The notes under the pieces: generated by a model
What the model was told of the DNA's origin: nothing
What the model saw: only the letters and a program-made list of their open reading frames with translations
The model's database searches: none
IMG/VR virus record: IMGVR_UViG_3300021407_000028
Coordinates: 1-37,989 of that record
DNA length: 37,989 nt
Direction: 5' to 3' (one strand)
Source: a virus
In this document: piece after piece, positions 1-37,989 of the stretch
How the letters are laid out: each line of letters begins with the position of its first letter
How positions within the stretch are numbered: the stretch's first letter is position 1
Made by a program: the position numbers and the translations under genes

Positions 1-146
1 TGCAATAAGGGGGCGAACGGCGCGAGCGGGGCAAACTCGAGGCGGTTGGCGTTGCGGTCGTGCCCCAGCGCCAGCTTGCGCAGAATGTCGACCTCGTGGC
101 GCAAGCCGATCGCCTGGCCCAACGCCATCTTGGAACGCATCATCGT
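1..146. repeat. Left copy of the terminal overlap (circular closure)
   Basis: These bases recur at the right end of the window with a constant offset of 37,843 bp. Positions 21-146 are identical to 37864-37989. Positions 10, 17 and 20 differ. The window is therefore a circular or circularly permuted molecule of about 37.84 kb, consistent with the headful-packaging P22-like head genes seen here. Confidence 0.93.
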
Positions 147-596
147 TTCGGCATGCATCTCGGCCAGCTGGGTGTGCTCCTCGATCGTTGCCGCCTCGGG
201 CCGCTGCTCGATCCGCAAGAGCCGCAGATGCTGGTCATTATGGATGCGGATCACCTCGGCATGCGCCTTCTCCACCCGCTCGACCGCGTCCTCCACACTC
301 GTCTGCAGGTTCATCACCCGCTGCAGGACCGCGCCCAAATGCGAGAGCGGCGCCCATTCCTTCTCGTTGCGCTGACGCTCGTGCATCGCGGCAAGCCGCT
401 CCAGGGCGGCGACCCGTTGCTCGATGCGCCCGAGGCGCATCTCCAGGCCGACGACCGCGGGGTTCGGCGTCAGCGCCTGCACAAACGCGCCCTCGGCCTG
501 CGCCCTCACGGCAGCGAACGAGTCGTTGAGTTGCTCGGCGGTGAGCTGCTCGCCCTGCCGCCACACATGCACCCCATTGCCCGGCAGATGAGCCAT
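1..596 (-). CDS. Coiled-coil protein between gp4-like and gp10-like genes (3' end cut by the window edge)
   Basis: The gene starts at ATG 596-594, just after the stop of the gp4-like gene, with GGGG about 5 bases upstream. It runs off the left edge in frame and continues at the right end of the window, where it stops at 37798. Joined across the closure it encodes 213 aa. The protein is rich in Glu, Arg, Ala and Leu with long heptad-like stretches (for example LEMRLGRIEQRVAALERLAA near residue 50, and again near the C terminus), so a coiled coil is likely. I do not recognise a family. Its place between the gp4 and gp10 homologues suggests a neck or tail component, perhaps an adaptor or needle-like part, but this is positional inference only. 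Confidence 0.85.
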   Translation of the reverse strand, partial: MAHLPGNGVHVWRQGEQLTAEQLNDSFAAVRAQAEGAFVQALTPNPAVVGLEMRLGRIEQRVAALERLAAMHERQRNEKEWAPLSHLGAVLQRVMNLQTSVEDAVERVEKAHAEVIRIHNDQHLRLLRIEQRPEAATIEEHTQLAEMHAETMMRSKMALGQAIGLRHEVDILRKLALGHDRNANRLEFAPLAPFAPLL

Positions 597-599
597 GGC

Positions 600-1403
600 T
601 TACCCCAGCGTGGTGGTGACGGGGATACCTGCGGAGGTTTCCGGGTAGTAGAACCCGCCCATCGGGTTCTTCATCCGCACACCCGTACGGCGCAGAGAAT
701 CCGGCATCTGGGCCGGCTGCATCGCAAAATTGGTCTGGCGCAGGACATTGAGCGTCGAGCGCGCCGCGGCCGCAAGATCGGGACCGGGCGTCAGCTTGTA
801 GTTGATGCACAGCAACAGAGCGAGATTGTACATCAGCGCCAGTTCGGTCTCGGCCGGCACAATGGTTTCAAGCTCAAGCGTCTGTGCGCCCTCGGCCGCC
901 AGGTCGATCGCCTCCTGATAAGCGATGTAGAGCGAAAACAGGTTCTGCACCGGGATCGGCCAGATGTAGAGCGTGCCGTTGCTGATCGTCGGGTCGTAGT
1001 AGATCGCCGCTGGCCAGGATTGCAGGGATTTCAGCCGGATCGCGTCGTATTGCTGGCGCGATTGCATGTTGCGGATCGGAAAATCCACCGGGTAGCTGTT
1101 CGGCCCCGAGCCGACGTTCTGGCGCAGATAGACAGACTGAATATTGGCCGGGCGGAAATTGCCGGGAACGGCGACATCGGGTGTCCCCACCGCCGGACCA
1201 ACGGTATAGGTCGGCTTGCCGACGGTGAGCGGAAAGATGATCCAGTCGAGGCGAAAGACCAGCCAGCGCTTTTGCCGCCACTGCTTCATCATCAGCGTGA
1301 GCATGTTCTGCGCGTCGGTCAGATCCTGCGGCAGTGCAACCTGACCGACGCCAAGGATCCCCGCCGTGCGCAACGACAGGCTGATGAGATCCTGAACCTG
1401 CAT
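600..1403 (-). CDS. P22 gp4-like head-to-tail adaptor (packaged DNA stabilization)
   Basis: A 267-aa protein starting MQVQDLISLSLRTAGI, with W and R residues in an early helical hairpin (MMKQWRQKRW near residue 40). This pattern is typical of the P22 gp4-type tail accessory factor that binds under the portal and seals packaged DNA. It is longer than P22 gp4 (166 aa), as is common in the distant members. The order coat, two small genes, gp4-like, coiled coil, gp10-like matches the P22 neck module apart from the inserted small genes. The start ATG at 1403 lies 3 bases after the stop of the preceding small gene. The family call rests on N-terminal pattern and gene order, not on an alignment. Confidence 0.75.
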   Translation of the reverse strand: MQVQDLISLSLRTAGILGVGQVALPQDLTDAQNMLTLMMKQWRQKRWLVFRLDWIIFPLTVGKPTYTVGPAVGTPDVAVPGNFRPANIQSVYLRQNVGSGPNSYPVDFPIRNMQSRQQYDAIRLKSLQSWPAAIYYDPTISNGTLYIWPIPVQNLFSLYIAYQEAIDLAAEGAQTLELETIVPAETELALMYNLALLLCINYKLTPGPDLAAAARSTLNVLRQTNFAMQPAQMPDSLRRTGVRMKNPMGGFYYPETSAGIPVTTTLG

Positions 1404-1406
1404 CGC

Positions 1407-1643
1407 CTAGTCTTGGATCTTACGGATCCCGCCGTCGATGCCGCCGCGGCTGTTGCCGGTGCGATCGAACGTACCGCAGGGGCTGCGCGGCCGGTCCATG
1501 TCGCGGGCCATGGGCAGGCCCTCGCGGCCGGGACCGGCATCGTAGGCGCCGCCGGGGCGAGCTTCGCGCGCCCGCTTTTCGGTGTACGCATCGCGCTTGG
1601 TCGCGGTGCTGTGGCTGCCCTTATCGTCGCGCATCATCGCCAT
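1407..1643 (-). CDS. Small Gly/Arg-rich protein of unknown function
   Basis: Encodes 78 aa from ATG 1643, which overlaps the upstream stop (GTGATG). A GTG at 1646 in the same frame is an alternative start. A strong AGGAGG lies about 8 bases upstream, inside the end of the previous gene. The protein is charged and low in hydrophobics (many Asp, Arg and Gly), so it is probably largely disordered. It sits between the coat and gp4-like genes and stops 3 bases before the gp4-like start. No family is recognised. Confidence 0.6.
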   Translation of the reverse strand: MAMMRDDKGSHSTATKRDAYTEKRAREARPGGAYDAGPGREGLPMARDMDRPRSPCGTFDRTGNSRGGIDGGIRKIQD

Positions 1644-1918
1644 CACTTTATCCTCCTCTTGCCGATGCCGCGCTCGTCAAGCACAGCCTCGAGCGTCTCA
1701 CGAATCAATTGAGCCAACGGGTCGCCGGCAGACATGCCGTAGAAGGTCGGGTTCGGCGTCGTATGGATCGCCCCGGGTATCTGCTCCCAGCCCTCCTGCG
1801 CCATCGTGTCATGCTCTTCCGGTGTCTCGACGACCATCGTGCGGCCGTCGCGCAGGAAAAGCATCTTGGGATAGTCGGCCCGACCGGCGTTCCCCGGTAC
1901 TGCTGGTGCTGCCGCCAT
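1643..1918 (-). CDS. Small head-module protein of unknown function
   Basis: Encodes 91 aa from ATG 1918 with GGAAGGAG upstream in the short gap after the coat stop. It has a compact N-terminal part (PKMLFLRDGRTMVVETPEE, about residues 18-36) resembling a small beta fold, and a helical C-terminal tail (LAQLIRETLEAVLDERG). It directly follows coat, a common place for head-completion or decoration proteins, but no family is recognised. Confidence 0.7.
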   Translation of the reverse strand: MAAAPAVPGNAGRADYPKMLFLRDGRTMVVETPEEHDTMAQEGWEQIPGAIHTTPNPTFYGMSAGDPLAQLIRETLEAVLDERGIGKRRIK

Positions 1919-1931
1919 CCCTGCTCCTTCC

Positions 1932-3155
1932 TTACGGAACGTCCGCCACCTTGACGACCCACTCAGGCCGGATCATCAACGACCCAAAGAGGATGTCGAG
2001 GCGGGTTATAAACTGATCCGACAGCACCGCGTAGTCGGTGATCATGCGCATCGAGATACCGTCGTAGGTCTCGCGCGCCGCCTCATGCACCCCACGCGGC
2101 ATCTCGAGTTCAGCGGTCGCCAGCGTCAGCGCCTCGGAGTAATAGGCAAAGTTCTCGCGGAAGGCTGCTGCTGATTTGGTCGCAAAGATCAGCGGCGCAC
2201 CGGCTGCGGGCGAGACGTCGACGGTCTGGAACGGCACCGGGGTCGGCGGTGTCCCGGGGATCGCCGGGGTGATCGCTGGGTAGATCGGGATCGAGGTGGC
2301 ACCCGCAAGGACCGGAGCGGTGGCGACAAACTGCGCCAGGTTGCCGTTTGACACCTTGGTGACGCGGTTGACCGCATGCACCCCGGTGATCTGGAAAACA
2401 TCGCCGGTATTGAGCGGCCCCGGCAGCGCCGCCACCGTCAGCGCCGCACCGGTTTGGTTTGCCCCGGCCACGGTCGTGCCTGCACCATAAGCCCCGGTTG
2501 TGTGTAGCATCGTCGTCTGATCCATGCCCCAGTCAAAACCGAGGGTGTCGACGGTGATGGTGCCGCGAACATACTGATCGCTGATTTTAGCCTGCGGGTT
2601 GAAGAGCCCCATGAGGCTGGTCACGGTGCGCGCCTGGGTCAGCGGGTCCATGACGATAAAACGGTCGTTCCGCGGCGCGCCGTTCTGATCGAGGACCGCC
2701 CCCGCAGCGAGCCAGGTGCCCGCGGTCGGGCTGATCATATTGCCGCTAGTGTCGGTGTTCTGAACCAAATTGCTCGCCTGGTCGATGTTCGCCATGACGG
2801 CAACGGCGACACCGCCCGCGAGGATATTGACGGCGGGAGCCAGGATGCGCTGCGAATAGTCGTCCAACGAGAGCGCCCGCTCGGCCGACGAGAACGACAC
2901 ATCCACGCCCATCTGGGTCGCCAGCACGAGCGTGGTATTCTGCTCGTTGGTGTTTTGCGGAACCGCGGTTGGCCCGGTGCGCAGGGTGTAGTCGTTGGGC
3001 AGACGGATGCGGAGCTGCGAGCCGATCTTGCCACCCTGCCGGCCGAACTCCTCGTCGAATTGCCTCCCAATGGTACGCAAGAACCAATTCGAGTTGCGAA
3101 ACAGGCGGACGGCTTCGCGGGTGATCTGACTGATCGTCAGAAGTGAATTGGGCAC
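1932..3155 (-). CDS. Major capsid protein, P22 coat (gp5)-like
   Basis: About 407 aa if started at GTG 3155, which has GGAGGG 8 bases upstream and gives the typical P22-coat-like beginning MPNSLLTISQITREAVRLF. The open frame continues further upstream to 3272, but that part encodes the leader repeats and lacks a better ribosome site. Family features are the N-terminal helix followed by FDEEFGRQGGKIGSQLRIRLP, a TLGFDWGMD segment, a variable Thr/Pro-rich insertion, and a C-terminal region (FITRLDILFGSLMIRPEW) as in P22-like coat proteins that load onto a scaffold. Length is close to P22 gp5 (430 aa). The scaffold gene lies upstream at 4535-5314. The coat probably has its own promoter in the 3156-3394 gap. 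Confidence 0.85.
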   Translation of the reverse strand: MPNSLLTISQITREAVRLFRNSNWFLRTIGRQFDEEFGRQGGKIGSQLRIRLPNDYTLRTGPTAVPQNTNEQNTTLVLATQMGVDVSFSSAERALSLDDYSQRILAPAVNILAGGVAVAVMANIDQASNLVQNTDTSGNMISPTAGTWLAAGAVLDQNGAPRNDRFIVMDPLTQARTVTSLMGLFNPQAKISDQYVRGTITVDTLGFDWGMDQTTMLHTTGAYGAGTTVAGANQTGAALTVAALPGPLNTGDVFQITGVHAVNRVTKVSNGNLAQFVATAPVLAGATSIPIYPAITPAIPGTPPTPVPFQTVDVSPAAGAPLIFATKSAAAFRENFAYYSEALTLATAELEMPRGVHEAARETYDGISMRMITDYAVLSDQFITRLDILFGSLMIRPEWVVKVADVP

Positions 3156-3192
3156 GACGGAAACCCTCCGAGAGATGACGGGGTTCCGCGCG

Positions 3193-3273
3193 TTAAGCCA
3201 GCGCAGGAGGCGCATCGCCATTAAGCCAGGCGAAGACCGGCGCATCCCGTTAAGCCAGGGAAGGCGGCGCATC
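3193..3273. repeat. Three imperfect direct repeats in the coat gene leader
   Basis: A unit starting TTAAGCCAG and ending GGCGCATC is present three times at 3193-3216, 3221-3246 and 3250-3273. The array lies between the likely coat promoter and the coat GTG start, so on the mRNA it would form three similar leader segments. It could be an operator, an RNA-binding site or a remnant of a coding repeat. Confidence 0.7.
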
Positions 3274-3294
3274 CCTACGAGAGGGAAGATGTCA

Positions 3295-3323
3295 AGGATA
3301 ATCGGGTTTTGTTTTGCCTACAA
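3295..3323 (-). promoter_or_regulatory. Candidate promoter for the coat operon
   Basis: On the minus strand TTGTAG (3323-3318) is followed after exactly 17 bases by TATCCT (3300-3295). Each matches the sigma-70 consensus at four of six positions, and the spacer is AT-rich in an otherwise GC-rich genome. Transcription would start near 3288 and give a leader of about 130 bases carrying the three direct repeats. A terminator-like hairpin lies upstream at 4024-4050. Confidence 0.4.
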
Positions 3324-3394
3324 GAGGTAGGCGGCAGGGCGAATCTGCCGTATGAACGAGCCGGCGTTCACCGTGCGGAAAAGGAAACAACCAC

Positions 3395-4012
3395 ATGGCT
3401 TATGTTGCAGTCAGTCGTTCGCCTATTCATGTCCGCGAAGTCAGTGGCCCGGTCGATCCCGGCTACGGGGTCGGCGAGGGCCATCCCAGCCATCCGATCG
3501 CGCCCGGCGGTCGCCCCCCGGTCGATCCGGGTTATGGCATCGAGGGGCCGGTTGATCCCGGCTACGGTTATCCCCTGCCTCCCGTTGTCGACAATGAATT
3601 GCCGGGCACCCCGGCGCACCCCGATCAGGGTCTGCCGCCGACCTACCCGGTAAAGCCCGGCAATGATCTGCCGCGCCCACCGCATGTCTGGCCGCGCCCA
3701 CCGCGCCCGGTTGGCCCCGATCAGGGTCTGCCGCCGCAGCCGGTGACACCGGAGCACCCGATCTACTTTCCGCCAGCGGGGCCAGACAACGAGCTGCCGC
3801 TGCCTCCTGGCGCGGTCTGGCCGCCGCTCCCGCCCGCTCTGGGTGAGACCGAGTTGCTCTGCCTCGTGTGGATTGTCGGTGTCGGTTACAGGTGGACCGT
3901 CATCGACACCAGCCTGAAGCCGGAACAGCCGCTGCCGCCGACGACGGTGCCACCCGCTGAGGTAGACAACACGTTGCCGCCGCCGCCGACGCCAGCCCCA
4001 AAGCGAATCTAA
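3395..4012 (+). CDS. Proline-rich repeat protein, antisense island in the head operon
   Basis: Encodes 205 aa with AAGGAAAC upstream of ATG 3395. About a quarter of the residues are proline. Short motifs repeat: VDPGYG occurs three times, PDQGLPP or DQGLPP at least twice, and DNELP, NDLP and DNTLP several times. A single hydrophobic block (LLCLVWIVGVGYRWTVI, about residues 153-169) interrupts the proline-rich region. It is encoded on the strand opposite to all surrounding head genes and is followed by a strong hairpin at 4024-4050. Codon use is GC-rich like its neighbours. Such proteins may be surface-exposed or accessory, but no function is known to me. It must be transcribed separately from the late operon. 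Confidence 0.8.
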   Translation: MAYVAVSRSPIHVREVSGPVDPGYGVGEGHPSHPIAPGGRPPVDPGYGIEGPVDPGYGYPLPPVVDNELPGTPAHPDQGLPPTYPVKPGNDLPRPPHVWPRPPRPVGPDQGLPPQPVTPEHPIYFPPAGPDNELPLPPGAVWPPLPPALGETELLCLVWIVGVGYRWTVIDTSLKPEQPLPPTTVPPAEVDNTLPPPPTPAPKRI

Positions 4013-4023
4013 GCCGAGGGAGA

Positions 4024-4050
4024 GGGAGGGCCCGCTTCGGCGGCCCTCCC
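4024..4050. terminator. Bidirectional terminator-like hairpin
   Basis: GGGAGGGCC at 4024-4032 pairs with GGCCCTCCC at 4042-4050. The interior GC-TTCG-GC forms a stable UUCG tetraloop with one bulged C. It sits between the convergent ends of the proline-rich gene (4012, plus) and the lipoprotein gene (4051, minus). No long T tract follows on either strand, so termination efficiency is uncertain. Confidence 0.5.
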
Positions 4051-4254
4051 TTAGCGATGGAGGCGGCGCGCGACGGCGGCGGCCGGGCAGGCGCGGGCCG
4101 CGAGCTGCTGCTCCTCATCAAAAATCTCGCGCTGCTGCTGAAGGTCGAGGGCCTCGAGGAACTGCAAGAGCTGCTGCTGCGCCGGATCGGCCTCGGGCTG
4201 AAGGCTAAACCCGCAACCCGACAGTAAGAGGCAGCACAGCGCGAGATGGCGCAT
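4051..4254 (-). CDS. Small lipoprotein (Rz1-like spanin candidate)
   Basis: Encodes 67 aa from ATG 4254, which overlaps the stop of the membrane protein gene upstream (ATGA). The N terminus is a short signal peptide with a lipobox: RHLALCCLLLSGCG, cleavage expected before Cys14. The mature part is Gln-rich and helical (QQQLLQFLEALDLQQQREIF). A small outer-membrane lipoprotein directly downstream of a small two-helix membrane protein is reminiscent of lysis cassettes, but there is no endolysin next to them, so the spanin role is inference. The longer open frame to 4347 lacks a good start. Confidence 0.65.
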   Translation of the reverse strand: MRHLALCCLLLSGCGFSLQPEADPAQQQLLQFLEALDLQQQREIFDEEQQLAARACPAAAVARRLHR

Positions 4255-4409
4255 CAGCGCAATCCGGGCGCGCCGAGGATGTGTGTCAGCAGAAAAAGCG
4301 CGATCGCCAGCCAGCCGAGATGCGGGACAGGAAACGGCGTGGTCCACGGGCGAAAGGCCTGGATCAGCGCCAGCACGAACGCAAAAATCAGCAGCACCAG
4401 ATTAAGCAT
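4254..4409 (-). CDS. Small membrane protein with two helices (holin-like candidate)
   Basis: Encodes 51 aa from ATG 4409, chosen because GGAAGGAAGGG lies just upstream. Two hydrophobic segments are visible: LNLVLLIFAFVLALIQAF (about 2-19) and WLAIALFLLTHILG (about 33-46), separated by a Pro-rich loop. It overlaps the downstream lipoprotein gene by ATGA. The size and topology fit a small holin or another inner-membrane protein. No family is recognised. Confidence 0.6.
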   Translation of the reverse strand: MLNLVLLIFAFVLALIQAFRPWTTPFPVPHLGWLAIALFLLTHILGAPGLR

Positions 4410-4490
4410 CGGCCCTTCCTTCCAGGAGCGGCCCTGTGCGATAATTGGCCTGCTAACGACACCGTCGTTGGTAATGGTCACTGATGACTT

Positions 4491-4535
4491 GGACGGGATA
4501 TCGCCCCCTCTCTTGACATCCCGTCCGCCTTTTTT
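4491..4535 (+). terminator. Rho-independent terminator candidate on the plus strand
   Basis: GGACGGGAT (4491-4499) pairs with ATCCCGTCC (4518-4526), with an 18-base loop, followed by GCC and six T (4530-4535). The orientation stops plus-strand transcripts, the only local source of which is the proline-rich gene ending at 4012. It would protect the scaffold and portal region from antisense read-through. Confidence 0.5.
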
Positions 4536-5314
4536 CAGCGCAGTATCCGCGAGCGGCGCTCCTCCTTATCCCGCAGCCGGATAAAGTCCGCCATCGATAG
4601 CCTGGGGTCGTCGCTCGACAGCGCGCGCCGTGCCGAATTGCCGCCAACGGGGCGGATCGGCGCTGGTGCTCGCGACACGTCGCCTGGCACTGACGCTCGC
4701 GTCCCCGGATCCCCAGCGAGCCGGGTCAGCTCCATCGCCATCTGCATCGGCGGCAACGAGAGCACCCGAGCGGCGTTGTCGAGGTCGCTGGCGAGGTGGT
4801 GGTAGACCTTGTGCGCGTCGGGTAATTGCGTCAGAGCGGCGAGCGCGTCCGGCCGATTGGCGTTCCAACCTGCCGCGGTCAACGCGGCCACCGCCTCATC
4901 CATCTCCTCGCCAAACTCGTCACGGCCCTTGCGGTAGATATCGTTGCAGCGCGCATTAAAGTCGCGCTCGACCGCTTCAAACTGCGCCCGCTGATAGCCG
5001 CGCTGCTCGGCCTCGCGCGCCGGGTCCGGCACGCCCTGTGGTTGGGTGCGTTGCTGGAACTCGTTAAACTGTCTCTGCAGCTCGTCAAACCGCCGCTGCG
5101 ATTCGTATTTCTCGCGGGTCAGACGATCGATGCGCCGCTTGATCTCATCGGGATCTGCCGCTTTGGGCGCCTCGTCACCCTCTTCCGGCTCGACAGCCGG
5201 CGGCGGTGACGGCTCTGGAGCCTGCTGCGGCGGCTGCGACGTAGCGGGCTCTTCTACTGGTGCTGGTAGATCATCGCCCGGTCCCGCACCGTCCATCCTG
5301 ATGCGGCTGCTCAT
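4535..5314 (-). CDS. Scaffolding protein
   Basis: A 259-aa protein with an acidic Pro/Glu-rich N terminus (about 1-55), a long charged helical region (about 56-120, including IKRRIDRLTREKYESQRRF and FDELQRQFNEFQQ), and a basic C-terminal helix (RLRDKEERRSRILR). This elongated, highly charged pattern and its position between portal and coat fit a P22 gp8-type scaffold, whose C-terminal basic helix-turn-helix binds coat. The start ATG 5314 has AAGGAGGGTG upstream. It is close to the family length (P22 gp8 is 303 aa). Sequence conservation among scaffolds is low, so the assignment relies on composition and position. Confidence 0.7.
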   Translation of the reverse strand: MSSRIRMDGAGPGDDLPAPVEEPATSQPPQQAPEPSPPPAVEPEEGDEAPKAADPDEIKRRIDRLTREKYESQRRFDELQRQFNEFQQRTQPQGVPDPAREAEQRGYQRAQFEAVERDFNARCNDIYRKGRDEFGEEMDEAVAALTAAGWNANRPDALAALTQLPDAHKVYHHLASDLDNAARVLSLPPMQMAMELTRLAGDPGTRASVPGDVSRAPAPIRPVGGNSARRALSSDDPRLSMADFIRLRDKEERRSRILR

Positions 5315-5330
5315 GCATCACCCTCCTTGT

Positions 5331-5483
5331 CTAGAACCGTCCTCGCCCTAGGAGCAGATACAGCACCAACACAACCAATAGAATGCCGCCGATGCCAAAG
5401 CCGCCGTAATAGCCGCCACGGTAATAGCCGAAGCCGCCGCCAAAAATCAGCAACAGCACGATGATGATGATAATCAGGTCCAT
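5331..5483 (-). CDS. Tiny glycine-rich membrane protein (DUF3309-like)
   Basis: Encodes 50 aa from ATG 5483. An N-terminal hydrophobic run (DLIIIIIVLLLIF) is followed by a Gly/Tyr-rich hinge (GGGFGYYRGGYYGG) and a second hydrophobic run (IGGILLVVLVLYLLLG) ending in GRGRF. The layout of two hydrophobic strands around a Gly/Tyr hinge resembles the DUF3309 small membrane proteins common in alphaproteobacteria. It lies immediately upstream of the scaffold gene. Function is unknown. Confidence 0.55.
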   Translation of the reverse strand: MDLIIIIIVLLLIFGGGFGYYRGGYYGGFGIGGILLVVLVLYLLLGRGRF

Positions 5484-5510
5484 CAGCGCTCAGCGCCCGG
5501 CCATCAGGGA

Positions 5511-5717
5511 TTATTTCCGCTGGAACGGCTCGGGGAGCTGATCTTCGTGCTCCTGCGTCCACTCCTTTGGATAGTCCATCGTCCCGGGCTCACCCCAGTT
5601 TGTGCTGATGTAGTTCTCGCGGGTCATCGGCATCCCCGCGCCCATCATCGCGTGAACCACCGGATCCATCTTGGCAATTTCGGCCCAGTTGGGCGCTTCA
5701 TCATCATGCTCAGCCAT
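5511..5717 (-). CDS. Small acidic protein of unknown function
   Basis: Encodes 68 aa from ATG 5717, overlapping the end of the DUF7178-like gene by 8 bases, with GGAGG upstream. It contains PNWAEIAKMDPVVHAMMGAG and a Trp/Glu-rich C terminus (WTQEHEDQLPEPFQRK). No family is recognised. The tight coupling and natural amino-acid make-up support a real gene. Confidence 0.7.
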   Translation of the reverse strand: MAEHDDEAPNWAEIAKMDPVVHAMMGAGMPMTRENYISTNWGEPGTMDYPKEWTQEHEDQLPEPFQRK

Positions 5718-7350
5718 TGTCCGCCTCCATCACGCCGGTGTGCCAGGAAGGGTCTCTTATACCACCCGCAGCGCGGATAATCGCCTGTCTCGCCATTTCT
5801 GGTGGCATAAAGCCGTGCCGGGCCGCCTGCAGCGCGCCATGCGCCGTCTGCCCCACCGGATGTGTCGGCATACCGTTCTCGTCGATCGCCTTGTGCTCTT
5901 TCTTAAAAAGATTGCGCACTGCTTCCCAGGTGACACTCTGCACCTCGCGCGGCAGGTAACGCCTGCCCTCCATCCGGCTGATGGTGTCCGCGGCGCGGCG
6001 GTGTGCGTCGGCATAGAGCCCGTAAAGCCCCTTGCTGCCGCTATAGGCGGGTGCCTGCCCGGCACTGCCGAGCCCCTCGGCAACTTTGGGATGGCCACCG
6101 CCCATCGGTGTCATCATCGCGGCGTTGATCGCGTGGGTGTCGGCGGTGATATCGCCGTGCGGCGAATCCGGTGCCACGATGTTGTTGTAGAAGTTACGCA
6201 CCTTGTGCATGCCGCCGAGCGACCGCGAGATGTTCGACCGGCTGTCTTCGGAGAGCGCCCGCATCGCGTTGCTGATCTCGCCGAGGCCGCCCCAGGCGAC
6301 CGTGTTGGGCACCCTCTCTCCCTTGGCATTGGTGTATTGGGCTGGCGTGCGCGCGCCGGTCGGCGAGATGATCGAGTAGCCGCGGTTGGGGCTGTGCATC
6401 TCGTCGAGCGCGCGGACAAACAGCGCCTGCTGCTCGGGGCTCGTCAGGTCGCGCAGCCGGGTCTCGGTGGTGATCGGCGCATAAGTCTCGCCGGTCGTCT
6501 TGTGCGTCCCACCATTCACCAGCATGTCGATCGCCGCTCGCCGCTTGGGGTCGCGGGCGTCCACCATCCCCTGCATAAAGTCGCGCATCTGCGGCGTGAC
6601 GAGCGTGTCCTGATGGTTGCGGTGAGTGTCGAGCACGCGCTCGGCAAGGGAGACGTTCTGGTCCCAGTCCTTCTGCGGCGACAGCGAGGCGATCACCGCC
6701 GCGGCCTGGCGCTTCGAGACGCCACCATGTTGCGCCGCCAGTTGGCCCGCAATGCCGTTGGCGCCGCGATACCAGTTAACCGCAGCATCGCGCCACGGCT
6801 TGTCGCGCACGCTGTTCCACAGGGAGACGATATTGTCGTGGCCATGCTCGATAAAGCGCTCGAGCGTCCCGCGATCGGTCAGCCCGGTCGGGTCGATATG
6901 CGGGTAGTTCTCGCGGATATGCGCCGCGGTCTTTGCCATCGCATCGGCGATGCCGGCCTGCGCCTTGTCGAAATGCTGCGGCTGGATGTGGCTGCGCTGC
7001 AGTCCCTCGGGCATCATCTCGTGCAGGCCGATGCGCAGATCCTGACGCTCGTGCGGATCAATGGCGAGCTTGGCGCTGGTCGGTATCCGGGTCGACACGC
7101 GATCGTTGATCCCCTCGGTCGAGCGCGGCACCTCCTGGATACCGGGGTTGATCGGCCCCGGCCGCGGCGGAATTCTCGGAATTCTCGGAATCGGCGGGGT
7201 CGGCCGGCCGGCGAGCGCATTGACCGGCGCAACCGGCGCCGCGGCCGGCATCGTCAGGGCGTTGATCGGCATGGCCGGCGCGGGCGCACCCGGCGCGCCG
7301 AGCAATGCATTGCCGGCACCCGGCGGTAGTGAAGGCATCGGTGCCGCCAT
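5710..7350 (-). CDS. DUF7178-like phage protein with HhH-glycosylase-like motif
   Basis: A 546-aa protein. Residues 1-75 are Pro/Ala-rich and probably disordered. The rest is a globular domain including WYRGANGIAGQLAAQHGGVS (about 193-212), ASLSPQKDWDQNVSLAERVL (221-240) and KVRNFYNNIVAP (383-394) followed by ITADTHAINAAM (401-412). This set of motifs is typical of the DUF7178-type phage proteins as I remember them. A Lys followed about 20 residues later by a (V/A)DTH element resembles the Lys/Asp pair of HhH-GPD DNA glycosylases such as endonuclease III. It lies between portal and scaffold, so it may be a head-associated or ejected protein. Glycosylase activity is inference. The start overlaps the previous gene by ATGA. 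Confidence 0.65.
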   Translation of the reverse strand: MAAPMPSLPPGAGNALLGAPGAPAPAMPINALTMPAAAPVAPVNALAGRPTPPIPRIPRIPPRPGPINPGIQEVPRSTEGINDRVSTRIPTSAKLAIDPHERQDLRIGLHEMMPEGLQRSHIQPQHFDKAQAGIADAMAKTAAHIRENYPHIDPTGLTDRGTLERFIEHGHDNIVSLWNSVRDKPWRDAAVNWYRGANGIAGQLAAQHGGVSKRQAAAVIASLSPQKDWDQNVSLAERVLDTHRNHQDTLVTPQMRDFMQGMVDARDPKRRAAIDMLVNGGTHKTTGETYAPITTETRLRDLTSPEQQALFVRALDEMHSPNRGYSIISPTGARTPAQYTNAKGERVPNTVAWGGLGEISNAMRALSEDSRSNISRSLGGMHKVRNFYNNIVAPDSPHGDITADTHAINAAMMTPMGGGHPKVAEGLGSAGQAPAYSGSKGLYGLYADAHRRAADTISRMEGRRYLPREVQSVTWEAVRNLFKKEHKAIDENGMPTHPVGQTAHGALQAARHGFMPPEMARQAIIRAAGGIRDPSWHTGVMEADNG

Positions 7351-7634
7351 CAGTACCCCCCGCCTTGGCCCGCTTCCGCAGCCTGCTGCGCGCCGTTGTT
7401 CATCCCGCCATTAGCCTGCTGGCCCATCAGGTACATCATCAGCGCACTCTGCGGCGCGCCCTGCGCCAGCGCTGGCACCTGCATGCGGCCTAACAGCGGG
7501 TTCTGGACCGGCTGGCCGATCGGCGTGCGGTTCCATGATTGCATCTGTTGCATCTGCTGCTGGTTCGCCTGCGCCATCTGCTGCTGGTGCGCCATCCACG
7601 CCTCGAACCATTGCTGCTGAGGCTGTGGCAGCAT
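7350..7634 (-). CDS. Gln/Met-rich protein downstream of portal
   Basis: Encodes 94 aa from ATG 7634, overlapping the upstream stop by ATGA and the next start by ATGA. It is extremely Gln/Met-rich (WMAHQQQMAQANQQQMQQMQ near residues 13-32), then NP..G.MQVPALAQG and a helix (ALMMYLMGQQ) before a Gly-rich end. Residues NP...M.YL..Q..GG echo the C-terminal part of the preceding gene, so the two may be diverged duplicates. Function is unknown. Confidence 0.65.
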   Translation of the reverse strand: MLPQPQQQWFEAWMAHQQQMAQANQQQMQQMQSWNRTPIGQPVQNPLLGRMQVPALAQGAPQSALMMYLMGQQANGGMNNGAQQAAEAGQGGGY

Positions 7635-7966
7635 CAGAAGCCCGCTGCCGGCTGGCCGCCGCGCTGCTGGAGGTACTGCATCAGCATCGCCCGGGTCTGC
7701 GGGTTCATCATGCCGCCACCACCCGCAAGCTGATTGGTGAGCGCATTGGTCGTGGCGGACGCCCCCGGCTGCTGCAGCGTGCCCGCCAGGCCGGCTTGCT
7801 GCGGCTGCTGCAGCATCGCCAGCGCCGCCTGCGGATTATTTGTCAGGCTCCCGGGAACCGCCCCCACACCCGTGGGCGCGCCCGCACCCGCCTGCGGCTG
7901 GGGTTGTCCCATCCCCATCATCTGCATGACCCATTGCCGCTGCTCAGGCGAAAAGGTCTCCCACAT
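7634..7966 (-). CDS. Gln/Met-rich protein following portal
   Basis: Encodes 110 aa if started at ATG 7966, two bases after the portal stop (TGATATG). The longer frame to 8074 lies inside the portal gene and encodes an Arg-rich shadow. Sequence begins MWETFSPEQRQWVMQMMGMG, a helix, then Gln/Pro/Gly-rich linkers and a final helix MLMQYLQQRGG similar to the next gene. The portal C terminus is likewise Gln/Gly/Pro-rich. Function is unknown. Confidence 0.65.
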   Translation of the reverse strand: MWETFSPEQRQWVMQMMGMGQPQPQAGAGAPTGVGAVPGSLTNNPQAALAMLQQPQQAGLAGTLQQPGASATTNALTNQLAGGGGMMNPQTRAMLMQYLQQRGGQPAAGF

Positions 7967-7967
7967 A

Positions 7968-10337
7968 TCAGCCACCGCCCATATTCGGTGCCGAGACCGG
8001 CGAGATCGCCGCCATCTGCCCGTTGCTGACACCCGGCGGCAATTGCGGCGGCACCTGGCCGAACTGCGGCGCACCCTGCGGCACCTGTGCCGCCAGACCG
8101 CCGATCAGCTGCCCCGCCTGCGCCGCGTCCTGCATCGCCAGGCCGCCGATCTGGGCCATTCCGCTCGACTGGATCGCGTCGTGCACCATCTGCATGATCA
8201 GCCCGCGCACCTCATTGCCATCGACATAGGGTCCATCGGTCGCGTGCATCGAGAGCAGCGCACCCATGCGCTTGGTCACCGCATCGTACGCATCGATGTC
8301 GGTGCGCTCGGCGCGCGCCTTCAGCTTCATCTCGGCCACCGCGAGCTGCTCGCTCAAGAGCGCGACATGCGCCTGCGCGCCCTGCAATTGCTGCTGCACG
8401 GCCAGCACATCGGGCGAGGGCCCCTGCCCCAGCGCCTCAGGCGGCACCAACCGCTGCAGCCGCTCGGATAATTCCTCGGCCATCGGGAAATCCGCTGCCT
8501 TCATCAATAGATCGCCAGCCACGTTGAGCAACCCCGGCGCGGTCTGAATGATCTGATTGAACGCGTCAAAGGCCTGCTGACGCTTTGTCGCATAGCCGGG
8601 ACCGACATCGGCCTGCACCTCGTAACGCCCGACCGCAGGATTAAAGATCCGCATCACCGAGGCCGAAAGCGCCTGCTGCGGTGTCGGCGGGGAGAGACCG
8701 CCCCCCGTCGTAGTGGCCGCCTGCCCGGGGTTCGGGTTCTGCATCGTCACCAGAGGCTGGAACTGCTGCGGGTTGAGCTGCACGCTATCAACCGTGCCGT
8801 CCGGCGCCATGATTTGTAGCACTCGCTGGGTATCGTAAATAAGAGGTATAAGATCGAGCAAAATACGGCCAGTAAAACGTATAGCGATAGCCAGATTGTC
8901 AACATAATGATACGTCGCATTATCACCCTGCCGTTGTCTCAGCGCGATCGCTTTACCTGAGGTTTCGACCTGCGGCGAGGGTTGGCCCATTGTCGGCTGA
9001 TATTGGCCCGAGACCATCATCAGCTCTTGCTGCGCAATCTTGATGCCCTCGATATAGGCCTGCCCCATCTGCGGCGGCTCCTGCCGGGCCGGCGGCGGCA
9101 GCGTCTGCCCCTGATCGTCGCGCGCATTGAAGGGCAGCACGCTGTAATTGACGGTATTCGCCTGGTCCCAATAGGACTGAAAAGCCTCGATCGATTCGGC
9201 CGCGGCGATGTACGGCGACTTTGACTGCAGCGCGACCTGCTCGACCCCGGACGACGTCCAGTAATTGTAGATGCGTTGCGGGTCTTTTAGCGCCCTGACA
9301 TGCCCTTTGCGCTCGAGGCGCCCCTCGATCACGCTCTCTTCGCCGATGACTCGCACCAGCGGGATAAACCGCCCGGGTTCGATGCGGCGGTCGACAATCT
9401 CGCCGCCGACGATCTTGAACCACTCGATTTTCTCGCGGGAGACCTCGCGTTGCCGCCGCGAGAGTGCCCGCACATCGTCGAGGTTCTGTCCGGCACCCAG
9501 TTCACCCTCATGGACCGTCGAGCCATCGGGCAATTGGTGCAGCGTGTCCTGGGTTTCGACCTTGCGGAAATATTCGGCCACCCGGACATGATCCTCGTCG
9601 AGCCAACCGCCCTCGATCACCGGGCCGATCGCACTGCGCTGTGGAATGCGGTCCTCGTATTCGGGGTATTTGGTCTCGAACTCATCGCGCGGGATGTCGT
9701 CAACGACAAAGCCAAACCGGGCATCGCTGCCGTCGACCTCCTGGATATCGGGATCGAGATACACCGAGAGCGCGTCGCGGATGCGTTTGATGCGCAGCCC
9801 CATCTCAAACCCGGTGTCGGCCTCGTATTCGCGGGTGATGCGCCACCAGCCGATGCCGCCTTCGACCTGCTGCTGGGTTGCGGTGTCGTAAGCAACACTA
9901 GCATTCGAGACATACTCGATATGCCTGATCACACCCTCGAACACATCGGCGGAGGCCTTGGTGGCTTCGTCGCTGACCGGGTTGATGCGGACCTGCGGCT
10001 TATTCTGCTTTGCATCGTTGACGATCTGCAAAACGTGCTGGCGCGTCTTGTTTACCGTCAGGCTCGGCCGGTCCCGCCGCTCGGTGTACATGGTGTCCGG
10101 CCACTGCCAGTGGTTGTCGGCGTCGCCATTGACAAAGCGCACATCGTTGATCGAGAGGGTGCGAAACTCGCCCTCCCAATCGAGCACGCGGCGAAAGCGC
10201 TCGCGGGCTTCGTAGAGGATGTCGTCATCGCGTTCCTCACCCTCGCCGCGGATCTCGCGCGCGGTGGGGTTGCGCTCGCCGACCCGCGGTGCTGGATCGC
10301 GGTAGCCGCGCGAGGTGCCGAGGGACGACCTAGCCAT
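7968..10337 (-). CDS. Portal protein, P22 gp1-like
   Basis: A 789-aa protein that forms the dodecameric ring at the DNA-packaging vertex. Typical P22-portal features are YTERRDRPSLTVNKTRQHVLQIVNDAKQNKP (about 85-115, in parts), the IRHIEYVSNASVAYDTA segment, SVYLDPDIQEVDGSDARFGF, and the clip/stem region with YNYWTSSGVEQVALQSKSPY. The C-terminal 150 residues are coiled-coil and then Gln/Pro/Gly-rich, comparable with the barrel and tail of P22 gp1 (725 aa). The start ATG 10337 has GGAGAGG 9 bases upstream. It is preceded by the zinc-ribbon gene, whose shifted frame overlaps this start by 8 bases. Confidence 0.9.
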   Translation of the reverse strand: MARSSLGTSRGYRDPAPRVGERNPTAREIRGEGEERDDDILYEARERFRRVLDWEGEFRTLSINDVRFVNGDADNHWQWPDTMYTERRDRPSLTVNKTRQHVLQIVNDAKQNKPQVRINPVSDEATKASADVFEGVIRHIEYVSNASVAYDTATQQQVEGGIGWWRITREYEADTGFEMGLRIKRIRDALSVYLDPDIQEVDGSDARFGFVVDDIPRDEFETKYPEYEDRIPQRSAIGPVIEGGWLDEDHVRVAEYFRKVETQDTLHQLPDGSTVHEGELGAGQNLDDVRALSRRQREVSREKIEWFKIVGGEIVDRRIEPGRFIPLVRVIGEESVIEGRLERKGHVRALKDPQRIYNYWTSSGVEQVALQSKSPYIAAAESIEAFQSYWDQANTVNYSVLPFNARDDQGQTLPPPARQEPPQMGQAYIEGIKIAQQELMMVSGQYQPTMGQPSPQVETSGKAIALRQRQGDNATYHYVDNLAIAIRFTGRILLDLIPLIYDTQRVLQIMAPDGTVDSVQLNPQQFQPLVTMQNPNPGQAATTTGGGLSPPTPQQALSASVMRIFNPAVGRYEVQADVGPGYATKRQQAFDAFNQIIQTAPGLLNVAGDLLMKAADFPMAEELSERLQRLVPPEALGQGPSPDVLAVQQQLQGAQAHVALLSEQLAVAEMKLKARAERTDIDAYDAVTKRMGALLSMHATDGPYVDGNEVRGLIMQMVHDAIQSSGMAQIGGLAMQDAAQAGQLIGGLAAQVPQGAPQFGQVPPQLPPGVSNGQMAAISPVSAPNMGGG

Positions 10338-10652
10338 GGCCGGCAGCCTCTCCGACCATCATCTGCGCATAGCCCTGCGCATAGCGCCCGAGATCGGAGC
10401 GTGAGCGGGCAGCACCGCAGGCAACGCAGATCCCGGCCAGCCAGAAAGGTCGTGCGTCACGACAATCGAGACATAAGCCGCGAGCCCCTCAAGGGCATTG
10501 CCGCAGCACATGCAATTGATGTTTGGCATCTCCGCGACCTGCGATGCCGCGGCGGCCAGCACCGCCTTCAAGCCGATGTCGACATCGGCCTTGTCCTGCT
10601 CTTCCTGGCACTCGGCGGGAGTGAACAGACGGAGCAAGACAGCCTCGGTCAT
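10330..10652 (-). CDS. Double zinc-ribbon protein requiring a -1 frameshift
   Basis: The open frame from ATG 10652 gives 97 aa and stops at 10359, but its tail after residue 56 looks unnatural. If the reader slips back one base at GGGG (10488-10485), the protein becomes 107 aa ending at 10330. It then gains CLDC and CVAC to complete the CMCC knuckle: C-M-C-C-G-N, L-C-L-D-C and I-C-V-A-C-G. The result is a coherent double zinc ribbon whose stop overlaps the portal start by 8 bases. The choices are a single-base deletion, an assembly error or programmed -1 frameshifting. The gene starts by ATGA overlap with the Ig-domain gene. Function is unknown, but the context is terminase to portal. Confidence 0.65.
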
Positions 10653-11062
10653 GGCGCGGTGACAACGACAGCGTTGGACGGCGGCGCCGCGGTCGAGCCG
10701 GTGGCGTTTGTCGCGGTGACGATGCAGGTGTAGCTCTCACCGACATCACCGGCGGTGATCACCACCGTGGGGTCGGTCGCAACATCCACCCCGTCGAGCT
10801 GCCACTGATAGGCATAAGCCGTCGGCGTGCCGATCCACTCACCCACCGTGCAGCTAAGCGTGTCACCGGCTTGTGACGCATACGGCACGGCGGTGTTCAG
10901 CGGCGCCGCCGGGTCCGCCGGGACAAACGCCATGGACATCGCCCACACATAGCCGCTGTGCGCCGAGCCGCCAACAACGAAGCGGTTGCGGTAGAGCCAA
11001 CCGTCCTCGACGCGCATCCGCTGCATGATGTCAAAGTCTTCGGAATAGACATCCTCCCACAT
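10649..11062 (-). CDS. Small virion-module protein with an Ig-like domain
   Basis: Encodes 137 aa. Residues 1-48 form a Trp/Tyr-rich N-terminal region (MWEDVYSEDFDIMQRM, then WLYRNRFVVGG). Residues about 52-135 are an Ig-like fold: Cys71 in TLSCTVG, core Trp87 in AYQWQLDG, and GDVGESYTC with Tyr111 and Cys113, the classic Cys/Trp/Tyr-x-Cys pattern of I-set or V-set domains. Phages commonly display such domains on capsids and tails to bind surface sugars. It lies between a small gene after TerL and the zinc-ribbon gene, so its exact place on the particle is not known. The start ATG 11062 lies 3 bases after the preceding stop. Confidence 0.75.
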   Translation of the reverse strand: MWEDVYSEDFDIMQRMRVEDGWLYRNRFVVGGSAHSGYVWAMSMAFVPADPAAPLNTAVPYASQAGDTLSCTVGEWIGTPTAYAYQWQLDGVDVATDPTVVITAGDVGESYTCIVTATNATGSTAAPPSNAVVVTAP

Positions 11063-11065
11063 GGC

Positions 11066-11251
11066 TCATGCCCTCATCCCAGCCGTGGGCCGAGATTTTT
11101 CGCGCAACAGCGCTACCTGTATTCGCATCTTCTGCTTTTGTGCCTCGGTGTACTTCCGTGGCGGCTTGCGGCTCTGCTTCGTCATCGAAGGAAGACTCGC
11201 AGCAACATCCTCAAACCCCAACTCCTCGAGTCGCTCCTTGACCCAACTCAT
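11066..11251 (-). CDS. Small basic helical protein after TerL
   Basis: Encodes 61 aa from ATG 11251, two bases after the TerL stop. The N-terminal helix SWVKERLEELGFEDVAASLP is followed by a Lys/Arg-rich stretch (SRKPPRKYTEAQKQKMRIQ). A nucleic-acid or terminase-associated role is possible. No family is recognised. Confidence 0.6.
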   Translation of the reverse strand: MSWVKERLEELGFEDVAASLPSMTKQSRKPPRKYTEAQKQKMRIQVALLREKSRPTAGMRA

Positions 11252-11253
11252 GG

Positions 11254-12534
11254 CTATGCCTTCATCCAGCCAAATTCGGCGCGCTGCCCGGGTTCGATCA
11301 TGCGCTGCGGTGATGGTTGCGGCGGGTATGAGGCGCGCCGGGCTTCCTGCATGGCAACGGCCACATAGCGCAGCGCGTCGGCGCCATGCGAAGCATCGTC
11401 ATGTAACGGGTTGCGGCTGAACTGGCCGTTGGCGTCAAGCTCGTAGCGGTAGTGCCGCAGTGCTTGCACACCATCGGCGCAGCGCTCGCGGTCGAACCAC
11501 ATCGTGGGGAAGATCGTGCGCACCGCATTGATCCCGTCGGCGACACTGAGCCGTGGCGTGATCCGCACCCGCCAGCCAGCGTTACGAGCGATCTCCTCGA
11601 TCGAGCGGCCGGTGCCGAGGCTCTTCGCCTGCGCATCGTGCGGCAGCCACAGTGTGCCGTAGATGTACTCGCGTGACTGCAGCTCCCGCAGGTAGTCGTT
11701 AAATGGGCGCTGGCTATCCTCGAGGTAATCGATCAGCCGCACCTCGCCGGCAATGTGCTGCACCATCCACAACGCTGTCAGATCCGCCCAGCCGAGGTCG
11801 CAGTAGACGTTGACCGGCTTGGTCGGGTCATATGTCACCTTGGTGATGCGTCCTTCCTCGGTCGCCTCGCGCAGCTCACGGGCGTAGATCGCACCATCGA
11901 GCGTGAGGCGGCACTCGCCGAGGTAAACATGCTGGTAGGCGTCGGGGTCGCGCGCCTTGAGGTCCTCCATCTCCTTGCGCAGCACTTCCGGGAACCACGG
12001 GTTGTCGTGATAGTTCACTTTCATCAGCACCGCATCCCGCGGCGGTTCGGTGACAAAACGGCGGTAGGTTTCGTCGGTCTCCAGTTCGGGGTTGAACGAC
12101 ACGATGATCTCGGAACCGTCCTTGCGGATGGTCGGGATCAGCACCTCCCAGCTGCTCCTGGTGACATTGCTGGCTTCCTCGACCCACACCTTGTCGATGC
12201 CCTCCAATGACCGAATCCGGCCGACATTGTGACGAAGGCCCTCAAACAGGAATTCACTGCCGTGCTCGCTGCGGATCGTCTTCTCCAGCACCTGAAACTG
12301 TGCCAGTCCGTGCGTCGCGATCATGTCAGCGAGCAGACGATGCACGCTTTCACGAATGCTCGCCTGAAACTCCCGGCAGCACAGCACGCGCAGCGGGCGT
12401 TGCGCCGCTTCGACGAGCAGGTAGGTGGCGATGCCCCAACTCTTGCCGCCCCCCCTTCCACCGTAGCAGACCTTGTAGCGAGCGTCACCAAAGAGCGGCT
12501 CGAGCGCAACGGGAAACTGCGCACTGTCTGTCAC
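11254..12534 (-). CDS. terL: Terminase large subunit (Terminase_3 type)
   Basis: A 426-aa packaging ATPase and nuclease. Walker A is GGRGGGKS (25-32). Walker B is VWVEEA (116-121), with the catalytic Glu pair. The coupling motif is SFNP (146-149). The nuclease domain begins with VYCDLGWAD (about 243-251, first Asp 246) and ends with HDDASHGADALRYVA (about 395-409), where acidic residues bind metal. Length fits the family. It starts at GTG 12534, overlapping the TGA of a 10-codon ORF (GTGA). No separate ribosome site is obvious, so expression is probably coupled to upstream translation. Candidate small-subunit genes are the next two full genes upstream. Confidence 0.93.
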   Translation of the reverse strand: MTDSAQFPVALEPLFGDARYKVCYGGRGGGKSWGIATYLLVEAAQRPLRVLCCREFQASIRESVHRLLADMIATHGLAQFQVLEKTIRSEHGSEFLFEGLRHNVGRIRSLEGIDKVWVEEASNVTRSSWEVLIPTIRKDGSEIIVSFNPELETDETYRRFVTEPPRDAVLMKVNYHDNPWFPEVLRKEMEDLKARDPDAYQHVYLGECRLTLDGAIYARELREATEEGRITKVTYDPTKPVNVYCDLGWADLTALWMVQHIAGEVRLIDYLEDSQRPFNDYLRELQSREYIYGTLWLPHDAQAKSLGTGRSIEEIARNAGWRVRITPRLSVADGINAVRTIFPTMWFDRERCADGVQALRHYRYELDANGQFSRNPLHDDASHGADALRYVAVAMQEARRASYPPQPSPQRMIEPGQRAEFGWMKA

Positions 12535-12563
12535 AGCACAGCCACGAACACGGGTTTGCTCAT
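12531..12563 (-). CDS. 10-codon coupling ORF between the zinc-ribbon gene and TerL
   Basis: ATG 12563 overlaps the stop of the zinc-ribbon gene (ATGA). The ORF reads MSKPVFVAVL and its TGA (12533-12531) overlaps the GTG start of TerL (GTGA). It exactly fills the space between the two genes in a third frame. It may serve as a translational relay rather than make a functional peptide. Confidence 0.4.
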   Translation of the reverse strand: MSKPVFVAVL

Positions 12564-12742
12564 AGCGGCGCCTCGCTCAGCCCATCACAGCAATGACCGA
12601 ACCCGCAGCCGCCGCAATCGGGGCACGGTTTCCAGACCGAGAAACCCGGCGGCGGGTGTTCAGGATCACCCGGCATCACGCCCGTGACCGGCAGGCTATC
12701 GCGGTACACCTTGCCCTCGCCGTGGCAGGTCTCACAAATCAC
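12560..12742 (-). CDS. Small DnaJ-type zinc-ribbon protein
   Basis: About 60 aa. It has CETCHGEGKV near the N terminus and CPDCGGCGFGHCC near the C terminus, that is two CxxCxGxG-type knuckles like those of the DnaJ zinc domain. GTG 12742 is chosen because GGAGG lies 5 bases upstream; GTG 12745 is the alternative. It overlaps the end of the preceding gene (stop at 12732). Two similar mini zinc proteins occur in the rightward arm (17959 and 21683). The role is unknown. Confidence 0.6.
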   Translation of the reverse strand: MICETCHGEGKVYRDSLPVTGVMPGDPEHPPPGFSVWKPCPDCGGCGFGHCCDGLSEAPL

Positions 12743-13160
12743 CACTGCCTCCAAACGACACCTCGAAGGTACCGTGTCCGTTGGGTTTGACGTCGACTGC
12801 ATCGTCGCCGGGCCGGACAAACTCGACCCGCATATAGGCCCGGCCGCCTTCGCCCATCGCCTTGGCGAGCAGCTCCTCGAGGTTCTTGGGCATGCCGTAG
12901 CGCAGGATCGCCTCCATCGCCTGCAGCCGGTATCGGGTGGATTCCCCCTCGTCGCGCAGCACTCGGGCGGCGTATTCGGCGGCTTCGGGCGTGAGGTTGC
13001 GAAATGTTTTGATCGCCCGATCGGTTTTGACGGAGCGTCGGCTGCCGCCGCGCTTGTTGCCGGGAAGGAACGGCGCGTGGAGATTTGCGAGCTGATTTGG
13101 CTGGCCATAAGGCATTTCAGGTTGAGGTACCCGAAGGGTGTGCCGTCCGCTGGCGAGCAT
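12732..13160 (-). CDS. Candidate terminase small subunit or packaging accessory
   Basis: About 142 aa if started at ATG 13160 (AGGGG about 10 bases upstream); ATG 13115 is another choice. The N-terminal part is basic (LPGNKRGGSRRSVKTDRAIK). The middle has helices typical of genes just before TerL (LTPEAAEYAARVLRDEGES, then RLQAMEAILRYGMPKNLEEL). The C-terminal part is beta-rich (YMRVEFVRPGDD...GTFEVSFGG), which could be the oligomerising beta-barrel of TerS proteins. The larger open frame to 13592 overlaps the HTH gene and is a shadow. The TerS call is inference from position and layout. Confidence 0.6.
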   Translation of the reverse strand: MLASGRHTLRVPQPEMPYGQPNQLANLHAPFLPGNKRGGSRRSVKTDRAIKTFRNLTPEAAEYAARVLRDEGESTRYRLQAMEAILRYGMPKNLEELLAKAMGEGGRAYMRVEFVRPGDDAVDVKPNGHGTFEVSFGGSGDL

Positions 13161-13191
13161 AACCAGCAGCCCCTGGTAAGCGCAAGATGGG

Positions 13192-13659
13192 TTATGCCTC
13201 GAGCGGTCGGTGCCGCGTGAGGCGCGGCGCTTTTGGCTGTTCGACGAGATCGATCTTGCGGCCAAAGGCGACCAAGTGCCGTTCGAGGCGGGCAACCATC
13301 TCGTTGGTCTGGCGGCGTTCGTTAGCGCTGACGCGGAGTTCCTCGCGAACCTCGGCGAAGGCTTCGGCCCATTTGAGGTCTTGCGAGGCCAGCGCCTGCT
13401 GGAATTGCTCGGCGAGCGTGGCGCCAGGGCGTGGCGTAAAGTACGAGTACGGCCCGGCCGGCGGCAGGGCGTGCTCGGGAGCCGACACGACGTCGCGAAA
13501 CAATCGGGCATGCGGGGTCGACATTTTTTTGAGTTCGTTGATGCGCCCGTGGTTGAGGCCAAACCAGGCGCCGATATCGGCCTGGCGATCACCGCGAGCG
13601 AGCATTCCCTTGATGATCGAGGCCTGGGCGGCGCTGGTGATGGCGGTTGGGTGGGTCAT
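13192..13659 (-). CDS. HTH DNA-binding protein (possible TerS or late regulator)
   Basis: Encodes 155 aa from ATG 13659, overlapping the methyltransferase stop by ATGA. A helix-turn-helix occupies about residues 13-45 (SIIKGMLARGDRQADIGAWF, then GLNHGRINELKK), a pattern I associate with many short alphaproteobacterial and prophage proteins. The rest is helical with a charged amphipathic region (REELRVSANERRQTNEMVAR), which suggests oligomerisation. Its place two genes before TerL is compatible with the DNA-recognition subunit of terminase. A late-gene regulator is the alternative. Confidence 0.65.
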   Translation of the reverse strand: MTHPTAITSAAQASIIKGMLARGDRQADIGAWFGLNHGRINELKKMSTPHARLFRDVVSAPEHALPPAGPYSYFTPRPGATLAEQFQQALASQDLKWAEAFAEVREELRVSANERRQTNEMVARLERHLVAFGRKIDLVEQPKAPRLTRHRPLEA

Positions 13660-14585
13660 GACGCGACCTCGTTGCCCCACACCGCCCAGCCGGTGCGTTT
13701 ACGGCGGGCGAAGAGTTCGATGCGGGGAAGGTTGGGGAACATATCCTCGATGATTTCGTGGAAGTGGAACGGCTTTTGGCTGTGCGGTCCGGCTCGGGCT
13801 TGGATGACGCTCTGGTATTGGTCACCGGGCGCTGGTGCTGGAATGTCACCGCGGGTGCCGACCAGCAGGAGTTCGTGCTTGTTGCGAAACCAATAGCCAT
13901 TACCGATCCTGTCCTTCGACCACACGCAATGGCTGCGGTAGCTGAACCCCCAGGTGACCATGACCTCGAGTGCTTGTGGCAGCATGGGCACGGTTGCCCA
14001 GAGGAACAGGACGCAATCGTCAGCGGCGGGGATGGCGAGGGCCTTGATGTCGTCGAGTGTCATCGTCGGGTAGTGGTTGTCGGCCGCCCGGTCCATCCCG
14101 GTGTCCCGCGAATAGGGTTCGAAGCGCCAGGGCGGATCGGCGTAGATCACGCCATATTGGCCGGCGACTGCCGTCGTTTTGTCGGCGAGTTCGCGTTCAC
14201 GAGCGGCCCGGCGGGTCTTTTTCAGCCAGCCGGTGACCGTGCTGCGTTCGAGTTCGGACGTAATCTCAGCGGCATGAGCGGCGAACTGCTCGTCATCGAG
14301 CTTGGTCAGCTCGTAGAGCGTCATCCACGACGGCGGCAAGATTTGCGCATGCGCAAACGCCCTAAGCCGACGATTTTCCGCGATAATGATGAGACGCTGA
14401 ACCGTCGTGTAGCCGAACGGCAGCCGCTCCATCTCGTCAAACCGGCAGGTTGGATCGCGCTTTGCCTCGGCCAGCAAATCACCGACGCGGAAGATGCCCT
14501 GGACGGTTTCGCGCCAGGCGATGCGGATGCGAGCGGCCCAATGCTCGGTGGTGTCGTTGGCGAGGTAGAGTTCGGTCTGGCTCAT
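13656..14585 (-). CDS. MT-A70 family DNA adenine methyltransferase
   Basis: A 309-aa protein. The N-terminal 130 residues are helical and DUF3102-like (WRETVQGIFRVGDLLAEAKR near 24-43). The C-terminal catalytic domain has DPPW at residues 150-153 in YGVIYADPPW, with ADDCVLFLWATVPMLPQALE and SKDRIGNGYWFRNKHELLLV as the following MT-A70 elements. These enzymes transfer methyl from SAM to adenine N6. Phages use them to evade host restriction or mark their DNA. The gene lies between the replication and packaging genes, with ATGA overlaps on both sides. No restriction nuclease is adjacent, so it is an orphan methylase. Confidence 0.88.
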   Translation of the reverse strand: MSQTELYLANDTTEHWAARIRIAWRETVQGIFRVGDLLAEAKRDPTCRFDEMERLPFGYTTVQRLIIIAENRRLRAFAHAQILPPSWMTLYELTKLDDEQFAAHAAEITSELERSTVTGWLKKTRRAARERELADKTTAVAGQYGVIYADPPWRFEPYSRDTGMDRAADNHYPTMTLDDIKALAIPAADDCVLFLWATVPMLPQALEVMVTWGFSYRSHCVWSKDRIGNGYWFRNKHELLLVGTRGDIPAPAPGDQYQSVIQARAGPHSQKPFHFHEIIEDMFPNLPRIELFARRKRTGWAVWGNEVAS

Positions 14586-15112
14586 GTTAGATCATCTCGG
14601 TACGAGGCCAGCGGCGAGCGATGCTCGGTCATGGTTACCCCGAGGTCGCGGGCAGTGAGGCATGGCTTGGTCTCGGTGCAGCGGGGATTGTCGCAGCGCC
14701 ATTGCTCAGCGCGGGCGTAGCGTTGGTTTTGCTGGGCAATGGCGGCGTTGCGCGCAGCAATCCCGGTCGAGGCTGGGCCCCACAGCTCGTAGAGCCAGGA
14801 TTCCCAGCGTGGGCTAGCTTGCGCGGCATTCTTGTCTTCGAGGTAGCGATGACGCTCGGCGCGCTCTTCCTGGTCGCGCAAGCACATGCCGCGAATGTCG
14901 CCAGGTATCGGTCGGCGAGCCTGTGGTTTGCGTCGCCACTCGGCGATGGCGTTGCGGACGATGTCGAGGTCGAACGCGGCGAGGTCTTCGATCCAATCAC
15001 GGACCTGCGCTTCACGCACCGGCAGAAGATCATCGGCCACCCAGTAGTGGTTCAGCAGGGAGGTTATCATCCCGCTCAATTCCATGATCGCGGATGTAGC
15101 TTTCAGCGGCAC
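14582..15112 (-). CDS. Replication accessory protein, helicase-loader-like
   Basis: About 176 aa from GTG 15112, chosen because AAGGAGG lies 5 bases upstream; the frame extends to 15178 without a better start. It overlaps the end of the DUF1376-type gene by about 80 bases. Residues about 16-70 (LLNHYWVADDLLPVREAQ...WIEDLAAFDLDIVRNAIAEW, then RRPIPGDIRGMC) resemble the small helical phage proteins that load or inhibit the DnaB-type helicase. The C-terminal part has a Cys cluster (RCDNPRCTETKPC) that may bind zinc. Assignment is by pattern and neighbourhood. Confidence 0.6.
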   Translation of the reverse strand: MPLKATSAIMELSGMITSLLNHYWVADDLLPVREAQVRDWIEDLAAFDLDIVRNAIAEWRRKPQARRPIPGDIRGMCLRDQEERAERHRYLEDKNAAQASPRWESWLYELWGPASTGIAARNAAIAQQNQRYARAEQWRCDNPRCTETKPCLTARDLGVTMTEHRSPLASYRDDLT

Positions 15113-15800
15113 GGTAACCTCCTTCCCAGAGCGTGGTTGAGGGGGATTTTTTTGCGAGCGTGACGGCATGGGTCTCACAGCACCGCACGAAGTACGCCGC
15201 CGGGTCGCTGGGGTGCTCGCGTTCGCAGGCGCAGATCGCCTCGAGCACGACCACGTCGCCGTGCCGTTTGCGGAACTTACCGAGCAGGGCGCGCTGAGCC
15301 ATGCCGAGGATCTTCAGACCACGGTCGAAAAGCTCTTTGACGGGATCGTCGGAGGGCGCATTAGCGCCCACAGCGTAAGCTGTGGTTCTTTCTTCTAGTT
15401 GGTAGTTGGTAGTTGGTAGTTCCGCGCGCGCGTGAGTCGAAATAACCTTTTGGTTTTGGTAAGTCGCTGTTTTATTTGGTGGGCGACCACCTTTCGCACC
15501 GTTTTGCCGAAGGTTTGCGATGCGTTTGCCGACCGTTTCAAGCTCATTTGCGCATCGTTTCACGATCAAATCAGCATCGTTTGGGATCACTTTGCCGAGC
15601 GCGATCAGGCGGCGCAGGAGGGCATTGAAGGTGTTGCCGTGGCTGGGGCTGACCGCGCGCAGCTCGTCGCGCGAGACCGCGCGTCCTCGGCTGTAGATCA
15701 GCGAGCAGAGCCGCCAGTAGAGACCACACTCGGCATCGCTCAATTCGATCGTTCCGGCGAGGAACTCGTCGGGCGAGAAGTCGATGCGCCGCACCTTCAT
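15030..15800 (-). CDS. DUF1376-type replication initiator-like protein
   Basis: A 256-aa protein starting MKVRRIDFSPDEFLAGTIEL. The N-terminal domain (about 1-95) matches the DUF1376 pattern of phage replication proteins, a winged-helix fold, with ECGLYWRLCSLIYSRGRAVS. A low-complexity linker (about 108-150) follows, then a helical C-terminal domain (about 155-245). The linker is encoded by 7-bp tandem repeats beside a hairpin and an AT-rich stretch, an arrangement like the origin inside the lambda O gene. It is followed by the loader-like gene. It is therefore probably the initiator or organiser that brings the host helicase to the phage origin. Confidence 0.72.
   Translation of the reverse strand: MKVRRIDFSPDEFLAGTIELSDAECGLYWRLCSLIYSRGRAVSRDELRAVSPSHGNTFNALLRRLIALGKVIPNDADLIVKRCANELETVGKRIANLRQNGAKGGRPPNKTATYQNQKVISTHARAELPTTNYQLEERTTAYAVGANAPSDDPVKELFDRGLKILGMAQRALLGKFRKRHGDVVVLEAICACEREHPSDPAAYFVRCCETHAVTLAKKSPSTTLWEGGYRAAESYIRDHGIERDDNLPAEPLLGGR
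15368..15480. other. Candidate replication origin inside the initiator gene
   Basis: Three elements lie side by side. First, a perfect 7-bp hairpin CCACAGC-GTAA-GCTGTGG at 15368-15385, whose loop is a GNRA tetraloop as RNA. Second, TAGTTGG in 3.7 tandem copies at 15396-15421. Third, after a CG alternation, an AT-rich stretch from about 15437 to 15480, rare in this genome. Iterons plus an AT-rich region within a replication gene are the hallmarks of lambdoid origins. Confidence 0.45.
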
Positions 15801-15803
15801 CGC

Positions 15804-16238
15804 CTACAGCCCCCTGATGCGATGCGCCCTCGGGATCTCCCAGCGGTCGAGCTGCTCGAGCGCCTCGCCGGCGTTCCTGACGACGCCGTAATGGGCGCCG
15901 GTCATCAGGATCGCGATGCCGACCGTCTGCTGAGCCGGGGACAGCACCCCATCGAGCGCCTTGACCTCGAGAAAAAACGCCATCCCGCGATAGAGCACGA
16001 TCATGTCGGGCACGCCGGCGATGCAGCCGCGGCCGGTGCGGATGCCGGGCACCGTGCCGGCATAGGCCGCCATGTCGACGCTCCACCAGGTGACGCCCTG
16101 CGGCGACACCCGGCCTGGCGGGGCGATCTCGAGGCGCAGGCTGTCGGCAATCTGCTTGTGCAGGATCGGTTCGCGGACGATGGGCGCGCGGATCCGATCC
16201 GCCACCAAACGAAATTGTTTTGGAGGTACCCGCGCCAT
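15804..16238 (-). CDS. VRR-NUC domain nuclease
   Basis: Encodes 144 aa from ATG 16238, overlapping the upstream stop (TGATG). GTG 16241 is an alternative. The PD-(D/E)xK core is visible: GVPDMIVLYRGMAFFLEVKA, with Asp78, Glu91 and Lys93, and a downstream Gln103 in SPAQQ. This is the stand-alone VRR-NUC form found in many phages, related to Holliday-junction or flap-processing nucleases. It stops a few bases before the replication initiator gene, so it probably acts in replication or recombination. Confidence 0.85.
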   Translation of the reverse strand: MARVPPKQFRLVADRIRAPIVREPILHKQIADSLRLEIAPPGRVSPQGVTWWSVDMAAYAGTVPGIRTGRGCIAGVPDMIVLYRGMAFFLEVKALDGVLSPAQQTVGIAILMTGAHYGVVRNAGEALEQLDRWEIPRAHRIRGL

Positions 16239-16462
16239 CACACCGGATAGGGCGCGCGGTTATGTCCCGGCGGCCAGCTAAGCTGCTTTAATTGCGCCCG
16301 AATATGAGCGCAGGTGCCATCGATCAACACCACAAACCGATCGCCTAGATCATCGCCGCGGGTGCGTTTGACACCCTCGAGCAGGCCCATCATCATCACC
16401 GCCTCGGACGGTGACAGATCGAGCGATACCAGGCGTGACAGATCGGGTTTGTCGCGCTTCAT
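16238..16462 (-). CDS. Small helical protein of unknown function
   Basis: Encodes 74 aa from ATG 16462, overlapping the stop of the small membrane protein upstream (ATGA). Sequence MKRDKPDLSRLVSLDLSPSE is followed by a Met-rich helix (AVMMMGLLEGVKRT) and RFVVLIDGTCAHIRAQLKQL. No family is recognised. The longer frame to 16522 lacks a better start. Confidence 0.65.
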   Translation of the reverse strand: MKRDKPDLSRLVSLDLSPSEAVMMMGLLEGVKRTRGDDLGDRFVVLIDGTCAHIRAQLKQLSWPPGHNRAPYPV

Positions 16463-16590
16463 GTCAGCGCCCACATGATGATCAATGCCCCCATCGCGCC
16501 GATCATCCCGCCGAGGAAGCACTCGATCGCCCGTTCACCACGGCGCCGCCATGGCTTTATCTGTGACAGCTGCAGCACGTTGAGCGGCAT
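16459..16590 (-). CDS. Tiny single-helix membrane protein
   Basis: Encodes 43 aa from ATG 16590 with a strong GGGGAGGGGG upstream. A basic N-terminal half (KPWRRRGERAIE) precedes a transmembrane stretch (FLGGMIGAMGALIIMWAL). It overlaps the next gene by ATGA and the end of the previous small gene in another frame. Function is unknown. Confidence 0.55.
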   Translation of the reverse strand: MPLNVLQLSQIKPWRRRGERAIECFLGGMIGAMGALIIMWALT

Positions 16591-16741
16591 GTCCCCCTCC
16601 CCGAGATTTAGTGTCGTTGTTGCAGTGCAGCCACGGCAGCGGGGTCAGCACATCGCACGGGTGGTGCGGCAGGACGAACGCGCAGAACGTCAGCGCATAC
16701 ATGATCGTCATGATGATCACGCCGTTGACGATGCCGCGCAC
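16535..16741 (-). CDS. Small membrane protein downstream of Cro
   Basis: Up to 68 aa from GTG 16741, which begins right after the Cro-like stop (TGACGTG). A transmembrane stretch (GVIIMTIMYALTFCAFVLP) is followed by PCDVLTPLPWLHCNND. The last 18 codons overlap the next small gene in a different frame and look less natural. Early membrane proteins of this kind can act in exclusion or lysis, but nothing specific is recognised. Confidence 0.45.
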   Translation of the reverse strand: MRGIVNGVIIMTIMYALTFCAFVLPHHPCDVLTPLPWLHCNNDTKSRGGGHAAQRAAAVTDKAMAAPW

Positions 16742-16742
16742 G

Positions 16743-17015
16743 TCACGCCACCGCGTTAGCTGGCTTTTTAGGCTTCCCTCTGTTAGGCAAGGTTGCTAAC
16801 CTATGCTCAACATTGCGATAGGGCGGGGGGTAGATGTCAGGCCGCAGATCGTGTCGTGAAATGCCCGAGAGGCGCTCGACCGCGAGCACCCGCTCAGCAG
16901 GAACGCGCTTCCATTTGGCCACCGCACCGGTGGTGATCCCCAAGGCTTGGGAGATCGCGGCCTGCAACCCCCGCGTGGCCCGGATGCGGTCCATGCCGAT
17001 CAGCATTTCGTCCAT
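16743..17015 (-). CDS. Cro-like repressor (YdaS-type HTH)
   Basis: Encodes 90 aa, the first gene of the leftward arm. Residues 8-66 match the YdaS/Cro fold: GLQAAISQALGITTGAVAKW (16-35), a helix-turn-helix, then RVPAERVLAVERLSGISRHD and LRPDIYPP. This is the standard family of phage Cro and YdaS regulators. ATG 17015 is used; Met4 and Met8 are later alternatives. It is divergent from the CI-like repressor, with two copies of a 17-bp operator between them, so the two probably form the lysis-lysogeny switch. Confidence 0.85.
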   Translation of the reverse strand: MDEMLIGMDRIRATRGLQAAISQALGITTGAVAKWKRVPAERVLAVERLSGISRHDLRPDIYPPPYRNVEHRLATLPNRGKPKKPANAVA

Positions 17016-17022
17016 GGTTTAC

Positions 17023-17039
17023 GGTTACCATGGGTAGGC
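17023..17039. promoter_or_regulatory. Operator copy 1 (switch region)
   Basis: GGTTACC-ATG-GGTAGGC, an imperfect dyad with one mismatch per half-site from GCTTACC-NNN-GGTAAGC. It lies just upstream of the Cro-like start and probably covers its promoter. Confidence 0.6.
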
Positions 17040-17047
17040 GTTCGCGC

Positions 17048-17059
17048 GCAATCGATTGC
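17048..17059. repeat. Perfect 12-bp palindrome between the switch operators
   Basis: GCAATCGATTGC, overlapping the first two bases of operator copy 2. It could extend the protein-binding region of the switch. Confidence 0.5.
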
Positions 17060-17074
17060 TTACCCGTGGGTGTC
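17058..17074. promoter_or_regulatory. Operator copy 2 (switch region)
   Basis: GCTTACC-CGT-GGGTGTC. The left half-site is a perfect match to the shared motif and the right half is degenerate. It lies upstream of the CI-like repressor and its TACACT -10 candidate at 17086-17091. Confidence 0.55.
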
Positions 17075-17085
17075 GATTTTCTGGC

Positions 17086-17091
17086 TACACT
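17086..17091 (+). promoter_or_regulatory. -10 element for a possibly leaderless repressor mRNA
   Basis: TACACT ends 8 bases before the repressor ATG (17099) and no Shine-Dalgarno is present. Transcription would begin at or near the A of the start codon, as for lambda cI from PRM. No convincing -35 is seen, which would fit an activated promoter. Confidence 0.4.
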
Positions 17092-17098
17092 TTTGGCC

Positions 17099-17460
17099 AT
17101 GCCAGAGATGGGCCGTCGTCTTCTCGCCGCGCGGTTGCGCGCCGGCTACCGCACGCAGGGGCCTTTGCCAACGCCCTCGGGGTCAGCCGCGGCCTGGTCG
17201 GGCAATGGGAGACGGGTGCCAAGCACCCAGGCCGCAACAATCTCGCAAACATCGCCAAACTCTGCGGCATATCAATGGAATATCTGCAGGGCACCCAGGC
17301 CGATATGACCCGTTCGTTGGTTGTTTCAGTCGAGCAAGAGGCTCAACTCATCCTCCTGTTCCGCCGAATGACCCCGGTGGCGCGGGAGAATCTTCTCAAA
17401 CTGCTGTCGGAATGGGGCGATCGACCGCACGTTACAGAGAAGAAACGTCAGCCAGCGTAG
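17099..17460 (+). CDS. CI/Xre-type repressor, reading frame broken at GGGG
   Basis: From ATG 17099 the first 21 codons (MPEMGRRLLAARLRAGYRTQ...) give the start of an Xre-family HTH, but the frame then departs. A -1 shift at GGGG (17158-17161) joins it to AFANALGVSRGLVGQWETGA, ANIAKLCGISMEYLQG and a C-terminal helix region ending at 17460, for about 120 aa in total. The joined sequence is a textbook HTH_3 domain (recognition helix near residues 29-40), so the break is real as seen in this sequence. It may be a one-base deletion, an error or frameshifting. It lacks a LexA-type peptidase domain, so control is not by RecA cleavage. It is divergent from cro. Confidence 0.75.
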
Positions 17461-17794
17461 CTCCTGATCAAAAAGGTTTTCTGAGGTAGGCGCACCACTT
17501 CCCTGGCGGAACTTTTCTGCTTGCGTGGGTTGCTTACTTAGGGTAAGCATATCGGGTTCGCGCAACGGAGCCCGTCGCCCCATGTCAGCCTCCCAAAATT
17601 TGCTTGAGGAAACGTTCTGCGCGTTGCCGTACGCAATCAAAGCGCGGCGTTTACACACCCGTCAAGCGGGAATTGTAAGGCTGGCAGATCATTGTCTTTG
17701 TTCACGGATCTGTGAGCCAAAGGACGCTAGGACCAGTGGGCCGCGATCGGCCTCGTCGAGCATGAAATGGTAAGCACAACCGGAGATGATTACG
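17461..17794. other. Intergenic region between repressor and rightward early genes
   Basis: About 330 bases without a convincing gene. It contains the promoter/operator module at 17519-17553 and a half-site GGTAAGC at 17769-17775 close to the next gene. A possible 63-codon plus-strand ORF (17582-17773) has weak codon bias and no good ribosome site, and a minus-strand ORF here is mostly antisense to the repressor. Confidence 0.6.
17519..17553 (+). promoter_or_regulatory. Promoter/operator module with operator copy 3 (17532-17548)
   Basis: GCTTGCGT at 17519-17526 is followed by GTTGCTTAC, then GGTAAGC and a TAT. The embedded dyad GCTTACT-TAG-GGTAAGC differs from the consensus at one base. The same layout with identical spacing recurs at 19096-19130. 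A -35-like TTGCGT and a -10-like TAAGCA are 17 bases apart, so a repressor bound here would block the promoter of the rightward early genes. Confidence 0.6.
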
Positions 17795-17962
17795 ATGAAC
17801 ATTCGCACTGAGATGCACCCGTGCCCGTGGGGTCCGGAGTGGTACGCGATCGATGACGACACCTATGACGGCGCGCCCGATGGCCGCCACATGGCCGGTG
17901 TCGGTGCCACCGAGGCCGAGGCGATCGCCGATCTGCTGGCGTGGCTGGAGGATGCGCAATGA
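17795..17962 (+). CDS. Small early protein of unknown function
   Basis: Encodes 55 aa from ATG 17795 (GGAG 9 bases upstream). Begins MNIRTEMHPCPWGPEWYAID and ends in a helix (ATEAEAIADLLAWLEDAQ), the layout of small domains in which a beta hairpin is followed by a helix. It overlaps the next gene by ATGA. No family is recognised. Confidence 0.65.
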   Translation: MNIRTEMHPCPWGPEWYAIDDDTYDGAPDGRHMAGVGATEAEAIADLLAWLEDAQ

Positions 17963-18129
17963 GCACCTGTGAAAACTGCGACGGCGAAGGTGGCTGGGCG
18001 CGGATCGAGCGCGACTGGTACGGCGAAGCCGACAGCGAAACCTGGGACGATTGTCCGGCTTGCGGCGGTTGCGGTTGGGTCTATGCCGATCCGCCGCAGC
18101 TCGACATGGACGAGGCGTTCGAGCCATGA
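17959..18129 (+). CDS. Small DnaJ-type zinc-ribbon protein
   Basis: Encodes 56 aa from ATG 17959. Two knuckles are visible, CENCDGEGGW near the start and CPACGGCGWV near residue 33, followed by an acidic tail. It is similar in layout to the minus-strand gene at 12560 and the plus-strand gene at 21683. It is coupled to both neighbours by ATGA-type overlaps. Probably a zinc-binding adaptor; function is unknown. Confidence 0.7.
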   Translation: MSTCENCDGEGGWARIERDWYGEADSETWDDCPACGGCGWVYADPPQLDMDEAFEP

Positions 18130-18305
18130 CACCTGATCAGGCTTTTGTGCTGTGGTTTGTCTCGCTGAACCTGCGCGAGCGCGCGCTCGAGGGCACACCC
18201 CTTTCGCTCTGTGAGATGGGTCAGGTGGCCGAGGTGATCGACCACGCCCGCGACGACCAGATTGCCACCATCGATGCTTTGCTAAAGGGACTCGACTTAT
18301 GTTGA
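18126..18305 (+). CDS. Small helical early protein
   Basis: Encodes 59 aa from ATG 18126, overlapping the previous stop (ATGA). Sequence includes FVLWFVSLNLRERALEGTPL and MGQVAEVIDHARDDQIATID. It overlaps the exonuclease start by 7 bases. No family is recognised. Confidence 0.65.
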   Translation: MTPDQAFVLWFVSLNLRERALEGTPLSLCEMGQVAEVIDHARDDQIATIDALLKGLDLC

Positions 18306-19087
18306 CTGACGAACAGAAACGCCTGCGCGAAGGCAAGGTCACCGCCTCGTTTGTGCCGTATCTGATGGCGGGCCAGGAGGATAAGATCCGCCGCGAGTGG
18401 ATGCGGCTGGTCGAGCACCCCGGCTATGCCGAAGAGGATCTGAGCGAGGTCTGGGCACCCTCGTTTGGCGCTTACGTAGAACCTTTTGCCCTTGATTGGC
18501 ACGCACGCAAGACCGGACACCCGCTCACCCTGCGCGGCCAGTGGGTGCAGCACGCCGAGCATCCCTGGCTGGGGGCCACCCTCGACGCCTGGCGCGAGCA
18601 CGACAGCACGGTGCTCGATTGCAAGGCGCCGTTGCGCTGGTCAAAGCTCGATGATGTGCGCGCCTTTTATGTCGGGCAGTTGGTCATCCAGAAATCTTGC
18701 CTTAATGCCGAGCGCGCCGCGCTGCTGGTCGTCCATGGCGGCGACGAGCCGGTCGAATTGGAGACGGTCTGGGACGCTGCGTATGAAGCGCAGGTATGGG
18801 AGCGCCTCCACTGGTTCTGGGGTCGTGTCGAGAGCCTGCAGCCGCCCTGTGCGCTGCCCCGGGTCCAGGGCCCGGTGCCGGCGGTCCGCATCGTCGACAT
18901 GACGGGTAACAACATGTGGGGCAGCTACGCGGCGAACTGGCTCAACGCCAAGGAGGCGGCCGAGTGCTTCAACCGGGCGGCAAAGAGCCTCAAGGAACTA
19001 GTCGAGCCGGATGTGCAGAAGGCGTTCGGGCACGGCATCTGCGCCAGCCGCAGCAAGGCCGGGGCAATCAGCATCAAACAAATGTGA
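18299..19087 (+). CDS. YqaJ-type viral recombinase (lambda exonuclease-like)
   Basis: A 262-aa 5'-3' exonuclease of the PD-(D/E)xK superfamily. It begins with REGKVTASFVPYLMAG, typical of YqaJ proteins. Catalytic candidates are Glu61 in YVEPFALDW, Asp96 in LGATLDAW, and Asp107 with Lys109 in VLDCKAPLRW. YVGQLVIQ (124-131) is the conserved helix with Gln. It resects double-stranded ends so that the ERF protein encoded downstream can anneal the strands. Expression is coupled to the previous gene. Confidence 0.88.
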   Translation: MLTDEQKRLREGKVTASFVPYLMAGQEDKIRREWMRLVEHPGYAEEDLSEVWAPSFGAYVEPFALDWHARKTGHPLTLRGQWVQHAEHPWLGATLDAWREHDSTVLDCKAPLRWSKLDDVRAFYVGQLVIQKSCLNAERAALLVVHGGDEPVELETVWDAAYEAQVWERLHWFWGRVESLQPPCALPRVQGPVPAVRIVDMTGNNMWGSYAANWLNAKEAAECFNRAAKSLKELVEPDVQKAFGHGICASRSKAGAISIKQM

Positions 19088-19095
19088 CGATTTCC

Positions 19096-19130
19096 GCTTG
19101 CGTCTGTTGCTTACCAATGGTAAGCGTATG
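19096..19130 (+). promoter_or_regulatory. Promoter/operator module with operator copy 4 (19109-19125)
   Basis: GCTTGCGT at 19096-19103, then GTTGCTTACC-AAT-GGTAAGC, a perfect 7-bp dyad, then a TAT. The spacing is identical to 17519-17553. A further half-site GGTAAGC lies at 19132-19138. It probably drives the ERF-containing genes beginning at 19154 and places them under the same repressor. Confidence 0.65.
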
Positions 19131-19153
19131 AGGTAAGCAGATGGAAGGACGAG

Positions 19154-19339
19154 ATGACGAACGACCCGCTTGATTTTACCGCTAGCGATAAGCTGCACGC
19201 TCTCTTGAACGAGCTGCAGCGCGAGCTGATGCGCCGCGAATGGACCGAGGACACCTTTGAGCGCATCGATCGCGCCGTCGAGTTCCGCAGCCAGCTATGG
19301 GATGCGATTGCCGCTTACCGTGATCATTGGAGACGATAA
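19154..19339 (+). CDS. Small helical early protein
   Basis: Encodes 61 aa from ATG 19154, preceded by GGAAGGACGAG. It is mostly helical and charged (LHALLNELQRELMRREWTED, then FRSQLWDAIAAYRDHW). It is the first gene after operator copy 4. No family is recognised. Confidence 0.7.
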   Translation: MTNDPLDFTASDKLHALLNELQRELMRREWTEDTFERIDRAVEFRSQLWDAIAAYRDHWRR

Positions 19340-19471
19340 ATGATCAGACTTCGCGAACACGGAAACGGATGGGCAATTACCCTCAACGGACGGTTTGTGG
19401 CACGGGGTGATTGGTTCGAGATGCACCGCCTCTACGTGCTTCTCGGCGGTCTACGTATGGCAGAATTTTGA
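19340..19471 (+). CDS. Tiny early protein of unknown function
   Basis: Encodes 43 aa from ATG 19340, directly after the previous stop (TAAATG), with GGAG 10 bases upstream. Sequence MIRLREHGNGWAITLNGRFV, then a short helix. The beta-strand pattern with GNGWAITLNGR is regular enough to suggest a genuine small domain. Confidence 0.6.
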   Translation: MIRLREHGNGWAITLNGRFVARGDWFEMHRLYVLLGGLRMAEF

Positions 19472-19488
19472 GTAACAGGAGCCGATAA

Positions 19489-20391
19489 ATGAACGACATC
19501 TCCCCCATCATCGAGCGTGACGAAGTCGCGCTGATCCCGCAGCCGGTGTTTCTGCCGCTGGCCTCGCCCAGCTGCGCCCAGGTCTGCGCCGCGTTGGCGA
19601 GCGCGCAGGGCGTGATGAAAACCCCCAAGCGCACCAAGGAGGCGACGATCAAGGGCAACGGCTACAGCTACACCTACAAATACGCCCCGCTCGAGGAGAT
19701 CGTTGACGCGGTCAAGGAAGCGCTCGCCGCCAATGGTCTGGCGCGGCATCAGTACCTCGTCACCCGCGGCAGCCAACCCGTGATGCGCACCATCATCTGG
19801 CACGCCAGCGGCGAGTGGATTGCCTCGGACTATCCGATCCACCCGACCAAGGAGGGTCCGCAGGGATTTGCGTCTGGGGTTACCTACGCCCGGCGCTACG
19901 GCCTCAGCTTGGCCTTGGGGCTCGCCCCCGAGGACGATGACGATGCCAATGTCGCGGAGGGACAATTCCCTTACGGCAGAGCCGAGCCTGCGATACCCGG
20001 TCGTATTCCTGCCTCCACGGCACCCGCCAATGGTAACGGCGCGCCGAAGCCGCCGGGCCCGCTGCCCAAGGAACCGCCGCCGCCCGAGGTGCACGATCCC
20101 GAGACCGGCGAGATCGGCCCGCATTTGATCCCGGTGCTGCAATCGCAGCTCGGCAAGGCGGACTGGCTTGGCTGGGGCGGCAAGCTGGTGACGGCATTGC
20201 AGACTGCGAAGACCCGCGAGGAGGGTGAGGCATGGATCAGGGCCTGCCAGGCGGCGCTCGGCAATTGCGACCGGGATGCGCCCAAGGTGCACGAGCGCGT
20301 CCAGGCGAATATCCGGGTGATGCGCGAGCGGCTCCCCGATTTTATGGTGGCGCCCGACAGCCTCACCTCCCTAAGGACAGGACAGTTATGA
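19489..20391 (+). CDS. erf: ERF family single-strand annealing protein
   Basis: A 300-aa recombination protein. The ERF core spans about residues 25-160: CAALASAQGVMKTPKR, YTYKYAPLEEIVDAVKEALA, GFASGVTYARRYGLSLALGL and the acidic EDDDDAN that ends the domain. A Pro-rich linker (about 180-215) and a C-terminal helical domain follow, as in P22 Erf. It forms rings that anneal complementary strands after resection by the YqaJ-type exonuclease, aiding genome circularisation and recombination. A ribosome site GGAG lies upstream of ATG 19489. Confidence 0.9.
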   Translation: MNDISPIIERDEVALIPQPVFLPLASPSCAQVCAALASAQGVMKTPKRTKEATIKGNGYSYTYKYAPLEEIVDAVKEALAANGLARHQYLVTRGSQPVMRTIIWHASGEWIASDYPIHPTKEGPQGFASGVTYARRYGLSLALGLAPEDDDDANVAEGQFPYGRAEPAIPGRIPASTAPANGNGAPKPPGPLPKEPPPPEVHDPETGEIGPHLIPVLQSQLGKADWLGWGGKLVTALQTAKTREEGEAWIRACQAALGNCDRDAPKVHERVQANIRVMRERLPDFMVAPDSLTSLRTGQL

Positions 20392-20660
20392 CGCCGCGCG
20401 AGAGGGCAGAGGCCCTGGTGAGGCCCTGGAAAAACAGCTTTCGCGCATCGGAGATTTTTGCGGAGGCGGAAATGACCAACAGAATTGAGGAAGGCATCAC
20501 CGAGCATGTCCGCGCGCTGCTGGCGGATAACGAGGAGACGATCGAGGTCATGGCAATGGCCGCTTGGCGCGAAGCGGATTTCTGTGAAGAAGTCGAAGAC
20601 TTTATCATGGCTATGCGCACCGCCCTCGCCGCCCTCCGCAGAAAGGCAGGCGTAGAATGA
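20388..20660 (+). CDS. Tandem paralogue 1 (MTPRERA family)
   Basis: Encodes 90 aa from ATG 20388, overlapping the ERF stop (ATGA). First of four related genes. Shared elements are MTPRERAEAL at the start, EHVRALLADNEETIEVMA in the middle and ALAALRRKAG at the end. It is helical and acidic. No known family is recognised. Expression is coupled to ERF and to the next copy. Confidence 0.75.
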   Translation: MTPRERAEALVRPWKNSFRASEIFAEAEMTNRIEEGITEHVRALLADNEETIEVMAMAAWREADFCEEVEDFIMAMRTALAALRRKAGVE

Positions 20661-21007
20661 TGACGCCGCGCGAGAGGGCTGAGGAAGCAACTCGGGACGT
20701 AGCTGAATGGGATGATCGCACTAGCCCTGAAGATCAGCCCCTTATGCTACTGATAACAGAGGCGGAACTAACCGACGTGATCGAAACCGCCATCACCGAG
20801 CATGTCCGCGCGGTGCTGGCAGATGACGAGGCGATGATCGAGGCGATGGCGAAAGCCATTAATGCCGATATCATGGAAAATGCAACTCGCGATCATCCCG
20901 CAATGCGGCCGCTGCTATGGGATGAAATGGGGCTGAAGAACAGAGATGATTATCGAAAGACTGCGCGCGCCGCGCTCGCCGCCCTGCGCAGCAAGGCGGG
21001 CGTTTGA
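20657..21007 (+). CDS. Tandem paralogue 2 (MTPRERA family)
   Basis: Encodes 116 aa from ATG 20657 (a second ATG follows at 20660). It keeps MTPRERAEEA, EHVRAVLADDEAMIEAMAKA and ARAALAALRSKAGV but has a longer insertion before the C-terminal helix (DIMENATRDHPAMRPLLWDE). It overlaps the previous stop and ends at the next start (TGATG). Confidence 0.75.
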   Translation: MMTPRERAEEATRDVAEWDDRTSPEDQPLMLLITEAELTDVIETAITEHVRAVLADDEAMIEAMAKAINADIMENATRDHPAMRPLLWDEMGLKNRDDYRKTARAALAALRSKAGV

Positions 21008-21273
21008 TGACGCCGCGTGAGAGGGCAATTCAAGCGGTTGATGCGGCCTTCGGCTACACAGTCGAGTATTGTCCGCAGCCTCAGATACATCGAGCGCTAT
21101 ATGACACCATCGAAGCCGCCATCGCCGAGCATGTCCGCGAACTGCTGGCGGATGACGAGGCGACGATCGAGGCGATGGCTGACCGCCTTGGCGACTGGTT
21201 ACAGCCTAGGCTACGCGCACTGGACGCGGCCCGCGCCGCCCTCGCCGTTCTCCGAAGCAAGGCAGGTGTTTGA
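21007..21273 (+). CDS. Tandem paralogue 3 (MTPRERA family)
   Basis: Encodes 88 aa from ATG 21007, which overlaps the previous TGA. It keeps MTPRERAIQAV, EHVRELLADDEATIEAMADR and ARAALAVLRSKAGV. It is the shortest copy and close to the family core. Confidence 0.75.
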   Translation: MTPRERAIQAVDAAFGYTVEYCPQPQIHRALYDTIEAAIAEHVRELLADDEATIEAMADRLGDWLQPRLRALDAARAALAVLRSKAGV

Positions 21274-21686
21274 TGACGCCGCGGGAGAGGGCGGAGGCTC
21301 TGGTAGATGCCCTGATGGGTTTCTCACCCATAAAGCAAGTCAAGCTCGCTGAGCTAGCGTTTGCCGAGCATGTCCGCGTCAGTTCCCCTATACGTCTGAC
21401 TGATATTGAACGCGCCCTGAATTATCTCGATAGCATTAATACAGGAACGCTAAACCCTGAGCAGCACGCAGCTATGTGGTTTGCAGAAGCGCGCGCTGAA
21501 GGAGCGGCGGAAGCCAAAGAGCATGTCCGCGCATTGCTGGCGGACGAGGCGACGATCGAGGTGGTGGCAAACGCCATCGCAAGGATGGACGAGGAGATGA
21601 GGACGGGCGGTGATGAGCGTTCGGGCTATAGGTTCCTTGCTGAGGCCGCCCTCACCGCGCTGCGCGGAAAGGCCTTTGCGCAGTGA
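21273..21686 (+). CDS. Tandem paralogue 4 (MTPRERA family, expanded)
   Basis: Encodes 137 aa from ATG 21273, overlapping the previous TGA. It has MTPRERAEALVDAL at the start and two EHVR elements: AEHVRVSS near residue 30 and KEHVRALLADEATIEVVANA near residue 85. About 55 residues lie between them (DIERALNYLDSINTG included), so it looks expanded by duplication or insertion. The C terminus AALTALRGKAF matches the other copies. Confidence 0.75.
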   Translation: MTPRERAEALVDALMGFSPIKQVKLAELAFAEHVRVSSPIRLTDIERALNYLDSINTGTLNPEQHAAMWFAEARAEGAAEAKEHVRALLADEATIEVVANAIARMDEEMRTGGDERSGYRFLAEAALTALRGKAFAQ

Positions 21687-21865
21687 AATCCTCGACGAAA
21701 TGGCCGCGATATGAGGCATGCTCCCGCTGCGGCGGTCATGGTGTCGTTGATTCGGTGGAGGACGGGCCGCTCGAATGTCACCGATGTCATGGATCCGGGC
21801 GAGTAATCGCGCGTGACGACCGCGGGCAGTTTCTACCGTGGGATTCCCTGGAAGCCGTGGAATGA
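21683..21865 (+). CDS. Small DnaJ-type zinc-ribbon protein
   Basis: Encodes 60 aa from GTG 21683, overlapping the previous TGA. CSRCGGHGVV (near 13-22) and CHRCHGSGRV (near 32-41) form a zinc domain of the CxxCxGxG type. The C terminus is DRGQFLPWDSLEAVE. It overlaps the next start by ATGA. One of three such mini-proteins in this genome. Confidence 0.7.
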   Translation: MKSSTKWPRYEACSRCGGHGVVDSVEDGPLECHRCHGSGRVIARDDRGQFLPWDSLEAVE

Positions 21866-22293
21866 AATCCTCGACGATCCTGATGCGGCGCCTCGGCGAT
21901 TTTCTTTTGCCGGCCGAGGACAAGGCGCTCGAGGCGCTGCGCCGGATCCCGCCGCGGGTGCCGATCGCGGTGCGGGTGCTGCGCCACCGCAGCCCCGAGC
22001 AGACCGCGCTTTACTGGCGCTGTCTCGAGCGCGTCGTCGAGGCCACCGGCCGTTGGCACGCGGCAGAGGAACTGCACTTGGCGCTTAAGGTGGCGACGGG
22101 ACGGGTCGACGTCGTGCAGCTGTTGGACGGCCGCAAAGTGCTCGTCCCGGAAAGCATCGCCTTTGACCAGATGACCCAGGACGAAGCCAGCGCCTATTTT
22201 GACGCGGCGCTGAAGATCGTCTGTGACGAGCTGATGGGCGGTGTCACGGTCGAGGAGCTGCTCGGCCATGCCGGGGCAAGGGTTGCGGCATGA
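21862..22293 (+). CDS. DUF1367-like recombination/nin-region protein
   Basis: Encodes 143 aa from ATG 21862, which overlaps the previous stop. Pattern: VPIAVRVLRHRSPEQTALYW near residues 30-50, EELHLALKVATGRVDVV near 67-84, SIAFDQMTQDEASAYFDAAL near 98-117, then ELMGG. This matches the family of lambdoid nin-region proteins annotated DUF1367. A role in recombination or DNA metabolism is likely from its place between ERF and integrase. Family assignment is from memory of the pattern. Confidence 0.65.
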   Translation: MKSSTILMRRLGDFLLPAEDKALEALRRIPPRVPIAVRVLRHRSPEQTALYWRCLERVVEATGRWHAAEELHLALKVATGRVDVVQLLDGRKVLVPESIAFDQMTQDEASAYFDAALKIVCDELMGGVTVEELLGHAGARVAA

Positions 22294-22496
22294 TCGTGCC
22301 GCTGCCCGTACCGCCGGACGAGCGCTTTACGGTGCGCTGGTGCGATCCCTACCGCGGCTTTCTGCGAGGGCGAGGCCCCGGCTATGCCGTCTTCGATGGT
22401 GACCACCGGATCACCAGCACCATCTACGCGACGCGCGCCGAGGCCGAGCAGCACCGCGACAACATCGCCAGGATCTACGCACAGTACCGCTGGTAA
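22290..22496 (+). CDS. Small early protein of unknown function
   Basis: Encodes 68 aa from ATG 22290, overlapping the DUF1367-like stop (ATGA). Sequence FTVRWCDPYRGFLRGRGPGY, then VFDGDHRITSTIYATRAEAE and a C-terminal helix. The beta-beta-helix appearance resembles small single-domain proteins common in phage accessory regions. No family is recognised. Confidence 0.65.
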   Translation: MIVPLPVPPDERFTVRWCDPYRGFLRGRGPGYAVFDGDHRITSTIYATRAEAEQHRDNIARIYAQYRW

Positions 22497-22505
22497 GGAG
22501 GCACC

Positions 22506-22754
22506 ATGACCCGTTGGCTGTCGCTCCCCCACGCAGCCGAGCACCTCGACCTCAGCGTCGATTCGCTGCGCCGCCTGGTACGCCAGGGCAAGCTGCCCCC
22601 GCCCGATCGCAGCCTCGGTGTGCGCCTGCCGCGGTGGGACAAGGAAGCGCTTGACAATGCCATGCAGGATCGGCCTCGCTCGCTGAGCAATCCTCAACAC
22701 GCATTGGAGATCTGGCTTGAAAAACAGAAACGTGCGCGGCGAGCCGCCGGCTGA
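22506..22754 (+). CDS. Excisionase-like HTH protein (AlpA/HTH_17 type)
   Basis: Encodes 82 aa from ATG 22506 with AAGGAGG upstream. The N-terminal half is a winged-helix pattern: WLSLPHAAEHLDLSVDSLRR, then LVRQGKLPPPDRSLGVRLPR and WDKEALD. This is the AlpA/MerR-like fold of phage excisionases and recombination directionality factors. It directly precedes and overlaps the integrase, as xis genes usually do. Together they control integration and excision. Confidence 0.75.
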   Translation: MTRWLSLPHAAEHLDLSVDSLRRLVRQGKLPPPDRSLGVRLPRWDKEALDNAMQDRPRSLSNPQHALEIWLEKQKRARRAAG

Positions 22755-23607
22755 ACGCATTCTTGCCGCTGTCGTCAGAGCCTGGCAACGCAGCCCCGAA
22801 TGGGATGTCCTGGCAGCCGGAACGCAGCGCAACTACGTGCTTTATCTACGTCCGCTGCATGAGGCGATGAAGCTCGTCCCGATCAGCGAAATCAAACGCA
22901 GCCATATCCTCGAGATCCGCAACCAGATCGCCGCCGATCGCGGCCATGGCGCCGCACTTAACTTTGCTCGCGCTGTCGGCGCGTTTTTTACCTGGGCGCT
23001 GGAGAACGACATCATCGAATTGTCGCCGGCCCTCAAGCTGGCAACCAAACTCAAACGCGGCTCGTTGCCGGCGTGGCGCCACGACCAAGCGCAGCGTGCA
23101 ATGCGCGAGCTTCCCGAGCCGTATCGCCGCGCCGTCGTCCTCGCCTATTACACAGGCCAGCGCCGCGGCGACCTCTGCCGGCTGCGCTGGGACGACTATG
23201 ACGGGCGTGTGATCCGCCTCACCCAGGTGAAAACCCGCGAGCCCCTCGAGATCCCGGTGTGGCGACTGCCTGAGTTTCAAGCCGACCTCGCGGTGTGGAA
23301 AGCCGACCGCCATAGCCTCACCATCCTCGAATATCGCAACAAGCCGTGGGATCCGAACTACCTCTCGACCTGGCTCCCCGATCACCTCAAGCGCATTGGC
23401 CTGCCGCGCGAGCTTGGACTGCATGGCTTGCGGCGTCTGACCGCGATCCGCCTGGCGGAGGCGGGGTGCTCGACGCACGAGATCGCTGCAATTACCGGGC
23501 ACCGCACCCTGCAGATGGTGCAGGAATACACCCGCGGCGTTAGGCAGCGCACGCTGGCGGATGTTGCCTACCTGCGGCTAGCGGGGAAAACCACCGACAA
23601 CCTCTAA
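22717..23607 (+). CDS. int: Tyrosine integrase
   Basis: A 296-aa site-specific recombinase. The N-terminal part is the SAM-like core-binding domain (about 25-110). Catalytic residues are Arg149 in YYTGQRRGDLCRLRW, Lys172 in QVKTREP, His236 and Arg239 in LHGLRRLTA, His262 in ITGHRT and nucleophile Tyr271 in VQEYTRG. Starting at TTG 22717 gives a GGAG 7 bases upstream and overlaps the excisionase gene by 38 bases. It is slightly short for phage integrases and seems to lack an arm-binding domain. Its presence makes the phage temperate. The attachment site may lie just downstream. Confidence 0.92.
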   Translation: MKNRNVRGEPPAERILAAVVRAWQRSPEWDVLAAGTQRNYVLYLRPLHEAMKLVPISEIKRSHILEIRNQIAADRGHGAALNFARAVGAFFTWALENDIIELSPALKLATKLKRGSLPAWRHDQAQRAMRELPEPYRRAVVLAYYTGQRRGDLCRLRWDDYDGRVIRLTQVKTREPLEIPVWRLPEFQADLAVWKADRHSLTILEYRNKPWDPNYLSTWLPDHLKRIGLPRELGLHGLRRLTAIRLAEAGCSTHEIAAITGHRTLQMVQEYTRGVRQRTLADVAYLRLAGKTTDNL

Positions 23608-23730
23608 TTGAGTCGGCATTTTTCTCAATGAAATCAACTGGGTGATTTTACTACTGATAGTCTCACCCGACTGATTTTAAAGCGATATTTCGGTCGGTTG
23701 ACCCTGACGCGTGCAGGGACACCTCCCTGA
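23607..23730. other. Repeat-rich noncoding region after integrase (candidate attP and terminators)
   Basis: Noncoding, with lower GC. It holds three inverted repeats: ATTGAG/CTCAAT (23607-23612 and 23624-23629), GGGTGA/TCACCC (23640-23645 and 23663-23668) and CAGGGA-CACC-TCCCTG (23714-23729). It also has a direct repeat TGATTTTA at 23643-23650 and 23672-23679. Such features suit integrase-binding arms or transcription stops. The core attachment sequence cannot be identified without the host junction. Confidence 0.35.
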
Positions 23731-23759
23731 AGCAGGCAAAGATGCATACCAGGGGGAGG

Positions 23760-23802
23760 CGCTAACCCTTCGCGTTCGGCCGCTTCTTGTACTCCTCGAA
23801 CC
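23760..23802. repeat. Direct repeat, copy B (flanks a plus-strand ORF)
   Basis: About 43 bases resembling 23997-24034. On the minus strand both encode EEYKKRPNA followed by a stop, with synonymous third-position differences. In this copy the frame closes upstream within about 10 codons, so it is a gene-end remnant. Confidence 0.55.
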
Positions 23803-23806
23803 CCAG

Positions 23807-24190
23807 ATGAGACGCAACAAATTTGATCTATACACCACCGATAACCTCCGCCACATCTACGCCAGCGGGCAACGCCTGCCAGGCGTGAGCCAGGACGAGC
23901 TTGTGGCCGAGATCCGCCGGCGTCTTCGCTGGGGCAGCCGTTATGCGCTGATCTTAATGCTGCTCGCGATTGCTGTGTTGGCTCTAGCGCTCTCTTCGCT
24001 AACGCGCGTTCGGGCGCTTTTTGTACTCCTCGAGCCGCCCCTCGCGGCTCACGTCGTCGAGCGGCCGCCATTCCCGAGCGCGCTGCCCGGTGGTGCCCCG
24101 CGCCGGCCACCTATCGTCGTATTGCTGCTCGACGGTATCGATCGCCCGGCGGAACTTTTCCGGTCCTACCTGATCGCTCGCATCGGGTGA
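23807..24190 (+). CDS. Possible small membrane protein
   Basis: Encodes up to 128 aa from ATG 23807 without a clear ribosome site. Residues 1-62 look natural: RRNKFDLYTTDNLRHIYASG, DELVAEIRRRLRWGSRY and a transmembrane stretch (ALILMLLAIAVLALALSSL). The remainder is antisense to the minus-strand gene at 23999-24211 and is probably a shadow read-through. The N-terminal part is flanked by the direct repeats, suggesting an inserted unit. Low certainty. Confidence 0.35.
   Translation: MRRNKFDLYTTDNLRHIYASGQRLPGVSQDELVAEIRRRLRWGSRYALILMLLAIAVLALALSSLTRVRALFVLLEPPLAAHVVERPPFPSALPGGAPRRPPIVVLLLDGIDRPAELFRSYLIARIG
23997..24034. repeat. Direct repeat, copy A (3' end of the 23999-24211 gene)
   Basis: Encodes LEEYKKRPNAR and stop on the minus strand. 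It matches copy B at about 34 of 40 positions. Confidence 0.55.
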
Positions 24191-24211
24191 AAAGGGGATC
24201 CTGTTTGCCAT
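23999..24211 (-). CDS. Small charged protein, last gene of the late arm
   Basis: Encodes 70 aa from ATG 24211, overlapping the previous stop by ATGA. Sequence MANRIPFSPDASDQVGPEKF, then FRRAIDTVEQQYDDRWPARG and a basic end EEYKKRPNAR. No family is recognised. It is the final supported gene of the leftward transcription unit. Confidence 0.65.
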   Translation of the reverse strand: MANRIPFSPDASDQVGPEKFRRAIDTVEQQYDDRWPARGTTGQRAREWRPLDDVSREGRLEEYKKRPNAR

Positions 24212-24459
24212 CAGCGTTTCTCCCTGCCCTTCTTGCCGCCCACAGCGATCGAGGGATACTTCTCCTTGACCTTGCGCTTGATCTCGGCGTCAGCGCCCGC
24301 AGAGGCGTTCTGAGCCCCCCTGGAGAGGGCATTGCGCGCCCTGGCCTTGGTATCGATCGGGTAGCTTCCCGGCCCCTTGCCGCCCTTCCCCGTGCCTTTA
24401 CCGGGCAGCGCAAAGTCCTTGCCGGGCAGCTTCTCGCGCTGCTTCATGTTCAGCGCCAT
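24211..24459 (-). CDS. DUF6582-like small basic protein
   Basis: Encodes 82 aa from ATG 24459 (overlapping the previous TGA as TGATG; GTG 24462 is the alternative). It begins MALNMKQREKLPGKDFALPG, the N-terminal pattern I associate with DUF6582 proteins found in proteobacterial phages and hosts. It continues with Gly/Lys-rich sequence and a basic helix (ADAEIKRKVKEKYPSIAVGG). The biochemical role is unknown. Confidence 0.7.
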   Translation of the reverse strand: MALNMKQREKLPGKDFALPGKGTGKGGKGPGSYPIDTKARARNALSRGAQNASAGADAEIKRKVKEKYPSIAVGGKKGREKR

Positions 24460-24626
24460 CACGATTCTCCGATCAGCGGGGCGAGGCGAGCGATCGTCTT
24501 TTCGAGCGCGGCCACCCGGTCCTCCAGGCTAGCCGTCTTCGTGGCCGGCGCTGGGGGCGGTGCCACCTCGGTCTTCGGCGCCTCGTGACCGTTGTCCTCA
24601 GCGTCAGCGTGTGCGTGGCTTCTCAT
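24459..24626 (-). CDS. Short coiled-coil protein after the tail fibre
   Basis: Encodes 55 aa from ATG 24626 with AGGAGA upstream. An acidic/His N terminus and Ala/Pro linker precede a heptad-like helix (TASLEDRVAALEKTIARLAP). It resembles the C-terminal helix of the tail fibre upstream (VKELAARVEALE), so it could associate with it or be a trimeric accessory. That is inference. Confidence 0.6.
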   Translation of the reverse strand: MRSHAHADAEDNGHEAPKTEVAPPPAPATKTASLEDRVAALEKTIARLAPLIGES

Positions 24627-24641
24627 AGGTTTCTCCTTTCC

Positions 24642-26498
24642 TCACTCAAGTGCTTCAACCCGCGCGGCGAGTTCCTTAACCGCGTTGACCAACGCGTAGA
24701 TCAGCGGGCCGCTATCAATGGTCAGATAATCTTGTGCCGCCTCATCGCCGATCGGCAGGGATATGCTGCCGACAAGTTCCGGCATGACTACCAGCGTTGC
24801 CTCCGCATCAAGCCCGATATAAGCCGTACCGGTTGGCAGCCCATGCGCACCTTCGCTGTATTCATAGGTAATTGGATTGAGCGCCAGAACCGCTTGCAGG
24901 CCGCCGGTATACTCCCCGACATTGGTTTTCAGCCCCGGATCGGAAGGCGCGGTCCATGATCCGCCGCCGGGTTTGACTGCGGTCGCGCCCTCTATTGTCA
25001 GGTTGCCCGAGGCGTCGCAAATCATCGCGGCGGCGCCGGCGGCATTCTGAAAACTGTACGTCCCCGAGCCAGGAAGGTTAAAAATCAGATTGCTGCCATC
25101 CCCGACAATGCGCCCGGCGGCGCCGGAGTTGAGGCCGTTGAAATAAAGGCTCAAATTAGACGGTATGCTAACGGTGCCGGAAAACGACGCGGTATTGCCT
25201 TGCAGTATCAGGCTGTTGACAGTGGCTGCCGTCCCGACCGGCGTCGTCTGCAGGAACAGCGCACTGCCTTGCGCCGTCTCGGTGAGGTTTTCCGTGGCGT
25301 TGACGCGGACAGCCGCGCCGGCATTGTAATTGGCCCCGTAAGTGCTCGTTCCCCGCCCGTAAAATTCAACCAATCCCAAGGTGTCGCCGGATTGCGCCGG
25401 GGTCGGCGCCGCCGCCGTGCCGCGCGCCTTGCGAAAGGTGAGCGCCCCCGTTGGCGTCCCATAGGCATCGATCAGCGCGTCCGGTGAGGTTGTATCGGCG
25501 CCGGCCAGCCAGAGTTGCGTTGCCCGACCGAGCGCCGCCACAGACTGCGGCGCCGCCGCGTTGGCGTTGAGCGTGAGTGCCCCCAGTGGCGGTGCCGGCG
25601 CCGCGTTGCCGATGAGGACGCCCGGCCGAACCGTCAGTTGCCCAGTCATGGTGCCGCCGGCAAGGGGCACATAGGCCCCGACGACGCTCGTCAGCTGCTG
25701 AAGCGGCACCGGGTTGAGGTTGGCCGCGGCATTACCGGCAAGCACAATCGCCCCGGTCATCGTTCCGCCTGCGAGCGGAAGTGCCAGTGCGCTCGAGGCG
25801 GCGACAAACGCGGTCGTGGCTACGCTGGTGTTGTTTGTGCCGCCCGGTTGCGTAATCGCCTGCGTGCCGGTCGGCAAGGTTGGCGTCCCGACAAAGTTCG
25901 GCGAATTGAGCGGCGCTGCGCCCAGCATCGTCATGACCTGACCGACGTTCAAATCGGTGGGCGCCGTGACGGTGCCGGTGTTGTTCCCCTTGAGCGTGTT
26001 GCCGTTCATGTTCGCCATGCTGATCGTACCGGTGGTGGTGATCGGACCACCCGTCAATCCCGCGCCTGTCGTGATATTGGAAACGGACCCCCCGCCGGCC
26101 AGCGGCACCCACTGCCCGGTTTGCCGTGCCCAGGTTTGACCGTTTGGCACGGGGGGCACCTCGGGCACATTTCCCGTGGCGACCATCATGTCGACGTACT
26201 GTTTATCGGCGGCCTGTGTTGGTTGGGTCGGCAGCCCGTTGAGGTAGAGCGGCCCGGTCATCGTGCTGCCGGTCAGCAGCACGGCAAGCTGCTGCACCGC
26301 CTGGTTGGCTGCATCCTGCACGTAGGGCGGCACCAGCGATGGCAGCATGCCCTCGACGGCCTCGAGCACCGATGGCTCGATGATGTCGGCGATTGCCACG
26401 GTGGTGAAATACGGCGCCGCGAAGACCAGCCGCGGATAATCCTGCGTGTCGGGAATCCCGAGAGGGACGACAGGGCCTTGCGGTGTAGGCGACGCCAT
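24642..26498 (-). CDS. Tail fibre with C-terminal S74 chaperone domain
   Basis: A 618-aa protein. The N terminus (1-110) is the virion-binding part and ends in TQPTQAADKQYVDMMVATG. The shaft has repeated short motifs (LAGGTMTGAI, LAGGTMTGQL, STMTGPL) and long Gly/Thr/Asn-rich stretches typical of beta-helical fibres. The final 100 residues are an intramolecular chaperone of the peptidase S74 type: SDPGLKTNV (from 519, Ser519 and Asp520), NPITYEY, YIGLDAEA and a terminal helix. S74 domains assemble trimers and then self-cleave. It is the likely host-recognition protein, with a second fibre at 34094. Confidence 0.85.
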   Translation of the reverse strand: MASPTPQGPVVPLGIPDTQDYPRLVFAAPYFTTVAIADIIEPSVLEAVEGMLPSLVPPYVQDAANQAVQQLAVLLTGSTMTGPLYLNGLPTQPTQAADKQYVDMMVATGNVPEVPPVPNGQTWARQTGQWVPLAGGGSVSNITTGAGLTGGPITTTGTISMANMNGNTLKGNNTGTVTAPTDLNVGQVMTMLGAAPLNSPNFVGTPTLPTGTQAITQPGGTNNTSVATTAFVAASSALALPLAGGTMTGAIVLAGNAAANLNPVPLQQLTSVVGAYVPLAGGTMTGQLTVRPGVLIGNAAPAPPLGALTLNANAAAPQSVAALGRATQLWLAGADTTSPDALIDAYGTPTGALTFRKARGTAAAPTPAQSGDTLGLVEFYGRGTSTYGANYNAGAAVRVNATENLTETAQGSALFLQTTPVGTAATVNSLILQGNTASFSGTVSIPSNLSLYFNGLNSGAAGRIVGDGSNLIFNLPGSGTYSFQNAAGAAAMICDASGNLTIEGATAVKPGGGSWTAPSDPGLKTNVGEYTGGLQAVLALNPITYEYSEGAHGLPTGTAYIGLDAEATLVVMPELVGSISLPIGDEAAQDYLTIDSGPLIYALVNAVKELAARVEALE

Positions 26499-26689
26499 CA
26501 GTCTTCACTCCCCGTGACAAGGTGTGGGCCCTCTGCGGGTGGTTTCTGCGCGTCGGCAAGCTGGGTCTGCAACCGCGCCGCGACCGGCCCCGAATACTTC
26601 ATCGGCAACTCGTAGAGCCCCGTGACGATCACGCTCCAGTCGCTATCCGCGAGAGTAACCATGATCTGTCGTTGCGTGTTGTCGGTCAT
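26498..26689 (-). CDS. Small protein upstream of the tail fibre
   Basis: Encodes 63 aa from ATG 26689; the frame extends to 26725, but the N-terminal extension is Arg/His-rich and lacks a good start site. Sequence MTDNTQRQIMVTLADSDWSV, then IVTGLYELPMKYSGPVAARL and a disordered end. It overlaps the fibre start by ATGA. No family is recognised. Confidence 0.65.
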   Translation of the reverse strand: MTDNTQRQIMVTLADSDWSVIVTGLYELPMKYSGPVAARLQTQLADAQKPPAEGPHLVTGSED

Positions 26690-26770
26690 TCTGCTATCCC
26701 GGATGCGGGATTCGGGGTGGTGCAAAACACCCCGAGATCCCTGACCATCTAGCCTGTAAGCGAGGCATCA

Positions 26771-26842
26771 ATGGCTGACACGAATCATATCACAGACCAG
26801 CAGCAGATCATCGTGCACCTCGACCAGCCGCTGGTGAGGTGA
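26771..26842 (+). CDS. Tiny ORF upstream of the plus-strand membrane gene
   Basis: A 23-codon ORF (ATG 26771, MADTNHITDQQQIIVHLDQP and stop). Its 3' end GGTGAGGTGA forms the ribosome site of the next gene. It may be a leader peptide. Weakly supported. Confidence 0.3.
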   Translation: MADTNHITDQQQIIVHLDQPLVR

Positions 26843-26845
26843 GCA

Positions 26846-27229
26846 ATGGCGCACATCATTGGCATCGCGCTCACACTGGCCATTACATACTGGCTGGCCC
26901 AAAAGGCGCGCCGGCTACCCAACGCCGTAAAAAACATCTTCATCATCGGCGGCGGATTTTTCCTGCTTGTCTTGCAGATCGGCGTTGTTGCCGTGTTGGT
27001 CGGTGACGTCCTCGCCAATCGCAGCAACACCTCCTTTGGCGATTTTGCCGTCTTCTGTGTGTCCGTTGCCATGCTCATGGTGTGGAACGCTTTTCTCTCC
27101 CTCAATATCGCGCAGCGGCTCATGCTGATGGGTCTCTACAAAGGGATGCGAGAGCAGCAATGGAAAGCCGCGCCGCCATACGGAGGAGGCGCCAATCCGC
27201 GGGTCTCCTGGACCGATTACCAGGGGTAA
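26846..27229 (+). CDS. Membrane protein, antisense island in the ejection/tail module
   Basis: Encodes 127 aa from ATG 26846 with GGTGAGG upstream. Three or four hydrophobic stretches are visible: IIGIALTLAITYWLA (4-18), IFIIGGGFFLLVLQIGVVAV (about 31-50) and FAVFCVSVAMLMVWNAFLSL (about 68-87). The C-terminal tail is soluble. It lies on the strand opposite to the surrounding late genes, and its TAA directly abuts the stop of the ejection protein gene at 27230. This position fits a moron gene expressed from its own promoter in lysogens, for example for superinfection exclusion. Holin function is also possible. Confidence 0.75.
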   Translation: MAHIIGIALTLAITYWLAQKARRLPNAVKNIFIIGGGFFLLVLQIGVVAVLVGDVLANRSNTSFGDFAVFCVSVAMLMVWNAFLSLNIAQRLMLMGLYKGMREQQWKAAPPYGGGANPRVSWTDYQG

Positions 27230-29956
27230 TCATGGACCACCGCTAAGCGCGCGAACGCCCTTTCCGCCGATATTGAGCACGCGATCCAACAGCGCCTTCT
27301 GCAACATCGCTTCGCCAGCAGCCGTATTGGGCGTCAGTTTGTTCTCGACCCAGCGTGCCGCACCAATGCCAACGGGCGAACCAAGCGCGGCCCCTGCGTA
27401 ACCTCCGGTGATGGGATCGAGAAAAGTCCCGACCAATCCCCCAGCGATCCCTCCGGCCACCTGCCCCGCCGCTCGCGCGCCGGTACCCATCAAGGCGTTT
27501 TTGTAGCCGGCCCCCAGTATGTTCTGTGCGGTATTGCTGCCAAACGCCCGACCTTTCTGAAGATTTGCCCTCTCCTGCAGCGTATCGCGCAATGCATAGA
27601 GTTGATTGAGCTGGTCTGGCGTCAACGCATCGGCCGACTGCCAGCCTGACTTGAGGTAACGCTGGTTCTCGACATCCCTGATTGTTGCGTTCACCTGGCC
27701 CAGCGTGGGGTCGCCGGCAGAGTTGGTGAGATTGCGGCCGAGGAGGTATTCCTGCCCCTCGATCGGCTTCTTCTGTTCGCTCACCTGCTGCATGTAGGAA
27801 GGGTACTCGGGAGCCCCGGCCGCAATATCGGCATCAAGCTGCGTCTTTACCGGGCCCATTTGCCCAGCGGCAAATCGGATCTTGGAATCGGTGTCACGAG
27901 CCAATCCCGAAATCTTATCGTTGATCGTTCTGCGGACCATGTAGAGCGTTTCGGGGTCGGTCTGAAGAACCGGGTTTCCGTCCTGATCCAGCAGCGGCTT
28001 TCCCGTCTGCGGGTTTGTTTTATAGAACAGGTTTTTGGTCTCGCGCAGGCCGGCGGCGATATCGGGATTCCCCTGGGCCTCGGGACTCTTGAGCAGATCG
28101 TCTATGGTGCTAATCGTCGGCTCGACACTGGTCGGCGTGGTGTTGCTAAACGTCGAAGCCTTCTTGGCAGCCGTTGCTCTGTTAACCGCCGCATCAGCCG
28201 CGGCATAATCCTCCATCGTACCCCGCAGGTTCAGCACGGCGTTTTGCCCCGCTGCGTTCTGCCCTCTGTCAACCTCGCCAAAGGTATTGGCAAGGGGCGG
28301 CTCGTTGCGCAGCGTGCGCTCTAGCGAGGCTCCCCCTTCGTTGCCCGTGATCTGGGCCAGCGTACCCTCGTGCCCCGGTATGCGCGTACCGGGCATCGGT
28401 GTCGTATTGCCGCCAGCATAATAGTGCCTGATCAATTCATCGGCCCGAGCCTCGGCATCCGCCTGGGTCTTGATCGGGCTCGTAAGCGGTGGCGGCTCTT
28501 CGGGAATTGCGACACCGGGCAACGCACCGCCGGGCACCAGGCGCGGCTGCGGTGTGTACGCGGGATTATCTGCGGGAATCGCAGATGAAGTTGGCGGCGT
28601 TGCTGCTCCAGGTTCCGGAGTTGGTTCGCCGATTGCGGGCGGCTGGATACGCGCGCCGGGCGGCGGCAGCCCCGGTGGATTGCCCGGTGGGGTAAGCGGG
28701 CCAGGCGGCAACTCCCAACGCTGCGGCGCTTCCCAAGGCGCGAGAATATCTTGGTTGCCGTAGGGCTGCCGCCGCGTGATCGGGATTGACCCGACCTGAG
28801 TAGCCGGCGCGACCGGCCTGTTCATCAAGATATCGAATGCCGGATCAAATAGCTTGTTGACGATGGGTGCAGCGCGCGTCAGCAGCGCATTTCCAATCGC
28901 GGCCCTAGTGTCTTCGCCCTTGACGATGTCGGGCGCCAGATCAAAGCGGCGCGGATCCTTGAGGTTAGCGATGTATTGCCGCCCAGCCCCGGTGAGCGAT
29001 GTCATCCCCCCAGCCGTAGCCGCTGCTGCCGTTGGGCCGCCATACAGCTCGGCGAGAGCAGTCGGCCCCCAGATCAGCGCGCTCTGGGCCATATTGGGAA
29101 GCTCGGCCGCGCCGCCGCGAACAAGGTTGGCGGGATCAAACGATCCGGATGTCTCCGGTGCCAGCGGCGACGTCGTGGCGTAGGGATTGACGTGGAACGA
29201 TGGTGTGGTGTCCCAAGTCCCATCGTCTTTCTTGGTAATCGACTTGTCAGAGGCAAAGACCTGCTGCGGCTCGATATAGTAGGGCTGCCCCTGAGGATCC
29301 ACCGCAGCCATTCGACCGCCGGGACCAATGATAATGCTGTCCAATGGGACGCCAAGTTGGTGGGCTGCGGTACGCGCCCTTTGCGCCGGATCGGTTGATG
29401 CGTTGATCGCAAGCTGAAATTCCGCACCAGGCACGCGGTCCTCGGCGATCGGTATGCCGACAGCCTTGGCGCTGGGACTCTGCGCCGAATACAGCGATGG
29501 CTGGTTGTCGGTGGACTTGCCCTTGTCATCGACCTGCGGCTTCAGATCAAGGATTGTCTGTGTCGCTGGATCGGGCGCGCCGGCTTGCATCGGGGCCGGC
29601 GCCGCGGCGGGTGTTCCCTGCTCATCGGTCTGCGGTTTTAGGCCCCGGATAATATCTTCCGGCGATTGCTGTGGCGCTTCGGCATTAACGGGCGGCGTGT
29701 CGGGTTTTGCAGGCGGTTCCTGATAAACAAAGGAAGTGCTGTTCTGCGCATTCGTCGGCACGCTCGGTGCCGGTTGTCCCGGGTTGCCTTTTGACGTTGT
29801 GCCGTACCCGGGCGTCCGTGCCGACGGTCTGACGTTGCTGTAGGTCGGCTGCCCATAGGTCGGCGATGCCGGGTCATTATCGATCGGCGGTCCACCGACC
29901 GGCCAAAAAAGAGGATTAAGAGCCGGTGGCGCGTATGTGCCGGGAACGAGCGGCAT
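27230..29956 (-). CDS. Large DNA ejection protein (P22 gp16 position)
   Basis: A 908-aa internal virion protein. Residues 1-160 are Pro/Gln/Gly-rich. Residues about 290-345 include a hydrophobic helical segment (MAQSALIWGPTALAELYGGP). Residues 415-500 are again Pro-rich. The C-terminal 350 residues are helical with a hydrophobic Gly-rich end (GAGYKNALMGTGARAAGQVA, GGIAGGLVGTFLDP, GYAGAALGSPVGIG) suited to membrane insertion. Third of three consecutive ejection-type genes, equivalent in order to gp16. It is expected to leave the head with DNA and form a channel across the envelope. Sequence identity to gp16 is not claimed. The start overlaps the previous stop (TAATG). Confidence 0.7.
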   Translation of the reverse strand: MPLVPGTYAPPALNPLFWPVGGPPIDNDPASPTYGQPTYSNVRPSARTPGYGTTSKGNPGQPAPSVPTNAQNSTSFVYQEPPAKPDTPPVNAEAPQQSPEDIIRGLKPQTDEQGTPAAAPAPMQAGAPDPATQTILDLKPQVDDKGKSTDNQPSLYSAQSPSAKAVGIPIAEDRVPGAEFQLAINASTDPAQRARTAAHQLGVPLDSIIIGPGGRMAAVDPQGQPYYIEPQQVFASDKSITKKDDGTWDTTPSFHVNPYATTSPLAPETSGSFDPANLVRGGAAELPNMAQSALIWGPTALAELYGGPTAAAATAGGMTSLTGAGRQYIANLKDPRRFDLAPDIVKGEDTRAAIGNALLTRAAPIVNKLFDPAFDILMNRPVAPATQVGSIPITRRQPYGNQDILAPWEAPQRWELPPGPLTPPGNPPGLPPPGARIQPPAIGEPTPEPGAATPPTSSAIPADNPAYTPQPRLVPGGALPGVAIPEEPPPLTSPIKTQADAEARADELIRHYYAGGNTTPMPGTRIPGHEGTLAQITGNEGGASLERTLRNEPPLANTFGEVDRGQNAAGQNAVLNLRGTMEDYAAADAAVNRATAAKKASTFSNTTPTSVEPTISTIDDLLKSPEAQGNPDIAAGLRETKNLFYKTNPQTGKPLLDQDGNPVLQTDPETLYMVRRTINDKISGLARDTDSKIRFAAGQMGPVKTQLDADIAAGAPEYPSYMQQVSEQKKPIEGQEYLLGRNLTNSAGDPTLGQVNATIRDVENQRYLKSGWQSADALTPDQLNQLYALRDTLQERANLQKGRAFGSNTAQNILGAGYKNALMGTGARAAGQVAGGIAGGLVGTFLDPITGGYAGAALGSPVGIGAARWVENKLTPNTAAGEAMLQKALLDRVLNIGGKGVRALSGGP

Positions 29957-31686
29957 TATTCAGGCGCCTGCGTTGGTGCCTCACCGGGCATCGCACCGTT
30001 CTTGCGCAGTTCGGAAACCGTATTCGCGAAGGTAACACCTTCGGGTGTCGCGTTGCCGTTCTTGATGAGGCTGTCGACAAGCGCCTTATGTTGCGCCGGC
30101 GGCAGGGTATTAACGATAAAGGCGCGTGGGTCATGGCTCGTTGCCCACTTTGCCGACCAATTTGCAAAGTCCTTTGGCTGGACGTTCTGCGCCTGTGCCT
30201 GGTTCCACAGATATTGGCGCATCTGCTCTTGCGCCGTCATCACCTTCAGGATGTCGTTTGCGGCGAGATCTTGAATGTGGATGTTGGGACTACCGGCGAC
30301 TCCTGCCGCAAGCTTGTCGTTTGTGACACCCCCGCCGATGTTCTGCGCCTGGGCGCCCGCAAGCCGGGTCAGGTACTTTGCCGCTATATCCCGGTTGGTT
30401 GCCAGCTCCTTGACATCGAGACCCGTCACGTTTTTTACAAAATCGGGTGCCCATGATCCGATCACCCCAGCGACATCGCTCACCGTTTGCGTGCCTGGCC
30501 CGGTTTTCGCCTGCGCCAGTGCTGCCTGCGCCTGCTGCAGGTTAAAGATGCGCTGTTGTGAACCGTTCGGGTTCGAGGCGTCCATGTCATTACGCAAAGC
30601 GTTATAGGCATCGGTCGACGCCTTCATGGTTTCGAGCTGACCGGGCTGCGGCCCCGTTCCAAGCGTGGCACCCGTGGGCGTCTTCTGTCCCGGCGGCGGT
30701 TGATTGGGCGCAGCGCTGGATGCGGGCGGCTTCGGAGGCACAGGCGGTGTCGGGGGCGGCACAGCACCGGGCGGGAACTGGGAAGGGCCGGGCGGCGGGA
30801 GTGGGCGGGTTGAGCCACCTGCGGCCGAGCCGGCAGGAGCCGTGCTTGGCGGGACTGCGCTCGGCACAGGCGCGGCAGGCGTCATGTTTGGCGTATACAC
30901 CACGCCGGGAGCAGCGCCCGGCACCTGACCACCGACCGCACGCGTGGCATCGGGTCGCGCCATCTGATGCGGTACGTTGTCACTATCGTAGATCGTGACA
31001 ATATCGGTCTGCCCCTCTGGCGTCAGCGTCATTGGTACTGGCTTGGTCGGAAAAGTAGATCCTCCAGGCGCCATCGGATTAGCCTGGTATGGCAGAATGC
31101 TGCCACCAGTGGAAATAGTGCCGTAATTCGGCATCTGCGTTTTCAGCACCTCCATCGCGTGCGTGTTCGAGAACATCATCCCGCGCATCAGACCCGAGGC
31201 ATCGGCGCCCGGTCCCAGCGCATTGAGCTTTGTGCGCACGTTGTCGATCATCGATCCCGGCAGCACGCCCGGCGGGATGTTGTCGAGTGCGGCATTGACG
31301 TCGTCGGTTGTCACCGAGCCGCCCTTGATCAACGTCTGCATCAGCGGCGCCATATAGTTCGCCGCGGTTGATAGCTGGTCCGCCTTCGCTGCGAGATCCG
31401 CGCTGGTTCCCGCGGCCTGCGCCTGCACCCCGCGGCCGCCCTGCTCCATCGCCTGGCCTTGCAGGAACGCCCCCGGCCCCTGCGACATCAGCGCGTTGAG
31501 CTTGCCCTGATCGACCTGACCCGTAACGGGATCGGTCGCTTGGCTGTAGGCGTTCGCGATCGCCTGCCGTGCCTGAAACTCCCGCATCGACGTCAAGGCG
31601 TTAGACGCCTTCTGCAAGTAATCGATCGAGCTGGGCGGGTTCGCCAGCTGATTGATCAGAGCGTCGGTGCCGGTGGCGTCAGGCAT
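29956..31686 (-). CDS. DNA ejection protein (P22 gp20 position)
   Basis: A 576-aa protein. Residues 1-180 are helical with Gln/Ala-rich segments (YLQKASNALTSMREFQARQA). Residues about 260-345 form a long Pro-rich linker. Residues 350-576 are helical (QQRIFNLQQAQAALAQAKTG, ANDILKVMTAQEQMRQYLWN). Helical ends around a Pro-rich spacer, between the gp7-like and gp16-like genes, fits the gp20 class of internal proteins. It starts at ATG 31686, about 7 bases after the preceding stop. Confidence 0.68.
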   Translation of the reverse strand: MPDATGTDALINQLANPPSSIDYLQKASNALTSMREFQARQAIANAYSQATDPVTGQVDQGKLNALMSQGPGAFLQGQAMEQGGRGVQAQAAGTSADLAAKADQLSTAANYMAPLMQTLIKGGSVTTDDVNAALDNIPPGVLPGSMIDNVRTKLNALGPGADASGLMRGMMFSNTHAMEVLKTQMPNYGTISTGGSILPYQANPMAPGGSTFPTKPVPMTLTPEGQTDIVTIYDSDNVPHQMARPDATRAVGGQVPGAAPGVVYTPNMTPAAPVPSAVPPSTAPAGSAAGGSTRPLPPPGPSQFPPGAVPPPTPPVPPKPPASSAAPNQPPPGQKTPTGATLGTGPQPGQLETMKASTDAYNALRNDMDASNPNGSQQRIFNLQQAQAALAQAKTGPGTQTVSDVAGVIGSWAPDFVKNVTGLDVKELATNRDIAAKYLTRLAGAQAQNIGGGVTNDKLAAGVAGSPNIHIQDLAANDILKVMTAQEQMRQYLWNQAQAQNVQPKDFANWSAKWATSHDPRAFIVNTLPPAQHKALVDSLIKNGNATPEGVTFANTVSELRKNGAMPGEAPTQAPE

Positions 31687-31695
31687 GGGTTAACC

Positions 31696-33063
31696 CTAGG
31701 AGGAGAACGGCTGGGTGGCGAACGCGCCAGAGGTGTTGCTTAGCGGGGTGGACGTCCCTGGCGCAAAGATCGTCGACCCGCCCCCGCCCCCGCCGCCACC
31801 GCCCGGGTTGAGCAACTGGTTTAGCAACAGCGCATTGCTGAGGCTGCTGCCTGCGCCCTGCAGCGAAGCAGCCTGGAGGTTCGCTGCGGTCTGCTGAGAC
31901 CCGGCGACATTTGCCCCGCCCTGCGTAAACGCACTGGCCTGCTGGCCACCGGCGTTGACCGCGCCACCTGTCGCAGCCGCTCCCAGCTGGCCTGCGGTGG
32001 TGGTCAACTGGTTGCCGGTGTTAAACGCGCCGCCAGACATCAACGCCCCAATCTGCGCTGCCAGCGTCCCCGACTGGCTGCCGCTGTTTATGGCCGAGGT
32101 GCCAAGGTTAGCACCGGCATTGGAATACACCGTGCCTATATTGGAGCCGGTGTTTGTCGCCGAATTCCCAAAATTCGTGCCGGCAACATTTGCCGCCTGT
32201 CCCAGATTGGCGCCGGTGGTCGCCGCCGCATTCGCCAGCGTGCTGCCGATATTACCCGCGACTCCACCAAGCTGACCCGCGGCCTGCGCTCCCGTATTCA
32301 TCACCCCCGCAAGCATATTGTAGCGGTTATTCTGGTTCGCCCAGTAGTTGTTGAGGTATTGATTGGCAAACGTGTTCGCGGTGCCTTCGGCATAGTTGGT
32401 GGCGCCCTTCATCGCCGCCCCGGAAACCCCCAACCCCTGCGCCGCCGCGGCGTTCTGCGTCGCCTGCAGCCCCTGATTGAGGGTGAACTGATAACCCGGG
32501 AGTTGCGACAGATCGGTGAGCGAGGGCATTGCGCCCAACGCGCCGCTCTGCAGTTCGCCGGCCAGCTGACCGCCGACCTGGTTGCCGCGGTCGATATAAG
32601 GGTTCAGCGCATCATAGGCCTGCTGGTAGTAATTATTGCCGGCGTCCTGTGCGGTTTGCCCCCATTGGCTGATATCTCCCTGTGCCCGGTTTGCATAGTC
32701 GGTGATGCCCTGGCGAGACAGTATTCCGTATTGGTTAAGGGCATTTGCCGCTGTATCCGCATTGGACGCAATGAGACCGCGCGACAGATCGCCATAAGCC
32801 TGAATGAGTGACTGTCCCTGCGTATTCAGATCGCCCGCGTAGGTTTCGCCCTGACCGTAGTAGTTGGCGGCATTGCCCTGCGCCTGCCCCCAAGCATCTT
32901 GCGCAGCACCAAACGCGTTCTGCTGTTCGGTGAGGCTCGCCAGCACCGCCTGCTGCTCGGCCTTGGCATTCGTCGACGCCGCGGCTTGCGCGCCACTGGA
33001 GCCAATCGCACCGCCGGCAATGCTCCCCACACCGCCGATAAGACCGCCAATGATTGCAACCAT
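31696..33063 (-). CDS. DNA ejection protein (P22 gp7 position)
   Basis: A 455-aa protein from ATG 33063, overlapping the acetyltransferase stop by ATGA. The open frame extends further upstream, but that part is antisense or frame-shadow sequence. It begins MVAIIGGLIGGVGSIAGGAI, a Gly-zipper membrane segment typical of gp7-type proteins, then Gln/Ala-rich helices. Residues about 250-400 contain repeated Asn/Gly motifs (TGANLGQAANVAGTNFGNSA, TNTGSNIGTVYSNAGANLGT). It ends with a run of Gly and a Ser/Thr-rich tail. Likely ejected first and inserted in the outer membrane. Confidence 0.7.
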   Translation of the reverse strand: MVAIIGGLIGGVGSIAGGAIGSSGAQAAASTNAKAEQQAVLASLTEQQNAFGAAQDAWGQAQGNAANYYGQGETYAGDLNTQGQSLIQAYGDLSRGLIASNADTAANALNQYGILSRQGITDYANRAQGDISQWGQTAQDAGNNYYQQAYDALNPYIDRGNQVGGQLAGELQSGALGAMPSLTDLSQLPGYQFTLNQGLQATQNAAAAQGLGVSGAAMKGATNYAEGTANTFANQYLNNYWANQNNRYNMLAGVMNTGAQAAGQLGGVAGNIGSTLANAAATTGANLGQAANVAGTNFGNSATNTGSNIGTVYSNAGANLGTSAINSGSQSGTLAAQIGALMSGGAFNTGNQLTTTAGQLGAAATGGAVNAGGQQASAFTQGGANVAGSQQTAANLQAASLQGAGSSLSNALLLNQLLNPGGGGGGGGGSTIFAPGTSTPLSNTSGAFATQPFSS

Positions 33064-33527
33064 CAGCGTGCCTCCAGCATCTTTGAGAACCATTGCTCGA
33101 CCGGCTGATAGCCCATCGCGACAAACAGCCTCGAGGAATCCCGGTGCAGCTTGCTGCCGACATGGACGCGGCGCACCCCCCTTCGGATCAGCTCGCGTTC
33201 GACGGCGCGGAAGAGTCGCAAACCACCCATCCGGCCGCGGTGCTCCGGCGCGATCCAGAACATATCCATCACCGCTTCCAGCGTCGTCGCATAGTGCATC
33301 CCCGGCAGCACGACCATAAAGGAATAGCCGACCAGTTTGCCCCGGCAGCGCACGGTCACGATCGAGAGCGCCCCAGCCGCCTCCAGAGCCGCGTAACGCT
33401 GCCAATCGGGCGCCAGCAGCACCGCGTCCCGGTCGAGCCCCAACTCCTCCCAGTGCCGCTGGTAAAGCGGCTTCGCCTCCTCCAGCATGTCGGAATAGGC
33501 CTCGACCTGCATTGAGAGGTGCTCCAT
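33063..33527 (-). CDS. GNAT family acetyltransferase in the virion module
   Basis: Encodes 154 aa. The GNAT fold is clear: DMFWIAPEHRGRMGGLRLFR (about 88-107) carries the acetyl-CoA pyrophosphate loop R97-G-R-M-G-G, and VHVGSKLHRDSSRLFVAMGY (121-140) is the typical C-terminal strand-helix with the GY end. Such enzymes near tail and ejection genes are widespread in podoviruses, and their targets are unknown; modification of virion proteins or host proteins is possible. It sits between an Asp/Asn hydroxylase-like gene and the gp7-like gene and is coupled to the latter. Confidence 0.85.
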   Translation of the reverse strand: MEHLSMQVEAYSDMLEEAKPLYQRHWEELGLDRDAVLLAPDWQRYAALEAAGALSIVTVRCRGKLVGYSFMVVLPGMHYATTLEAVMDMFWIAPEHRGRMGGLRLFRAVERELIRRGVRRVHVGSKLHRDSSRLFVAMGYQPVEQWFSKMLEAR

Positions 33528-33530
33528 GGC

Positions 33531-34094
33531 CTACCCCGTCATCATGTCGACGAGCAGATGAATGCGGTCATCACTCGAATTATTCTCGGCGCTATGCGTC
33601 TCCCGGTGGTTGAACCACCAGCACTGATCGCTCTGCGCCTGGATGGTTTCATCACCGCAATGAAACAGGCAGCCCGGCAGGCCCTGCACGCAGACATGAA
33701 ACCGCACACCGTTCTCCTGCATGGCATAGACGCCGTAGTTGTCGGCGTGGGGCAGGATCCGGCCGCCCGGCGGCAATCGCGCAATGATCACCCGCCCGAG
33801 CGTGAGCGCCCGAAACCGCCGCATCAGGTTGAAGATCACCTCGTGCGCCTCGGGCAACGCGCCCCATGCCGGGTATTGCACCAGGTCGGTATCGTCGACC
33901 AGCGCCTCTGCGTCGCGCACACCCTCGTGCCGCTCGGGCCGCGAATAGCGCAGCAGGATGTCGTTCATCCCGCCAAACGGTGTGCCCTCGAATGTCGTGC
34001 GGTAGGTGTGCCGATCCCAGAGCTGCGGGTGCGTCTGCAGCGCGAGGCGCAGCGGTCCCATGTCCGAGTTGCCGACCATCTGGAAATGTCTCAT
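33531..34094 (-). CDS. Aspartyl/asparaginyl beta-hydroxylase-like protein
   Basis: Encodes 187 aa from ATG 34094, overlapping the fibre stop by ATGA; the longer frame is fibre shadow. The double-stranded beta-helix signature is present: ILPHADNYGVY with His117 and Asp119 as iron ligands, FHVCVQG, CLFHCGDE, WWFNHRETHSAENNS with His163 or His167, and DDRIHLLVDM where Arg177 could bind 2-oxoglutarate. This fits the Asp_Arg_Hydrox family of Fe(II)/2-oxoglutarate oxygenases. Its location next to the acetyltransferase and fibre suggests post-translational modification of virion or host proteins. Substrate is unknown. Confidence 0.75.
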   Translation of the reverse strand: MRHFQMVGNSDMGPLRLALQTHPQLWDRHTYRTTFEGTPFGGMNDILLRYSRPERHEGVRDAEALVDDTDLVQYPAWGALPEAHEVIFNLMRRFRALTLGRVIIARLPPGGRILPHADNYGVYAMQENGVRFHVCVQGLPGCLFHCGDETIQAQSDQCWWFNHRETHSAENNSSDDRIHLLVDMMTG

Positions 34095-35803
34095 CAGCGT
34101 GGTCCCAGGTCTTGGACGACGGCCTGCGAGCCGGTCCGCGCCGTCCAGGACGCCGCGCCGCCTGGAGCGCCAGCGCTCAAATTGGCGCACTGCACGTTGA
34201 AGGTCACGCTCGTGCCGGCCACATCAAAGACGAACTGCGACGTAACCGAGGTGCAGGCCCCGTTGACCTGATACACCCAGCCGTGCCGAACGACGCTAGG
34301 CTGCGCATCGCAACGCACACCCGAAACACCGATCTGCTGCTCGCCAGGCGTTGAGCAGTCGAGGATGACGCTGACCATGATTCGCGAATTGCCGCCGCGC
34401 GGGATCGCATAGACGATCGGCAGCAGGTTGGTAAAGGTAGCGCTGGTGAAGGTCACATCGCCGGGCAACTCGACGAGGAGCGAACGCGCCAGCGCCTGGC
34501 CATCGACATAGCCTTTGGTGGCGACGTCGGAAGCCACCGTCGGGTCAGCGACAGCCGAAATGCGGTTGAGCCCGAGGCTCAGCGGGCCGTTGATAACGGC
34601 CTCGCGCGTGCTCGTGAGCACCAGCATCGGAAAGCCGGCAACCAGGGTCATCAGATCGGCACCGGCACCGCCAGCACCGCGGTAAAACCCGGTGTTGCCG
34701 TCACCGACCGCTATGCCGAGGTTGTTCTGCCCGACACCGGGTGCGGTAATTAGCGTTCCGGTCAGCGTCCCGCCGCCCAGCTGCAGGTAGCGCTGATCAG
34801 CACCAAACGGCTGCAGGTAGCGCGCATCCCCCGAGCGTTGGTTGAGCGCATCCTGCGGCGCCGTTGCATCGGCTAGGTTAGTGATCTTCTGCAGCGCCAT
34901 GTTCAGCGGCACGGCCATAAACACCGAATCGACAAACCACTGCATGATCAGCGCGCCCGACACGGTCGGGACCACGACGTTGCCGGTGCGGTAAAAGCCG
35001 GTCGCGTTATCCCCGATCGCGATGCCGCAATTGCTAAGGCCGCTGCCGGGCGAAGCGATCAGCGGGCCCATCATCTGGCCGCCGGCACGGGGCAGGAAAT
35101 CGCGCGAGACGTATTGAGTGGTGGCGAGCTGCGTCGTCGAATTACCCACGGGCGGGGTCGGTGCGCTCGGGACACCGGTAAATTCTGGCGAATAGAGCCC
35201 GGCAACCCCGAGCGTAGTAAAGTCCGTCCAAGCCGCCACCCCGCCGCCAAATGTGCGCGCATAGGCACCATTGACCGGCGGCACCTCGGGAACACCGCCG
35301 CCGCCGCCAGCGGGCAGCATCACCGAGGTGAGCGGGTGCATGTCGATATTGTAAAACGCGAGCAGGTTCTCGGTGAGCGTCACATTGGCAAAGACGGCGG
35401 CACGCAATTGCCCGAGCCCATCGACAAAATCCGGGTTGCCCTCGTCGATCGCGTTGACGCTCGGGAGCACCTGAAAGGTGCCGACCACGGTCTTGCGGGT
35501 GACGTCGATACCGTCCGAATAAACCAGCTGAAGCCGGTTGATCCCGGCCACCGCCATATCAAACGTCAGCCGAAATTCGCCGTTGATAACGAGCCGATAG
35601 GTCGTCCCCTCGGCCGTCAGCACCTCGGCGCGGCAGGTATAGGCATCGAGCGAGGGCGGCTGCTGGATGATCCGGAAGAGCGCCGAATTGTGCTCGCCGG
35701 CGCGCGCGATCTCGGTCGGGTTGATGATCAGTCGCATATCGCTCAGGACCGACAGACTGACGTCAGGGTCCTCGGCGAGGGCCAGGGCGAGGGGTTCGGT
35801 CAT
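34094..35803 (-). CDS. Tail fibre or tail-associated structural protein
   Basis: A 569-aa protein. The N-terminal 150 residues are an Ig-like or adaptor region (NPTEIARAGEHNSALFRIIQ; CRAEVLTAEGTTYRLVINGE). A Gly/Pro linker includes VPEVPPVNGAYAR. The middle has repeated modules: AGGQMMGPLIASPG and GGGTLTGTLITAPG, each followed by GIAIGDNATGFYR or GIAVGDGNTGFYR. The segment KGYVDGQ resembles the KQYVD element of the S74 fibre, and VPEVPP also occurs there. The C-terminal 120 residues are beta-rich with four Cys. It is probably a second host-binding fibre or fibre base. Confidence 0.75.
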   Translation of the reverse strand: MTEPLALALAEDPDVSLSVLSDMRLIINPTEIARAGEHNSALFRIIQQPPSLDAYTCRAEVLTAEGTTYRLVINGEFRLTFDMAVAGINRLQLVYSDGIDVTRKTVVGTFQVLPSVNAIDEGNPDFVDGLGQLRAAVFANVTLTENLLAFYNIDMHPLTSVMLPAGGGGGVPEVPPVNGAYARTFGGGVAAWTDFTTLGVAGLYSPEFTGVPSAPTPPVGNSTTQLATTQYVSRDFLPRAGGQMMGPLIASPGSGLSNCGIAIGDNATGFYRTGNVVVPTVSGALIMQWFVDSVFMAVPLNMALQKITNLADATAPQDALNQRSGDARYLQPFGADQRYLQLGGGTLTGTLITAPGVGQNNLGIAVGDGNTGFYRGAGGAGADLMTLVAGFPMLVLTSTREAVINGPLSLGLNRISAVADPTVASDVATKGYVDGQALARSLLVELPGDVTFTSATFTNLLPIVYAIPRGGNSRIMVSVILDCSTPGEQQIGVSGVRCDAQPSVVRHGWVYQVNGACTSVTSQFVFDVAGTSVTFNVQCANLSAGAPGGAASWTARTGSQAVVQDLGPR

Positions 35804-36075
35804 GGCGGCAGCCGAGCCTCGAGCGCGGCGAGGCGCGCCTCAAGCTCGCCAATTCTTTGCCGCGCCACCGGATCGTCGGCCTGCATCGGGGTGCCGAGCA
35901 ACTGGTTGATATGGGAAAAGAGACTGTAGAGAAAGCGGAACGAGACCGGGGTCAGGGAGCCACTCGCGTCGACAAATGGGTTCATCGGCGCAATCATGCC
36001 CTGCGCCGCAGCGCGGCCATCCGCGGTCGACACCGCGCTAACACCGCCCCGCGTCCGCGGCGGCGGCGCGCTCAT
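35800..36075 (-). CDS. Small fibre-module protein with C-terminal coiled coil
   Basis: Encodes 91 aa from ATG 36075, coupled to both neighbours by ATGA-type overlaps. The N terminus is disordered. The segment SLTPVSFRFLYSLFSHINQL (about 40-59) is a recurrent element in podovirus fibre-associated proteins. The C terminus is a helix (RIGELEARLAALEARLPP). It may trimerise and join the fibre to the tail. Confidence 0.7.
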   Translation of the reverse strand: MSAPPPRTRGGVSAVSTADGRAAAQGMIAPMNPFVDASGSLTPVSFRFLYSLFSHINQLLGTPMQADDPVARQRIGELEARLAALEARLPP

Positions 36076-36344
36076 TGGCCATTCCCCTGCATCACCACAT
36101 TGCCGCCGTTATCCATGAGCCGCCAATAATCCGCACCGTCTGGCAGCGTCGGCGCAGAACCCGTCGCCATCGCTCGAATAGTCGCCTCGCTAACTTTGCC
36201 GGTCTCGACCCATTCGCCATCCGCGGCGAACTCACAGCATGGCGGCATGGTGCCGTGATAAAACCGCAAGACCGCAAGACTGCCGGCATGGCGCACCGTC
36301 TCGCTTAAGAGCCGGCGCTCGAGACTGACGGAGCGCTGGATCAT
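36072..36344 (-). CDS. Small tail-module protein of unknown function
   Basis: Encodes 90 aa from ATG 36344, overlapping the gp10-like stop (ATGA); the longer frame to 36452 has an Arg-rich shadow N terminus. Sequence LLSETVRHAGSLAVLRFYHG, CCEFAADGEWVETG and ATIRAMATGSAPTLPDGADY. No family is recognised. The place after gp10 corresponds to that of the needle gene in P22, but there is no coiled coil here. Confidence 0.65.
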   Translation of the reverse strand: MIQRSVSLERRLLSETVRHAGSLAVLRFYHGTMPPCCEFAADGEWVETGKVSEATIRAMATGSAPTLPDGADYWRLMDNGGNVVMQGNGQ

Positions 36345-37801
36345 GTCGCCCCCGGCGTCACATCCGCCCACGCCCCGTTGAGGGCATGCTCGCCACTGCC
36401 GGACCAGGTGGCGCGGTACACCCGGTCGCGCGCATAGCCAAGCCGGCGCCACTGATATTGGCCGTTGGTCTGGTTATTGATCGTCTGCGGCACGGCGGTG
36501 CCGTAGGTCTGGCCGGCATCATCCGACCAATCGAGACTGATCGTGTCGGGCAACATCGCGGCGCCCGCAAACGACAGCGAAAAGCGGCTGTGGTAGATGC
36601 GCTGGCCGTCGTCCTGCACATGCGCCCAGGAGCGCTGCCGGTGAATCGCCACGCCGTTATCGGTGTAGCCCTTGCGGTCGACCCCATAGATCCGCGCCCC
36701 GGTACGATCCCCCGCGATGATCTGGTTTATCTTTCCTACAGCAATATCTTCGACACCGCCCCATCCCGACATGCAGAACGGCAGCCACGGTGTCGTCAGG
36801 TCGCTATAGGTGCGCTTATGCCAGAGTTGGGTCGAAGCATCGTAGGCCCACCAGGTAGCACCGGTAGGAAAATAGACACCGATGATCTCATGGCCGCTCA
36901 ACTGATAGGTCATCGCGACCGCATCTTCCAACGTCGGATATGTCGCCCACTCATCCTCGACGGCAAAGGTCGAGATGCGCCTGGCCGAATAGCCCTCGCC
37001 GCGCATCATCAAATTGCGGCCCCAGCGATCCTGGCTCAGCCAATAAATCGCATTGTCGGCGATGACGACGCTATAGGGTGCGACACAGCCCTGCTGCAGG
37101 ATCGAATTGGGCATGCGGGCAAACGGAAATGTCGCCCCGCCCGCATTAAACCAAATTTCGGTCGTGGTGTTGCCGAGCAGCCAAATGTTGTCGTGCAGCG
37201 CGGCGACACAGATCAATAGATCGTTCCAGCCTTCCTTGCCGGCGAAATAGGTCGGATCGAACGGCAACAGCACATTGCTGGTGGTCGAGTAAAAGCTCGG
37301 GGTGCCCGGCGAGTTGAAGATCAGAAACGTATCGATAAAGTCGACCCTGGTGCTGCCGTAGAACGCAGGATCGCTGATCGCGATAATCGTTCCGCTGTTG
37401 ATCGAGGTCAGCGGAATATACCAGCCGCCGCCGGGCGTCCCGTCCACGATAACGAGATCGGTCTGGTTGTCGCACATCGAGACCGGCTTGCCGGTATCGC
37501 TCGGCAGATTGCCGAGAAACACATAGGACGAACTCGTGTTTCCGGGGCCATGCCAACTGATCACGTTTGTGCCGATGACGATAACGATCGCGCCGTTGGA
37601 AGTTTCGTAAATACCGCGGACAAAGCCGGTAAATTGACTGCTGAAATCCGACAGCAGGGTCAGGCCCGGCCCGGGATAATGAGTCACCGGGAACGGCGCG
37701 TCCTGCGGGTTCGACTCCGGATAGAGATTGATGCAGACCTGCGCATTGGCGATCGGCGAGCGCGCCTGGTAGGCCCCCTGATGAAGACTTAATTTTGTCA
37801 C
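36341..37801 (-). CDS. P22 gp10-like packaged DNA stabilization protein
   Basis: A 486-aa protein from GTG 37801 whose start overlaps the TGA of the coiled-coil gene (GTGA). It begins MTKLSLHQGAYQARSPIANA and CINLYPESNPQDAP, the hallmark N terminus of gp10-type tail hub proteins. The rest has repeated beta-propeller-like segments (DNIWLLGNTTTEIWF, DNAIYWLSQDRWGRN, WWAYDASTQLWHKRTYSD). Length is close to P22 gp10 (472 aa). It plugs the tail tube under gp4 and contacts the needle. High confidence from N-terminal pattern plus order. Confidence 0.88.
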   Translation of the reverse strand: MTKLSLHQGAYQARSPIANAQVCINLYPESNPQDAPFPVTHYPGPGLTLLSDFSSQFTGFVRGIYETSNGAIVIVIGTNVISWHGPGNTSSSYVFLGNLPSDTGKPVSMCDNQTDLVIVDGTPGGGWYIPLTSINSGTIIAISDPAFYGSTRVDFIDTFLIFNSPGTPSFYSTTSNVLLPFDPTYFAGKEGWNDLLICVAALHDNIWLLGNTTTEIWFNAGGATFPFARMPNSILQQGCVAPYSVVIADNAIYWLSQDRWGRNLMMRGEGYSARRISTFAVEDEWATYPTLEDAVAMTYQLSGHEIIGVYFPTGATWWAYDASTQLWHKRTYSDLTTPWLPFCMSGWGGVEDIAVGKINQIIAGDRTGARIYGVDRKGYTDNGVAIHRQRSWAHVQDDGQRIYHSRFSLSFAGAAMLPDTISLDWSDDAGQTYGTAVPQTINNQTNGQYQWRRLGYARDRVYRATWSGSGEHALNGAWADVTPGAT

Positions 37802-37989
37802 GGCGCCTCTCCACCAAGGCGCTTTTCTATCTCCATAACTCGTTGCAATAAGTGGGCGACCGTCGCGAGCGGGGCAAACTCGAGGCGGTTGGCGTTGCGG
37901 TCGTGCCCCAGCGCCAGCTTGCGCAGAATGTCGACCTCGTGGCGCAAGCCGATCGCCTGGCCCAACGCCATCTTGGAACGCATCATCGT
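37798..37989 (-). CDS. Coiled-coil protein, 3' part (continues at the left end of the window)
   Basis: C-terminal 63 codons of the gene whose 5' part lies at 1-596, ending HLLQRVMEIEKRLGGEAP and stop at 37798-37800. In the overlapping stretch three codons differ from the left copy and all change the amino acid (Pro/Thr, Phe/Val, Pro/His), near the end of the shared region. The stop overlaps the gp10-like GTG start. Confidence 0.8.
   Translation of the reverse strand, partial: TMMRSKMALGQAIGLRHEVDILRKLALGHDRNANRLEFAPLATVAHLLQRVMEIEKRLGGEAP
37844..37989. repeat. Right copy of the terminal overlap (circular closure)
   Basis: Partner of positions 1-146; see there. The three differing bases lie at 37853, 37860 and 37863. 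Confidence 0.93.

Follow-up and report, generated by a model that had tools for sequence, protein, structure and literature searches.

Predicted operators of a P22/lambda-type immunity region in an uncultured temperate phage, with a putative third operator-promoter inside the recombination operon

The 17-bp dyads that match GCTTACCNNNGGTAAGC in the phage record analysed here are real. With a probability of roughly 85%, they are repressor/Cro operators of an immunity region of the P22/lambda type, the copy at 19109-19125 (copy 4) being a predicted third operator-promoter. The window is the complete virus record, of 37,989 bp. The initial annotation listed four dyads (copies 1 to 4, at 17023, 17058, 17532 and 19109) and described them as a distributed regulon rather than a lambda-type pair of operators. 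That contrast fails for copies 1-3, since these fall into OR and OL clusters and the same two-cluster layout is found in all ten relatives. It is only copy 4 that goes beyond a lambda pair, as a predicted operator specific to one lineage.

The phage is temperate by its gene content, as the window encodes an integrase, an ERF protein, a RecE/YqaJ-like exonuclease and head genes (portal, scaffold and major head protein). A Megablast search with the dyad region found no relatives in phages, a genome-scale CI search of the genome collection found no relative, and a CI search in annotated phages returned a single distant match only. Relatives of the Cro protein occur mostly in alphaproteobacteria. 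An Rfam scan gave no convincing match. The features around the proposed OR are as follows.

16743-17015, minus strand: cro-like gene, 90 aa, YdaS / P22_Cro family
17023-17039, unstranded: predicted operator OR1, GGTTACC-ATG-GGTAGGC, 2 mismatches, at the same place in 10 relatives
17046-17051, minus strand: proposed -35 TTGCGC of the leftward cro promoter, TTG at -11/-12 in 9 of 11 phages
17058-17074, unstranded: weak predicted operator OR2, left half good, 4 mismatches, position conserved
17100-17460, plus strand: cI-like repressor gene, P22 C2-like HTH, no S24 domain

The cro-like protein matches the YdaS and P22_Cro families (PF15943, 2.9e-12; PF14549, 2.4e-6), and its nearest solved relatives are the Cro protein 3bd1 and the P22-type Cro 1rzs. 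The repressor, of about 120 aa, consists of a P22 C2-like HTH and two C-terminal helices. Its nearest solved relative is P22 C2 (1adr, 1.2e-8), which gives it a P22 C2/434-type DNA-binding domain, and its structural model (mean pLDDT 82) is similar to 3jxb and 2r1j across 61-65 residues. It lacks the self-cleaving S24 domain that classical SOS-induced repressors carry at the C-terminus; thus, the switch is lambda/P22-like in layout and is not filed with the classical self-cleaving repressors. The likely start codon lies 8-9 bases after TACACT, which suggests that the repressor message may be leaderless. In the window, the reading frame of the repressor gene is broken by one base within a G run (17158-17161), reflecting either a sequencing error or a mutant phage; the gene is intact in L127, L088 and L007.

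The short P22 C2-like repressor is most likely the main binder of the dyads. Cro probably binds the same dyads, and the roles of CI and Cro are not separable from sequence. A change in the recognition helix (R to H, or Q to A) coincides with C at dyad position 5 of OR1 in four of four changed phages and in none of the seven others. Because the phages are related, this association is suggestive only.

The dyads differ in their strength against chance. GCTTACCNNNGGTAAGC is exact at 19109-19125, has one mismatch at 17532-17548 and two at 17023-17039, and these three sites stand far above chance. Among 420 dyads in the arm-permutation control (same arm), no other reaches the counts of GCTTACCNNNGGTAAGC at <=0, <=1 or <=2 mismatches. 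At <=3 mismatches, the window has 10 matches against 1.1 expected from shuffles, so the counts do exceed the equal-composition shuffles that had been named as a possible refutation. However, six arms, including that of GCTTACCNNNGGTAAGC, reach 10 at this threshold; the remaining 3-mismatch matches elsewhere are therefore uninformative and to be ignored.

A weight matrix was trained on the sites of other phages, with the window and L127 left out. The sites at 19109 (26.3 bits) and 17532 (24.6 bits) rank first and second in the window, and the best of 60 shuffled windows reaches 17.0. Two of the four dyads are thus above the shuffled maximum; 17023 (15.7 bits) and 17058 (9.7 bits) remain below the shuffled maximum. 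The copy at 17058-17074, GCTTACCCGTGGGTGTC, does not hold as a full dyad: it has 4 mismatches, only its left half is good, and its score is under the mean shuffled maximum (10.1), although its position is conserved. The half-sites at 17769 and 19132, which had also been offered as evidence, are single 7-mers and prove little alone, since the whole window has 10 of these. Seven of the 10 lie within 16.9-19.4 kb, a clustering that may be relevant, each alone being weak. Another perfect dyad, GATTACCAGGGGTAATC, lies at 27215-27231, with 2 mismatches to the operator and a score of 17.5 bits, which shuffles nearly reach.

Ten other viral contigs carry a divergent cro/cI-like pair: L127, L088, L007, L157, L160, L161, L162, L170, L104 and L130. 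L157, L160, L161, L162 and L170 were brought in by profiles of the repressor-like protein; L088, L007, L157, L162 and L170 were fetched by regulator protein sequence only. L104 and L130 were fetched blind by the exact DNA pattern, and their divergent pair was confirmed afterwards. All ten relatives have the dyad in two positions, one in the cro-cI intergenic region and one 25-90 bp beyond the cI stop codon; in five phages with a divergent cI, OL1 lies exactly 72 bp past the gene. In the close relative L127 the three strong sites (OR1, OL1 and copy 4) are all retained, and the more distant L088 and L007 keep OR and OL.

Across the eleven records (330 kb), 30 sites have <=2 mismatches: 25 belong to OR or OL, 2 are copy 4, and 3 lie elsewhere. 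No site with <=1 mismatch was found outside OR/OL in these records save copy 4. No site with <=1 mismatch occurs in 1.48 Mb from 127 loci that carry other Cro relatives, and the dyad therefore tracks the CI family. Another 49 contigs with the exact dyad were rejected as relatives, being without the gene pair save for one weak, distant CI match; by a rough estimate, their number is about the chance level for the size of the collection. The related phages L087 (5855-6214) and L089 (7219-7548) have a similar exonuclease and cro but lack a repressor gene between cro and the early operon. Several findings count against the operator reading. L087 has operator-like modules and cro, with no CI detectable on the record, and in L171 (4896-5117) a CI relative occurs in another gene context, with neither cro nor operators. 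In the phage of the window, OR2 and OL2 match poorly and the repressor gene is frame-broken.

The main dyads are preceded by TTG at a fixed distance, at -11 for OL in nine of eleven phages (binomial 2e-15, relatedness uncorrected) and at -11/-12 for cro, again in nine of eleven. They share a promoter-like design, TTGCNT-17/18-TAAGCN, in which the dyad falls within the spacer and -10. The region shows no consensus promoter of the E. coli sigma-70 type, and the proposed hexamers are therefore drawn from positional conservation only. If the -10 assignments and the start sites that they imply are correct, the dyad would occupy the spacer and -10, and a bound dimer would thus block RNA polymerase. 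The earlier proposal of repressor or Cro control over at least three rightward promoters is narrowed to at least two predicted rightward promoters, plus the leftward cro promoter.

OR would comprise the site at 17023 and the weak one at 17058, between the divergent cro and cI. OR1 overlaps the proposed leftward cro promoter, whose -10-like TAACCG lies inside the right arm of OR1. OR2 is 35 bp from OR1, and most relatives have a one-sided second site at 35-36 bp. A repressor gene and a cro gene that diverge around predicted operators are the arrangement of the lambda/P22 type.

The second cluster lies just past cI.

17485-17491, unstranded: OL-cluster half-site GGTAGGC, 5 bp ahead of OL2
17497-17513, unstranded: degenerate predicted operator OL2 (ACTTCCCTGGCGGAACT), 35 bp before OL1
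17521-17526, plus strand: proposed -35 TTGCGT of a PL-like promoter, TTG exactly at -11 in 9 of 11 phages
17532-17548, unstranded: predicted operator OL1 (copy 3), GCTTACT-TAG-GGTAAGC, 1 mismatch, matrix score 24.6, conserved
17769-17775, unstranded: half-site GGTAAGC before the first small ORF, identical in L127 only

The right arm of OL1 overlaps a -10-like TAAGCA (17544-17549). In lambda, OL/PL is followed by a left operon of recombination genes and the integrase. Here, cro runs leftward and cI rightward, and the operator past cI is followed by exo, ERF, NinB and integrase, which is the lambda OL/PL and left operon in mirror image. The same predicted operators thus recur at a second promoter beyond the repressor, ahead of the recombination and integration genes, as in lambda/P22-type phages. 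OL, with 17532, the degenerate 17497 and the half-site at 17485, would control this rightward operon from recombination to integrase.

The degenerate site at 17497-17513 and the half-site at 17485-17491 had been overlooked by the initial annotation, and both are positionally conserved. Most relatives have a degenerate second site 35 bp upstream at OL, plus the half-site, which is kept in most as GGTAAGC or GTAAGC; OL2 corresponds in position to better copies in relatives, for instance GCTTACCTAGAGTAAAC of L160.

The untranslated leader after OL1 (17550-17780) also has conserved elements. In the four closest phages CCGTCAAG is found at +127 to +130, counted from the start of the dyad, and a GTTCT box precedes it by about 50 bases, with ACGTTCT at +80 in three phages. 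These elements are perhaps related to antitermination or to an antisense promoter. A hairpin in the leader was considered as a nut-like element; its stem is not kept in L088.

Copy 4 lies further into the same operon.

18299-19087, plus strand: RecE/YqaJ-like exonuclease gene (phrog_434, 6.8e-18)
19098-19103, plus strand: proposed -35 TTGCGT of the third promoter, spacing as at copy 3
19109-19125, unstranded: third predicted operator (copy 4), GCTTACC-AAT-GGTAAGC, perfect dyad, kept in L127
19132-19138, unstranded: half-site GGTAAGC after copy 4, identical in L127
19154-19471, plus strand: small-ORF cassette (61 aa + 43 aa), downstream of copy 4 and separating exo from ERF
19489-20391, plus strand: ERF single-strand annealing protein gene (PF04404, 1.2e-18)
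22717-23607, plus strand: tyrosine integrase gene at the distal end of the rightward operon (phrog_1, 1e-33; PF00589, 5.5e-21)

Copy 4 is the best-scoring site of the genome. Its right arm overlaps a -10-like TAAGCG (19121-19126), and it is set in a promoter-like module, TTGCGT-17-TAAGCN, with the dyad within the spacer and -10. The longer module that copies 3 and 4 had been said to share, GCTTGCGT followed by 5 bases and the dyad, was confirmed, with equal spacing in relatives. The exact copy 4 site is limited to the window and L127. L087 has another sequence at the corresponding place: its 18-bp ATGGGTATACATATAGGC occurs exactly twice (0.01 expected), beside cro and between exo and the homologue of the 61-aa ORF. 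The 61-aa ORF, with an operator module ahead of it, is present in the window, L127 and L087, and the 43-aa ORF in the window and L127 only. Small ORFs separate exo from ERF in all three phages with a module at this position. L127 has one additional small ORF inserted in the exo-ERF region and retains the operator. In L088, 8 bp separate exo from ERF, with neither operator nor small ORFs there.

This distribution, in three phages only, supports copy 4 as a putative functional third operator that travels with the small-ORF cassette. It would be an operator-promoter of the same design as the others that came, or was kept, with the cassette between exo and ERF, and through it the repressor would also shut the ERF-to-integrase part separately. 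A tentative extension, to which we give somewhat under even odds, is that a portable unit of operator-promoter and small ORFs was inserted between exo and ERF, placing a second repressor-controlled promoter over the annealing protein and integrase. The operator of this unit would change together with the main operators, as the identity of the two L087 modules suggests. That copy 4 alone is a passive relic of an OL duplication, without function, is unlikely. The restriction of the exact site to the window and L127, the different sequence in L087 and the good conservation also of the wider exo-ERF region between the window and L127 would fit such a relic, but not the top score of the genome, the intact promoter module or the identical second copy of its own module that L087 holds at the corresponding place.

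A dispersed operator regulon in the style of mycobacteriophage L5 or P1 c1, with many repressor sites along the genome, would account for copy 4 lying outside OR and OL, and might take in the perfect dyad at 27215. However, that dyad lies at convergent gene ends, without the -35 module and with a score near the shuffled 17.0, and the 330 kb have no further site with <=1 mismatch outside OR/OL, far from the many copies of L5 or P1. We consider such a regulon improbable. A host transcription factor or nucleoid protein as the binder, instead of the phage regulators, is more improbable still, given that the dyads occur with the CI family, flank the cI gene and are missing from the 127 other Cro loci. 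The least credible reading is that the dyads act in RNA, as hairpins, terminators or processing signals: a 7-bp stem with a 3-base loop could form, but no T run follows the dyads, a terminator scan was negative there, and the sites lie at divergent promoters, on both strands, with a fixed -35 spacing.

Under the preferred reading, as repressor/Cro operators, the region is similar to P22 and lambda in the divergent cro and repressor around OR, and in the second operator-promoter past the repressor, ahead of the recombination genes and integrase. The C2-like repressor domain, the P22-type Cro and ERF are shared with P22. Unlike in these phages, the repressor has only about 120 aa and no self-cleaving C-terminal domain, the operator sequence is another one, and a third operator is predicted.

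The closest studied system is the PaaR2/YdaS pair of the E. coli O157:H7 cryptic prophage CP-933P (PMC8630535). PaaR2, the CI analogue, and YdaS, the Cro, are divergent there and bind OR repeats; the palindromic repeats over the divergent promoters comprise two well-conserved copies and two without the left half. Past the repressor operon, similar repeats are found at a PL promoter, which PaaR2 and YdaS both repress (PMC8630535). A YdaS-family Cro divergent from the repressor, with repeats at OR and PL, is thus common to both. The CP-933P operators differ, as 18-bp repeats with the consensus GTTTAGTAA, four of them at OR; CP-933P has YdaT and a toxin-antitoxin pair; and the available text does not report a third operator in the recombination operon (PMC8630535). 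HK022 has an extra CI operator 300 bp downstream of OR that is involved in immunity (PMC8053113), and is similar in that a third operator for the repressor lies apart from OR and OL. Copy 4, as predicted here, is instead found on the side of PL, some 1.6 kb past OL and ahead of the ERF gene. The Rac prophage likewise has a divergent repressor and ydaS-type gene, RacR/ydaS, with three intergenic repeats bound by RacR, but the repeat is GCCTAA/TTAGGC and no OL is described in the excerpt available (PMC5700373).

The layout itself is textbook, the operator sequence is new, and the putative third operator-promoter is the unusual, lineage-specific part. A sequence-defined operator for uncultured temperate phages with short repressors would make immunity groups predictable from DNA, and copy 4 would be a case of a third repressor-controlled promoter added within a recombination operon.

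A near and a far duplicated dyad beside cro is also seen in two prophages, L218 (4912, 3971) in Martelella and L252 (4896, 4315) in Citrobacter, whose near/far dyad sequences differ (TGAAAGCTAGGCTTTCA; GCTACTTAAAGTAGT).
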